NCBI GenBank assembly: GCA_019096195.1
Contig: JAGTXK010000073.1
Location: 992,001-1,056,000, forward strand
Origin: Boletus sp. NGJ
Lineage: Eukaryota; Basidiomycota; Agaricomycetes; Boletales; Boletaceae
Length of the DNA stretch: 64,000 bases
Direction of reading: 5' to 3'
Shown: in pieces, positions 1-64,000 of the stretch
Numbering within the stretch: position 1 is the first letter of the stretch
How the letters are laid out: every line of letters starts with the position of its first letter
The notes under the pieces: generated by a model
What the model was told of the DNA's origin: nothing
Database searches by the model: none
What the model saw: the letters and a program-made list of their open reading frames with translations, nothing else
Translations under genes and position numbers: made by a program

Positions 1-830
1 GAGAAGATTGCATGCTGCTTTTGTACGAAATCTTCAACTCTTGCAGTGCGAATAGGATGCTCAGGGTTGATCTTTGATTCTATATTCCACAATATCCGAT
101 GCGAGGGATCCGCACACTCCACAAAGTCAAAAACTTCCTGGAGTGTTGATATGCGAGCACCGGGATAGAGAAGTTGCTGAGCTTTTGGCCAAGTCATCGT
201 CACGAGATCCAGGGAAAAAAAAAAGGTTCCCATACGAAAGTCAGGCTGCCGCTTTGATCCGCAATCAAGGGTCTTTATTTGGGCTAATGTCAAGTTTGCA
301 ATAAATTTGCCAGCATATGGGTACGCAGGGTCCCCGGGGAACTTGGTAGATATCGATCAGAAGATAAAGTGTAGAAGCGTTTTGCAACTTACGACAGGAT
401 GAGTATCTATACACTTTTCCGCCATTATTTGGTTGTCATGCCATACGACAACCTCACCATCCTGCAGAGTTGAGATCCCATGAAGATACACATGGAAAGG
501 TTACTCACCGAGGTGATGCCATTATCGAGCTCTAGAGTCGTTGCGCCGTCAACAAGCCCCCTTTTCTGATTTCACGACGGTTCATGCAGATATCACAAAC
601 GCCAGCATACCATGCAAAGCTCGGCAAAGTGCTTTCGACCGTGTTACCTCTCCCGCCTCGATGGGCCTGTCGGATGCACTTTGTGAAACGGATGCTGGTG
701 GGCGAGAAAAAAGAATGCATACCTGCACATCGTAAGGGTTGTTATTTGATACGAATGTCTCTTGTGGAGGCGAAGCTAGCACAAGAAACGCTTCCAGAGA
801 AGCAAAAATCAGGCATGTGCGTGCAAGCAT
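1..830 (-). CDS. Secreted glycerophosphodiester phosphodiesterase (GDPD), 3' end beyond window
   Basis: Hydrolyses glycerophosphodiesters to glycerol-3-phosphate and an alcohol. Exon 1 (723-830) starts with a clear signal peptide (ML..CLIFASLEAFLVLAS). Exon 2 starts at 666 and gives HRGGRGNTVESTLPSFAW, the GDPD family N-terminal motif. The following exon gives DGATTLELDNGITS, with the catalytic E-x-D type motif, and then DGEVVVWHD with the catalytic His. Further exons carry GKFIANLTLAQIKTLDCGS, near 230-345, and LQEVFDFVECAD, then WNIESK near the window start. Introns are about 50 nt. The reading frame runs off position 1, so the C-terminal part of the TIM barrel is missing from this window. 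Family assignment is firm; the exact substrate is not known. Confidence 0.9.
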
Positions 831-1374
831 GGAAGCACTGAGTCAGTACTGGTGGTTACCAGTGTAGACAGAACACATGCGCATAGAAATCGGGCGGACA
901 CTGCATGAAAAAATCTCATTGGGCCGCAGGATTTGCCCACTGTCCAGACGAACGTTGTTCGCTCGGTAAGAGAAATATTTCATGTGTATGAGGGAGTTAC
1001 TCGATTTGGTTGCGAACGTGCAAGATCAAGACAGTTGCGTATCATGCCGGGGAACACAAAATTAATAGACAGTGCATTCGATCTTTCCGGGATTTGCAAC
1101 CATCAAACGATATCGAGCGCCGAGTTGCTAGCCTCTGCTTGAATTCACAGTCTATGCCTACACATTCGGTAGAACGAAGCACATCTAGGTAACGTGATGA
1201 TAAAGACGGGAAAATAAGTACTAACCGATGGGTGAACAGATAAATAAATTCAAGCTGCGAGGGAAATTTCCTGTCTGCGACATGGTCTCCTCGGGACAAC
1301 TTTGGGTGAATGTCTCGACGTATCATGGTTTGTGGTACATCCCTCGGGTATGGACTGGGACCGACTGGATAACA
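831..1374. other. Intergenic, tail-to-head gap between COX19 and GDPD
   Basis: About 540 bp lie between the COX19 stop and the GDPD start, both on the minus strand. Open frames here on either strand are short and resemble no family I know. The gap presumably holds the GDPD promoter and the COX19 3' end. I saw no repeat or RNA gene. Confidence 0.5.
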
Positions 1375-1773
1375 TCAGCGATGAGTCTGATCTTGTGACA
1401 AGGTGGAGACGTGTGCGTGGTCGACATTTCCTAGCCCGAGGTTCTTGAAATCATCGCGTTCCATGAGTCCCCTGCAATGTCACACAAGTTGTTTGAATGA
1501 CGAGGAGAAGGCAGAAGACTCACTTGGACATTCGGCACTCGAGATATTGTTTGCTGAATGACCTGCAAGGTGTGGACGCACTAGAATTTTTCTTGAGGCA
1601 GGCCATGTACTGCATCATTTTGTCTCTGCATTCACCTGGAGCAAGGTCAACGCGATGACAATGAATAGAATATCAGTGTATACTATACCGTCGTGGTCAA
1701 GGGGAAATGAGCCACGATCCGGAGGAGTGGCCTGGAAACCGACATTGATGGATGGTGGACGTCCAAACGACAT
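1375..1773 (-). CDS. COX19: Cytochrome c oxidase assembly protein Cox19, twin CX9C
   Basis: A small intermembrane-space protein that supports copper delivery to cytochrome oxidase. Three exons (1689-1773, 1524-1635, 1375-1471) join in phase to 97 residues. The N-terminus SFGRPPSINVGFQATPPDRG leads into SFPLDHDGEC, the Cox19 family signature. Next come MMQYMACLKK and a second cysteine helix, YLECRMSKGLMERDDFKNLG. Cysteines are spaced as in twin CX9C proteins. Intron borders are GT-AG. An upstream ATG at 1851 in the same frame adds an unlikely extension, so 1773 was chosen because it matches the usual Cox19 start. It lies between the bZIP gene and GDPD. Confidence 0.93.
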
Positions 1774-1920
1774 GTCAAGGATGTAGTTACGTGGGAATGC
1801 GGACGACGGTGTAGCGCACATTAATATTGACATTGACTTATGACTCGGCAAGGACGAGACGAGACAGATTTATCGACCAGAACGTGTACAAATTACATGT
1901 TAATATAGTCGAGTATCCCC

Positions 1921-2882
1921 TCAGCTCTCCTCGTCTTTTCCCTTCTTCCTGCGTTTTGTTGACTCAGGCTCTGACTCGCCGCGCGTACGATCGTCCTTAT
2001 CGACTTGATCTTGGCGATTCCCGAGTGCTGGCGCTTCCAATCCAATGTTCAAAGCAGCAAAATTTCTACCTTTGAGGAGGACGATCTCTTTGAGCCATCC
2101 ATTCTCTCGTCGAAGATCAGTTGCCTCCCGTTCCAGTTCTTCCGTCCTTGCGGTCAAGTCTGCAATTGTGCGCTCGAGGTCGAGCGTTTTGAGCTTCTTC
2201 TTGACCCTAAATCGCGCTGTGGGTACCCTGTCCAGTCAGACGGACGTCTGTCAGGAGTGGTGTACACCTCACCGGAGGCAGCCGTGTTCCTGCGCCGCTT
2301 GTCCTCGACTGTGTATGTCGCATCCTCCATTCCCTCTGGGTCTTGTGCTGTTGGCGCGGTGGTGGGGGACGCCGCAGGAGAAGGGGTAAGCTGCGAAGAG
2401 CCGGCGATTTGTGGTACGGCGAGCGGAGGGACTGGTATCGTTGGGTTTGTTGGGTAAAACGAGGGAGGACCAGCTACGGACGAAGATGAGATTGGGGGAG
2501 CGGTGCCGAATGGCCAGAGAGAATGGTAATTTTGGAGCGGGTTTGAATGGATTGGATACAGGTATGTCGGTGGATAGGTCTGAGGGTATGCTGAGCCCTG
2601 GAGGGAGAGGAGGGCATGGATAAGGTAATTGTATGTCTCTGGGGGGAGTGAGGGCGGTTGGGAGCGCTGGCGTCACGGCAAAGATGTGAGCTATGTGAGG
2701 CAATATTGAGAGGGATACCGTACGCTGGAGTCGTCGTTTGAGGGACCCTGCTCGTCGTGGGGATTCTCTGTGGAGAATGGCATGCCAAAAGGGAGGTGTT
2801 TTGAGAGGGCGAACTCGGTGGTGATGTTGGTTTGGTGATGAGGAGGACATGGCCCCGCACTCGAGAACTGGACTGGGTTCAT
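1921..2882 (-). CDS. bZIP transcription factor, Met4/Cys-3-like basic region
   Basis: Three exons (2724-2882, 2273-2666, 1921-2216) join in phase to 282 residues. Residues 1-180 are Pro/Ser/Tyr-rich and look disordered. The basic region, RRRNTAASARFRVKKK, straddles the last intron and carries the N-x2-A-x2-S-R/F-R pattern of Met4/Cys3-type factors, which regulate sulfur metabolism in other fungi. A leucine zipper follows (LERTIADLTARTEELEREA, then LRRENGWLKEIVLL). The C-terminal tail is acidic and then lysine-rich. Its start codon is 94 bp from that of NPL4, which is transcribed the other way, so the two probably share a promoter. The sulfur-regulator role is inferred from the basic region only. 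Confidence 0.88.
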
Positions 2883-2976
2883 TCGCAATCCATTCTCATG
2901 ATGACGGAAATTGTGGTTACGTAATCGATAACGGTGAGCGACGGTCAACTTGAATGAACGTTGAACCAAGATCATC

Positions 2977-5259
2977 ATGGCAAGTTCATTCTTCATCCAA
3001 CCCGACCACACAAAATCGATTAAATCTTCTCCTCAGCTAATCAGAATCAGGTCAAAGGACGGAAACTTTCGCTTCGAACTTTCCCCATCCGATGACATTC
3101 GTCTCCTCGTCGACAAGGCAGATCCCATCCCTTCGCTTGCCCGCTCCAACTGACCCGACCTCTCCAGATCATCCAGTCCGCCAGCAACAACGTCGACCCG
3201 GCCTCAATCACAATCTCAAATCAGCCACGCGGCAACGAGTCCCTCGTCACACGTCTCACCGGCCGAAATTTACAGTCACTCGGATTGAAGTACGCCTCTC
3301 TGGCATCTCTGCTCTCCCTGCTGACGATCGCCCAGACACGGCGATCTCATCTTTGCCAACTATAACGATCTCTCCACCTCCATCTCTCCGGATCCCTTGT
3401 CCCCCGCCACAAACGGCCACACACGCCCCTCAAAGCCAAACAAATGGGAAAACGTGCAGGAGGATCCCATCGACTCCTATTGGCGATCAAAAGACGGTAA
3501 AATTTCCCGTAGCCGTGACTCGCGCTTTTGCAAACACGCGTCGAATGGCATGTGTGATTACTGCATGCCATTGGAACCCTATGACGCGGCCTACCAGGCT
3601 GACCATAGCATAAAGCATTTGTCATACCATGCTCATCTCTGCAAGCTCTCTCCAAAGTCATCCTCCGCTGCTGCTCAGGCCCTCCCCCCGCTTTCCCCCA
3701 CTTCGTACAAAGTCAAGGTGCCCTGTCCGACAGGTAATCACCCATCATGGCCATCAGGGATATGTACCGCCTGTCAGCCGTCTGCGATCACCTTACAGTC
3801 CCAACCCTTCCGAATGGTAGACCACTTGGAATTCGCAACACAATCCATCGTGGAACGATTTCTACAAGCCTGGAGAGCAACTGGCCTCCAGCGCTTCGGC
3901 TGGCTTATAGGACGTTATGAGCCTTACAACGAGGTGCCGATGGGCATTAAAGCCGTGGTAGAGGCAATTCATGAACCCCCCCAAGAGGGCGAGCTCGATG
4001 GTCTGACTCTGGGTGTTCCCTGGGAAGACGAACAACGCATCAGGGAACTAGCTAAATCAGCGTCAACCCCTCTATCGATCGTTGGGTATATCTTCACAGA
4101 TCTTGACCCAACTCCAGATGATCGAACCAAGAATGTCTACAAGCGACACGCTCAATCGTATTTTGTTTCTTCGCTGGAAGCTATTTTTTCTGCCACTGTT
4201 CAAAATGCCAATCCCACCCCATCTCGATCATCCTCGAGCGGCGCTTTTGGCTCGCGTATGGTTACCGCCATTCTTACCGCGACAGAAGATGGCCAAGTCG
4301 ACATCTCCGCCTACCAAGTGTCAGAGCAAGCCTGTGCCATGGTTGCAGCGGATATGATCGAAGCCAGCGTGGAACCCGGCATCGTCCGAGTCAAGGAGGA
4401 GGACCGTAGCCAAGACTCCGCACGTTACGTTCCAGACGTGTTCTATCGGTACAAGAATGAGTATGGTCTTGAGGTTAAGAAGAGCGCAAAGCCCTCCTTT
4501 CCAGTGGAGTATCTTCTCGTCAATGTAGGCGTGACTTTGCGTCCTGCTGGCCTAGCAATCATGACATGTTCGATAGGTCACTCATGGCTTTCCACAAACA
4601 CCTAACCCAATGTTCCAATCGACGCAATTCGCCATTGAAAACCGTCCCGGACTCGAAGATCAGCAGGTCGACAGCATTCTCAGCTCGCTCAACCGCCTGG
4701 GAACACCGTCCCTTGAGGACACGCGCAACACGGTTAAACGTCTCGAGGTTGCGAAATGGTTTAGTGATTGGCACTTGATTGCATTCCTTGAGACCACCCA
4801 GCTACTGTCACCGGTATGGTTTTCGATCACTCTATGATTAACGCTCCCAGTTAACCCAACCTGTTCAGGACGACACAAAGATCCTTATTCGCACGGCCAC
4901 TTTGCCCCAATTGTTGGAAGATCCCACCGTGCTGGACGCCCTCGTGAAGACAGACGGATGGCAGACTCTCATAACCTTTGCCCGTGAAAGTGCTCGTGAG
5001 TACTTCCTGCATAGCATGATATGACCTCTTGGGTACAGTGATATACCCAACAGCGGCTCGTCCGACATCGTCAGCACCAACCGACTTGGGACCTATGCAT
5101 GACGAAATTCCCCAGGATATCTTTGATCAAATTGCCGCAGCAGAGGCTGCTCAGAATCGAGGAAGTGGCAACTCTCGAGTCAGGATCTGTCCTCATTGCA
5201 CCTTTGAAAATGAACATGGAGGCCATGATTGTGAAGTTTGCGGTTTACCCCTCGGCTAA
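2977..5259 (+). CDS. NPL4: Npl4, ubiquitin-recognition cofactor of Cdc48/p97
   Basis: Npl4 pairs with Ufd1 on the Cdc48 ATPase to extract ubiquitylated proteins, for example in ER-associated degradation. Six exons (2977-3117, 3168-3289, 3336-4524, 4577-4813, 4869-4995, 5039-5259) join in phase to 678 residues. The N-terminal UBX-like fold reads LIRIRSKDGNFRFELSPSDD. Cysteine and histidine clusters of the zinc-binding region follow (CKHASNGMCDYC, CPTGNHPSWPSGICTAC). The MPN-like core begins with MVDHLEFATQSIVERFLQAW and contains FGWLIGRYEPYNEVPMG. The C-terminus is an NZF finger, CPHCTFENEHGGHDCEVC. The first intron appears to be GC-AG (3118-3167). The first 20 residues before LIRIRS are unusual for Npl4, and the true start could differ. 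Confidence 0.95.
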
Positions 5260-5561
5260 AGTTGCACACGTATCTCTATCTTGACACCGCAAGATTGACA
5301 GATGTAATATCACCATCAGCTTAAAGATTCAGGTCTCGTACACATATTGACCGGCAGATAGTAGACAGATGAAAATACGTATTATCATCGTTGTACAAAA
5401 CTCGTGGCTCGCATGTACTTGTAACAGTGCGGATAGGCACGTGTGACTAATGTATAGTTTTGAAGACAATATCCCAGTCGACCAAGGAAGGCACATCAAG
5501 GAGAAAGTGTTACCCAATATGAGGGGTCCAATGTCTCTGAAGGGATAAATCACAATAATAC

Positions 5562-7172
5562 TTAGGCCAAGATCCACCATCCAGCAAAAAAAAGGCCACA
5601 GAAGACACCGACAGCACGAAGAACGATGACAACGACGAGCGCCTTGCGAACTGCAGCGTAAAAGTTGTTCAGAGCGGTTCCAGACCAGTTGAGGCTGTGT
5701 GAAGCAGTCAGTACTTGCAAAACACCGGACAAGAGAACGCTTGCCGTCGATCGTTTGAACCGCCCTCGCGGATGCTGGCTTCCCAACCACGTACAACTTC
5801 ACGATAGCGCTTGCCGAACACCCTGGTATACTGTGATAAACAAAGTGACGAGCTCGATCACGACGCGAGCCTTACCAGATCCAAAAATTGACATCTGGAT
5901 ATGAGAATCGAGGAAACACGCTGGCAAGGCTGGGGGCGACAGCGTCAACGCGCATACCTTCACCACCGACAGGTCGGAAGGGTAACTTCAGGTTAAGGAG
6001 GCGCTGTCTAGCGATCTGTTCTGATTGCGGTGGTTCGGGTACCATATTTGCCACGAGGTCCAATGTCATGCCAAGCGAGAGACCCCACAGCTTGAGCTGA
6101 CGGTGGCTGGATCGTTTCTTCTGTTTCTCCGGGGCCACCTTGGCAGATATAATACCCTTTTCGAGCACATCCTGTGTCAGCACGGAGTATGAAGCACTAG
6201 TTGGAAGAGGAGGTGATCCGGCGGAAAAGGGTGATTTGGAATCCGGTACGTTAAGGAGAATAGCAGGAAACTGCATACTCCCGATGAGGACGCGAACCAG
6301 AAGTTTCAGGACAGCAGCATGCCGTGGCGTCAACCTCGAGGCGGCATCTACTGTTACGCTTGACCATTTTCCTCTTGAATCCACGAGTCCGACCGTTTCA
6401 GGTAACACGGCACTGACAAGTGCATCAAGAGGAGTCCAATGGATATAAGTGCCGTCAGCGGGTTCTGTTGAGAGCGCACGGGGAGTGAGTTGCAAAAAAA
6501 CAAAGGGAGAAAGTATCATGAGCAATCGTTTCCCGAGAGAGGTGGTGATTTCCCGGTCATCGAGCTGTCCGATACATGTAAAGTCACGCTCGGCGAGATC
6601 CAAACCGATTTCCTCCCATGTTTGCCGCATAGCTAGATATCGGACGTTCAGAGGGTGACGGCGGGTTGGTCGAACGAGGTAGACGTACCTGTGTAGAGAC
6701 CACCTTCGTCCCCCTCTTCCGTTCTTCCACCTGGGAAGGCGAGGTGTGCTTCGGCTCTGCTACTACGATGCGTGCTGCCCTCGCCTGACAAGCTGGTCTT
6801 TAGACTGTCCGAGGAAGAACCGCTGTCTCTCTGCAAGAACAGGATCTCTGGGCAAGCAGCGGGGTCCCTGACCCAGTCGAGCTCAAAAAATTGACTGAGT
6901 GTGGGGATGGGTGCATCAGCGGGAAGTGGAGGAGCGGTGGGGGAGGGGACGATGCGAATGACGACGGCGACGGCGGCACGACGAGGTTCTGGGGGGGACG
7001 TAAGGCCAGGCACACAGCAGGAGGGGGGTATAAACTCACGAGTTGCTGGGGATGCGATGATGCGAGGAGGAGTCGTGCGGATGCGATGAAGTGCACGCGA
7101 CAAGAGGCGTATGATCTTGTCTTGTTTTTCTGGAGGGGAAGAATGAGAAGGAGCCAGTGATAGACAAGACAA
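5562..7172 (-). CDS. Nudix hydrolase, CoA-diphosphatase-like, with C-terminal membrane segment
   Basis: Exon 1 (6689-7172) and exon 2 (5876-6632) join in phase. Exon 3 starts at 5822, and the final junction near 5700-5790 is not settled. AFPGGRTEEGDEGG, then RQTWEEIGLDL, is a Nudix box arranged as in the NUDT7/NUDT8/Pcd1 coenzyme A diphosphatase group, with R-Q where the consensus has R-E. The two metal-binding glutamates of EE are kept. After the roughly 250-residue hydrolase part, VFGKRYREVVRGWE is followed, near the stop at 5562, by VVVIVLRAVGVF and a second hydrophobic run ending WWILA, a likely tail anchor. The N-terminal 70 residues are basic and Pro-rich. The substrate is unknown. Confidence 0.8.
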
Positions 7173-7785
7173 GACTAGCCTTTGGACATTTCTTGTACAA
7201 TACCTGGCCCTGCCACCACAGTTTCTTGTTTCTTGTCTCCAGTGTGCGTGGTGGGTAGACCCTGGCCACCTCTACGAAGACCCCTGCCACCGATCAGCCC
7301 GGGCCGGTACCCGCGATTTCAGTCGGAGACGATTATTCAAAGTCCACCTGTAACCGGACCGCTGCTACTTGCAAAATGCATAGATTGGCGTTAGCGCGCT
7401 GCTGACACGGTTGGCTATGGTCGAAATTCTTTTGGTGTGCAACGTGTGATGGAGATTGGCCGCATGGAGAACACGGCGGCCTTGCTGCACAGCGATAGAT
7501 AGAGAAGGCGACGTCAAGTTGGGGATAAAGCCATGGATAGCGCGCAGTTACACGATCGAAAACGGTCCAAAGGTGGGAAAGCGAGGCGTCCGCGTCCTCT
7601 CCCGACCGTAAAGGGGACTCTCGACTCGGCAGCCAACCTTCGACCCTCCTCCCTTCCCACTCTCAATTGCATCTCCTTCACACGTCCACTGCTTAAGAAC
7701 GCCAACCTTTCCGCACTAGCCCCTCAGCAACATCCCACCCTGCATCCCGACCAGTGACCCACCCCCATCAGCACCTCTACTCGAC
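7173..7785. other. Divergent intergenic region between Nudix and Yippee genes
   Basis: About 610 bp separate the two divergent start codons. It contains no convincing coding sequence. The part nearest the Yippee start is pyrimidine-rich (7610-7780), as is common upstream of basidiomycete start codons. I could not define a specific regulatory site. Confidence 0.5.
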
Positions 7786-8267
7786 ATGGGAATGAAATAC
7801 CGCCGTTATCTCGCCGGCGAGCGCATCTATGGTTGTTCCAAGTGCAAGACTCATCTTGCCACCATCCACTCGATGATATCTCGAGTGAGTGTTCTCGTGT
7901 TCCCCCCCGTGCCCGTCACTAAAAGTCCCTAAAGGCATTCAATGGCCAGCACGGGCGCGCCTATCTCTTTGAAGGGGTGTAAGTGCTCTGTCGCTGTGTT
8001 TGCCTCCAACAGCTCAGACTGTTGGACAGTGTCAATGTCGTCGAAGGCGAACCCAATGACCGCCAGATGACGACAGGTAACCACATCGTTCGGGATATTT
8101 ACTGCGTCAAGTGTGCCACCATCCTAGGATGGAAATACGTTTGTATTCGCCTGTCGTTATTCAATCTCGTGTAACTGTGATTGCAGGATCGAGCATATGA
8201 AGCTTCCCAGAAATACAAAGAGGGAAAGTATATTCTCGAGCGCAATCTCCTCGTTGACGTTCAATAA
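7786..8267 (+). CDS. Yippee-like zinc-binding protein
   Basis: Four exons (7786-7884, 7935-7978, 8030-8138, 8187-8267) join in phase to 110 residues, the normal Yippee length. Two CxxC knuckles are present: [11 protein letters not shown] near residue 17 and [14 protein letters not shown] near residue 70. The conserved core [18 protein letters not shown] lies between them and [10 protein letters not shown] after it. The C-terminus [13 protein letters not shown] is also typical. Yippee proteins are highly conserved zinc-binding eukaryotic proteins; in mammals YPEL5 associates with the CTLH/GID ubiquitin ligase, but the fungal role is not established. Splice sites are canonical; the acceptor of exon 2 is AAG. 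Confidence 0.95.
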
Positions 8268-9100
8268 GCGCTGCCCCTGCCCGCGGCCACCCTGGAGCAC
8301 ACGCTCCAGTCTACATGGGATAACAATGTCACTTTGACGATGGTCTCGCTGCCAGAGTGGACCTCGACAAGCCACCAATCCGCCCATGTTCAAGTTCTCA
8401 CCTCGATCTCATCCACATTCTCACCGCATATCGACAGCTAATCTGTCATCCTAATTGGGTATACACGTCAAGTCAGCTGCCTCGCCTTAGGAAGCACGAA
8501 CACAGCTTCGTGCAAGGCTGAGCTCCGGTTTGCCCTTTGTTTCCTGCGAAACAAGGGTTCCGCGACCTGACACCGACCGTTGCCCGAAGTGTATCATTCC
8601 ATCAACGATATCATCCACAACCTCAACAAGGACTAATTTAATTGGAACTTTACAATTCATTCATTTTCTTTCCTACTTCCTTTTTAAAGCAAATTTCTTC
8701 CCCGAATCGGCTTACTCAAAACACATTCGGAGGCAGAGATTCCTCGGTGTATATCATCCATTGTTCACGCACGATTATTTGCAGTGGTGGAGGGGTGGCT
8801 TTGTATATTTCCTACTACACGCCGACATTTGAATACATTGCGGCCATCAGGCTGGGTTTGTTTGCGAGTGTTTGGTGCACCCGAACCCCAACGGGATGTA
8901 AGTTGATTTGGCTTCTACTTGGACTCCCCAGCGGATTTGCAGCTCGCGTATAAAATCTACCCAAACGACGACCGGTCTGAGACTCGGCGTCATCACGGTC
9001 CTTGTCCATCTCCACTACCGTCTTCACTAAATGGGTTTGTCTTATTTCCCTCTCCACCACCCTCTCCTCACCCTTTTTCTTTTTGCCAGCAACTCTCACC

Positions 9101-9343
9101 ATGTCTTCCGTTCGTTCCCAGCTGGGCGCTGCTTCACAATACGTCCCCTCTCCGCTCGCTGGATCCTCCCACAACTCGGTCTCTGCTCCCTTCAAGACCA
9201 TTGCCACGTCGCAGCCCCCACTTTGCACCCTCGCGCCCCATCCGGCCGTTCGCCTCTATATCACAAAATACCACCCTCTCGTCAACGAAGCCTGTCAAAC
9301 TCATCGAGCCTCCTCAGAATTTCAAGACAACCTTTGTCCTTGA
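9101..9343 (+). CDS. Possible small protein, unrecognised
   Basis: An ATG preceded by a pyrimidine-rich leader (9040-9100) opens an 80-residue frame beginning MSSVRSQLGAASQYVPSPLA. I recognise no family. An overlapping frame contains the protein-like run VKLIEPPQNFKTTFVLDLTQ just downstream, so an intron joining the two frames is possible, but no strong splice site pair was found. The stretch 8268-9100 before it has no supportable gene. Confidence 0.25.
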   Translation: MSSVRSQLGAASQYVPSPLAGSSHNSVSAPFKTIATSQPPLCTLAPHPAVRLYITKYHPLVNEACQTHRASSEFQDNLCP

Positions 9344-9399
9344 CCTGACACAGGTCGAGTTCAGTCGACAAGACTGACCCCTTTCTCGTCACACGAACA

Positions 9400-12215
9400 T
9401 TGATCCCCCACTCTGCGTCCACGCACGCCCCTCTGCACCATTTCGCTACTAGGCCGCATCTTGGAGGTTCTTATTCAATGTTTATTACACGCCACCCCCA
9501 CTGTTCCATTAGAGTATAGGTACACATACACATGTTCCAATATTGTCATCGAGTCACCCGCCTTCCGTTCCATATGTAGACCTTTTTCCGTGCCCCATTC
9601 TCAGCCTACGTGGGCACGTACCGAGTACTGTTAATGGAGAGTCACTTATCATTTATTGTTGGATCTGCTGCGTCAGCGCAAACAAGGGTGGGAGGATCCA
9701 ATGTGACATCAGCTTGGACAGAGGGTTACCTAGCGCATGTGTACGCAGCCCTCCCCAGTCGAGCAGCGGAATGGCGCAGTTCTAGCCCGCGTACAGACAA
9801 GCTGCTTGACCCCGCTGGCTGGAAGATGGTATATACTTGGTTCAACGCTGTGCGGTCGGGCCAAAGAGATCATGGTCTCGTTTTGATCTGCACCTGGAGA
9901 TGCACAAGACTGGGACACTGCTGAAGGATGCTGAAAATCACACTGGAAAATTGTCATCAGGTCTCAATCGACTAACCATTACCATCTTCAATTGCCCAAT
10001 CAACCTGTCCTACCTCAAGTTGTAGCCTTCCCAGCCAAAGCTGAAAGGAATATTTTTGAAGCTGTGGGCAGCCTCACGAAAACACAAACAGATCATTGGA
10101 GCACCATTCATTCTCAAATTGTTGAATCCAGTCGAGGAGATAGAGATTGGTGGACCTGTCTACAGCTTTGCCAAGACACTGAGTTGCCCAGGTGAATAAA
10201 GCAAGGCAAGATGGTGGAAGCCAATGATGAGGTCAAGGAGGCAACGAACGAGGACAAGGGACCAGAAATAAAATTGACTGAGGTCATTCTGTGCGAGTAG
10301 ATGGAACGGATTGAATTCAATCAAGTATGAGACGTGCTCGACATCGCTTGACTTTTCGAGTTCTTGGTGTATACGGAAGCTTCTGATCATGCAGACGACG
10401 ATGGACAGTAGTCACGGTAGTCACCTGCCTTACCCTGAGAATTAACGGACAACAAGACGGGGAGAATAAGTTTTACCTGTTTTCTGAGTCGGATCATTCT
10501 AGCTGCCAAGCGTTTCATATGACGCGGATCAGCTTTATGTATCGGATGGGTATATGTGCATCCGTATGCTTGTTGCCCACTTTTTCGCCGAATCGTCGAG
10601 CACTACCGTCGTGTTCAGACCTTTCCTCACATTGACTGATCGTGTCGATGGCAAACGAAGAAAGTTGTGCATGTACTTACCCTCGTAAGTGTTGGCGGGG
10701 TTCCACAGATGCGAGTTCATACTAGGTAACCTGTGATTCCGCTGATTGAGAACTGTTGAATTCCATCGAACAACCGAAAACGAGGCAAAGGCGTGTAATG
10801 AACTTAACTTTACCAAGGTTTCCCCGAATGCGTCGGATGCTAGAGAACACTCGTATTAATCACACCGTTTCCCCACTCGTCCTTTTTTTTCACCATTCTC
10901 CCGGAGTGACGGAGGAAATGTATGTAAACAAAGACCGAATGGTTGTTTCCAGGCCCTTCATATGGCTCTGGATCCGACGTTATCATTCTCGCTTTGTTCC
11001 GGTGGCAATAAACTCTGGAGATCGAGCAAACGATGTGTGAAACAACGCCGACGCTGGCATTATTTTGTATTCCCCTTGATCGCCAAGTCATGTCATTTCG
11101 GATGTGCTGGCTGTAGTCATCTGAGGCGGGAAGGTAACAGCTCGCCTCAGCATTCGGGTCCCCCGATATTTCGTACTCGGAGAGTGGATATGCTCTAAAC
11201 CAGATTATATGGTGAATAATGCGACCTTTTTATTTACGTACGGATGAGCGCTAGCTCTTTCAGCTTTCAAGATGTGACAGCAACGTGTGTAAAGCTCGGA
11301 AGAGGACTGAGTGCAAGCATATCAGGGAGTCAAGCACCTATTCGGGTCTCTGGAGGGTGCATGAAGAAGGAACATTGCGACCTCGAGGTGGCTGCGGAGG
11401 GAAAGGAACGACTTTTCCGTGGGCACCTGAGTGACCAAAACGTCGATCCTCTGTCCGCGGAGCTAGACCAAAGCAGGATACACAAAAAGGTACTTTCCTG
11501 TTGAGAGTACGTCGTGGGTGGAGAGACAGGTGAAACCTGCTGCCAGAGTATTTACGCGTCACCGTAGACGCCACAGGCATAGATGGGCCTGGCAATACCG
11601 GGAGCGAGTCGGGCGGCGATGGACGGCGATAGCCGGGGAGGGTTGTGAGACGTGAGAATGGAGAGATATGGGCGCAGGCATGGTTTGCTGTGTTGATGAC
11701 AGTCTGGGGACGCTCGTGAAGACGCTGGCGGGGATGGAGAGGGGTGATTGGGAGGAAATATAACTAGCCTAGCTTCCCATGTTTGGGGCGAATTAGGACA
11801 AAAAGGAGCGCGGATTGAGGAGGATTGTGAGTGTTTAAGCGGAATACGCATCAGCAAACTGGCAGTGCCGCTGCAGAATAGAAATAAGACCCTTCGAAGG
11901 AGCAGCGACACTTTCATCAACGCCGTCTTCTTTCTCTCCTCCTTCTCACTACATTTTCCTGCTCTGTACTGGGCCGTTTTTCGTGCCTTCATTTTTACGA
12001 CCTTGCACGATTTTGCACGACATCTTTTCTCTCCCCTTTCTTTTCTCCTCTCGGACCCCCATCCTTTCCATTTCATCAACTTTGAGCAATCCAAGGTCTG
12101 CATATCTCACATATTCTCCCACCCTCACTCAGCCCTGTCCACAGACTCTTGCCATCCTACACACCATTTTCCCAATCTTACACATCTTCTTTTCTTCCTT
12201 CCCTGTCGACAAGCT
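9400..12215. other. Gene-poor stretch with scattered unassigned exons
   Basis: No gene with a recognisable domain was found in about 2.8 kb. On the minus strand, 10535-10770 could encode exons reading MNSHLWNPANTYEG then NTTVVLDDSAKKWATS across a 58-nt GT-AG intron. KRLAARMIRLRKQ appears nearby with a plausible following intron near 10430-10475. A second minus-strand candidate lies at 11340-11960: a Ser/Pro/Arg-rich, mitochondrial-presequence-like run with a possible GT donor near 11563. Neither could be extended into a convincing gene. Confidence 0.3.
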
Positions 12216-13058
12216 ATGGACAGTTGGCGAGTAGCCGTCTTGGGTGATGGTGGTGTCGGCAAGACTGCGTTGGCCGTCCAAGTAAGCCATTCCCCCGTCT
12301 CATAACACAGCCCCTGATCACACTTCAGTTCACCCTTAACTGCTTTGTTGGTAAGTCGACACATCCGGTGTCATGTCTAACTCATCACTTTACTCTTCAA
12401 TCACAACACAGAGGTACGACTTGTGTCTGCTCATTCGGCACTTTGGGTGATTTTCTGCCGTTCAGACGTATGACCCGACGATAGAAGACGCTTATAGGAA
12501 ACAGCTCATCGTGGACAATAAGATGTGCTTTGTAGAGGTTATCGACACTGCTGGACAAGGTGCGCCATCCCTTCACGACTTGTATACCCAATTTCATCAT
12601 TTCGTTAGAGGAGTACGCCACCCTGAGAGACCAATGGGTACGGTTAGTATCCCACACTACCCTCCCTTGACCACCACTCAAGTCTCGGTAGTGAGGGTCA
12701 AGGGTTTATACTTGTGTACTCGATCGCTTCACGTTCAACATTCGAACGACTCGAAGTCTTCCGACAGTCGATGCTCAAAGTAAAGCGCCAAAAGCCAATT
12801 TTCATGTTGGTGGGCAACAAGTGCGACAAGACTTACGAGCGGGAGGTGTCGCGTGAGGAAGGCATTGCCCTTGCGCGAACGTTTGGATGCGAGTTCATGG
12901 AGACATCGGCCAGGACGGCGTATAACGTGGAGCTGCTTTTTACAAATCTCGTTCGTGCGCTACGACAGACGAAACGAATGGAGGCCGGCGGATCGAATGG
13001 CAGGCAGGGTGATAAGCCGCTTAAGGACCCTAAGAAGCCGAAGTGTGTAGTGATGTGA
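12216..13058 (+). CDS. Ras-family small GTPase
   Basis: A membrane-associated GTP switch of 194 residues. Exons: 12216-12281, 12329-12350, 12412-12413, 12466-12559, 12609-12642, 12692-13058. Motifs seen: G1 GDGGVGKTA, effector loop ETYDPTIEDAYRK, G3 DTAGQEEYATLRDQW, G4 VGNKCDK and G5 ETSAR. It ends in the CAAX box CVVM after a lysine-rich tail, so farnesylation is expected. The effector-loop sequence YDPTIEDAYRK and FTLNCFVE resemble the Ras2/Rsr1-like branch seen in basidiomycetes. Reading through the switch I region requires an exon of only two nucleotides (AG at 12412-12413). Without it the frame meets a stop immediately. Confidence 0.95.
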
Positions 13059-13511
13059 TGGATATTCTCTAGGGCTTTCGGTATTTAGATTTCAGTTCCC
13101 TTTACCTCTCTCCGATGATACCTCTGTCGCCTTTTGCTCTCCATGACTTCACGGGCATGCATCCCATTCTTTCTCTTTTTTGTCTTTCTTCTTTCCCTTT
13201 TTTTCGATCTTCCAGGCTGATGTCCCCTTCTAACCGCCTCGTCACACCAGTTCGTCGTCTCACGCTGTGTCATACGTGATTTAGGTCTATGATGTATTTT
13301 GCAATGCATGGAAACAACCGACTATACATTCACACTCTCATGCATCCATGTCTTCCAAATCGACTCATTACGGCTGTGGACTCGCTGCGGCCTACCGCGT
13401 GGTGGCCACGTCGTGTATTCGTTGAACATTGGGTGCCTCCCATGGTGCTGGTTATCAAGATGGATGCCTCTTCAACTCGTGGTACTAACCCCAATACTCA
13501 AAGCACTCACC

Positions 13512-14577
13512 ATGTTTGATGACTTTGAGTTCTGTGCACCCCAAACACCGGACTTTCGAGTTAGGTCGATTCCTGACCAGGAGGAATTCGACGTGCACAA
13601 GAGCGCACTCCGAACATCTGAAGTCTTCCGTTCGCTTCCTGAATTCTGCTTTCTTCCAGGCAAGATAAACTGAAGATATGATATCACAGGGAACATGTTC
13701 TTGTGTTGTGACCAGGAACATAGCTTTGTTCACACTGGCGAGGTTCAGGACACCACCAAGGTCCTAGAGCTGGATGAATCCGCCTCAACACTCCGTCTGC
13801 TGCTCAGATTGCTACATTTGCCGCCGCCACCGCCCTCCCTCGACCCGTCTGCTCGTCAGACACGTCGGATGGGGCAACCAGCTTCATTGTACCAGGGGGC
13901 TCTTATCCCGTTTCCGCTACTCCCGGACATGCTCCGGTTGGCCGATAAATACGACCTCTCCGAACCTCTCCGACGCACCTTGCACTCACACCTGTTTGCT
14001 AATGCTTTCATCCATCCCCTCGAGGTCTACTCGTTTGCCACGAGGAGCTGTCTCGATGACGTTGCAGCTGAAGCAAGTGCATACCTCTTGCACCCGCCAC
14101 TTGCCACCTACTCCAAGACTCAAATCGCGCTCATCCCCTCCGCCTCCGCATACCACGATCTCGTTCAGCTGCACAGTTACAGAATACAGCAACTCAAGCT
14201 GATTCTTTCGCGGGAAGATATTTTCCCTTTTGGGTATGGAGTATGTGTCGCTCACCAAGAAAATACTACGCGAGCATGGAATGATTCTCGGATGCTGCTG
14301 GCCACCCAACTTGAAGCAGGTAGGATGTCCCGGGACAGTCATCAAGTGGAAAAAAAAAATGCTCATGGTCAACTAGCCACCGACGTAGCGGCCGAGATGA
14401 GTGTGCTCCTGAAACAATTCGACTTGTGCAAAGCATGTCACAAGGCTTGTTCGGCAGCCATCGAGATGCTCGGGGTAAAGTGCTTGTCACCGTAAACGTG
14501 GAGCCGTTTGCTCACGAACCATTCAGTATAAGTGCAATCGAATTCCAAGAACCATCGACTACTTGCCACCACAATGA
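13512..14577 (+). CDS. BTB/POZ domain protein
   Basis: Four exons (13512-13629, 13690-14319, 14377-14474, 14527-14577) join in phase to 298 residues. The start FDDFEFCAPQTPDFRVRS and the following FDVHKSALRTSEVFRNMF match the B1-A1/A2 part of BTB domains from Agaricomycetes, where such single-BTB proteins form large families. LELDESASTLRLLLRLLHL and LADKYDLSEPLRRTLHSHL complete the fold. The C-terminal third has two CxxC-like pairs (CKACHKAC) and no known domain. The first intron donor is GTTCGC, which is weak. Function in this family is mostly unknown; an adaptor role is a guess. Confidence 0.88.
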
Positions 14578-14674
14578 GGGTAACTAAGGGATAGTGGAGG
14601 TGGCGTTCTAACTGGAAAGGGACCGTTCAGCATCTCCATGCTCACAACAGGAGAGGTGTATATACCTTGTAAGA

Positions 14675-15406
14675 TTATGTGTTATGCCAAAGGAGCGTCC
14701 TAAGGTCTTTCCAAACTTCCGAGTCACGGTATAAGTAGGTCATAGAGTTGAACATGCCAGTTTGGATGCTCTCGCCCCGATTCTTGAACAACCACATTAC
14801 GGCGCCCCATGCCAACGCCGCGAATACCGAGAAGTACCGAGGATCTGGTGGGATGGGACGAGCGAGGGCGGATCCGTCGGGCGACGGTGTCTTTGAAGCC
14901 TCTGTACGGGGTAAAAATGCTGCAATCACCCTCGACACCACGTAGAGCACGATCTTCGGGGGGAAAACTAAGCACGACGACGACATAACATGAGCGCGGA
15001 GCGTACCTGCTCGTTCACCGCGGTCCTCTCCCCGAACACAACATACCCCCCAATCAATCCTGCGATGAATGTATCCGCGCTGCGTTCCTTCCCTCTGTTC
15101 GCCTTCCTCTGGAGTAACAGTAGAATCTTGTACACTGAGACAAACTTTGCTAGATTGAGAGCATGCTGCTTTGTTGTTTGATAGATAACACGAGAGCGCG
15201 TCTTCCAGCTAACTCGTAATATTTAGCAGATTGTTGGCGTGACTGCACGGACAGACATACTCTCCACGTCCGAAGAGTATAGCCATTATGAGGGCGTGGG
15301 GGAATCTGACTTTGACGCCATAGACGAACCCATTCCTCGCACCCTTGATAACAGCAAGGCAATCATGAAGAGCAGGATTGAATAACAATGCGTCGAGACC
15401 TGACAT
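14675..15406 (-). CDS. TMEM135/PXMP4-like membrane protein (Tim17-related)
   Basis: Three exons (15261-15406, 15007-15208, 14675-14953) join in phase to 208 residues. Conserved blocks are KGARNGFVYGVKVRFPHALI, MAILFGRGDWKTRSRV, HALNLAKFVSVYK and FIAGLIGGYVVFGERTAVNE. They are followed by IVLYVVSRVIAAFLPR, typical of TMEM135 N-terminal regions and peroxisomal membrane protein 4. Glycine-rich hydrophobic helices match the Tim17/Tim22/Tim23 superfamily fold. The last intron uses an AAG acceptor. Peroxisomal or mitochondrial membrane location is expected from relatives; which one applies here cannot be told from the sequence. Confidence 0.88.
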
Positions 15407-16053
15407 GGCGAGCAAACGAGACGAGCTAAAAATTGGGCAAACCGTGACACGGCCCTTGACCTGCGAGTCAGCACCTTTTTGGGAGCGCATCAATCACATG
15501 GATAGGAATCAGTGGATTTAAGCATTATCTAACGTATCACTGCACTAGAGCCACGAATTGATAGAGATGCAAACAGCATTGTAGTACAAATAGTAACAAC
15601 ATGGGATGCTTGCTATGTTAGTTCTAGGTCGACATGAGTTTAATCAAGATGCTGATATAGCATTTTGTTCCAAAGAAAAATGGACAAGAACCAAATCTAC
15701 ATATCAGCCTTTAATAGGATGAACAACACTTTCTAGGTATTGCATGTGCTCAGGGAAGACATCCAAAATCCTTATTTTCGATATACCAGTGATACATTGG
15801 AATGTCTGGAACATTTCTTGAAGGCCCTACAGGTTTATTGATCTATTGTACAATAATGGGCAATGAGGCAAGATGAACTATTAATTTCACACCAACTTTT
15901 GAAGTGTTTTCAGTTTCCAGTGCCAGTGTGGCAATAGTAATGCTGTGTTGTGGTTTAATTGTCACACTTTACAACAACAAAAAAAAAAAGGTGTGCTGGA
16001 GGATTTGTGTATCATGGGTATGCAACTAATAATCCGATATGACAATAGGGTGG
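15407..16053. other. AT-rich, CpG-poor intergenic region
   Basis: About 650 bp without a supportable gene. From roughly 15,640 it is AT-rich and nearly free of CpG, continuous with the CpG-free 3' half of the neighbouring chromodomain gene. A short A-run occurs at 15,980-15,990. I saw no terminal repeats or transposase remnants. Confidence 0.5.
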
Positions 16054-19000
16054 TCATTGAAAATAGTCATCTTTGAAGCTGAACAGAGAGAGTGATGACC
16101 ATTCAAGCTAAAGTACAATCAATAAGAGGTCACAAGATGAGCAAGGAAAGACTTACTCCATCTTTATCAAATGATAAAGTATCCTCAGAGGCAGCTCTGA
16201 TCACTACAAATCTCCTATAGTTCTCCATAAATGCTGGTTGAATTTGGGCATTCAAAAGATCTCTGATGACCTCATTGTTTGTAAAAGTGATAAGCTGTTC
16301 AACTGTCATGCCTAAGGTGGTAGAATGGCTTTTAAGGACTTCAAGATAGATTTCTAACAGCTCATGCCCACTGGCAGCAGAATGACTGAAGAGCTGGGAG
16401 AGCCAAGTAACTTGGTTAGAATGTCCCTTTTCAGGCATTCTGGTTGTAGAAATCAACCCAAGATTGATGAAGTCCAAAATAGGGCCTAAACATGATTCAC
16501 TGACAGAATCACTGTAGAAGTTGTTGAACATGTGTTCAATATAGAAGTTCAGACTCACCTGGAAGAAGTCAGGTCCTCATCACTGCACAACAGGTGACTC
16601 ATAGCCACAACCTCTGGAATAAGATAGCAGTGCCAAAGAGGGTGCTCTATGATCTTGGATATTAATTGATGACAACCCACCAAATCTTCTGCAAGTGCAG
16701 AAGCAGTAAAGGTTACAATCCCCCCTATCTCAGATAACACTTCAGACACAACAACACAACATTAAATGAGCTCATACCTAATGGATAGATCTCCTGAACT
16801 CTCCATCTCTCACAGGTTATGCTGGCAGAGTAGCCATATGTCCAAAATTGGATTTCAGGAGAGTTGACCCTCTTTGTGACCAGGGATGGCATATTGTGCA
16901 ATATCTCTAAATGCCTATTGGATATGAAGACAACCCTTACATCCTCTTCAACCTTGGCTGACACTGCCTTGGTTGATTTGAGGATGCATTGAAGCATAGC
17001 AGTGTCCAACACTAGTGACAATTGATCAGGCAAGGGCCAGATACAATATGCTCTGCTTGTGGGGGAGTTGTTGAGGAAGTCCAGTAGTTTCTTTGGAAAA
17101 TACAACAAGGACATTGCCTGATACAACATAGCCTCCTGGGGAAGGTCATGATGTACCAACACATCCTGTGGGTTGAATGAGGATTGTATCACAGTCTCAA
17201 TGGATCTCCATCCAGCAACATTGGTAGATGTCATGGCTGACACTAGAAGGGGGAAAAGCACAACAAGAAGAGGGGTTCCAGACAGAAGATGCTCTGGTAC
17301 TTGCAGGACCTTGGTCAACCCCTTTTGTGCCCCTGGGAAGATGATAAGCACTGCTACTTCAGTATCATCAAGGAGCAGTGGAATTGCTGCAGCCTGCAAA
17401 GTAGAGTCAATAAAATGCTAAGCAAAGAATTAAGAAAGCCAACCAATCCTTCACTTTTCAAGTGATGTTCCAAGCCTTGTATGATCACCTCCTCACTGGG
17501 CTCGTTTGACTCAAGCCTACCAAAGTACTGGGGTTTTCCACAGGCTCGAAGAAGAGGTGACAGATCCATAATTGGATATAGCTTTGAGATCCGAAGTGAG
17601 TCTAATGACAACAGCAAGAGATTGATGTGGGAGCTGTTGCTTATGCCGCTAGGATCTGCAATAGTAACAGCACAAAGAGGCTCGGTTTTGCTCTCAGAGG
17701 TGCTGATGAATAGATCACCAGACCATCTCCACTTCTTGGGTATTCTGGAAAGAAGGTTAGCACTTGAATATCATACACCAGTCCAACACACTTTGGTATG
17801 GCCAGGATCTTGTTCAACTCAATTGCTGGTTGCTCAGACTGGTCAGGTGTTACAGCCATCTCCCTTTGTGGACCCAAATATTCAGTCCCAATGAAGTAGA
17901 AATCACAACATTACTCACAAAGGACCACTTAGCCTGGATGGAATGGGGCTTTTTAGTCAGATAGAAAAAAAATGACATGAAACTTACACAGGAATATGAA
18001 CAGTTTGCAAAAACTTCTCTGCATTGATTTCTTCCTGAGACTTTGGTGGTATGGGGGCAGTCAAGATTTCAGAGCTTTTAAATTCACATTTCAGATAGGC
18101 TCGATATCCCCTGAGCAACATACCTTCCACCCAGTGGTCCAGAATCATCCAAGATAGAACCAAAGGGATCAACAGGTTCATCAACATCCATTGCTTGGGG
18201 GGAAGCAACCATAACTGCATCAACATCTGTGTGTTGAATCACAGGTGATGTAGGTGATGCAACGGACGTGTTTGACATTATAGTGTCTTTCGTCTGGCTA
18301 TCGGGGGGAAGAAGTGATTTGTTCTTCTTAAACGAGAGTGATGGAAGCGACTTCTTAGGTGGGGGTGGAAGCGGCTTAGGGCCAGTAGGAGGCGGTGGTA
18401 TTCCAGCAGCCACGCGCTGCTTGGTGGAAAGAGAACTTCCAGCCTCGACACTCTTAGAGGGTAGATTCATGGACTTTACCAGGGGATTGATCCTCTGGTC
18501 TTGATGAGTGCGTACAACGGTAGCCTTGTGTGGTGCGACAGACAATGAACCATCGGTCGTTGGCGGCAATTCTTGTCGTTTGACCTGGGCCAGAACCTGT
18601 TCGGCGTAAGCACTATCCGAGGAAGTAAGAAGCAGGATCCACCTTTGGGATTTCCTTTGAAGCTGGTGTGGTGGCTTTCGAGCGAGATACAACCTTCACC
18701 TGCTTGCGCATATGGCAATCGGACTCAGACTCAGACTGTGATGTGGAGAGGAATCAATCAAGTGCACAGATGAAGGTGACGGATGAGAGGCACGTACTTC
18801 TGTATCGACGATGCGTGCCTTTCTGTTGAGCTCCTTCGTAGCACGTGTTTTCGCTGAAGACACTTCATCTGAAGTCTCAGAGTCATCCGTGGAATTTGGC
18901 AGTGTGCTCGACTTCGACTTCGACTTCGACTTTCGCTTCTCCTAGAAAATCATTTAGCCATGGATCTCATGTCAACGTGTTCCCGACCTGTCTGTCCTTC

Positions 19001-19591
19001 TTGTTTGTTGCCTTACCTGCCGTTTGTTTCGAGGACTTGGCAAATGTCTCTGCGAAATATCGCTTCTCTTTATCTGTGAATATTTGAGAATTTGCTGGAA
19101 ACAATGCGATGAAGTACAGACTAATCCACTCCTCTCCAGCCGCTGTCTCGTAACCGATAGGATAGTCATTGTTATCCGTACCAATATGTTTCCAGAAGCT
19201 TGCCAGGAGTCGCTCACATTGCCGCACGTTCGCCGAAGGCTCCCAGCTACGAACACTAAGTAACACGAAACACGCGTATCTTGGATGCTGTTATACACCC
19301 ACCTGTCCGAGTCCGAATCATAACCCGCCCACTGTGTGATGGGGTTGAGCGAGAAATTTAGCTACCAGCGAATGGTTTGATCACCTTCACGAGGTATTCC
19401 TACAACATCTGATGGATCGGTATTGGATAATATGACTAGAGCAAGCCACTTACCCAATCACCGTCGTCACTGACCCGTGCTTTCGTGATGACCTCTGAAA
19501 ATCCTTCGTAGCAACGGGTAGTCTATATGGTAGCGGGGTCCTTACCGACGTGATATACCTCCTCCTCTTCGTCCTTTCTCTTTCTTGGCAT
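16054..19591 (-). CDS. Chromodomain protein with C-terminal SPOC/PIN-like region, Chp1-like
   Basis: A heavily spliced gene of about 900 residues that can be read without a stop. The chromodomain is spread over four short exons: VYHVEVITKARV, EYLVK (15-nt exon), WAGYDSDSDSWEP, and SANVRQCERLLASFWKHIG. The aromatic cage residues (Y of VYHV, W and Y of KWAGY) are present, so histone H3K9-methyl binding is likely. A Lys/Ser/Pro-rich linker follows. The C-terminal half starts with RWSGDLFIST, has ACGKPQYFGRLESNEPSEEV, LAAAIPLLLDDTEVAVLIIF and a C-terminal helical part, resembling the SPOC then PIN-like order of fission yeast Chp1, the RITS-complex chromatin anchor. The Chp1 match is by architecture, not by alignment. 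Exon borders near 19130 and 17830-17900 are my best choice. The 3' half contains almost no CpG. Confidence 0.75.
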
Positions 19592-19751
19592 ATTCTCGAA
19601 GCGAATTTGGAACCAATGTACTCTGGGTGAGGTTTAAGAAAGAGAGCAAGGTTAAGGCCTGGATCTCATTGGTAACACGTGATCCCCAACTTGGCGCGTG
19701 GCGCGCGCCATGCTCAACGTCAGACAACTTCACGACGAGCAACATTCCAAC

Positions 19752-21161
19752 ATGGCATCCAAAGCGAAGTCCAAGCAGGAAGAGGCTCTTCAATTCCTCG
19801 ACGATCTCGATAACCTCCAACCCTCCGCTGGCCCGCCCACCTATCGTCAGACTACACCTTCACATGGGCATACAAGCAACGAGGGAGATCCTGCTGAAGT
19901 CCTTGCTTTCATCGATGAAATTACCCAGAAAAGCTCAGAGCCTACCCGTTTAACAGCGCCGCCGATAGATCGCCCTACCTCGCGCGCTGGAACCCCTTCC
20001 CTTCGCAAGGGTACCGAACGCGTCAGGGTGGGTGTGCATCCGTCGTCCTCCACGTCTTCATTGTCAGGAAAGCCAGACTCAGCTACGGGAGCATTCTCTA
20101 CCACCAGGCCCGAGGAGGCAGCGGCAGCGTCTGCCACTTCATCGGGGGGGTGGGGATGGTCGAATGTATGGAGCAGCGCCTCCGTTGCGTATCAGCAAGC
20201 CAGATCCGTCGTCGATGAGCAAGTGAAGAACCTGCCAAAGAATGAACAAGTCAGCAAATGGGGAGAAGGCGTCTTTGAGTATGCGAAGACGGCCCAATTG
20301 GATAAACTTGGTATGCAAAAATGATGACGGTTCACAAGCCTCCTAACAATCATCAGGCCACGACTTCAAGAGAGTTGGATTATCCACTCTCAATGATATA
20401 TTGAATGTCGTTGCTCCTCCAATCTCGGAGCACGAGGTTATTCATGTCTGGCTTAGCCATGACATGCGGGGATACGATGGCATCGAGATTCTCGTGTATC
20501 GCTCACTCGCACGAGTGAATTATATCCACTTCATTATTCATTCTCGGTGCTTAACTCATTCCACAGATTATGGAGCAAGTCGAAGGTGGTGACCTCATTG
20601 TCAACCGCGGTGAAGAGTCCAGACCCAAGGACTCCCCGGATTCTACCCGAGAACTCAACGTTGTCGATGGCTACGAGGCTGCGCTGAAACTTGCTCAGGT
20701 AATCTCTTCGTACCATGAGTAGCTTCCCTTCTCAATACTTTCTCTAGGCCAATTTGGACGAATTGATCAAGAACCAAACCAAGGCTCCCAAAAGGGAGTT
20801 GTCAGTCGATAACCCAGTTATTTACTCCTCAGTCTATCTCCGAGTTCAGCCCTTCACGCGGTCGTATTCTCTTCCTCAGCTAGCGCAGGGAACTTCTGAC
20901 GCGGCAGACACTTATTTACAATTCATCTTACACCTAGCTGACCCAGGGCATCAGCTGGTGCGCACCACAGTAACACAAGCAATCCCCGCTGGCTGGCTAG
21001 AAGTCTGGGATCAGTACGACTGGGTTGAAGATCATGTTGCAGAATCATTGAGGGTCGCTGTCGAGGTACTTGGACAGGACTATCTCGCATCCAGGATGGG
21101 CTGGAAGAAAGCTGCACAGAACGATGATAATGCGCCGACTTCCAGCGAGGAAACGACATGA
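19752..21161 (+). CDS. MTC1: Mtc1-like protein (maintenance of telomere capping 1, DUF5427)
   Basis: Four exons (19752-20310, 20357-20514, 20567-20698, 20748-21161) join in phase to 420 residues. The N-terminus KQEEALQFLDDLDNLQ and EVLAFIDEITQ are typical of the fungal Mtc1 family, as is the central GGWGWSNVWSSASVAYQQA with KNEQVSKWGEGVFEYAKTA. HDFKRVGLSTLNDILNVVAP and MEQVEGGDLIV are also conserved. The yeast protein is linked genetically to telomere capping and membrane traffic; its molecular activity is unknown. A further in-frame ATG at 19698 would add 18 residues. The 5' end is 160 bp from the divergent chromodomain gene. Confidence 0.88.
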
Positions 21162-21276
21162 GAATGCTCAAACAAAGCATCGAGACTATCTATGTAATAG
21201 TAGGTAGCACACTCTCATGTCTACGCATGCATCGGGCTAGTGTATTGATCTCGAGCGAAACGCTGTTTCTAGTTCT

Positions 21277-22354
21277 TCACTTTTTTGGTGGTTCTTCTGG
21301 CTTTGGGGGAGGAACAGGTTTGAGGTCTGCGGGTCTAATGGGCTCAGTGCCAGCTCCGACTTGCTCCCAAGGCGAAAGTGATTCGAAATTCCTGCATAAG
21401 GATGTGATGAGCAAAACCGATGACACAGATATCAAAGCAAGAATCACCGGAATGCCTGCGTAAGCTGCAGTGGCTCGTAGACAACGCGTTTCCGCTCTTC
21501 ATCGTAGCGGACCTCCGAATACCCCTAACCAAGGTGTCAAAATCAAATTTTACAAGATCATGTTCTGACTTACTGTCAAAGGGAAATCTTTGCGTAAGGG
21601 GTGTCCATCGAAGCCTGCACAGATAAGTAAAGTCAAGCATGAGAGAGAAGGCGAATGTGATCTACCGACCATAATCTGTCAATAGGCGACGTCTAGAAAT
21701 CCGGTGAACAACGAGCGGAGATGCTGTGCGTGACAAACTTACAAGTCTGGGTGACCAGAAAAGAACACACCAAACATGTCCCATACCTCCCTCTCATACC
21801 AGTCAGCACCACGGAAGACGGAGACAACGCTCGGTACAGGGTCCACTTCGCCAGCATATGTCTTTACCCGAATCCTGCCGGCGTGTTTGATGCTGAGCAG
21901 GTTGTATACAACCTCGAAACGGTTCTCTCTTTCCGGGAAATCCACCGCGGTGATATCAACAACACTCTTGAATTGGCACTGGGAGTGATCCCGCAGGAAA
22001 GTCAGGACAGGAACTATTGCCGAGGGAGGGACGTGAAGGATAAGCTCATCCTTGAGGACTGAAAACTGTTGGATGAACTTTGGGAGGCACTGAGTCAAAT
22101 ACGAGCCATAAGTGTGCAGCGACTCTGTGGTCCGTGCATACTTTGTCGCTGTTGGGTTAGGAGAGGTAGGCTCGGTGAACGGAGAGACAGAAGCTGGACA
22201 AGGATAAGCACAGCTCGAGGATCAGAAGCAAATAGGTACCTCTGGACGAGGACGTAAACTGGATGTTCCGTCGCAAGAGTGCGCTGGACGACCCGCGGCG
22301 GGCGCAGGGGTGTCTGAGGACGCCAGCCGCGCGGGTAGTTGCGCGCAAGGACAT
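21277..22354 (-). CDS. NDUFS3: NADH:ubiquinone oxidoreductase 30-kDa subunit (NDUFS3)
   Basis: A peripheral-arm subunit of mitochondrial complex I. Exon 1 (22240-22354) is an Arg/Ser-rich mitochondrial presequence. Exon 2 begins at 22148 and carries ESLHTYGSYLTQCLPKFIQQ, KSVVDITAVDFPERENRFEV, VYNLLSIKHAGRIRVKT and GADWYEREVWDMFGV, the family signature. Short downstream exons give [40 protein letters not shown] and YEPLQLTQAFRNFESLSPWE, ending in a Pro-rich tail. All introns fit GT-AG in phase, including one between TDYG and FDGH with donor GTCGGT. The gene is divergent from SPF27, with only 57 bp between start codons. Confidence 0.97.
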
Positions 22355-22411
22355 TGGGTGGTTGTGGTTAGTAGAGGTTGGTCGGAGTAGGAATTTCCGA
22401 CGCGATTGACC

Positions 22412-23212
22412 ATGCTCACTGACGACAAAATAGCGCTTTTCGATTCACTTCCGTACTACGACAATGACCTCGAGCAGTATCCGATTCTCAAAGAAAAGGT
22501 TGACAAGGAGCTGGCGCGTGAGCCCAAGCCTCCGCAGACCATGCATCCTCTTGTCCCAGCTCCGCTTGAGTTGTTCAAGGTTGGTGTAGAAATCTCCTCG
22601 CTTCGTGAACCTCAGCTGCACACATGACATAGAACAATTCCCTGCTAGCTGCGGAGCTCGCGCGTGTAGAGGCGCACCAGCTCTTGCCTCCACTGGACAC
22701 TGTGAGGTATCAACTACCCGCACCTACATCATCGCCAGGAACTGATGAAGAGTGGCGGGAAGCCCTTGGAAACGCACATGCTCAACTTGAGCACCAGCGC
22801 TTACGGTCTGTGCGGGAACTTGCAGAATGTCTGTAATTCGATTGAGCTGGTGTTGTCAGGCATACCAACCTTGCACTCCTACAAACGTATGGCCAGAATG
22901 CTTGGCGCACGCATAACTACCTGTTGGAGGAGACGGCAAAGCAGTGCGAGAGAGCACTCGAAGAATTGAAAGAGCTGACCACGGAGCTGAACAGGGAGCG
23001 CAAAAACTTGCAGGTTCGTCCATATAGCTTCTCGCGGAGGTTGGTCGCTGATGCACGGTTGCTAGACGCGTTACGGTGCACAACTGACGACACTGGAGAC
23101 GAGGTGGACTGAGCTGCTGTCGAGCATCTTGCAGATTGAGATGGCGAATGTTGCGCTGGAAGGGGAGGTGGAACGGCTGCGGAGGAAGGAGGGGGAGATG
23201 ATAGGACTGTAG
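22412..23212 (+). CDS. Pre-mRNA-splicing factor SPF27/BCAS2 (Cwf7)
   Basis: A component of the Prp19 (NineTeen) complex of the spliceosome. Four exons (22412-22579, 22633-22805, 22860-23013, 23066-23212) join in phase to 213 residues, the usual size. The N-terminus has DSLPYYDNDLEQYP, matching the family's DALPYxDxxY motif. NNSLLAAELARVE and LALLQTYGQNAWRTHNYLLE are the conserved middle. ALEELKELTTELNRERKNLQ and LTTLETRWTELLSSILQIEM form the C-terminal coiled coil. The start was placed at the ATG at 22412. The very short gap to NDUFS3 implies a shared promoter. Confidence 0.92.
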
Positions 23213-23452
23213 CGATGTACGACAGTACTGTGTAATGGGACTGACTGACCCAAAAAGGAGAGACGTCGGTGACCCCGCCGCGTGCAATTTCGTCTGCTGC
23301 AGCGAGGACAAAACTCGTTCAGCGCGCTGCTCAGCATATCATCCCCTCCAAAGGTGAGCTCTTCCGTTCCACCACACCCACCCGACCACTCCCCACCGAC
23401 ACCACCACTTCTTCTCCGTCAAAGTCAACGATCAGCGTCCTGGGGCGCGTTT

Positions 23453-26400
23453 ATGGCCGATACCGACAAAGCAGACCCAGTATCATCGGAATCATCGCAG
23501 GATGTACCCGAGATAGTGACCCTCCCCGCCAGCGGACAACCTTTGCACACTCGTGCACAATCCCCGGTACCGAACCCGGAACAGTCGTACTCCATTTCAT
23601 CATATTCTACCACCCCAGATCACGCTCCTGCTGCCCTGTCTGTGCCTCCTTCCGCGACGTGCTCCCCCTTCGCCATTCCCCATCCCAAAAGGTTTAACGC
23701 GGTCAACATAAACAAGAAATTTCTCCAGAAGAACTCTACCTCCTCTGCTGCTGCCTCTGTCGTCGCTACCCTCGCTACAGCTGCCAAGACTGGAACCCCT
23801 GCTCGTATGTCGTCCTTCTTTATCTTTCGGTTCTCTCACGTCTCCCAGCAGCACGCCCTCCCCCCCAGCCCTCCACTTCGCATTCCAAGTTAGTGACTGC
23901 CAAGCTCACGTCAACCGCCCCACTATCCGCAACTACTGGTCCAGGTTGGTCCCGCCCTTCTTCTGCCACTCCACCTGTCTCTACCACGCCATCGACTTCG
24001 CCGAATGCACCACCACCTCAACCGCCCGCATCAATACCCACAATGCCTCAATTCCCCCATGGTGGCAAGGTCATACAGCCCCAACCAAGGAATGCCATGG
24101 CCTCATCGTCTCCGCTGGTCAAGAAGGATAGCTCCACAAAACCTGCTTGGGGAAACGCAAAGTCTCTTTCCGCAACCTCCGATAGCACCCCACGCAGTGA
24201 TTTCCCTACTGCAGCCGAGGTTGCTCAAGGCCAGTTGCTCACCGGCTAACAAGTTCATCGACAAAAAGATAGTAATCATTCATCCACAGGTCGCGTCATC
24301 AAAGCTGAGGAGCCAAAGCCTGAGGATCCTCTGACGTTGAATCGAGTACCGCCGCAGGAAGCGGACGCGTTCAGGGGAGTACACCTTGATCCGAATGCCC
24401 ATCATTGGGATGAGGTTCGTTATCATTTGTCATCAATGGTACTCTCATTTGATTATTTGTAGATGGAGGAAGATGATGATAACTTCCTGGACAACGTCAT
24501 CGAATTCGGGGATGGTCGGCAGTACAAAGTAGCACCAACCGCTACCGGACAGCCGGCGGCCACGAGTACTACAACCACCCCTGTGGATGGAGAAACTCCC
24601 GTCTCAACCGCTGACCATGTGTCGACTGAGCCCGTCAGTAAAGAAGAGAGGTTTGCAGATGATTTTGATCGTAGCTGGCCTCGTACTAGGCAGTCACCTA
24701 TCGTGCTTCAAAGAGACTTGCCCAGTCGTTCTTCCCAACATATATCGGTTTCTCCTACCCCATCCCAACCTGGTCATTTTTCGGTGGAGGGGTCAAGGGT
24801 ACTTTTCAATGAGCGTTCCAATAGGTTAGAGCCTTACACCAGTCCCCATTTTCCAAACCGACTTGGTTCCAGCCTCGGATTTTCAAGGCGGAATGCTCAC
24901 GGAGAGCACGCTCTTTCACCATCTGAACCTCGTTTTAGCAGGGACGCTCCGCCTCATAGTCCGGTACATCTTGTGCACTTGTTGCAGAAACCTTCTGAGG
25001 GGACTCATGATACTTCGACGCAGTCATCAAGGAGCTACGCTGGGGACTTCATAGGTAGACGGAACGCGGAGCGTGATGGTGGTCTACACAACTTCGGAAG
25101 TGACTATGGTCAGAACAAAGCCAGAGCTAGAGATCCCGGTGGGCCATCTGGATCTTTTCACGATTCCCGCGGTATTAGCGAGAAACGGCCTCGCCGACTT
25201 TCAGGTGCTTCCTTTGCCAGTTCAATCCCTGATGGCCAACAGCAAGGGTCGTCTCATTCTTCGGATGTCCCGTTTTCCCGGAGATCTCAAGCACGAGAAT
25301 CTCCTTTGCAACATTTGTCCGTCCTTCCTGCAAACGTATCGGCCCAGGTTTCTGGGGTTTCCCAGTTACCAGGCACATCCTATGCAGTTACACCAGAGGT
25401 ACAGCTGTCGGGTTCCTCATCAGTGCTGGACATTGAAGGCGTACACAAGACCGCTATGCATATATCTGCAGAGCGCGCGAAACAAAGACGGCAATTGGAA
25501 GAGGAAGAACGTGAAAAAGAGAAAGAACGTGCGAGAAAGAAGGCGACCGAACTTGAAGCACGAATGGTGCAAGCCCACGTGAGTCCCTTTTCTACAAACT
25601 ACGATACAGCCAACTCATGCAACGTCTCAGAAAGCCGCTGCTATGGAGATTATTCAGCAGGCCGTCACTTCTGCGCAGGACCCTGATCAACTTGTTACCG
25701 ACCCAGAAGAACATAAATCTTCTGAAGCTACTCAGTTCAATGTTAACGAACGGCAACCTTCACTGAAACCTGTTACACGTCCGCAACATGACATTAAAGT
25801 TTCACGCCCAAATACTACCTCCGCAAATGAGTCCCTCCCGCCTTCGGAACAGGTTGATTCGTGGCGTAGCAAGACACGGCTCCAACCACAGCAGCTCCCA
25901 GTTCTTTCACCTCCAGTGTTCCAAGACGCATCTGGTGTCGCTGCCGACGACAACCTTGAGGTTGTTGATTTTTCCGATCTCGGTAAATTCATAGGCGGCG
26001 ACCAGGCTTCATTGGCATCGGTGACACCAGCACCATCATCCTATTCACCCGCATCTTCTGACCGTCATTCATTCCCCGTACGACCGGTCGCTAGTGATTT
26101 CTTTGAAGATCTTCCTCCGCATGTTCTCCTTGCTAGAACCATCACTTCGCCAACTTCCGAACGTCACACCCTTCCTATCGTTCCGGAAGCATCTGTTCTC
26201 CCACCAAATGAGCAGATCCAGGTACCCTCCTCTTTGATCCCAACAGCACCTACCCAAGGGATGAGGGAACATGATTCTCATAGGTTCGCTGGACCCAATG
26301 GTGCACACTCTTTTGCGCGGAGCCATCCATCCCCAACAGCTCCTCACCATCGTCTGAGTAAAGGTCCAACACCCTTTCGACAGGTCACAATGTCGGCCTT

Positions 26401-28573
26401 GGACGACGTCATGTCCCGCATCAAAGGTGCCTTGGATAACATGCAAGTTGATGCAGGAAGGGGAACTTCATCAAATGAACCCGTGGATTGGCTTGCTGGT
26501 GCTGCTAAACCAAAAGTCCGGGTACTGGAGCCTCCGATTTCAACTAGAACCCTCTCGAAAGACGCCAAATGGCTACCTCCAGCCCTGAGACAGTCTCAGC
26601 CAGATTTAGATCAAGAAGTTTTCGGCACCACTGGCTGCGAGCCCCCCTGTTCCCCTCGACCAGTCACTCTCGTTGTCAAGTTGCCTACAATTTTTCGGCC
26701 AATTGACGCAATCCCCAAGCGGCAACTGCACCTGCTGATAAACTCGTCCAGTCATGTTCGCCTTGACACTCTGTCTTGGGACCCACCTCTTGACGGGATG
26801 AACAAGCGAGATTTGCCGGTGAACGAGATTCTGTTCAAGCGTCCCCCTCCAGGCAAAGGCAGCAAAATTAGGTATAGAGTTCAATTACCGAGGGTCACCC
26901 GCACGCACTCCGCTTCTCTACCCAAGGTAAACCTTCCTTCTGGGTTCCCTAAAATCAGTACAGCTCCTGGACGCTCGAAGGCAGTCGATGACCTTCCTAC
27001 ATGGCGCAGGGGACCGGCACCCCCCTCCACGACCCAGAAAACCACACCGTCAGAGGAAACACCGCTCATTTTAGATGTCACAAGTTGCTCTCCACCTCCG
27101 GAATTTACAGCACTTTGCTCTGGGCTCACGGGTACACAAGAGGCGTCTACAAAATCGGAATCCTACGTGGTGCGCCAGAGGACACAGCCAAAGTTGCCAG
27201 CAGGCTCAGCAATTGGATTTTATCGTGACCCCAGCTCATCTTACCAGGACTCCAAGGCTACTGTCAATTTTACAGTAACCAGTGAGCTGGAGGAAGCTAC
27301 GCAACTTTCTCAGCCGGAATCCAGTATGCTCTTGTCCTCGTCGATTACCGATACTTCACCGGCAACAATCCCCTCGGAACCCAAAGGGTCTGCTGTGATT
27401 GCAAGCCCTAGTGCGAATGAAGTAAACATCGACATGCAACTTCCTACCCTGAGCTTGATTACACAGGCAGACAGCAAAGTCTCGGAGGAATCTGTATGTT
27501 CAAACTGGTCCATGGCATTGTTCTCAGCTTATGTATATCATTAGACCGAACGATCGCTACGTACCCCAGCATCTGCATCCTTCAGTACTCCTTGGACAAA
27601 GTCGCCATTGAGCTTCTCTAGCAAAGATTCACCTGCCAGGGCACCTGACCCAGATCATCTCAGGGCTGTCTGGTCTCAAACTGCAGACAAGGAACAAATG
27701 TCCGCTGTAAACTCCTTGGAAGGTATCGCCGACGACCTCACTGCATTACCCTTCACTATTCAAGAAGTCAAGTCCGAGGATGGTGAAACACCACCACCAA
27801 CCAGTGCTGCAGTGGCTTCGAAAATATCTCTTCATGATGTAACGCGTGCATTCCAGCAAGTTCCGACCCCCTCTAATGCATCATCCCATCGACCTCAGCC
27901 TTTGTCGCCACCCACTGCGAATGGCCCAATCACACGCCCTCCGACCTTCAATTATCCAACCCCTCTTCAGGCGCCTGGTGCCACCATACGCCCCCACTTT
28001 GCTGCATTCCCGTCGCCAATGCTTGCCCACTCCCCGAGCCCTACTGTGCTATATCCTCCCAGCGCGCCGAGCCCCATACCGCGGGTCGCTATGAACGGAC
28101 ACCCTCAGCTGTACAATCAACCCATGTGGGTGCCTATGCAGACCTCCCAAAACAATAGCGCGGTACGGCCCGTCCCTTCTCCTTACCCTACCCAAATGGT
28201 AGCATATCCCGCACCAACACCGGTACATCCTGTTTACGCTTCTGGTCTTTCCCCCCAAAATGTGCCACCATCTGTTACTGGCTCAGCGCCACCACGTCCG
28301 CGCGGAATGCCTATGCTAAGTCCAGTTATGCATCCTGCTACGCCAGCGAATGTACCGATGTATAACGGTAGTCCAGTGCTGATGCATCCACCTGCGATGA
28401 TTGCCTCTGGGCACCGTCCTCCGTACATGAACTCTGGTCCCTCAGAACGCGGACAGGGTCGCTCAGAGAACATGTCTGTTACTCCTCACATGCAGCAACC
28501 CTCTCAGTCACAAAGTCACATCCCTCCACAACCTGTGTATACGCATGTTCCGTTTTCTCGGCCATCATGGTGA
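23453..28573 (+). CDS. Large Ser/Pro-rich protein with BAT2/PRRC2-like N-terminus
   Basis: Six exons (23453-23804, 23852-24229, 24290-24414, 24463-25578, 25631-27493, 27545-28573) join in phase to 1,620 residues. The N-terminal 300 residues include RFNAVNINKKFLQK, KPAWGNAKSLS and RSDFPTAAEVAQG, reminiscent of BAT2_N/PRRC2 proteins, which associate with RNA. Next comes DPNAHHWDEMEEDDDNFLDN. A charged helix, RAKQRRQLEEEEREKEKERA, near residue 630 is the only predicted coiled coil. The rest is low-complexity Ser/Pro/Thr, with a Pro/Met/Tyr-rich C-terminus ending PFSRPSW. The second intron appears to use a GC donor (24230-24289), and the first has tandem CAG acceptors at 23846-23851. Function is unknown; the BAT2 link is tentative. 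Confidence 0.75.
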
Positions 28574-28733
28574 AAACCTGTGCTCACATCACATATGTCC
28601 CATTGGATGATATATTGATATTTCTGTTTCTTTTGAATGCAACTTTATCCTGTTCTTCATCGCAGAATGAACTCAGACGATGACAATATTTATTAAAGGG
28701 TAAATGAGATACTCTATGTAAAATGATTAGTCC

Positions 28734-30428
28734 CTACGCGTGTGCCAACTCGACGGCTTTCTCGGCAGCTGTGTCGAGGTCGTCAAAGGGTATGATCTTG
28801 AGACCGGAATCCTTGATCATCCTAGGCAAGGATCAGTGGTTCTCGCACCGTCAATTAATAATGGGCACGTACTGCTTCGCTTCTGCCTCCTTCGTGCCCT
28901 TGAGTCGAACGACCAGTGGGATGCTGAGGTCAAGCTCCTTGGTGGCGCGGATAACACCCTCGGCAATGTAATCACATCTCATGATGCCTCCAAAGATGTT
29001 GATGAAAATACTCTTGACCTTGGAGTCGGTCAGGAGAATTTCGAACGCCTTCTTGACGGTCTCGGGGGTAGCGCCACTGCGCCAAAGATGAACAACGTTT
29101 TATGATGCAGAAAATTCATCCCTCACCCTCCAACATCGAGGAAATTAGCGGGATTTCCACCGTGTAGCGATAGCACGTCCATGGTAGCCATGGCCAAGCC
29201 TGCACCGTTAACCAAACACCCGATGCTGCCATCAAGTTTGATGAAGTTCAAGTTGGCCTTTTGCGCCTCAACCTCGGAAGGCTCTTCTTGAGAGATGTCA
29301 CGAAGGTCAAAGACATCCTTCTGCCGGAACTCGGCGTTGTCATCGAAGCCCAGTTTGGCATCCATGCTAGGAAAACAACGTTGCAGAATAATTACACGGG
29401 TGTGGGAGCGCTGGCATACCAAAGAACATGGCCGTCGGTGGTCTCGGCCATGGGGTTGATTTCAATCTGGGTAGCATCCTTGTCCTTGAATAGCTTGTAC
29501 AAGGTCACAAAAATATCCGCAGCTTCCTTCTGAGTTGTCGCGTCTTTAAACCCAAGTGTCTTTGCAAGCTCCAAAGCGACCAATGGATCGACACCCTTCT
29601 TGGCATCGATTGGAGTAGTAATAATGGAATGAGGGTCCTTTGCAGCCACCTCCTCGATGTTCATCCCGCCTTGATTGGACGCCACCAAGACAGGGCCCTG
29701 AGTGACACGATCGTTGAGAATTGCGACGTAGTACTCATGAGCGGGATCCCGTCGCTCTGCGAGCATGACCTAGCAATGATGAGTAGTATGAACTTGACAC
29801 CAAGGATGGAACGAACAGCTTTGCAGATCCTGCCAGCAGAACCAGTTTGCTTCGTGATCAGGTTGGCACCGATCATCTGCTTAGCGATTTCCCGTGCTTG
29901 TTCAGGACTATTACAGTCAGCATAGACGAAGTCTGCACACAAAAGGACATACGCGTCGATGGTGTGTACACCTCCCTTGAATCCGTTGTCAAAAGTTCCC
30001 TTGCCTCGGCCGCCGGCAAGGACCTGGGCCTTGATGACCAGTCTGTTTATGCCTGGGGGCGAACAAATCGCAACACTGAGAATCCCTTTTTTTTTCCACG
30101 AGAGCCTGAATGACAAGGACATAGACATACCGAAATTCTCTGCGGCCTTGAAGGCCTCGTCGGGACTCTTTGCGCCAATGCTCTTTGGGGTCGGGATACC
30201 ATACTAGAGGTGAAGTCAGTAAACCGAATAAGACAGAGGGCGGTACTACATACTGCATTGAGGAGGTTCACGGACTGGTACTCGTGTATAGAGAGAAAAC
30301 GGCGCTGGCCGGCATGGACGGCCTTTGGGTAAAGGAATTTTGAAACGTGGTGAGGATACGCGAGGGATGTATGGTGAGCTTTTACTTACACGAGCAAGGG
30401 AGCCCGCCTTTCTGAGTGAAGGAAGCAT
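28734..30428 (-). CDS. LSC2: Succinyl-CoA ligase beta subunit, mitochondrial
   Basis: Makes ATP (or GTP) from succinyl-CoA in the TCA cycle together with the alpha subunit. Nine exons, starting 30390-30428 and ending 28734-28821, join in phase to 411 residues. After a short presequence the mature protein reads [20 protein letters not shown]. The ATP-grasp motif [20 protein letters not shown] is present, as are [24 protein letters not shown] and [45 protein letters not shown] and [18 protein letters not shown] are the conserved CoA-ligase part. It is divergent from the DinB-like gene across about 450 bp. Confidence 0.97.
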
Positions 30429-30880
30429 ATGGTGGATGGAGAGTAGAGTACAGTCTCGGAGGAAGTGGGTATATGGAGATTGGCTTACGTCAGCAGTATG
30501 TGGGACAGACGGAGCCTGGTTGAGTTTGGGCAACGTTCACTGGGACCAGAAGTGACGACGACGGTGGACGCGCATTCGCTGACAGTCTTCCTGTCTCTGA
30601 TCCAGCCATCTTGTTGGTTTGGGAGCATCTCTGGTAGAACAAGACTCCTGGCCTTGAGTTCGGGCAGCCTATTTGTATCTCGTGGGCTGTTCGAAATTTG
30701 GCTCAAGGAATATACAGTACTACCTCTACCTCCGTGGCCGTTAGACACAACTCCCATGTTATCTGTCCTCGAGGCCGACCTCGACGAAAATGTGCTGCCT
30801 GACTAGTGTTCACCTATTTATCCGCCAGATTCCAACTTGAATCCCGCGCACACTTGACGCTCGATCTCCATCGCATTGAC

Positions 30881-31717
30881 ATGTCCTTGTCAGCCATGTC
30901 CGAGTCGACAAAGTCTGACACCAGTCATACCAATGGCGGTCATGATCCGCACTCGTTACAACTATCGGAGCTCCTTTTCGTCTCTTCCACCGTTTTGCAA
31001 CAAGCACTTGATCTCGTCGACGACGTCCTGACCGACAACAATCAGCTTACCGTACAGTCCAAATATCTCCCGGGCTCGACGATCGGTAGCTTATTCGCCT
31101 ATATACTCGCTTTAACCTTGATGATGCCTCCAATAGGAAAACATATACGCCATGCACGGGATCACTTCATTCTGCTGATCGACTGTATGGTTGGCGGCCA
31201 ACCCTACGTCTTATCTTACGATGTACGCAACCGAAACACCCCAATGGAGAGCAGCCTCTCCGAAGCTCATGATGCATTGGTTTCCGCGATATCACGCCTC
31301 AAAGAGTTCGGAGCGTCCCCTTCGGTTACACTGGATCAAGCCATCACTCTGAACGCTGTGACACCCTATCCTCATACTTTCGAAACTACCTTTGGCAGAG
31401 AGGTGAGAGAAATCAGCCAACCAAAGCAGTCTGACTGACTCAAGCTCCTATGGAGTTATGGTTTGCTGCACTGCACGCAGTCCATCATTGGTCCATGGTA
31501 AGGGCACAATCTTCCTCTTAAAGTTTCTGAACTCATTACCTCATAGGTCCGCGTGATAGCCGGGGAACTTGTTCGCTTCCACGTCCACTAACTCGTCTTA
31601 TCACTAACCCTTGCATAGGACATCTTTTTACCAGACGATTTCGGGTTCGCTCCTTCCACCTTGGTGTACAGAGGAAGTGATGCTCTACTGGGAAAGGCTA
31701 AAATCTCATCAATGTAG
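30881..31717 (+). CDS. DinB-like four-helix protein
   Basis: Five exons (30881-31085, 31137-31402, 31456-31497, 31547-31570, 31619-31717) join in phase to 211 residues. Conserved blocks are STIGKHIRHARDHFILLID, YVLSYDVRNRNTPMESS, FETTFGRELWFAALHAVHHW, SMVRVIAGEL and LPDDFGFAPSTLVYRGS. His residues in RHARDH and HAVHHW fit the three-His metal site of the DinB/YfiT superfamily. Members often act as metal-dependent transferases, but the fungal group is uncharacterised. The 24-nt fourth exon and a first intron of 51 nt without stops are unusual. HDAC starts 214 bp downstream on the same strand. Confidence 0.85.
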
Positions 31718-31931
31718 AATGTCAAACGTACATTACCGAGCATGTTTTTTTGTAGTCTAATTCAAAACATCCTCGGTACTAAGTTTGCGATAACTGGGAC
31801 GAGACGGTGCTGTCACTGCTGTGCACGTGAGTAATTGCAGTCAACCTCAACCCTATTGGAAGCGCGTGGAAATCCAGGTCTCATAGTATATCTTGTCACC
31901 GTTGCAACTTTGCCCATCAACGTTGTTGGAG

Positions 31932-34258
31932 ATGTCGGAGAGTATGTTGCCCCTTGACGGTGAAGCCCACAAAAAGCGAGTCGTATGTGTTTTGCCCTGC
32001 ATCATAACTGGCTAGGCCTCACGGTACTATTCCATCCGAATGGATGTTGGCCTCCAGTGCTATTTTTTCGACTCGGACATCGGGGGCTTCCACTATGGCC
32101 CTGGGCATCCGTATGTATCCCCAAACTCTGTACTGGTGAGCAGGTCTCAATGGCTTGCCCCTACCAGAATGAAACCGACTCGAATACGGATGTGTCACTC
32201 CCTCGTCATGAACTACGGACTATACAAGAAAATGGAAATCTTCGTGAGTGTACAGAACTGTGCCTGGTCGAGGTTGACGTTTGCTTGTCCCCCACGGTAT
32301 AGCGCGCAAAACCCGCAACGAAACGCGAAATGACCCAGTTTCACTCTGACGAGTATGTTGATTTTCTCAGTAGAATAACACCCAGCAACATGAATTTATA
32401 CATTAAAGAACAACATAAGTGTAAGTTCAACGGGGCCATTCCAATCAACCCATATACACTCTAACGTTTTGCCATGTAATAGACAATGTTGGTGATGATT
32501 GCCCCGTTTTTGACGGGCTTTTTGACTATTGCTCTATATCCGCTGGTGGTTCTATGGGTTAGTCAACTTGCAATTCAGAGAGCTCTTCTGAATAATGAGC
32601 TCGGCCAGAGGGTGCCGCTCGCCTAAGCCGGGACAAGTGTGACATTGCAATCAACTGGGCCGGCGGACTGCATCATGCAAAGAAGAGTGAAGCTAGTGGC
32701 TTTTGCTATGTCAACGGTAAATTGTGAATATTGTCCTCCAACGACACATTGGTTAAATCTCGCCCCGTAGATATCGTCCTCGGCATACTGGAATTACTTC
32801 GGTCAGTCTGCTCATACTTTTAGATGAGCGTTCAACCCAACCTCGACGTTATATTAGGTACCATACGCGTGTGCTCTACATTGACATTGACGTCCATCAC
32901 GGCGATGGTGTAGAAGAAGCATTCTACACTACAGATCGCGTCATGACGGTTAGTTTCCATAAGTATGGTGAATATTTCCCCGGAACCGGTGAACTTCGTG
33001 TAAGCATCCTCTTCTTGAGATTACGCCCTTAAGATTCCTATGAATCAAACAGGATGTTGGCATCGGGAAGGGGAAGTACTATGCTCTGAACTTTCCATTG
33101 CGGGACGGTATCTCAGATGAGAACTACAAATCTGTTTTTGAGCCGGTGAGCAACACCCCGCAGAACGACGTCGATTTATAATGTTTATTCGATGTAGATA
33201 ATACGACAAGTGATGGAATCGTATGATCCTTCAGCCATAGTTCTACAATGTGGTACGGATTCACTGTCGGGGGACAAGCTCGGATGTCTCAACCTTTCGA
33301 TGAGAGGTAGGATCCTCGAAGCACCTTATACACGTCACGAACCGATATCCGCTAGGGCACGCAAATTGCGTCAAGTTTGTCAAGTCGTTCAACAAGCCGC
33401 TGCTGCTCCTTGGGGGAGGGGGATATACGATGCGAAACGTCAGTCGTGCATGGGCATACGAGACAGGATTGGCTGCTGGGGTTGAGCTCGGACCTGGTAC
33501 GAACGACGCACCCAAACTCAATATAGTAGAGACTAACAAGGACTCTAGAAATACCGGTCAACGAATACTACGAGTATTTTGGGCCGGACTATGAACTAGA
33601 TGTGAAAGCGTCAAACACTGAGGACATGAACTCTCCAGAATACCTGGAACGGGTGAAGAATATTGTCATGGAAAACTTGCGGAAGTTGCAGGGTCCGCCG
33701 AGCGTGCAGATGACGGGTACGGAAAGAATCATTTCATGATATTCGCTTCCCAACCTGTTTCCCTTGTCAGACATTCCAAAGACGCCTGTGGATGATGCGA
33801 TGGACGACATGAATCAAGACGAAGATCTCATACCACCCGACGGCCGAAGACATCGGCGCTTACTCGATTCGCGTATTCAGGGGGATGGCGAGCTCTCTGA
33901 TTCTGATGATGAAGGAGAAGGTGGTAGAAGGGATTACACAAACCACAAAGATCGAGGTCGCGAGAGTAGGAGTCGCTCTAGCGAGACCGAAAGTGGAGAG
34001 ATGAGGAGATTCGGAATCGGGGGTGGGATTCTCAGCGCTGGTGCTGCCAGCTCGACCCACGGCGCTGGACCGAGTGGTCACACCACTTTGATATCGCAAA
34101 CACTCAAAACACCACTCGCTTTGGATGCTGACGAGCCGTCGTCGGCGATTGATAGTGGAGTGGCGGCAATGGAGTCTGGCACCAGTAATGGCAACGGAGC
34201 CTCGGAGATATCAAAGGACGACATGGCAGTGGACGAGAACTCCATTGAGGATAGATAG
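31932..34258 (+). CDS. RPD3-type class I histone deacetylase
   Basis: Removes acetyl groups from histone tails as the catalytic core of Rpd3/Sin3-type complexes. About a dozen exons. The N-terminus [17 protein letters not shown] joins [18 protein letters not shown], then [20 protein letters not shown]. Active-site sequence is intact: [57 protein letters not shown] and [20 protein letters not shown]. The catalytic core ends near [14 protein letters not shown] tail of roughly 170 residues follows, acidic and Arg-rich ([13 protein letters not shown]), unrelated to catalysis and typical of fungal Rpd3 proteins. Two ATGs four codons apart are possible starts (31932, 31944). Confidence 0.96.
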
Positions 34259-34365
34259 CTAGCTGGAGACGACTGATATCTTCAGTGTTACAGCCTGTCA
34301 CGGTACATTACCTTGCAACAGAGTAAACACCTGTCATCAAAGTCTAGCTTGATACTTGGTCACGA

Positions 34366-35461
34366 ATGCCACCATCCTTGACTCCTGAAGATGCGAAGCG
34401 CTTTGAACTCAATCGACTGAGAGGTGTGCATGAACTGGTCTATCTATGTTTATCCCCCTGAACATTACAACTAGCAAAAGCCAGACAAAGGCACCAGGAA
34501 GAAGAGGCCGCTTCATCCTCGTCAGTCCCGAATGCAAACCAGAAGCGACCTCTTGAAGTAGCCTCTGCGGTTTCAACGTCGCCCACTTCCAAGCCGCTCA
34601 AACGCGACTCGCGTCTAGGGTCCTACTTTGAGTATGATCTGTCCAAGATGGTCAACTCTAAAGGGGGCTTCTTGGTCGAGGATGGCAAGGAGGCTGACGA
34701 AGATCTTCGTACCAAAGAACGCGAAAGAGAAAGACAGCGGGCAATGCAAAATGCTGAACCCCGTGAGTTTACCAGACACCCTTGATAGGTGCTTCCCCAA
34801 CCGTCTACAGCAATATATCTCGATCCATCCCTCAATCCGAAATGTGAGGAATGCAACACGATGGACATTGATTATACCTTCAAGAAAATATTCGGCTGTC
34901 TGGTTTGCAATAAATGTAAAGACCAGTACCCAGAGAAGTATAGTTTATTGACAAAAACAGAGTGCAAAGAGGTATGGTTTTCATCACATTCACTCAGTGA
35001 TGGCATGATCACACACACACCCGACGTAGGACTACCTTCTTACTGACGGTAAGTGGCTATGTCTGCAAGGTATCACGGTGTACCAAGTTCTCCTAGCTGA
35101 GCTACGGGACCGCGAGCTCCTTCCGCACCTTTTGAAGGCGAATCCTCATAAATCCACGTTTGCAAACATGATGCTCTTCTTACGGTGCCAAGTCGAAGAC
35201 TTTGCGTGGAAAAAATGGGGCTCGTCAGAAGCGCTGGATGCCGAGTGGGAACGTCGAATAGAGGAGAAGAAAAAGAAAAAGAACAAGAAATTCGAGGAAG
35301 GGCTGAGGGAGTTGCGGAAAAGGACTCGGGAAGGGGTATGGCAGCGGCGGAAGGATCAGGAACACAGACACGCGTTTGGTCTTGTAGAAACGACTGACGA
35401 CGGGCATGGACAACAAATCTGTCATGAATGTGGATTTACAGTAGAAGTGGAGATCATCTAA
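34366..35461 (+). CDS. RAD14: DNA damage-binding protein Rad14/XPA
   Basis: Recognises bulky lesions and helps assemble the nucleotide excision repair complex. Five exons (34366-34423, 34475-34762, 34811-34971, 35030-35048, 35097-35461) join in phase to 296 residues. The zinc finger is CEECNTMDIDYTFKKIFGCL then VCNKCK, followed by DQYPEKYSLLTKTECKEDYL and ELRDRELLPHLLKANPHKS, the DNA-binding core. FANMMLFLRCQVEDFAWKKW is also conserved. A Lys/Glu-rich helix and a C-terminal CHECGF motif end the protein. Exon 4 is only 19 nt. The start lies 107 bp downstream of HDAC. Confidence 0.95.
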
Positions 35462-35567
35462 ATAATGCTGAGACAGCCGGTAACGTGGACCAGAGTAGTC
35501 GCCGGTTCTTCATTTCGCAGGCAAAATGCAAGCCGTCTTCTTCATTCAAACGCTTCATCCCTTTAGC

Positions 35568-36979
35568 ATGGAGGAAAGTAACCAAGCTGAGAGCTCCAAA
35601 ATTTCGACTTCTCTCGAGGTCGAGCAAATTGACGCGAACCTCTTCCGTTCCGTCAAGTTATTTGTGCCAGTCCAAGCGCGCGGTGTGTTCGGTGGACAGG
35701 TGATATCCCAAGCCATCGTCTCCGCCACGAAATGTGTTGATCCTGCCTTTGGTCTCCACGTGAGCAACGTCAGTTTCACTCCCTTCTGACCGAGAGCTCA
35801 TTGCGAGTAGTCGTTTCATGTGAGGACACCTCCATCTCGCACGGAGTAAAAGAGCTTACAAAGGACAAGTGTTACTTCCTGCTCAGCGCGTCCCCCGCTG
35901 TCCCCATCATATATTTCGTGGAACGTTTACGCGAGGGTCGCTCGTACAGTACCCGCAGCGTGAAGGCGGTTCAAAATGGCAAAATCATCTTCCAGTTACT
36001 GTGCTCATTCCACGTTCCTGAGCCATGGCAGCCCTCGCACCAGTGGCCGGTACCGGCTGGAATCCCAAGCCTAGATGAGTGCGAGCTGGAGGAAGACCTG
36101 TTCCGGCGTCGCGCGGCTCGAGATGGGCTTGACCCAAGGGTGAAGGAGATATATCTGACTTATGCCGCGGTGCGCATATCTCACCCATTAGATGCTCTCC
36201 GTGTGACCCAGAGCTCTGCAGGAACGTGCCAATGGCCCCATTGCTGTCAGAAGAGCCGCTCATACGGTCACCGATGAACACGGGGTTTTGAGGTCCATGT
36301 TCTGGATGCAAGCAAGGACTGGCAAAACGGATACTTACGAGACGCCGTATCAGAAAGTAGGGGTATTCCGACTCTGTCAGCGTTCCTGTTTGACGGAAGA
36401 TTGCCAGTGCATTTTGGCGTACATGTCGGACCTTAATTTGTATGGATTCGAGACACGTAACACGAGAGGGAGTTAATTTTGGTGCAGTATCACGGTTGCG
36501 GGGGACACACTGAAACTCAAGAGGTTCTCCAAGGGACCGGATGCCTATGCGATGGGTGTAAGTGAATTTCCACCGGACGAGTTCCCTGTGGGCCTGATGT
36601 TTTCGATTCAGGCCACGCTGGATCACTCGATCTGGTATTATGAGTAAGCTGTTCACATGAATTCGCTGTGCGTGTTGGTTTGGTGAACACGTCGTGGGTA
36701 GTGAAAGTTTTCGTTGTGAGGACGGTCTGCTCTATGTGGTGAGCTATGCGGTCTTTCGTTCTCTTGGCTGGCACTGACGAAAGGCGACAGGTGGTGTGTT
36801 CCCGCGCCGGCGATGGACGTGGGGTCGTGCACGGAAGGGTAAGCGTTGGTTTCAGGGTCTTGACGTGTATACTGAAGCTGGTGTAGCTGTATAGTCGTGC
36901 TGAAACGCTAGTCGCTGTCACCTGCCAGGAGGGCGTCATGCGTGCTGATAGGCGAGGACCAGACCAGGCGAAGCTGTGA
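35568..36979 (+). CDS. Peroxisomal acyl-CoA thioesterase (TesB/Tes1 family)
   Basis: Hydrolyses fatty acyl-CoA inside peroxisomes. The double hot-dog fold reads SLEVEQIDANLFRSVKLFVP, ARGVFGGQVISQAIVSA, CYFLLSASPAVPIIYFVERL and REGRSYSTRSVKAVQNG. The second domain has NGPIAVRRAAHTVTDEHGVL, CILAYMSDLNLYGFET, TLDHSIWYYDE and GRGVVHGRLYSRAETLVAVT. The last three residues are AKL, a peroxisomal targeting signal type 1. A 9-nt exon (35811-35819) supplies SFH between GLH and CYFLLSASP. Without it the conserved LHSxHCYF motif is broken. Start chosen at MEESNQ (35568), with an earlier in-frame ATG at 35526. Confidence 0.93.
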
Positions 36980-37481
36980 TGAATTAGATAGAACTGTAAG
37001 AAGCGGAACAAGGGGGAGACAATAAAATGAAATGACTTGTTATTGTGCACGAAAAAGGCAGGTTCAGCGGCGGCTGGTGCAGTCTTTTGTTCTTGCTTGG
37101 CGACGCTCCCGGGCAGCAGCATGGCCTTTGTTTACGCCATGGGCTACTCTCACCTTTATTATAAAAACCCTTCATCCCCATTCTCCTCCTGCATCAGGAT
37201 TTTGACAATCCCGTCCGCTTCATTTTCTCTCCCCAGCAGCCAGGTCCGTCTCTTTCTCTCGCCTTTGCCCAGTTCGCTGACCCATCTTGCCTTATTCTCT
37301 CTAGTCTGTAGGGCCCCCAACTCGTTCCCACCCGTTCGACCCAGTCCGATTCTCAATCCGATTCGTAGAAAAAACAAACAAACAACCGCCTTCTTAACGT
37401 CTTCACGTTTCTTTTAACGAGCTTCTCTCCCGCACTCACTTCGTCGCTGCGCGATTCAACACCTTCGCATTCTTCTCCAGT

Positions 37482-38357
37482 ATGACTTCCCTTGTCCCCA
37501 GCCTCTCTGTCACCCTTACCCACGCCATCGCCTATTTGACTCGCCCCCTCATCGTCTCTTACCCTGCTGCCACCGTCATCAAGCTTCAGCTCATCCTTGA
37601 GGCTAACCTGACCGCCCTTTTTGCCTCCACCTGGGTACCAGAAGAGCCGCTCCGTGGCTCTGGCCGCCGCTGTCTTACCCTCTCACCAACCTGCCTCCCC
37701 CCTCGACCCATCTACTCTGCTTGCCTTGCGACTGGCGTCCAATGGTTCGACTGGATTGCCGCCCTTGGTAGTTGTGAATTCGACTTCTTCGTCGATCCTG
37801 GTTGCATATCCGTTCGTTTCGGCAAAGGTTCAAAGCTTGTGACCGTCTGGTCTGAAGAGCTTTTCGCAGAAGCTGTTTCGCCTATCCTTCCCTCCAACGC
37901 CAAGTCTCAACCAAAGACTATCGCTCAACAGCTCCTGGAGAGCGAGACCGCAGACGATGACGAAATATTTGCAATGATCGCCGACGAGGTTAGCGCACCC
38001 ACCTGGGCGACGCCAGTCATTGACCGCTTTTCGCCCCCCGCTCGCTCCGAATCTCCACTCTCAGCGGTCTCCTCGGATTCCCGTTCCAGCTCTCGCTCTT
38101 CCAACTCGAGTTCATGCTTCTCATATGCGTCCACTGCACGCACGCACTCCTGCCCGTCGGTGTCTAACCGGTCGTCATCTCCCAACAAAATTTCTCGCCG
38201 CGAGAAGGCGAGGCAAGCACGGGTCTTTGTGGACACCTCCAAGACCGAAGTCACTCCTTATGATGGCGGGAAGACCACAGTGCTGACCGGTGGCGTCATG
38301 CTTGGCGCTGCTCCCTCAAAGGCAAAATGCGCAGTCTCGTCCTGGCGTCGGGTCTAG
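37482..38357 (+). CDS. BTG/Tob-type anti-proliferative protein
   Basis: A single-exon gene of 291 residues. The APRO/BTG domain occupies about residues 10-130: LIVSYPAATVIKLQLILEAN, WVPEEPLRGSGRRCLTLSPT (box A-like), IYSACLATGVQWFDWIAAL and CEFDFFVDPGCISVRFG (box B-like). Animal members bind the Caf1/Ccr4 deadenylase and slow cell proliferation by promoting mRNA decay; the same role is inferred here. The C-terminal half is Ser-rich and disordered, ending KCAVSSWRRV. The upstream region (37160-37480) is strongly pyrimidine-rich, consistent with a highly expressed fungal promoter. Confidence 0.88.
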   Translation: MTSLVPSLSVTLTHAIAYLTRPLIVSYPAATVIKLQLILEANLTALFASTWVPEEPLRGSGRRCLTLSPTCLPPRPIYSACLATGVQWFDWIAALGSCEFDFFVDPGCISVRFGKGSKLVTVWSEELFAEAVSPILPSNAKSQPKTIAQQLLESETADDDEIFAMIADEVSAPTWATPVIDRFSPPARSESPLSAVSSDSRSSSRSSNSSSCFSYASTARTHSCPSVSNRSSSPNKISRREKARQARVFVDTSKTEVTPYDGGKTTVLTGGVMLGAAPSKAKCAVSSWRRV

Positions 38358-39209
38358 GTCATTCATTTCGCATCTATCCCACACTCCTTTACCTTCCATG
38401 ATTTGTTACCTCTTGCACGCTGTTCATGCACAAACGTTTCTGAACCCTCGGTGATGATTGACGCACTACGGACATCCGCCATATCTTAGCATTCTCATTT
38501 TAACATTATATCATACCATTCACTACATCTATGTTTTCGATTGCTTCCAACTCCCGGTCGTGTGTAGCATTTTCCCACTTTCCTTGCTGTCTTGTTACAG
38601 TACGATATACTTGTTGTAATGAATATCCGTTGGCCGTGTTTCACTTGTATTGCTGGTTGGTATATACAAGGCAAGTTTCTCGAGGAGACCTAACATTGTT
38701 GCACAAGTCGATGTCATTGCAATATATGCACGCAGCGTGACCGCTCGGATTTAACGCGCAGATCCTTCGCGCTTATCCTCGAAATTTTTTGCGAGTCGTA
38801 CTTGGGGATTGCGTCGGCTATATGCGCGGCCGAAACAAAAAAGAAAAAAAAAAAAAAAAGTTCACAAAGGTGTGGAATTCCCGGTCTGTTGAGCCCTAGG
38901 CCGGAAATTTTTACACGGACAGTCAATTAGTTTACACACGCACTACTTTAGAACAATGTAAGCCTCACTGGCATATAGCTAAAAATTTCGCGCCAAGCTG
39001 CATCAGTGAGAAGCCCTCATAACGCCGAACTTGGCCACGCCATATTCTGAGTGACCAGAGCTGGAGAGATAAGACTCTGAAACTTCGCCATGTAGATCTC
39101 ATACGGGCGATCGCACTGGGAAGGTGCACCGTCATTCGCTCGTCCAATCTCCGACTCCTCTCCCTCATTTTACTAGCACGCCAAATCTTTTTTCATCGGC
39201 CCCCCCATC
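38358..39209. other. Intergenic region between BTG/Tob and biotin synthase
   Basis: About 850 bp with no supportable gene. It contains a near-pure A run at about 38,836-38,858. It should hold the 3' end of the BTG gene and the promoter of biotin synthase. Confidence 0.5.
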
Positions 39210-40752
39210 ATGTTTCCGTCGTTCTTTCGTGGAACACTAGCTCACCCTCTGAGCTTTACCAATCGACGATTGCTCGCGACTGTTGCGTCTGATCTGGCAG
39301 GCGTCGCAAGTATCCGTCACGACTGGACCCGCCAAGAAATCCAGAAGATATACGATGGCCCTTTACTAGAGCTCGTTTTTCGAGCAGCTACGATCCATCG
39401 CCAAAATCATGATCCAGGCAAGATTCAGCTCTGCACCCTGATGAATATTAAAAGTATGGTATGTCCGTCCTAGCTCCCTTGCCATCTGTTCTAAACAGTG
39501 TGGTATAGCCGGAGGATGTTCCGAGGACTGTAAGTGATAATCTAGTCCCTGATTGTATCTCCCGTACGAAATGACTACAGGTTCATATTGCTCCCAATCG
39601 TCGCGATATTCCACGCCTACCAAGGCTTCCAAGTTGCTCGACGTCGAGCCCGTCCTAGAAGCTGCACGGAAAGCCAAAGAGAATGGCAGTACCAGATTCT
39701 GCATGGGTACCGCATGGAGGGACCTTGCCGGTCGAAAACGGGGATTCGAGAAAATCTTGAAAATGGTCCAGGAGGTCCGCGCAATGGGAATGGAGGTCTG
39801 CACCACGCTCGGCATGCTATCCCTGGAGCAGGCCAAACAACTCAAGGAAGCGTGCGCCCCTGACCATTCTTCCCTGTATCGATCTTTTGCTAACGACCTG
39901 TACAGAGGACTTACCGCATACAACCACAATCTTGACACTTCTCGAGAATTTTATCCCAAGGTGTGTCTGATGTTCAAGGATGCGACGGAACGTAACACTG
40001 GGTCTAGGTCATCACGACGCGATCGTACGATGAACGGCTAGATACCATCGATGCTGTGCGCGAAGCTGGGATTAGTGTTTGCTCTGGTGGTATTTTGGGC
40101 CTCGGGGAATCTGATCAGGACCGAGTCGGACTCATCCATGAGGTTTCGAAGTGAGGTTCCGTATTTTGGTAATGATATACTACTTACACATGAACATCCC
40201 AGCATGTCCGAACATCCAGAGTCCTTCCCGGTGAATGCTCTGGTCCCCATCCCCGGAACTCCGTTGGAAGACAATGAGGTAAGTGCAGCAACGGGATGGC
40301 GGCTGCTGTTAACTTGGCCATCTCAGCCGATTCCATTCCATACCCTAGTCCGGACGATAGCCACTGCACGTATCGTTCTTCCAGGAACCATAATCAGGCT
40401 CGCTGCGGGGAGAAACACTCTCAGCGAGGCAGAGCAAGCCGTGTGTTTCATGGCGGGTGCCAACGCTGTCTTTACCGGAGAGAAGATGTTGACAACACCT
40501 TGTGAGTTGTTCTCTCTATGCGTCATGAGGGTTTAATTGAATTCGAATGGTTTAGGCTCACCTTGGGATGAGGTATTGTATCTTCGCTTTGCCCATACGC
40601 ACTCTCACATGTCTTGTTATCTTTAGGATAAAGCTATGATGGGCCGGTGGGGTCTTGAGGGTATGAGGAGCTTCGAGCACACAAGGCTCGCACAAGAGGA
40701 GGCGCCATTCAGGTCAAAAGAACCAAATCAACCTTCCGAAAGTGTTAGTTAG
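39210..40752 (+). CDS. BIO2: Biotin synthase, radical SAM
   Basis: Inserts sulfur into dethiobiotin, the last step of biotin synthesis, in mitochondria. The N-terminus is an Arg/Ser presequence ([15 protein letters not shown]). [20 protein letters not shown] starts the enzyme. The radical SAM cluster motif reads GGCSEDCSYCSQS (CxxxCxxC) and is split by an intron after the first base of the second Cys codon. Other conserved blocks are [86 protein letters not shown] and [20 protein letters not shown], ending with [20 protein letters not shown]. About eight introns, all GT-AG. The tail past WGLEGM is longer than in bacteria, as usual for fungi. Confidence 0.96.
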
Positions 40753-40818
40753 AGTAACCCAACACTCGGGAGATTACCATAAGCAGTTTTGTGTGTAACC
40801 TTGATTCGGTCTTTGCCG

Positions 40819-41849
40819 ATGTCGCGTCCTCTTCTGTGGCGCGACACACGACGCAATATGCAGAAACCAATGCAAGAAGACGCGAAGTAAGTCTTGGGTC
40901 GTCCCGTAGATGGGCCGCTTATGGTCCTCACCACAGTCCGTTCGTCTTGAACGACCATAATGCGTGGTATTATCCTTCACAAGGATTCGACCCCGAGACG
41001 GAATCACTGAACATCAGTGTCTCAGGTGGAAACTGGGGGAAAAAGACGATGAAAGGCTGCAGATGGGTCCGAAGAGGAAAGATAGCAGCTTGGGGACCCA
41101 ATATGGATGAGTGGGAGGTGAAGCATTTCCATTCGCCATTGATGTTTCTTATGTTCCTACAGGCCGAAGATCGAGCGCGACAACGTATACGAAATCTATT
41201 ACCCATCGAACGACGCTCTCCTTCGCCACCAACGTTGCCACACCTACGCTCACCATCACCTCCCCTCGTTGCGCCATACCCGCCTCCAGTAACGCAGCAT
41301 TACAGTTTCACATCGTTCGTGATGGATAATTCCGTAACGCATTCTTTCCGTTCAAATCTGCTTGATGAACTCGAACATGCGACCAACAGTCTTATCGAGG
41401 GTGAAGCCGTCATGAAACGGGCACTTGGGAGGTTGTGGCAGGTCATCAACGAAGACGCGGGGAGAAGGCAGCAAATGGAGGAGGTAATACCGAAACGGGA
41501 GGAAGCTGATGGCAATGTCGAGGAAGACGACCTGGATGGCAGACTCGCCCGTTCTCCGGAGCTCGCCCCGAATGCTCACAAGCTCTTCCTGTCATACGCA
41601 CAAGACGGACCGCCTGTTCTCGATCCTTCTCATTTCGCTTCTCCTCAAATGCAGCAAGACACGCTGGAAAAGTCATTGGCAACGCTACGGGAGCTCCAGG
41701 ACGATGACCGTGAGTACGTCGAAAGGCTGGAGGAGATACGAGAGGGCTTGGGTGATGTTCGCTCCCAGCGCAACATGGTTTGGGAGATGATACGAGAAAA
41801 AGCCATAAAGGAGATGCAAGATGCCGCTCATAACGCAGCCTTGGATTGA
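40819..41849 (+). CDS. Conserved Agaricomycete protein of unknown function, coiled coil
   Basis: Exon 1 (40819-40886) encodes SRPLLWRDTRRNMQKPMQED. Exon 2 starts at 40937 with NPFVLNDHNAWYYPSQGFDP. A 45-nt stretch at 41119-41163 starts GTGAAG and ends CTACAG. If it is an intron, the protein is 311 residues; if retained, 326. The N-terminal region is basic and tryptophan-rich; the middle is Pro-rich; the C-terminal 150 residues form long charged helices (EEADGNVEEDDLDG, RELQDDDREYVERLEEIREG). I recall similar unnamed proteins in Agaricomycetes but can assign no function. It starts 66 bp after the biotin synthase stop. Confidence 0.72.
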
Positions 41850-42206
41850 CTTGACCATCGTTTGGATGATCCTGTAAATTGGGTGCTCGCTGGTTATTGG
41901 ATGCCATTTTCAAAACATCTTAGGCGAGCCGACGACCGATGTCGTGCATAAAGGTAAATGTGCTGCGCCAGGGTTTCACAGCTGGGCGTAGAGCGAGACG
42001 GCGACACCTCGTAATTGATACCACGACCGCCGACATGTCCACGTGTGATACAACATTCCACAACACCACGCCAGAGTACCTAGGACCCTCTGTGTCTCAC
42101 TGCCAACATTCCCCAATTACGACGCATCCGCCGCGATGAGTGAGCACTTTCCTTCACTTCCCATCTATCAATGTCGTTTCATGTCTGAGTCCTTGCTCAT
42201 TTACAG

Positions 42207-44915
42207 GTGAAGTTAAGTTCTGGGCTTCATTCAACGGCAAGATCTGCTGGTCTGCTGGATGATCCCCTCGTCGATTTCTTCCAAGGTCTTCAAGACGATC
42301 TCCACGTGGCTGAAGAGATCCTTACGAAGGTTCCATACCGTACTTGCAAGTTCTACCGGCTGAAAAATCCAGTGTCGGTTGCCGCGGATGACAGCGAAAC
42401 TCGGACTGAAGGCGAGGATGAGCAGCAAGATGACATGCATGACTTTCTAGACGAGGTTAAGCAGGCCTGCCTAGACGAAAGCAACAGGGAGGTCGTCAAC
42501 CCTGGACGAACAAGGATACGCCACCTGGCAAAATCAATTTCACGCGATCATGTATGTTTAGTCGTTGAGTTTCCTGACCGCAAGTATCACCAACTTTTCG
42601 TTTGTCCGGTAGTTCGTTCTGCTGGCCGCATTGCTTTCTTAGCATTTGATAAGTCGAACGAGGGAATTGGAAAGTTGAGAGCAGAGCACGACACACTGTT
42701 CAACTGTCTACAGGTAACGGTTGAGAAACAGGGCACCTGGTGTCCAGTTGACGTGGAGATGAATTTGCAAGGTGGTATCCTCACACAACAACGATCGTCT
42801 GCCCCCTGAATTCGAGGTGATCCAGGAAGCTCTCGAAAAGCGACGCATATATGCAGCATGTATCTTGTGTATCGTGACATTCTCCAGACACTGATGCGAA
42901 GACATTCCAGGCGGTTGATCAGAAGAAACCAGAGTTCGCAATCGCGCGTGCCTATAACGAGACCCACTTTGATCGCATCTTTACTCGGATACGGACATGC
43001 TGAAGATCACTCAGGACAGTTCTTCGTCTCTCAAGTCCAGCAACTTTACAGTTCGCTTTATTCAGCCTCCATTCTTCTCCGAGCCTAGCGACGATTTTGG
43101 TGCCTTCAAGTACCGTCAGTAGGTCTTCATTTGTATTTATATGTCTTTATCATCAACAATGTTTTAGGAAGAAATCATTGGGTTTCCCGATTTTTGTGAA
43201 CACCAGATCAGATCAGATCAGAATGTCTGGTGGACATTTACTCCCAGGAGTGACTGGATGGTCATGACTCCTACTTATCAAATTCCGTTCGTCATCTCTG
43301 AAGTGATACCAAATAAACAGGAGTCCGACCGTTCCCGGATGCTTGTTGAGGCGATTGCTCTTGCCCGTGCCGGAAATTTCCTTCTGCGATCTACTTCCAA
43401 GCGATCCTTTTTCGTAGTGGCCATCTATGTTGGTGCCAAGATGAACGCATCTCGGTATATTGTAATGCAAACCGGGCGTGGCAACACGCAACATGAGAAT
43501 AGCCACTGCCATAATGAGGTGGTCAGTGTTGACAATACTGATGCATCGGGCTACTTATGGGAGCGGACAGGTGTGAAAGACTTCGAGCTTACGACCGCCC
43601 AACAAGAGGTAGACTTTCTGCGCGACATGTACAATCTAGCGAAAGCGATCACTGAGTTGTCTCGAGACTTGGACTTGCCCAAGAGTGGGAGCCTTCGAGG
43701 CATCGAGAATATCGCAGGGAATGTCTTGGCGCTCAGCTCACGATATCCGAAAACGAAGACAGCCCATCACAGAAGGACATGGAGAGTCTGAAGGGCCACA
43801 AGATGAAGATGACCTAGGCATTTTCAAGGGTAATGATATCCAGAACGTTTTGCACTAGATGGATTACAAAATCGAATTCATCCCATGGGGGGTACGAATT
43901 CTTCTCGTCAATGATACTCGGACTAACACACGTGCCCTAGCATCCTGAGCTTGCTGTGATCATAAACAAGGCTGGAGACAAGCACGGATACCTCAAGTTC
44001 CGAGTCGTGGAATGAGAGAATGAGATCAAGGTTCACGATACCTGATGGAGATTGAGTCCCCGTCGAACCATACCATCTCCGGTGTTCAAGTCTGGCAGGT
44101 TCAAGGAAGCACTGTGATATCAATGCCTGTTGCTGGCATTGGCTGACGTCACTTGATATGCCTGGCAAACAGTTGTGGGGCACTACAGCTTGTTGAAGCA
44201 GTTGCATGCATAACGTCGCCCACACGGACCTGAAGCCCAAAAACATAGTCATTCCTTCTGAAGGCGGGCGTCTCTCCATGATCGACTTTAGTGTGTCTGT
44301 TCGTGTCCGGGGACCAGATGTGAAATACAACAGGGGACTACATGGCTCCGGAAGTTCGCAAGGGACTGTACAAGCCGATGCTTGCTGATCTGTGGAGTTG
44401 TGGAAAAACATTGAAAGAATTGTGTTCTTACTGTGATAAGTTCCTTGACAGAACCGCACGACGCTCCTCGCGATAGCCAGACAACTTATGGATCTGGATC
44501 CGGAGGTGCGGCCAAAGATGGCTACCGTGCTCGAGTGGATGACCTTCACACAGCGAGGAGGGGACAATGTTGTGTCCCTCGCATCAGGGTAAGTCAATCA
44601 TGTCTGTCATCACTAGAATCGTTTGTTAAAGTGTGTTTACCAAGTAGTTTCGATTTGCACTATACCCCGAAAAGCATGCCTCTCTGTACGATAGCAAGCT
44701 CTCAGACGTTCATTCCCTCGATTTCGTCGATTGCTACAACATTCCCAATCCACACGTCAAACGAGCCCTTCTGTCGTGAGAGCAGAAAAGACCTCGTCAT
44801 AAATTTCGATGATCACGAAGAGTCGATGAAACGTTCTTTCGAGGACGAAAGCGACGTCGAACGTGAGGCCATCAAAAAGTCCCGCATAGATGGCGACGAA
44901 CAAGCAGACTGGTGA
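42207..44915 (+). CDS. Fungal kinase-like protein, start unresolved and one unexplained frame change
   Basis: Several exons appear to belong to one gene. The first open block (42207-42720) includes DDPLVDFFQGLQDDLHVAEE and CLVVEFPDRKYHQLFVCPVV. It is followed by PPEFEVIQEALEKRRIYAAC, KKPEFAIARAYNETHFDRIF, NVWWTFTPRSDWMVMTPTYQ and HPELAVIINKAGDKHGYLKF. Near 44,200 a kinase C-lobe appears: NVAHTDLKPKNIVIPSEGG (HTD in place of HRD), then MIDFSVSV (DFS in place of DFG), then DYMAPEVRKGLYKPMLADLW one frame away, then LMDLDPEVRPKMATVLEW. The tail KRSFEDESDVEREAIKKSR ends near 44,915. Going from DFSVSV to DYMAPEV needs either a 43-nt intron or a frame change, so the gene may be damaged. It resembles the fungal-specific kinase families of Agaricomycetes. 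Confidence 0.55.
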
Positions 44916-45590
44916 GCTCAGTAGTACGCTGACATGCCACCTCGACGAGTGTCCAAGGAGTCTCTGGACCGACAACCCGAGGACAACTATGTACATATGA
45001 ATCGTCAAGAGATATAGTCATGACCTTCGTGACGAAGACCACGAGCCCGTTGATGAAACAATGGAAGGGTGGCAGAACTCAAGGCTGTGGCGCGTGGCAA
45101 GAACGGGCGGAGGCAGGATCAACCTTTGGAGGTGATGATGAAGAGGACATGCGACACCGGGCTATGTATACATGGGCATGGAGGTGATCAGAGACGGGGA
45201 TCTTGTTCTCCCTGAAAGGCGGTGCTGTGAACCTTGAGAGTAACTTGTACCGTTCGAAGACGAAGCAAGAAGACGTCGTGCCAGGTTCCTAGGAGGGGCA
45301 GGTCGCTCGGGGACTTGGATTAACAAGAATGCGGTGTGAGATGTGTGCACCGTGGGCATGGCATCGTACCAGCGTGTACAGCGAAGGAACGTGCAGACTG
45401 TGGAAGCATCAGCGTGATGAGAGACGGACGGATGGAATAGAGAGAGCACAGACTCACTTGAAGGCTATGATAACGTGCGTCTTGCTCGCGATACGCTGTA
45501 AAGTTATCCCTCCACAAGGTCACTTGTCGCGCGTCGGAAGGGACAAGCCATCTGCATCGTCGTCGTCTGTCACTCTGTCACTTCCTCCAT
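44916..45590. other. Intergenic region, nothing recognised
   Basis: About 675 bp in which neither strand shows a protein family, repeat or RNA gene I could support. The last 60 bp before 45,591 are pyrimidine-rich and probably lie just upstream of the Trax-like start. Confidence 0.5.
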
Positions 45591-46653
45591 ATGCCCTTCC
45601 AACCGATCTTCACTCAATTCCAACATGAGCTCGACGATCACAACGACAGACGGGAACGTCTCGTAAAGGTAAATCCACATGGCACACCGTGCACCAAGAT
45701 CACCACGCTATCCGTTGTGGGCATAGGCAACTCGCGATGTAACCATCCTCTCGAAAAGGGTCATCTTCCTCCTGCACCGTATCATGCACGAGGACGTGCG
45801 AGATATCCGGGCACATTCAGAGCACGCATACAAACGTGGCATCGAGAAACTGCGCGAGGTCCGCGACATATATGCAATGGTCAAGCCGGAAATACAAGGC
45901 GAATGCTTCTGGCGCCATCATCATTCCGTCTCCGCAGGTATACAAGAGTAGGTGCCCCCCCGTCTACACGCTCTCTTACCCCTCGAATGATGTCCTTCAT
46001 CCAGATACATCGAGGCGTTCAGCTTCGCTCATTATCTCGGCCATGGCACCTTGGTCACCTTTAGCCAAGTACAAACTGCCTTGTCGGACGACCATGGCGT
46101 TCCTGTACGTCGGTGACATTACCTATTTGATTCGTGTACCCAGTGCCATCTCGTCTCAGTACCTTCCACTGCCCAAGGAGGACTATTTACTTGGCCTGGC
46201 CGATCTCACCGGAGAGCTCATGAGATTCGCCATCTCTGGTTTTTCCCGAAAGGGGGGACGTGCTCGAGCCGTGCAAGTGTGCAACTTTGTGAGAGACTGC
46301 AAATCCGGCATGTATTTCCTCTCCACCACTTACTGCCCTCGACTCACCAGTCATCAAGACTTTGACAGATTCACGCCTTTCGTCAAGGGGCTTCGTAAGA
46401 AGCAGGTCGTCACCAACCAGTCCCTAGAGAAAATTGAACATGGTATTTGGCCACTCTAATAATATTCTGCTCACAACTAGATTGAAACTGTCGTGCAGCT
46501 GTGTACGCGATTGTGGTCCGAACTTCTGAATACGATCTGCCGCCAGAAATACTCGATGATATCATAACCCAGTCAATGTCCAACCATGCGCACAAGGACA
46601 AGCGTAGTAATCGAGATATCGGTAGTGATGATGAGCGGGACTATGATTATTGA
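45591..46653 (+). CDS. Translin family protein, Trax-like
   Basis: The Translin/Trax complex (C3PO) is a nucleic-acid-binding octamer with endoribonuclease activity. Exon 1 (45591-45668) gives PIFTQFQHELDDHNDRRERL. The next, from 45727, gives ATRDVTILSKRVIFLLHRIM and RGIEKLREVRDIYAM. Others give EYIEAFSFAHYLGHGTLVTF, then KEDYLLGLADLTGELMRFAI, QVCNFVRDCKS and FDRFTPFVKGLRKKQVVTNQ, ending with SLEKIEHAVYAIVVRTSEYD. The conserved GxADLTGELMR and the overall order match Trax better than Translin. A 39-nt in-frame stretch at 46310-46348 may be an intron or a retained insert. The C-terminal tail is Asp/Arg-rich. Confidence 0.87.
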
Positions 46654-46807
46654 AAGGCATTGGATTTGAGTCTAATATTTGTTTCAAAGTAACCATGAAA
46701 GATTACATTCGCTCCTCCCAGACACATCATCATACTGTACATTTTGTGTAGGAAGAGTACATGCGGAAGAATGTTCCAGTTGTATGCATTGTCTGAGGAT
46801 AATTTAT

Positions 46808-48252
46808 TCAACGTCTAGAGCGAGTTCCTCGCCGCGGCAAGACACGCGCAAAAATTGCACCCTCGTCATCGTCCATGCCCTCGTCCACCATCCATGGCGC
46901 TGCGTATGATTGATCGACCTGATAGTAGTGTGGTTGACACCATCGTAGGTGGGAAGTCATTTTCGACTTTTCCTTTTCTGCTCTGACAGCAGCCTGTTTT
47001 TTCCAAGACCTGAAAAACATTGAGTATCAATCAGTGGTATAGTGACAAATGGGCACAAACTCTAGTCGTTTATTCCATTCAACATTTCTATATCCCTTCT
47101 TTTGCCACTCTGGGCATCCACTTGTCGCTAGCGCCTGAATGTGTTGCCGCACAAAATTGTCCACAGAAAAGTTCGGAAGGAGAGGCTTTTGGACAAATAA
47201 ACTCGACCGACATACGGCGCAGGTGGGTTCGCGTTTCTGAAAAAGAACCAATTATGAAAGCCATCGTGTCAGGAATGTAATGCATACATTCTGTGCTAAC
47301 CACCCGTAGCCACACTCGCCACAACAAGTATGTCCACATGGATTTGCTACTTGTGCACCAACACTACAGCGTTTGGAGGTAAGTTCTCCTGTCACACACT
47401 CGGATCTCAAGGGCGTTCAACTTACAGCAAATCACAACAGCTTTTCAGAAATAGTGTCTCAGAATTGCGGATAAACAATTGCAGGAGATAGACGTACATG
47501 GGGCAAGTGAGCTCCGTTTCGTATCCCGCCAAGATGGATCGTAGGTCTACATCTTCTTGTGGCTCTGCTTTCCTCTTACCTTTCTTGTTCGCAGCGGATG
47601 CTTCTGGAGATTGCATAGAATGCTCGTAAGCATGATGCAGGCTTCTTGTGCCCTCTATCTCAAATGCATGAGTACCATGGAAATGGTCGCAGATAGCACC
47701 ATGTATGCGGGCGATGCGCCACGGGTGTGCTTTGCAATGATAGAACATACATACCACCTTGGGGAGAGTCGAGAGCTGCTTTTAATGTGCCTTTTAAATC
47801 CAATTGTTCGTCAATAACTTCCGACGATAACGCACGGTGACCACCTTTGTACATTGTTTAGTAACTGCATAGGCACGGCATGACACACAGCAAACAAACC
47901 GGGTTCCACGCATGATGATGATGATGATGATCCAGGGTCTAGATCCGTATGATAACAATTTCTGAGTGCCTCCGAATCTTCGGTGTACCTCACCTTGGGA
48001 CATTTCGTTGAGTGCGCGAGCTTCCAGCGCATCTACCTCGGCAAGGAAGGAAGAATCCATGTCTTCAGAGTTATTTGACCCGTTGGACGGTACCGGACTC
48101 GACGCGGTGGTTGGTACGAAGTTTCGGGGGGCGGTGGAGGGAACGGAAACGTCAGGAGTGCGGATTGTCGGTGCTTGGAGTTCGGGGATATTATCAAAGT
48201 CAAGACCGTCATAATCGTTGGGAAAGTTATCTTCGTCTTCGGGTTCTGTCAT
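46808..48252 (-). CDS. RING-finger (C3HC4) protein, probable E3 ubiquitin ligase
   Basis: The start TEPEDEDNFPNDYDGLDFDN is acidic and disordered. An exon giving RALSSEVIDEQLDLKGTLKA follows, then ANKKGKRKAEPQEDVDLRSI, a likely nuclear signal. The RING spans four exons: ELTCPICCDLL, VGAQVANPCGHTCCGECGYG, WLAQN and KREPTCAVCRSSL. That is a full C3HC4 set of zinc ligands. LLPNFSVDNFVRQHIQALAT follows, as in RING proteins such as the CHFR/Dma type, but no FHA domain was seen. The C-terminus is charged and ends RGTRSRR. Several short introns, all GT-AG in phase at the RING. A GAT repeat near 47,911-47,930 lies within an intron. Confidence 0.82.
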
Positions 48253-49342
48253 AGTTGTGAGCTTTCGTGGTCAAGCACGAGCGAAGCATCCGTGTTTAAT
48301 GGTCCACCAACCAATAGCTGTGTCACGTGACCACATTGAACTTGCACCATTGAATGAGCTCACGATGATTTTAACGTTGTCTTTATATTAGGTTCGTGGA
48401 CGGGGGAACGACCATATCATATGTAACTTTCCAAAGCTCAAAGGAACTGCCAACGTTCAAGATTCATCCACGTCGATTATTTAGTTTGATGGGAGAGCAA
48501 TTACTGCAGGTGAGATAGCGACGAGGATCCAATCATCTTCTTCCTGTTACACTCCATCTCTCCCTCCGTGGATTATGCGCATACTTTCAGTGGTACGCGC
48601 ATACAAACCCGTCGTTTTACCGAGACTTTTGGGATTATGATTGGACTGTCGACTACTCATCATTTCCTCGGCGGACCCGATTGACAGCGCCGTTACATGT
48701 CCGTGCGCTATCTTCGTCCTGTGAGTCAGTTGACCCGTCGACGCCATTCGATTATAGATACATTCTGTAGTGGCACATCAGATGACCCGTCGGAACGAAT
48801 GTGCGCAGGGAAACTCCACTCTTTCTCCTCGCGGTGTGTACTTGACTACCAGGACCTTGTTATCTGTTTGCGGTTATCCAATGAGGGAATCCAAGAAAAA
48901 GGCATTTATAACGCACACCGCCCCGCCGCTCGGTTAGTAGATACTTGCGAGGAGATAAGCAGGACTCGGATGGCAACACGCACTCCGTGAGTAACTTTGA
49001 AGCTTGATGATCCTGGTTAAAAGTCTAAATAAGGGGGGGAGCGGTAGGAATTCTGGTTCCACGTCAGCACTACCCTTGCCGCTGAGAGGGCCGATTGGAA
49101 CAGTGGGAATTGAGAAAACCTGTACGTGGAAAATAGAGCTGCGGTCGTTGGCGCGATTACACCGTGTTTCACTGAGGGATGCGACCCTGCTTCATAGTAC
49201 GTTCTCAGGGTACTATGAGGGAGAGGCAAACACTCGGATTGAGTATCATTAGAATCGGATGCAAGTACAGCAACGATGTATGCGTATGGCTATGCAGTGT
49301 ATAGAAGTACAGAAAGAGAACACGTGGTAATAAATGAGAGCA
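48253..49342. other. Intergenic region, nothing recognised
   Basis: About 1.1 kb between the RING gene start and the 3' end of the Ser/Pro-rich gene. Short frames exist on both strands but none has a recognisable domain or consistent splicing. Confidence 0.45.
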
Positions 49343-50139
49343 CTACACCGACACTCCGATTGCGGACGAGGAAAAGCGTGTTTGCGACACATCTGGGGTA
49401 TTTTGAGAATCGTCTGGGGCGGGGTCTCTGCCTGCGCCAGAGGAAAGAAGTGAACCGATGGCCATGGATGCTCTGGATCTTGGTGAATACTCTTCAGAAT
49501 CGCTGCGCGAAGAGTAAGGACTGGGTGGTAGATCACGTGATGATGGATTTGAAGAACATGCATCATGATGTGAAGATGGTGCAGGAGAGCGAGAGAAACG
49601 CTGTCGTTTACGGGGAGGTTGTGGATGATGAGGTGGTTCCCTCGAGGAAGGGGCAGACCTGAGGGCGGATTCATGTCCGTTTGACAGCTCGAGCGTACGG
49701 CGTTTGTCTTTTGGGCTGTTGATGTGGGGTGATGGTAGGGGATATTGCTGAAGGGGTGGAGGAGGTGAGATCTTGGCATCGGTAGTGTACAAGTCTAGGA
49801 GTGTCCTGTGCAGGGAAGCTACGGCAGCCATGCGCTGTTCGTGTGTGAGCACGGTGGAGACTGTCGAGGGGGAGGATGGGACGCACCTGGTCCTCTGCAC
49901 TCTTGGCGTTCAACATGGCGATGAGCATGTCACGGTCGCCGTCGCCTTTGGACCTGTATGCGCCAAGTATCTCCCTGAGACTCGGGGGAGGGGGCTGGAG
50001 GTGAAGATGAGGGGGACATTGGAAAGGGAGGAAAGGGAATATTGACCTGTTCGAGGACATGCCAGGTGGACATGACGAGCCTGGTGTGGTCGAGGGAGGG
50101 GAGGTGGGAGTACTCGGCGGGGGGGTAGGAATTGTTCAT
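49343..50139 (-). CDS. Unknown Ser/Pro-rich fungal protein
   Basis: Three exons are likely. Exon 1 (50047-50139) encodes NNSYPPAEYSHLPSLDHTRL and MSTWHVLEQ. Exon 2 encodes PPPPSLREILGAYRSKGDGD then RDMLIAMLNAKSAEDQ. Exon 3 encodes RMAAVASLHRTLLDLYTTDA and a disordered Ser/Pro/Arg-rich tail (KRQRFSRSPAPSSHHDA). The LREILGAYRSKGDGDRDMLI segment looks conserved and helical, but I do not recognise a family. Introns are GT-AG in phase. The tail basic clusters could be a nuclear signal. Its start faces the exonuclease gene across a G-rich repeat. Confidence 0.6.
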
Positions 50140-50387
50140 TGAATCTTGGAGATGCTCTCCATGCGCAGAGTTTTTGTAGGACAGCCAAGTCCAACGTTCT
50201 ATCTTTGAGTAGCCCAAGGGCAGTATAATTAGAACGCCAAGCCAAGGTGAGGCTGAATACCCGAAAAAGTTGGGCAGTTCTATATTTGCGATTTGGGACA
50301 CATGCAGCTCCCGTCCGCAACGACGGCAGCGACGAGAGCAGGGCTGTCCGTCGTTGGGCGCGTCGAGGGCGAGGAGTGGGATGGAGA

Positions 50388-50424
50388 GGGGGGAGGGGGA
50401 GGGGGAGGGGGAGGGGGAGGGGGA
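50388..50424 (+). repeat. (GGGGGA)n hexanucleotide repeat
   Basis: Runs of G4-G6 separated by single A residues, about six units, lie in the 365-bp gap between two divergent start codons. Four or more G-runs with single-base loops meet the pattern for an intramolecular G-quadruplex. Whether it regulates either gene is unknown. Confidence 0.9.
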
Positions 50425-50504
50425 GCAGTACTATCTCTGGGAGCTAATTTAGTGCCTGTTCTTGGCAGGAAAAACACTATTTATACCCGTGTCTAATCGA
50501 GGAA

Positions 50505-51527
50505 ATGGATTCATTTTGGTCCGGATCTCCGCATTTAGCACTCGCGCCAGTTTCTCTCCCTCTGTCCGCCATGCACAACGCAAGCCGTCTCTTCCCAAAG
50601 TACTCCTGGCGCGACCGTTCCACCAACCCAGCCTTGTTCTACTTCACCAACCACCACGAAGCAAATGCCCATCTCGCCTCCCTTCCTCACGGCCACATCG
50701 GCTTCGACCTCGAATGGCGCCCGAATTACCGCAAGGGCCAACCAGAGAACCGCGTCGCCCTCGTGCAGCTCGCAACCGCGGATACCGTGATACTCCTCCA
50801 CATCCATCACATGACACGCACGTCCCTTCATCTCTCCCGCTGAGACCTCTCTCTCACTCCCCCTCAGAATTTCCGTTCCAACTAGCGGAATTACTCAGCT
50901 CCCCGTACTGGATCAAGGCTGGCGTCAGCATCCAATGTACGTAACCAGCTCTCGGATGCGCGGCCCTGTCGCTTCAAATCACTCTAGATGATTGCGCGAA
51001 ATTATACCGCGATTTTGGTCTATCGGTTCGCAACTGCGTCGAACTTTCCCTTCTCGCCCGCACCGTCGACAATGCCCGATGGAAGGGAAAGTACACCAAT
51101 CAACTCGGCTTGGCTCGATTGGTCGAGACATACGAACAAGCCACTCTGTTAAAGGGGAGAGTGCAGCGTAGCGACTGGGAACTTCCTCTGAATATATTTC
51201 AGCTAGAATGTAACTTTGGCCAATTACTCGTCTTCCGCAACCGCATTTTGATCGCAGTTCCCAGACGCAGCGAATGACGCGCACGCCGGATATATTATTT
51301 GTTCTCGACTCCTCAACATGGCCAAAGCGATGGATCCCGTTCCGCTACCCAGCTACTACTCCTTCAGCCTCATCGGTGGTCATCTACGCGATACCACAGG
51401 GATGTTCCCTTGGCAGGCACACAACCCAGATTATGATCCAGGTCCGCCTCCACCTCCAAAGCCCAAAAGACTTGACAAGCCAGATTTGGCTCCTGTCAAC
51501 CCAAGCGAGCTCCAGCAGGGTACTTGA
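50505..51527 (+). CDS. 3'-5' exonuclease, WRN/DnaQ type
   Basis: A DEDDy-family nuclease. Motif I is GHIGFDLEWRPNYRKGQPEN (D and E of DLE). VALVQLATADTVILL follows. Motif II lies in SPYWIKAGVSIQ then DCAKLYRDFGLSVRN. Motif III is EYAANDAHAGYIICSRLLN, with the conserved Tyr and Asp spread over an intron. The C-terminus is Pro-rich (PGPPPPPKPKRLDKPDL). The intron after HHMT appears to use a GC donor near 50,828. The start at 50505 is the longest; an in-frame ATG at 50571 (HNASRLFPKYSW) fits many relatives as well. The 3' end lies at the edge of the segmental duplication. Confidence 0.85.
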
Positions 51528-51937
51528 CATTCCCGCCTTGTCATCTTGCTCCACCGTCATATTTTGGATAACCACATAGATACCATAACACAGGCCGGGG
51601 ACTACAAAGCAGCCCGCCATTCGGATCAAGGGATAGATCGCAGACTACAGGACATTATCTGGTACAGCATGGTAAATATCCCGGACGGACGTGGTATTTT
51701 TTTTTTTGGTCGTCAGCTGTACTGTACCCATACAAAGTCTTGACGTGGCTGGCGATAAATTGTATCGATTAATGATACTTATCCCTAAATTCTGCATTGT
51801 ACACATACAAAGCCCTGACTCACTTGAACTCTTGACTAAACTAATATAACGGTAAAGTTGCACTTTATCCCATTCCCATTCTCTTTCACCGAGACGAATG
51901 TGAATAACCCATTAAAATACCTAACGTTGGAGGGTGC

Positions 51938-54202
51938 CTAGCAAGCGCCATCATTCGTCCAGTCACCGCTGGGGTCTGAAAAAAATCAAGTCAAATCCCG
52001 TAGTGAAAGGTATCGTGGATTGCAGTTGCATACCTCCCGGGATATTATTCTCCGTCCACCACTTTGCGGTCCACAGATACCCACTGCACATAGTTGGTCC
52101 CAGGCAAATACACATTAGATGATGTCACTCACCCATAAGTCACCTTATTACCAGCAGTGTATACAACATTCGTCTGCCAAGCAGCCACCCCACTGCAGTT
52201 CACCGTGCCTGTCGTTGTCGGAGTAGGAGAACTATTCGTCGATGTGGTGGTTATCGGGGCTGTCGGCGATCCTGCACAAGCACTAACTGCAATCTGATCT
52301 GAGTAAATTCAACGAAAGCGATCGATAGACGTACTTGCGCTCCACCCATTGGAGCTACCACTAGTGGGTACGGCATTGGTCCAGTAAGCTGCCTGTGTGG
52401 CCTCTTAGTGGACCGCCCCCTCACGAGGGTTCAGATTGCGCACCTCCCAGATATAGCTTTGGTATGATACCTCTTCGCCAGCAGTGTATACCTGTCCCGA
52501 AACATACGCAGCGGCGGAACAAGCCGGATAGGTGAATCCAGTGGAACCTGTAGCACTCAAAGCCTGCTTAATCGCGAGGTCATATCTATTGTTGGCTATG
52601 CCCAAAATAAATCAGTGGAAGAGTACGCATCTCTCAGACGTACCATACGCCTGGGAAGCGTCCCATAGCATCACGCCCCCGAACGAAGGGAAACTTTTCC
52701 TCATTTGTACAGCGATGTTGCTGAGATCCGCAACGGACACATAACCAGATCCGGCAGCGGTGCTTGAAGCAGAGGCGCCAATGTATATTTTCACCTGGTG
52801 AATATTCTTGTCAGCAAAATCGGATCCGAGGATAAGGATACAGCAGCACACGTACATTTGGATTTGGGCTGGTCTGCTGCGCCCATATGTCCCTAGTGGG
52901 GAGTATTACCATGGAATGTAATAACCTTCCAATGGGCACTCACCATTGGCCAAAGTTCCAGTCCTTTGCGAAACATCAATGGACGGGACACCTGATGATT
53001 CAAAAAATGAACTTGCCGATACGACGTTGTAGTTTGGCAGGGCACACGAATTATCATCTGGCGAAGATTAAGCCCAGCTCTCAGAAGAGAGACTTCTGCT
53101 TACAAAACTGGACGTAAATTGCATCAAATCCGACTTGATCGATCACGCTACCGAGATTAGCATCCGGGAACGGGCACTGCGGTGCAGCTTGAACGAGTTA
53201 GGGATGAGTATACTCTCAATTGGTAAGATGTACCTGTGATGTAGTACCTGTACAACATTCGTCACTATCCAAGAATCCAAATTCGAGTGCACTCACGGTT
53301 TGCCGGCTCCTGATGCCAGAGAGCGAATTTCCGTGACGAAGGCCGCGTAACCCGTGGATCCACCCCCTTCGATATCAAGATCGACACTACAACCGTCCCT
53401 TAAGTGGCCTGAAGCTCGCTACGTCGAACAACTTACCCGTCCAATACTGCACTACCGAGGGGTCGTGTGGTACTGCTCCCACCCAAAAACAAATTCCAAA
53501 CTACAAGTGGTGTCCTCAGCCGGGCCTAGATAAGGTTGCGAAAATACTCACTAGTCTGTGCGAAGGTTTGTGCCTGCGCATCATCGGTGAAGCCGACGCT
53601 GGCCCCATAACCTCCTAGAGAAATGGTTACGATCTTGCCTTTAGATTGACAGTATTCGATGTCTGCAGCCAAAGCAGAACAGTCGGCAAGATCGGTTCCC
53701 GGAAACGTGGCATTGTCTGTCGGGTTGCATGTCTGGCTAAACAGTCAACATAAAGTTACGGATAGGACAGTGGGACGCGTACGTTCGCAAGATTCAGGAC
53801 AGGCATTCCGCCGGTGCCGAAGAACTCGTACACAAAAGCAACGGGCAGGACATTTATGGTATCGTCCTTTAACAGTACCTAGAATGAGGGCCTTGGCACA
53901 AGCCTCGCGAGGACAACCCACCTGGCAATAGTGTGATATCGGTTGTTGATAGTTAGCAGTGACACTGCTCGTTGCACCATAAGAGTTTTGGCCCCAGTAT
54001 CTATGCTGAGATGTCAGGAAATGGTTAATGGGAATGAAAACCCAATCTCACACTACGACCTGGATAATGTGTGGGCAAAAGCTATAGAAGTGAATCGCGA
54101 GAGTGGACATACATTGTCATAATAAGAGTTGTCGTATGCAAGGACCTTGCCCAGGTATAAGCATACACACACCACGACCGTGAAGGTGGGGAGGAATGCC
54201 AT
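51938..54202 (-). CDS. GH18 class III chitinase with CBM5/12 modules, copy A
   Basis: A secreted chitinase. The signal peptide is [18 protein letters not shown]. The GH18 barrel includes [52 protein letters not shown], the catalytic motif [11 protein letters not shown] (DxxDxDxE), [31 protein letters not shown] and [13 protein letters not shown]. Two CBM5/12-type chitin-binding modules follow: [15 protein letters not shown] then [18 protein letters not shown], and [10 protein letters not shown] then [13 protein letters not shown], ending [10 protein letters not shown]. They are joined by a short Ser/Thr linker. Roughly a dozen introns. Copy B is nearly identical. Both genes lie on the same strand as CK2-alpha. 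Confidence 0.93.
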
Positions 54203-55011
54203 GATGTCGAACCGCCGAAGAGAGGGTCTTCCTGCAACTCAGCCATGACCTTTCAGTTCTTATACCTCCGATGGGCAACGTTTACGCTCGAGATGGACAC
54301 CCACCATGTGAGCGTGTATCTTGGCTGCAGTCAGAGGATCCCTAGCCCGACGTGACTCGGGGACGCCTTCTCTGCTTTGTTGGCAGGGGTATATCAGGTC
54401 AGGCAAAAACTCGGTGGAAATGACACGTTGTAGCTCGTACGAACACTCACAAGACCATGTGCACACGACATCCACCTGACCAAAGAGCAGACACAGGTGC
54501 CCTTCTGCAAGCAGGCTAGAGACATTCGTCTGTAAATCGGTCGATAAATTTTGACGTGCCGACGTGCCGACGAGTGCCACCGCATGTCAGAACGACAGCG
54601 CTGTAAATCTCTAAATCTGCGATAAGCATACGCATTGCATCTGACGTCTTTGGGCAGGTCGGGAATCAGCGCTCAGCACTCACCCTACTCCGAGTGCCAT
54701 CCCAGTTGCTATAGCTGTACATTGTCATTGTCATGCGGTTGACAGAAATCAAGGGACGGCTGGCAGCGTCTGATGTCCTCTGAATAAAGGTATCCACTTC
54801 GTGTCATGTGTCTGATAGGGTGATCAGTGGCTCCCTCTCGGCATGAGGTCAACCAGGGCCACAGGAAAAACACCTCATGCAGAGAAACTATATCCCGGAT
54901 CAGTACTTTCGCTGGCACAAATGTCAGGGAAGAGCATCGCTTGGACATCCTTAGTTAGGAGTTATCTGTATAGAAGGAGTAATGCAACAATCGCTGGCTA
55001 GAGATAAGGTT
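54203..55011. other. Upstream region of chitinase copy A, duplicated
   Basis: About 810 bp that match, with many small differences, parts of 58,172-59,620 upstream of copy B. No gene is supported. Matching landmarks include the text around 54,430-54,470 against 58,360-58,400 and around 54,800-54,900 against 59,360-59,450. Confidence 0.6.
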
Positions 55012-55330
55012 TCATGCATCCAGATGATGCTCCCGAGTCTTCGCTCTCACCATCTGCAGAAGCAGCAGCCTAGCCGCACTGCGCACAGGTCCTACCTGGG
55101 AATCAGTACGGCGCACCAAGTACTGTGAATAGTAGAGATTTACCAAAGTATGGGTGGGCGCTTGCGCTTCCCGAGCTGTCAGACGGACTTGGTGATCATA
55201 GCAAAGTAATTTGTCAAGGGGCCACGTTGGAAAAACATCGCTGGCTTTCTGACGTAACGAACCTCGACCAGGATACAATGCGAAAGTTGGCAGTTGTATG
55301 TGATGGCACCAGACCCGTCGGTGGTCGTCT
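55012..55330 (-). pseudogene. Fragment of CK2-alpha gene (3' end), decayed
   Basis: The segment aligns by eye to about 59,629-59,925, the last coding part of the intact CK2-alpha gene. Recognisable pieces are [20 protein letters not shown], compared with [20 protein letters not shown] in the intact gene, and LVRRTDSQVGPVRSAA. Small insertions, deletions and substitutions break the frame, and there is no kinase domain upstream of it. It is the truncated end of the duplicated unit, not an independent gene. Confidence 0.88.
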
Positions 55331-55764
55331 ACACTAGCTCAGGTATTTTCCCTAAGGTGGCACTCCCCGCCTTATCTATGTTATCCCCGAGCACATCACC
55401 GTTTTGCTCCACCACACAGATACCATAACACGGGCCGGGGACTACAAAGCAGCCCGCCAGGATCAAGGGATAGATCGCAAAGTCCAGGACACCGTCTGGT
55501 ACAGCATGGTAAGTGTCCGATCCGGACGGATGTGGAGTTGCACAGCGCTGACGCGAATGGTTTTTTTTGTCAGTCAGCAGTAGTGTGTTGTTAATGGCAC
55601 AGTGCCTAAATCCCTGACTCCTTTGAACCTTGGCTAAACTAAATTCGCAAAGTTGCATTCGTGGCTGGCGGAACTATGCTTGTCCAAGAGACGAACCTTG
55701 TAAATAACCATTAATCATCACCAAAAATCCCTACGCGTCGTTCATATACAACATTGCAGGATGC

Positions 55765-58171
55765 CTAGCAAGCACCATCATTCGTCCAATCACCAGCGGC
55801 ACCTGAAAAATAAAATCAAGGCAAATCGAGTCAAACCCGTAGTAAAAGTCTCGTGGATTGCAGTTGCATACCTCCCGGGGTATCATTCTCCGTCCACCAC
55901 TTTGCGGTCCAGAGATACCCACTGCACATAGTTGATCCCAGGCAAATACACATTAGATGATGTCACTCACCCGTAAGTCACCTCATCACCAGCAGTGTAT
56001 GCAACATTCGTCTGCCAAGCAACCACCCCACTGCAGCTCACCGTGCCCGTCGTTGTCGGAGTAGGAGAACTACTCGTCGATGTGATCGTTCCTGCTGCCG
56101 AGGAAGTGATTGTCGAAGTAGCAATGTTACTCGTCGACGTGGTCGTGCCCCCAGCTGAGGAAGTGCTTATCGGAGTAGCAGTGCTACTCGTCGACGTGGT
56201 CGTGCCTGCTGTCGAGGAAGTGCTTGTCGGGGCTGTCGACGATCCCGCACAAGCACTAACTGCAGTCTGATCTGAGTAAATTCAACGAAAGCGATCGATA
56301 GACGTACTTGCGCTCCACCCATTGGAGCTACCACTAGCGGGTACGGCATTGGTCCAGTAAGCTGCCTGTGTGGCCTCTTAGTGGATCGCCCCCTCACGAG
56401 GGTTCAGATTGCGCACCTCCCAGATATAGCCTTGGTATGATACCTCTTCGCCAGCAGTGTATACTTGTCCCGAAACATACGCAGCGGCGGAACAAGCCGG
56501 ATAGGTGAATCCAGTGGAACCTGTAGCACTCAAAGCCTGCTTAATCGCGAGGTCATATCTATTGTTGGCTATGCCCAAAATAAATCAGTGGAAGAGTACG
56601 CATCTCTCAGACGTACCATACGCCTGGGAAGCGTCCCATAGCATCACGCCCCCGAACGAAGGGAAACTTTTCCTCATTTGTACAGCGATGTTGCTGAGAT
56701 CCGCAACGGACACATAACCAGATCCGGCAGCGGTGCTTGAAGCAGGGGCGCCAATGTATATTTTCACCTGGTGAATATTCTTGTCAGCAAAATCGGATCC
56801 GAGGATAAGGATACAGCAGCACACGTACATTTGGGTTTGGGCTGGTCTGCTGCGCCCATATGTCCCTGGTGGGAGTATTACCATGGAATGTAATAACCTT
56901 GCAACGGGCACTCACCATTGGCCAAAGTTCCAATCCTTTTGGAGAGCTCAGTGTACAAAACACCTGATGATTCAAAAAATGAACTTACCGACACGATGTC
57001 ATAGTTTTGCAAGCCACACGCATTATTATCTGGTGAGATTAAGCCCAGAGCTCTGAAGAGAGACTTCTGCTTACAAAACTGGACGTAAATTGCATCAAAT
57101 CCGACTTGATCGATCACGCTACCGAGATTAGCATCCGGGAACGGGCACTGCGGTGCACCTCAGAAGAGTTAGGGGTGAGCATACTTTCAATTGGCGAGAT
57201 GAATACCTGTCATGTAGTACCTGTACAGCTTTAGTCACTATCTCCACGGATCAAATTTTGAGTGCACTCACGGTTTGCTAGCTCCTGATGCCAGAGAGCG
57301 AATTTCCGTGACGAAGGCCGCGTAACCCGTGGATCCACCCCCTTCGATATCAAGATCGACACTACAACCGTCCCTTAAGTGGCCTGAAGCTTGCGTTGAG
57401 CAACTTACCCGTCCAATACTGCGCCACCGAAGGGTCGTGTGGCACTGCTCCCACCCAAAAACAAATTCCAAACTACAAGTGATGTCCTCAGCCGGGCCAA
57501 GATAAGGATGCGAAAATACTCACTAGTCTGTGCGAAGGTTTGTGCCTGCGCATCATCGGTGAAACCAACGCTACCGCCCGCACCTCCTAGAGAAAGGGTT
57601 ACGATCTTGCCTTTAGATTGACAGTATTCGATGTCTGCAGCCAAAGCAGAACAGTCGGCAAGATCGGTTCCCGGAAATGTGGCATTGTCTGTCGGGTTGC
57701 ATGTCTGGCTAGACAGTCAACATAAAGTTACGGATAGGACAGTGGGACGCGTACGTTCGCAAGATTCAGGACAGGCATTCCGCCGGTGCCGAAGAACGCG
57801 TCCACAAAGGCAACAGGCAGGGCATCTATGGCGTCGTCCTTTGATACCTAGAATGAGTTCCTCGGCACAAGCTTCGGGAGGACAACCCACCTGGCAATAA
57901 TATGATATCGGTTGTTGATAGTTAGCAGTAACACTGCTCGTTGCACCATAAGAGTTTTGGCCCCAGTATCTATGCTGAGATGTCAGGAAATGGTTAATGG
58001 GAATGAAAACCCAATCTCACACTGCGACCTGGATAATGTGTGAATAAAAGCTATAGAAGTGAATCACGAGAGTGGACATACATTGTCATAATAAGAGTTG
58101 TCGTATGCAAGGACCTTGCCCAGGTATAGGCATACACACACCACGACCGTGAGGGTGGAGAGGAATGCCAT
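55765..58171 (-). CDS. GH18 class III chitinase with CBM5/12 modules, copy B
   Basis: Paralogue of copy A with the same exon order. The signal peptide start, a glycine-rich strand ([16 protein letters not shown] where copy A has [16 protein letters not shown]), the catalytic DxxDxDxE region (VDLDIEGGG), the MLWDASQAY end of the barrel and both chitin-binding modules are present. Differences include an expanded Ser/Thr linker ([19 protein letters not shown]) from a 57-bp tandem repeat, a few amino-acid changes and small intron differences. The reading frame can be followed throughout, so both copies look functional. Such chitinases act in wall remodelling or in attack on other fungi; which applies here is not shown. 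Confidence 0.92.
56071..56235 (-). repeat. 57-bp tandem repeat in chitinase B linker
   Basis: Units start at 56,071, 56,128 and 56,185, each beginning TACTCGTCGA on the plus strand, giving about 2.8 copies with a few differences. They encode a 19-residue Ser/Thr repeat between the two chitin-binding modules. Copy A retains only part of one unit near 52,233-52,270. Confidence 0.92.
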
Positions 58172-59624
58172 GATGTCGAACCGCGAAGAGAGGGTCTTCG
58201 TCCAACTCAGCCAGTCCTTATACCTGCGAAGAGGATTTTTTTACCTTACAAGTAGACACCCACCATGTGGGTGTATATCGTGCTCGCATAGTACAGGGCA
58301 CTATATCGGGCTGATACGGGTATAGCAGATTAGGCAAAGACTCTGGAAATGACGCGCTGTAGCTCGTACAGACGCTCACAAGGCCATGTGCATACGACAT
58401 CCACCTGACCTGCCGATATGCCGAGGAGGGAACTGGGAGACTAATACCACCGCGCGTCAGCACGAGAGAGCTGGAAATCTGCGATAAGTATACGCACTGT
58501 ATCGGACGTCTTTGGGCAGTTCGGGAGTGAGCCTCTGCTACTCCGAGGACGAGAACAACAGTAGGAATACCCTGCAGTTCGAACTCTTCGTCATCGTCAT
58601 CGTGGGAGTACATGGACAATGTTGCAGGTGTGCCATATCAGATTGTTACACTGGTACACTGGTAGTGTTGCCGTGACTCCTGAAGTCAACCGACCACACG
58701 CGATAACCAGTCGTCGTCGCAGTAAATTCCATCCTGTACATTGCACTCGGTCGCATGGGCAGTTGGCCACCACGGAAAGGCTTATGTCTCACAGAGATGA
58801 CATTGGCGATTTCGTACACCACACCGGCACATTCTTCAAAATAGCCAGGTTCGAGTTCATTGACTGACTGTGCACTGGCAGAGAATGCGACGGACAATGT
58901 CGATGACGTGGTAGCAGAAAAGGGCAAGAAACAGGAGTTGGGTAGGCGAGGAGGAAGGAGCAGTCTGCGCTGCTCAAGCCTGATTGGGTGGTCTGGCTGG
59001 ACGTGGTAGTCGGATGCGAGGCTGTCTTTGTACTCGTGCACGTGGTACCAGTGACGGTAGCTAGTAGGAGAAGGCCGCCGGGTCTGATTTGAATGTGGCA
59101 GTATAGAATTGGCTACGCTGTTCAGTAACCGCTCAAGTCGGCTTCAGCCGACTAATGACTTTCGCTGGCGAGATCAACTAACCGAGGCGAATTTACATAA
59201 TCGATCATTTATGGTCAAGTCGGTCGCGTGCTGAGATTCTGATTCTCAGTTCAGTTGCTTCAGCTCTAGATTGTCAGCGTCATGCTAGCTTGCAGTTTAC
59301 AGGAATTAACAGACGGCTAATACTTGCTTAGCCGTCCGACGTTCCTTACGGAAAGGCTTCCAGTTCGTGTCGTGTGTTTTACTGTCCGATCGGAGGCTCT
59401 CAGCATAAGGTCGACCAGAGCGGCAAGGAAAACACCCCACGTGAAGAATCTATGTCCCACCAGTCATAAATATCGAGTACTGGTACTGAGCTTTGATCGC
59501 GCTTAATCAGGCTAGACTCCGGGAAAAAGCACCACAGGACATCCCGCACGTTAGTAAAGAGATATCTATATAGAAGGAGTGATACAGCAATTGATGACCA
59601 GAGATAAGAAGGGAGTGTCATGGA
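58172..59624. other. Upstream region of chitinase B and 3' flank of CK2-alpha
   Basis: About 1.45 kb. The outer parts match unit A. The middle, about 58,600-59,270, has no counterpart there and contains a 131-codon minus-strand frame (58,646-59,041) with runs such as FEECAGVVYEIANVISVRHK. I recognise no family and no clean splice pattern, so no gene is called. Confidence 0.45.
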
Positions 59625-61040
59625 TTAGGCTGATGATGCTCCCGAGTCTTCGCTCTCACCATCGGCAGAGGCAGCAGAGGCAGCATTGCGCACAGGTTCT
59701 ACCCGGGAATCAGTACGGCGCACCACTGTGAATAGTGAAGGTTTACCAAAGTATGGGTGGGCTTGCGCTTCCCGAGCTGTCAAGCGCTCTTGATGATCAT
59801 AGCGAAGCAATTTGTCAAGGAAGTCGATTGCTTCGCTGGAAAAATACCGCTGGTTTTCCGACGTAACGAACCTCGACCACGGCTTTCGAGGATACCTGAG
59901 GAATGCGATTGGCAATTGTTCGAGGAAGACAGACAACATCTCACCTGCCCAGGAGCTCATCGTACTGCGGATCAAGTCGAATGTTGTACTTGTCAACGTA
60001 AGCATAAAGTTCGTCGGTGCCGAGGACCTTTGCGATTTTGACCAGCTGGTCGTAGTTATCGTGTCCATGGAAAAATGGCTCTTTCCTGAATATCTACATG
60101 GGAAGGATGGGGAAACACAAATAAATGAACAAGAAAAGGGCATGCTCACCATCGAGGCAAACATACAACCAAAGCTCCACATGTCAAGGCTGTAATCGTA
60201 CTCCTGGAAATCTACCAAGAGCTCGGGACCTTTGAAGTAGCGCGAAGCCACACGAACATTGTATTCGACCTTGGGATGGTAGAACTCGGCCAAACCCCAA
60301 TCAATAAGCCTTAACTATGACTATCGCGTTTGAACTGGCAGATATGACACACTAGACCCGACAAATACCTTGCGTTGGTCATGATCGATCATGACGTTAT
60401 GAGGCTTAACATCTCGATGCATGATTCCCCGCGAATGGCAAAAATCCAGTGCCTAAAGAACAAACTCAGTAACAAGGGATATCAAGAGATCAAAAACAGA
60501 AGAAAACCTTGAGAAGCTCGAACATGTAGAATCGGACATCAAAGTCCGTGAATCGTGGATATAGCACCTTGAAATCGACGTTGTCGACATACTCCGTGAT
60601 TAAACTTGGAATTTTGGAAGCTGGGTCTCGGACGACATCCAAGAGTGCCACAATGTTCGGACCGCCCGCAAGGTTTTGCAGGATCTTGATCTCGCGCTTT
60701 ATTTTCTTCTTTTTCACCGGTTTGAGGACCTTTATGATGCATTTTTCGTCGTGAATGACATTAACTCCCTCAAAGACCTGGGAGACAAAATGATTAAGAT
60801 CTGCCTGTGATCACATACAAGGTTATACCTCTGAGTATTTGCCCCGTCCAACTTTGCGTACTATCTCGTAGTGATCCTGTGAACCCCATTGAACCTGCAG
60901 ATTGTCTGTTTCGATGTATTAGCGGATTCAGAGTAGGCGCACGAAAGGTGCGTTTGACCATATTCATGCCATGCAGGACCAAACTGTGCGTTGACATCCC
61001 GATAGACGCGTGCAACAGACTTTGTGGGGGGTCGTACCAT
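59625..61040 (-). CDS. CKA1: Casein kinase 2 catalytic subunit alpha
   Basis: A constitutive acidophilic Ser/Thr kinase acting with the CK2 beta subunits. Exon 1 starts at 61040: [20 protein letters not shown] then PAWHEYD. Following exons give [20 protein letters not shown] and GKYSE (Gly loop), then the Lys-rich stretch [40 protein letters not shown] and [12 protein letters not shown] carry the catalytic Asp and the CK2-specific [35 protein letters not shown] and [20 protein letters not shown] complete the kinase. The tail is acidic ([12 protein letters not shown]). All diagnostic residues are intact, unlike the fragment at 55,012. It is divergent from the SET gene, 188 bp apart. Confidence 0.96.
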
Positions 61041-61228
61041 GGAAAGAAGTGATGGATAGAAACGCTGCGAGCCGTGACTTGGCCTCGCGGCGATGCTGAA
61101 TTGGCTGGATGCAACGTGCCACCCGTCTAGTGCGACAATTTACCCACGCTGGCGTCCGTCGAACTCTGCGTCCAACGCCGCCCAAGACTGGTCATTAACT
61201 CATTAATTCGCCCGCAGTCGGCGAGGCA

Positions 61229-61834
61229 ATGTCTTCTCGAAAGCCCCCGCAATGGCCGCCATCGATCCAGTTTATTACCTCTCCTCGGTACCACAGCTCC
61301 GTGCCAGCGTCCACGCGAGCCTTGCTCACTAACGGGGCCTCCACACCGCACCCGAAATCACCTCGTCGCACCATCAACCCCCTCGTTCGTATCAAACTCA
61401 TAACCGAGCCAGGCAACCCTGCATGTGGACAATACGGCCTCTTCGCACTCAAGAAGATACATCTGAGATCACACATCATTGACTACATCGGTGAAGTACA
61501 CTGCGAGGAAAGACCCGGCTCGGACTATGACCTCTCGCTATACCGCTCGCAGGATGGAGTTAACGTTGGAATCGATGCCAGTGGGATGGGCAACGAGTCC
61601 AGGTTCATTAACGACTACCGAGGGATCCGTGACAAGCCAAACGCCGAATTTGTGGAGTACCAGACCACGGGGGGAGAGCTACGGATGAGCATCTGGAGCA
61701 AGGGCGACGGCATCAAGAAAGGAGAGGAAATTCTGGTGTCGTATGGCAAATCGTGGTGGCTAACGAGGAGGGCATATTACGTGGATGCACGTAAAGAAGC
61801 GGGCCATAGAACTGAGTGGCAGTGCTCAGCTTAG
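61229..61834 (+). CDS. SET-domain protein, putative methyltransferase
   Basis: A single-exon gene of 201 residues. After a basic, Ser/Pro-rich N-terminus, the SET domain reads NPACGQYGLFALKKIHLRSH then IIDYIGEVHCEE. It continues SLYRSQDGVNVGIDASGMGN, ESRFINDYRGI (NxxRFINHxC-like, with Y-R in place of H-C) and GDGIKKGEEILVSYGKSWW. The SAM-binding and catalytic motifs are recognisable but the HxC pair is replaced, and no pre- or post-SET cysteine cluster is seen. Related small fungal SET proteins are uncharacterised; the substrate is unknown. Confidence 0.82.
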   Translation: MSSRKPPQWPPSIQFITSPRYHSSVPASTRALLTNGASTPHPKSPRRTINPLVRIKLITEPGNPACGQYGLFALKKIHLRSHIIDYIGEVHCEERPGSDYDLSLYRSQDGVNVGIDASGMGNESRFINDYRGIRDKPNAEFVEYQTTGGELRMSIWSKGDGIKKGEEILVSYGKSWWLTRRAYYVDARKEAGHRTEWQCSA

Positions 61835-62130
61835 TCATACAGTAAATACATGTACACGCATGTCAAGTCCTCGTCCAGGCTTTGCAGCATCCGCACCCAC
61901 CACCGCCAAATGATCCCTCGCTTCCCTTCTCAGGGTATTTCATCCTTCATATCTTTCTACACCTGTGCCAGGCAACAAACAAAGCGTCCTTTTTCATCCT
62001 ACTGTATAAGATCTCTGTATGGCCGTCCGCTAATCCCACGCAGTCAACACGGCCAGAAACATAAACCCAGAACCAAGGTTCCATTTTGAATTACCCCCCT
62101 CATACGTCAACGTGACCCCCTCTCTTTACA

Positions 62131-63691
62131 GCGCGTGTTTCATTCTTCTGCCGCACTTTCAGCGGGAGTCAGAAACCCGTACGAGGTTCTAGGTGTTAGC
62201 AAAGATGCATCGGCTGCTGAGATCAAAAAAACCTATTTTGCTGTATGCGCTCGACTTCTTAATGTCGCCGTAACTACTGACCCATGTCTGGACATAGCTT
62301 GCACGCAAGTATCACCCCGATACGAACCCAGACAAGGATGCACGAGCAAAGTTTGTCGAAATACAGGAGGCGTATGACGTATGCTCCCCATTCTCATCTT
62401 TCACCATACATCTCACCCTCGCCCTAGATATTGAAAGACGAGCAAAAGCGTGCTACGTATGACCAGTATGGGGCCGCTTCTCAGCAGCCTGGCTTTGATC
62501 CGAACGCGTTTGCTCGAAATCCATTCGGAGACGCTGCTGGTGGCTTTGCCGGCTTCCGCGACTTTAGTGCTGCCTTTGGTGGTGCACAGGGCGACTTGTT
62601 CTCCCAGCTCTTCGGTAGCGCACTTGGCGGGCGTGCTCGCCCCGCCGGTTTCACCCAGAGTTCCCGGGGTGCTGATATCGAGGCTCGTGTCAATGTCACT
62701 TTCATGGATGCTTGCAAGGGGACCATCCGTACTGTGAATGTCAATCCGGTCTCGACCTGCTCAAATTGTAGCGGTGCTGGCCTCAAGCGGGGTGCCAAGC
62801 GTGCAACATGTAGTTCATGTCATGGTACCGGAACACGGACGTTTGTTATAGACAGTGGATTCCAGATGGCTAGTACCTGCGGAACATGTTTTGGAACTGG
62901 TTCCACTATCCCTCGTGGTAGTCAGTGTGACCACTGTGGCGGTCAAGGACACGTCAGAAGCAAGAAAACGGTGAACGTCGATGTACCACCAGGTAAGCAG
63001 TAGAGCTTTCCTTGGCCTTGTGTGTACTTGGATGCTAATTCAACCTAGGCGTCGAGGATGGCATGACGATCCGTGTGCCAGGCGCTGGAGATGCCCCATT
63101 AACAGGCAAAGGAAGTTACGGAGACCTCTTGGTCCGTGTTGGCGTAGCCCCCTCCAAGATCTTTCGAAGACAGGGGGCAAATCTTCATCACGAAGCACGG
63201 ATACCTCTGCATATCGGACTTTTGGGCGGTCGTGTGCGGGTCCCGACACTGGACGGTCATGTTGATGTGCGGGTCCCAAGCGGAACGCAACATGGTGAAG
63301 AGATGGTTCTCAGAGACCATGGTGTCCCGTCAGTCTTTGGTGGAGACAAAGGGGATCTGTTTGTCTCCTTTACCATCGAGCTTCCGAGGTGAGAGATTTA
63401 CACTCGCTCATGAAGGGGTATATACAAAGATATGGCAATAGGTCATTGACAGCACGACAACGTGAAATCCTGCAGCAATACGCAGATGAGGTGGAGGGTC
63501 GCCACACGACATTTGGGAATACTGCGCCACACGACAAGGTTGATGTGGGATCGACGGCCTCGCGGTCCAAAAATGTAGAGGATGGAAGCGCAGACAATGG
63601 TAGGGGTCCTTTTACTTATCCGGCAGCATCCTCGGAGGATGGCTGGCTGTCTCGTGCGTGGAACAGAATACGAACGCTCACTGGGTTTTGA
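62131..63691 (+). CDS. MDJ1: Mitochondrial DnaJ chaperone Mdj1, first exon unresolved
   Basis: An Hsp40 that works with mitochondrial Hsp70. The first exon I can support begins at 62131 after an acceptor (TTTACAG) with RVFHSSAALSAGVRNPYEVL. The J-domain continues GVSKDASAAEIKKTYFA, LARKYHPDTNPDKDARAKFV (HPD motif) and KDEQKRATYDQYG. A Gly/Phe-rich region follows. Four zinc-finger repeats are intact: CSNCSGAG, CSSCHGTG, CGTCFGTG and CDHCGGQG. The C-terminal substrate-binding region has GAGDAPLTGKGSYGDLLVRV and FRRQGANLHHEARIPLHIGL. The presequence exon with the start codon lies somewhere in 61,850-62,110 but could not be joined in frame. Confidence 0.92.
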
Positions 63692-63724
63692 TTTATTCAT
63701 GCTGACCTTGCGACACTGGTTCGA

Positions 63725-64000
63725 TCACATTAACTGAATTGAATACGATAGAGGCGCAGGGAGGGGGAGAGACGGCGAACAAGGATGATCCATCGGAGAG
63801 CGCGGAGCGAGAGACGAGGCAGAAGGCGACAGTTTGAGTCGAGTGTCATAGAAGCATATTATAATCGCATAACAATTTAGATTTGTTTCATCGTGAATGT
63901 CGCATGGAGATTCATAAAAGGAACCGGCGCCGTGGACATGCAAAGAATGCTTATTCCGTCCACACCACCGCGGTCCCTTGTCCAGTTTCTCAAAACTCAA
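63725..64000 (-). CDS. Unidentified open frame at right edge
   Basis: A minus-strand frame runs 91 codons to the window edge, with runs such as FEKLDKGPRWCGRNKHSLHV. It may be the 3' exon of a gene beginning outside the window, or non-coding. I recognise no family and cannot check splicing. Confidence 0.2.
   Translation of the reverse strand: MSFEKLDKGPRWCGRNKHSLHVHGAGSFYESPCDIHDETNLNCYAIIICFYDTRLKLSPSASSLAPRSPMDHPCSPSLPLPAPLSYSIQLM

Follow-up and report, generated by a model that had tools for sequence, protein, structure and literature searches.

A nearly CpG-free block spanning the 3′ half of a Boletus sp. NGJ chromodomain gene: a probable imprint of long-standing CpG methylation

How does a gene come to lose virtually all of its CpG dinucleotides over one half of its length and still keep an open reading frame? 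The accepted view is that methylation of fungal DNA avoids genes, which it would mutate, and lies mostly on mobile elements. The question is raised by a locus of the basidiomycete Boletus sp. NGJ (32.8 Mb genome, 141 contigs), which we analysed in a window of 64,000 nucleotides (C81:992001-1056000; unless another locus is named, positions below are those of the window). The initial annotation had described, inside a chromodomain gene, a stretch at 16037-17502 that lacks CpG altogether, and by recount these limits are exact to the base, with the bounding CpGs at 16,035 and 17,503. The 1,466-bp CpG-free core (16037..17502, no strand assigned) contains 307 C and 321 G, for which ~67 CpGs would be expected at random and 60 at the window's CpG ratio of 0.89, in agreement with the ~60 expected originally; GpC (62), CpA (137) and TpG (122) are as common as had been noted. 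Around the core extends a CpG-depleted block (15631..18262, likewise strandless; GC 42%) holding 8 CpGs, at 15779, 16035, 17503, 17547, 17592, 17647, 17683 and 18102, with a CpG observed/expected ratio (o/e) of 0.07 as compared to 0.89 for the whole window. The wider scarcity had thus been located correctly (~15,640-18,260), but the CpGs in it are fewer than the ‘dozen or so’ reported. Both edges of the block are sharp, CpG density being normal again at 15,630 and at 18,263. The high edge falls within the exon 18,124-18,692, away from the splice site, and in the flank beyond it (18263-20500) the CpG o/e is 0.93, which bears out the abrupt return to normal CpG described for the 5′ half of the gene.

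As judged by the rest of the window and by other loci fetched from the same genome, the block stands out. Elsewhere in the window no CpG gap exceeds 155 bp. The minimum among 1,946 other 1,466-bp windows from the fetched loci is 27 CpGs (L048, a depleted locus described below, and the locus's own copies were excluded), and 235 native windows, again excluding L048, have CpG ratios of 0.68-1.17. An ordinary genome-wide CpG deficit is ruled out by the sampled loci and these native windows; a deficit of like depth in ordinary DNA, the observation that the initial annotation had named as speaking against its reading, is absent from them. Apart from L048, the 271 kb examined yielded neither a comparable depleted block nor another depleted gene. 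This sample covers <1% of the genome and is not random: it consists of 150 kb in regions that were chosen, ~104 kb surrounding the 30 top-scoring RVT_1 matches and 16 kb from DNMT loci that overlap in part, with the locus's own L001 excluded. The present gene itself fits a gene-body pattern. The longest CpG gap in this sample outside L048 is one of 331 bp amid normal DNA (L038:928-1259). Within the block, repeats amount to one weak 21-nt direct pair, and no inverted repeat pair was found. Read on each strand, the 8 CpGs of the block give 16 contexts, and in 10 of them a T precedes the CpG; in L048 (84 contexts) the TpCpG context is background-like.

The dinucleotides that replaced the CpGs reveal the kind of change. 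In the block, CpA and TpG are raised (o/e 1.48 and 1.42), while GpC (0.90) and TpA (0.61) show no rise. Taking the window's own ratios as the baseline (0.89/1.15), 96 missing CpGs stand against a TpG+CpA excess of 97, and with assumed native ratios (0.93/1.12) 100 stand against 107; this balance is rough, because the expected counts are calculated from a base composition that the loss has already altered, and the same sum for L048 gives 204 versus 300 or 194 versus 277, depending on the baseline. Furthermore, the loss does not distinguish coding from non-coding DNA: 5 CpGs are observed versus 81.7 expected in the exons of the block, 1 versus 12.6 in the introns and 2 versus 13.8 in the 3′ flank. 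Since all three are depleted, it is the DNA that has mutated, and codon selection is ruled out as the cause. The trace is one of CpG cytosines having changed to T in both strands, with the CpG deficit and the rise of TpG and CpA that deamination of 5-methylcytosine (5mC) in CpG leaves. RIP of the CpA-to-TpA type known from Pezizomycotina is ruled out, as TpA is not raised (0.61 versus 0.68 for the window).

The chromodomain gene is encoded on the minus strand (16054..19591; ATG at 19591, stop codon at 16056-16054, ~15 exons in a rough inferred model). Its annotation as such was sound: the hand-spliced N-terminal peptide matches the chromodomain profile PF00385 over residues 13-64 (E 2.9e-14), the coding sequence of the domain being spread across small exons at 19186..19591 (minus strand). 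By CpG count, the CpG-normal 5′ part of the gene covers 18263..19591 (minus strand). The C-terminal coding exons within the block (16054..18074, minus strand, hand-made model) are 17988-18074, 17919-17933, 17792-17863, 17444-17744, 16778-17393, 16559-16724, 16157-16511 and 16054-16107, and the 3′ half of the model contains eight introns, all 47-55 nt long and bounded by GT and AG. The longest exon (16778..17393, minus strand) lies inside the CpG-free core and is part of a 230-aa stop-free frame, as compared to a maximum of 206 and a mean of 108 aa in 500 Markov simulations of the block. The joined block exons have a 3-base periodicity of 6.8 (the largest of 300 Markov null values is 2.9). The statement that the coding frame is still open is borne out by this stop-free stretch, the periodicity and the GT-AG introns; as all three survive, selection seems to have kept the gene, whose 3′ half has the appearance of coding sequence that selection maintains. 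This part of the gene is present in a single copy in the genome. Its C-terminal half has no match in Pfam or, by phmmer with E up to 10, in PDB, and an AlphaFold model of a 205-residue piece of the largest exon has a mean pLDDT of 37. Upstream in the gene, at 18620-18700, two coding frames abut without a clear intron, which may point to an overlooked intron, an indel or a fault in the assembly.

Could the 3′ half instead be an exonised or mis-modelled transposon relic, depleted as transposons are? Its composition is close to that of the relic in L048, it is silent in Pfam and PDB, and most single exons are only weakly 3-periodic (from 0.5 for the 301-nt exon to 4.1 for the longest). Nevertheless, we regard this as quite improbable: the open frame is longer than any simulated one, the exons are strongly periodic once joined, the eight short introns have regular ends, and the high edge of the block lies inside an exon and not at a splice site. 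We found no transposon in the block, neither a TE coding domain nor multicopy DNA, and none of the RVT_1, Chromo and Plavaka matches listed falls in the window.

The codons of the block record how the CpGs were lost. In the block exons, the third codon base before a G is T in 85 cases and C in 3, whereas before a base other than G it is T in 106 and C in 127. None of the 155 four-fold degenerate Ser, Pro, Thr and Ala codons is NCG. Arginine is encoded by AGR (AGA or AGG) in 14 of 16 cases; it accounts for 16 of 600 codons in the block, and for 7 of 144 in a small sample, the portion of the exon 18,124-18,692 where CpG is normal. Not a single in-frame TGA is present in the 600 block codons of the gene model. 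As read from the sequence, these routes of CpG loss probably reflect selection on the protein.

The same scar is found in the mobile elements of this genome. The stops inside 150 scored RVT_1 matches (of 471 candidates) are 98 TGA, 7 TAG and 3 TAA, an excess of TGA (98/108) that CGA-to-TGA change predicts. Those inside Plavaka matches, which are fragmented and may run across introns, are less one-sided: 111 TGA, 60 TAG and 40 TAA (111/211 TGA). In both cases the tallies were transcribed by hand, and the element copies are related, so that the stops are not independent. Depletion at the 30 best-scoring RVT_1 loci is much milder than in the block, with a CpG o/e of 0.49-1.23. Locus L048 (C81:1600001-1610000), one of 15 ten-kilobase regions sampled and located on the same contig as the block, goes much further: over 6.3 kb (3701-10000 of the locus) its CpG o/e is 0.16 and its CpA/TpG 1.51, with a sharp edge near 3650-3900 and a longest CpG gap of 807 bp. 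This stretch contains a Plavaka relic (PF18759, E 1.2e-7) and DUF6532, and we excluded it from the 1,946-window null, from the 235 native windows and from the in-silico decay described below. Decayed transposon DNA of this genome has thus undergone near-total CpG loss, and the gene block bears the same mark. The genome also encodes the enzymes that such a process calls for. CpG methyltransferase genes are identified by the catalytic DNMT profile PF00145 together with BAH and DNMT1-RFD domains: a DNMT1-RFD enzyme lies on C22 (C22:1102858) beside catalytic matches, a BAH domain occurs with DNMT in L004 (C45), and a further DNMT is located on C102. Piwi-domain (Argonaute) genes are present as well. 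The Plavaka transposons and the DNMT1-RFD enzyme, the short introns and the genes near the locus (a Ras-family gene, a DUF5427 gene and one for a 30-kDa subunit of complex I) are in keeping with an Agaricomycete.

Did the CpGs disappear gradually, or in a burst? The initial annotation had offered methylation followed by deamination alongside a CpG-directed RIP-like process. The former is well supported at the sequence level, by the TpG/CpA excess, the depleted introns, the methyltransferase genes, the transposons and the two-copy segment considered below; the latter is less likely. A RIP- or MIP-like event would presume that the segment was once duplicated, that CpG-directed premeiotic mutation or methylation struck it within one or a few generations, and that the partner was then lost. 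The sharp edges, one of them inside an exon, fit a duplicated segment. In Rhizoctonia solani AG8, CpG-biased hypermutation is reported to extend into genes (PMC4014442), and for Ganoderma RIP of the CpG type is described (PMC4457147). We nonetheless consider such an event unlikely. No second copy of this part of the gene was found in the genome. Moreover, a burst free of selection should have created some in-frame TGA codons, and the gene model has none, although this is a weak point because the model was chosen to be open. Finally, TpG/CpA is just below the range simulated for fresh conversion (see below), which selection could also cause.

The sole two-copy segment argues in the same direction. 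This intergenic segment, at 15567..15833 (plus strand), crosses the low edge of the block and has a CpG-normal counterpart of 66% identity, L055:1485-1759 on contig C124. The two copies share a 21-bp identical core, and the L055 partner lies upstream of another open frame; Rfam has nothing at gathering score in the window or in L055. As the partner is not depleted, the segment does not support a repeat-triggered process striking both copies. Only 1 of the 11 CpGs of L055 that align to the window is kept, at 15,630, that is at the block edge itself, just below the block, and 5 of the 11 are now CA or TG, two of these (15,597 and 15,602) just outside the block's low edge. By comparison, GpC is kept at 7 of 18 sites and CpA+TpG at 29 of 46, and at non-CpG sites C-to-T or G-to-A differences number 20 versus 12 in reverse. 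The comparison leans the way CpG decay would predict, with small numbers and an assumed direction of change.

We also compared the block to the 235 native windows after in-silico CpG decay, and its other dinucleotide ratios fall within the simulated range. Its TpG/CpA of 1.45 is just below the 1.46-1.75 simulated for fresh conversion and its GC of 0.421 lies at the 1% low edge of the simulated 0.416-0.492. This fits old native DNA in which TpG and CpA have drifted on, although selection may lower TpG/CpA as well. When CG and CA/TG are left out of the profile, the block is no outlier, 27 of the 235 native windows being equally far from the mean. These results bear on the suggestion of the initial annotation that the stretch was acquired from a source poor in CpG, by transfer or by gene conversion. 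The sharp edges, the drop in GC to 42% and a CC/GG of 1.11, just over the native maximum of 1.10, could be read in its favour. However, the profile lies in the native range, CpG decay of native DNA reproduces the block, CC/GG included, so that no foreign source is needed, and no donor is found in the genome. The suggestion is thus unsupported, and we judge such an origin highly improbable.

Taken as a whole, the block is probably a 2.6-kb region that was methylated for long and lost its CpGs through deamination of 5mC, and the single-copy gene whose 3′ half it covers is probably a living one. That the DNA is or was methylated, that this lasted long and that the gene works we infer from sequence. 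Here, the block would be a chromatin domain covering the 3′ half and the 3′ flank of a functional chromodomain gene, and would have carried CpG methylation for long in nuclei that reach the next generation. Spontaneous deamination of 5-methylcytosine would then have turned nearly every CpG to TpG or CpA, with purifying selection keeping the protein by admitting synonymous changes (NNC|G to NNT|G, NCG to NCA, CGN to AGR), and the 5′ half of the gene would have stayed unmethylated.

This distribution has a parallel in the gene-body methylation of invertebrates, in which CpGs are depleted in the body and the 3′ end of genes and the 5′ end is spared. The Boletus gene shares the spared 5′ end and the depleted body and 3′ end, and differs in that it stands alone, with normal genes on either side. 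For fungi, reviews describe gene-body methylation as largely lost (PMC13297926; PMC7862722, with two exceptions), and basidiomycete 5mC is described as mostly CpG (PMC13297926, PMC4457147); in Ganoderma sinense, 98.7% of 5mC is in CpG, with TEs higher than genes (PMC4457147). A close precedent is the CpG-to-TpG decay of basidiomycete TEs, linked to a Masc2-like DNMT1 (Amselem et al. 2015, PMC4352252). The present case resembles it in the both-strand CpG signature, the DNMT1-RFD enzyme and the scar in retroelements and a Plavaka relic, and differs in its target, part of an open single-copy gene in which no transposon was found; its CpG-free stretch of 1,466 bp also exceeds the longest in the sampled relic (807 bp). 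That Agaricomycete genes, and not only TEs, can carry dense 5mCG is indicated for Coprinopsis cinerea, where ~890 genes have at least 0.7 5mCG in whole-genome bisulfite data discussed in PMC8889193; there 5mCG was measured, whereas our block is known from its bases. In Rhizoctonia solani AG8, as in our gene, CpG changes to TpG in Agaricomycete protein-coding genes; there, the changes are widespread heterozygous SNPs between nuclei (PMC4014442), unlike the one sharply bounded block in the assembly here. The mutational process is therefore known in basidiomycetes, and it is this target and a CpG content down to zero that are unusual. No CpG-free functional fungal gene is mentioned in the titles and abstract openings that we searched, most subscription papers being beyond reach.

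Does the chromodomain product act on its own gene? A protein of the Chp1/RITS or HUSH type could bind H3K9me on the gene's own 3′ half and silence it by feedback. The gene does encode a chromodomain, Piwi-domain genes exist in the genome, and the C-terminus may resemble the SPOC and PIN domains that Chp1 and TASOR contain, a likeness seen by eye that we treat as a lead, because Pfam and PDB are silent on it and the AlphaFold model is unusable. The Chp1/TASOR domain architecture used for this comparison is that given in PMC7532188. Nothing ties the protein to its own locus, and the evidence consists of the chromodomain; we see such feedback as a long shot. A broader proposal, that a heterochromatin gene has had a very long heritable, CpG-methylated 3′ half with sharp bounds and no transposon, and has stayed functional, perhaps with the help of its own chromodomain product, is in our view decidedly unlikely. 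If it were true, the block would be a fossil record of an epigenetic state that was stably inherited, and perhaps autoregulated, at one single-copy gene of a fungus. Zero CpG over 1.5 kb of a functional single-copy gene would show the mutational cost of methylation being paid; orthologues of such a block would tell how old a methylated domain is and how long it persists, and the gene would make it possible to study how function is kept up as nearly all CpGs vanish.

Two further observations concern the window and the assembly. At 56070-56229 the window contains a 57-bp tandem repeat in 2.8 copies, 57 being a multiple of three. Elsewhere, pairs of kinase matches with equal or near-equal scores and similar spacing occur on contigs C59/C127, C10/C94 and C35/C50, which suggests uncollapsed haplotypes or large duplications.
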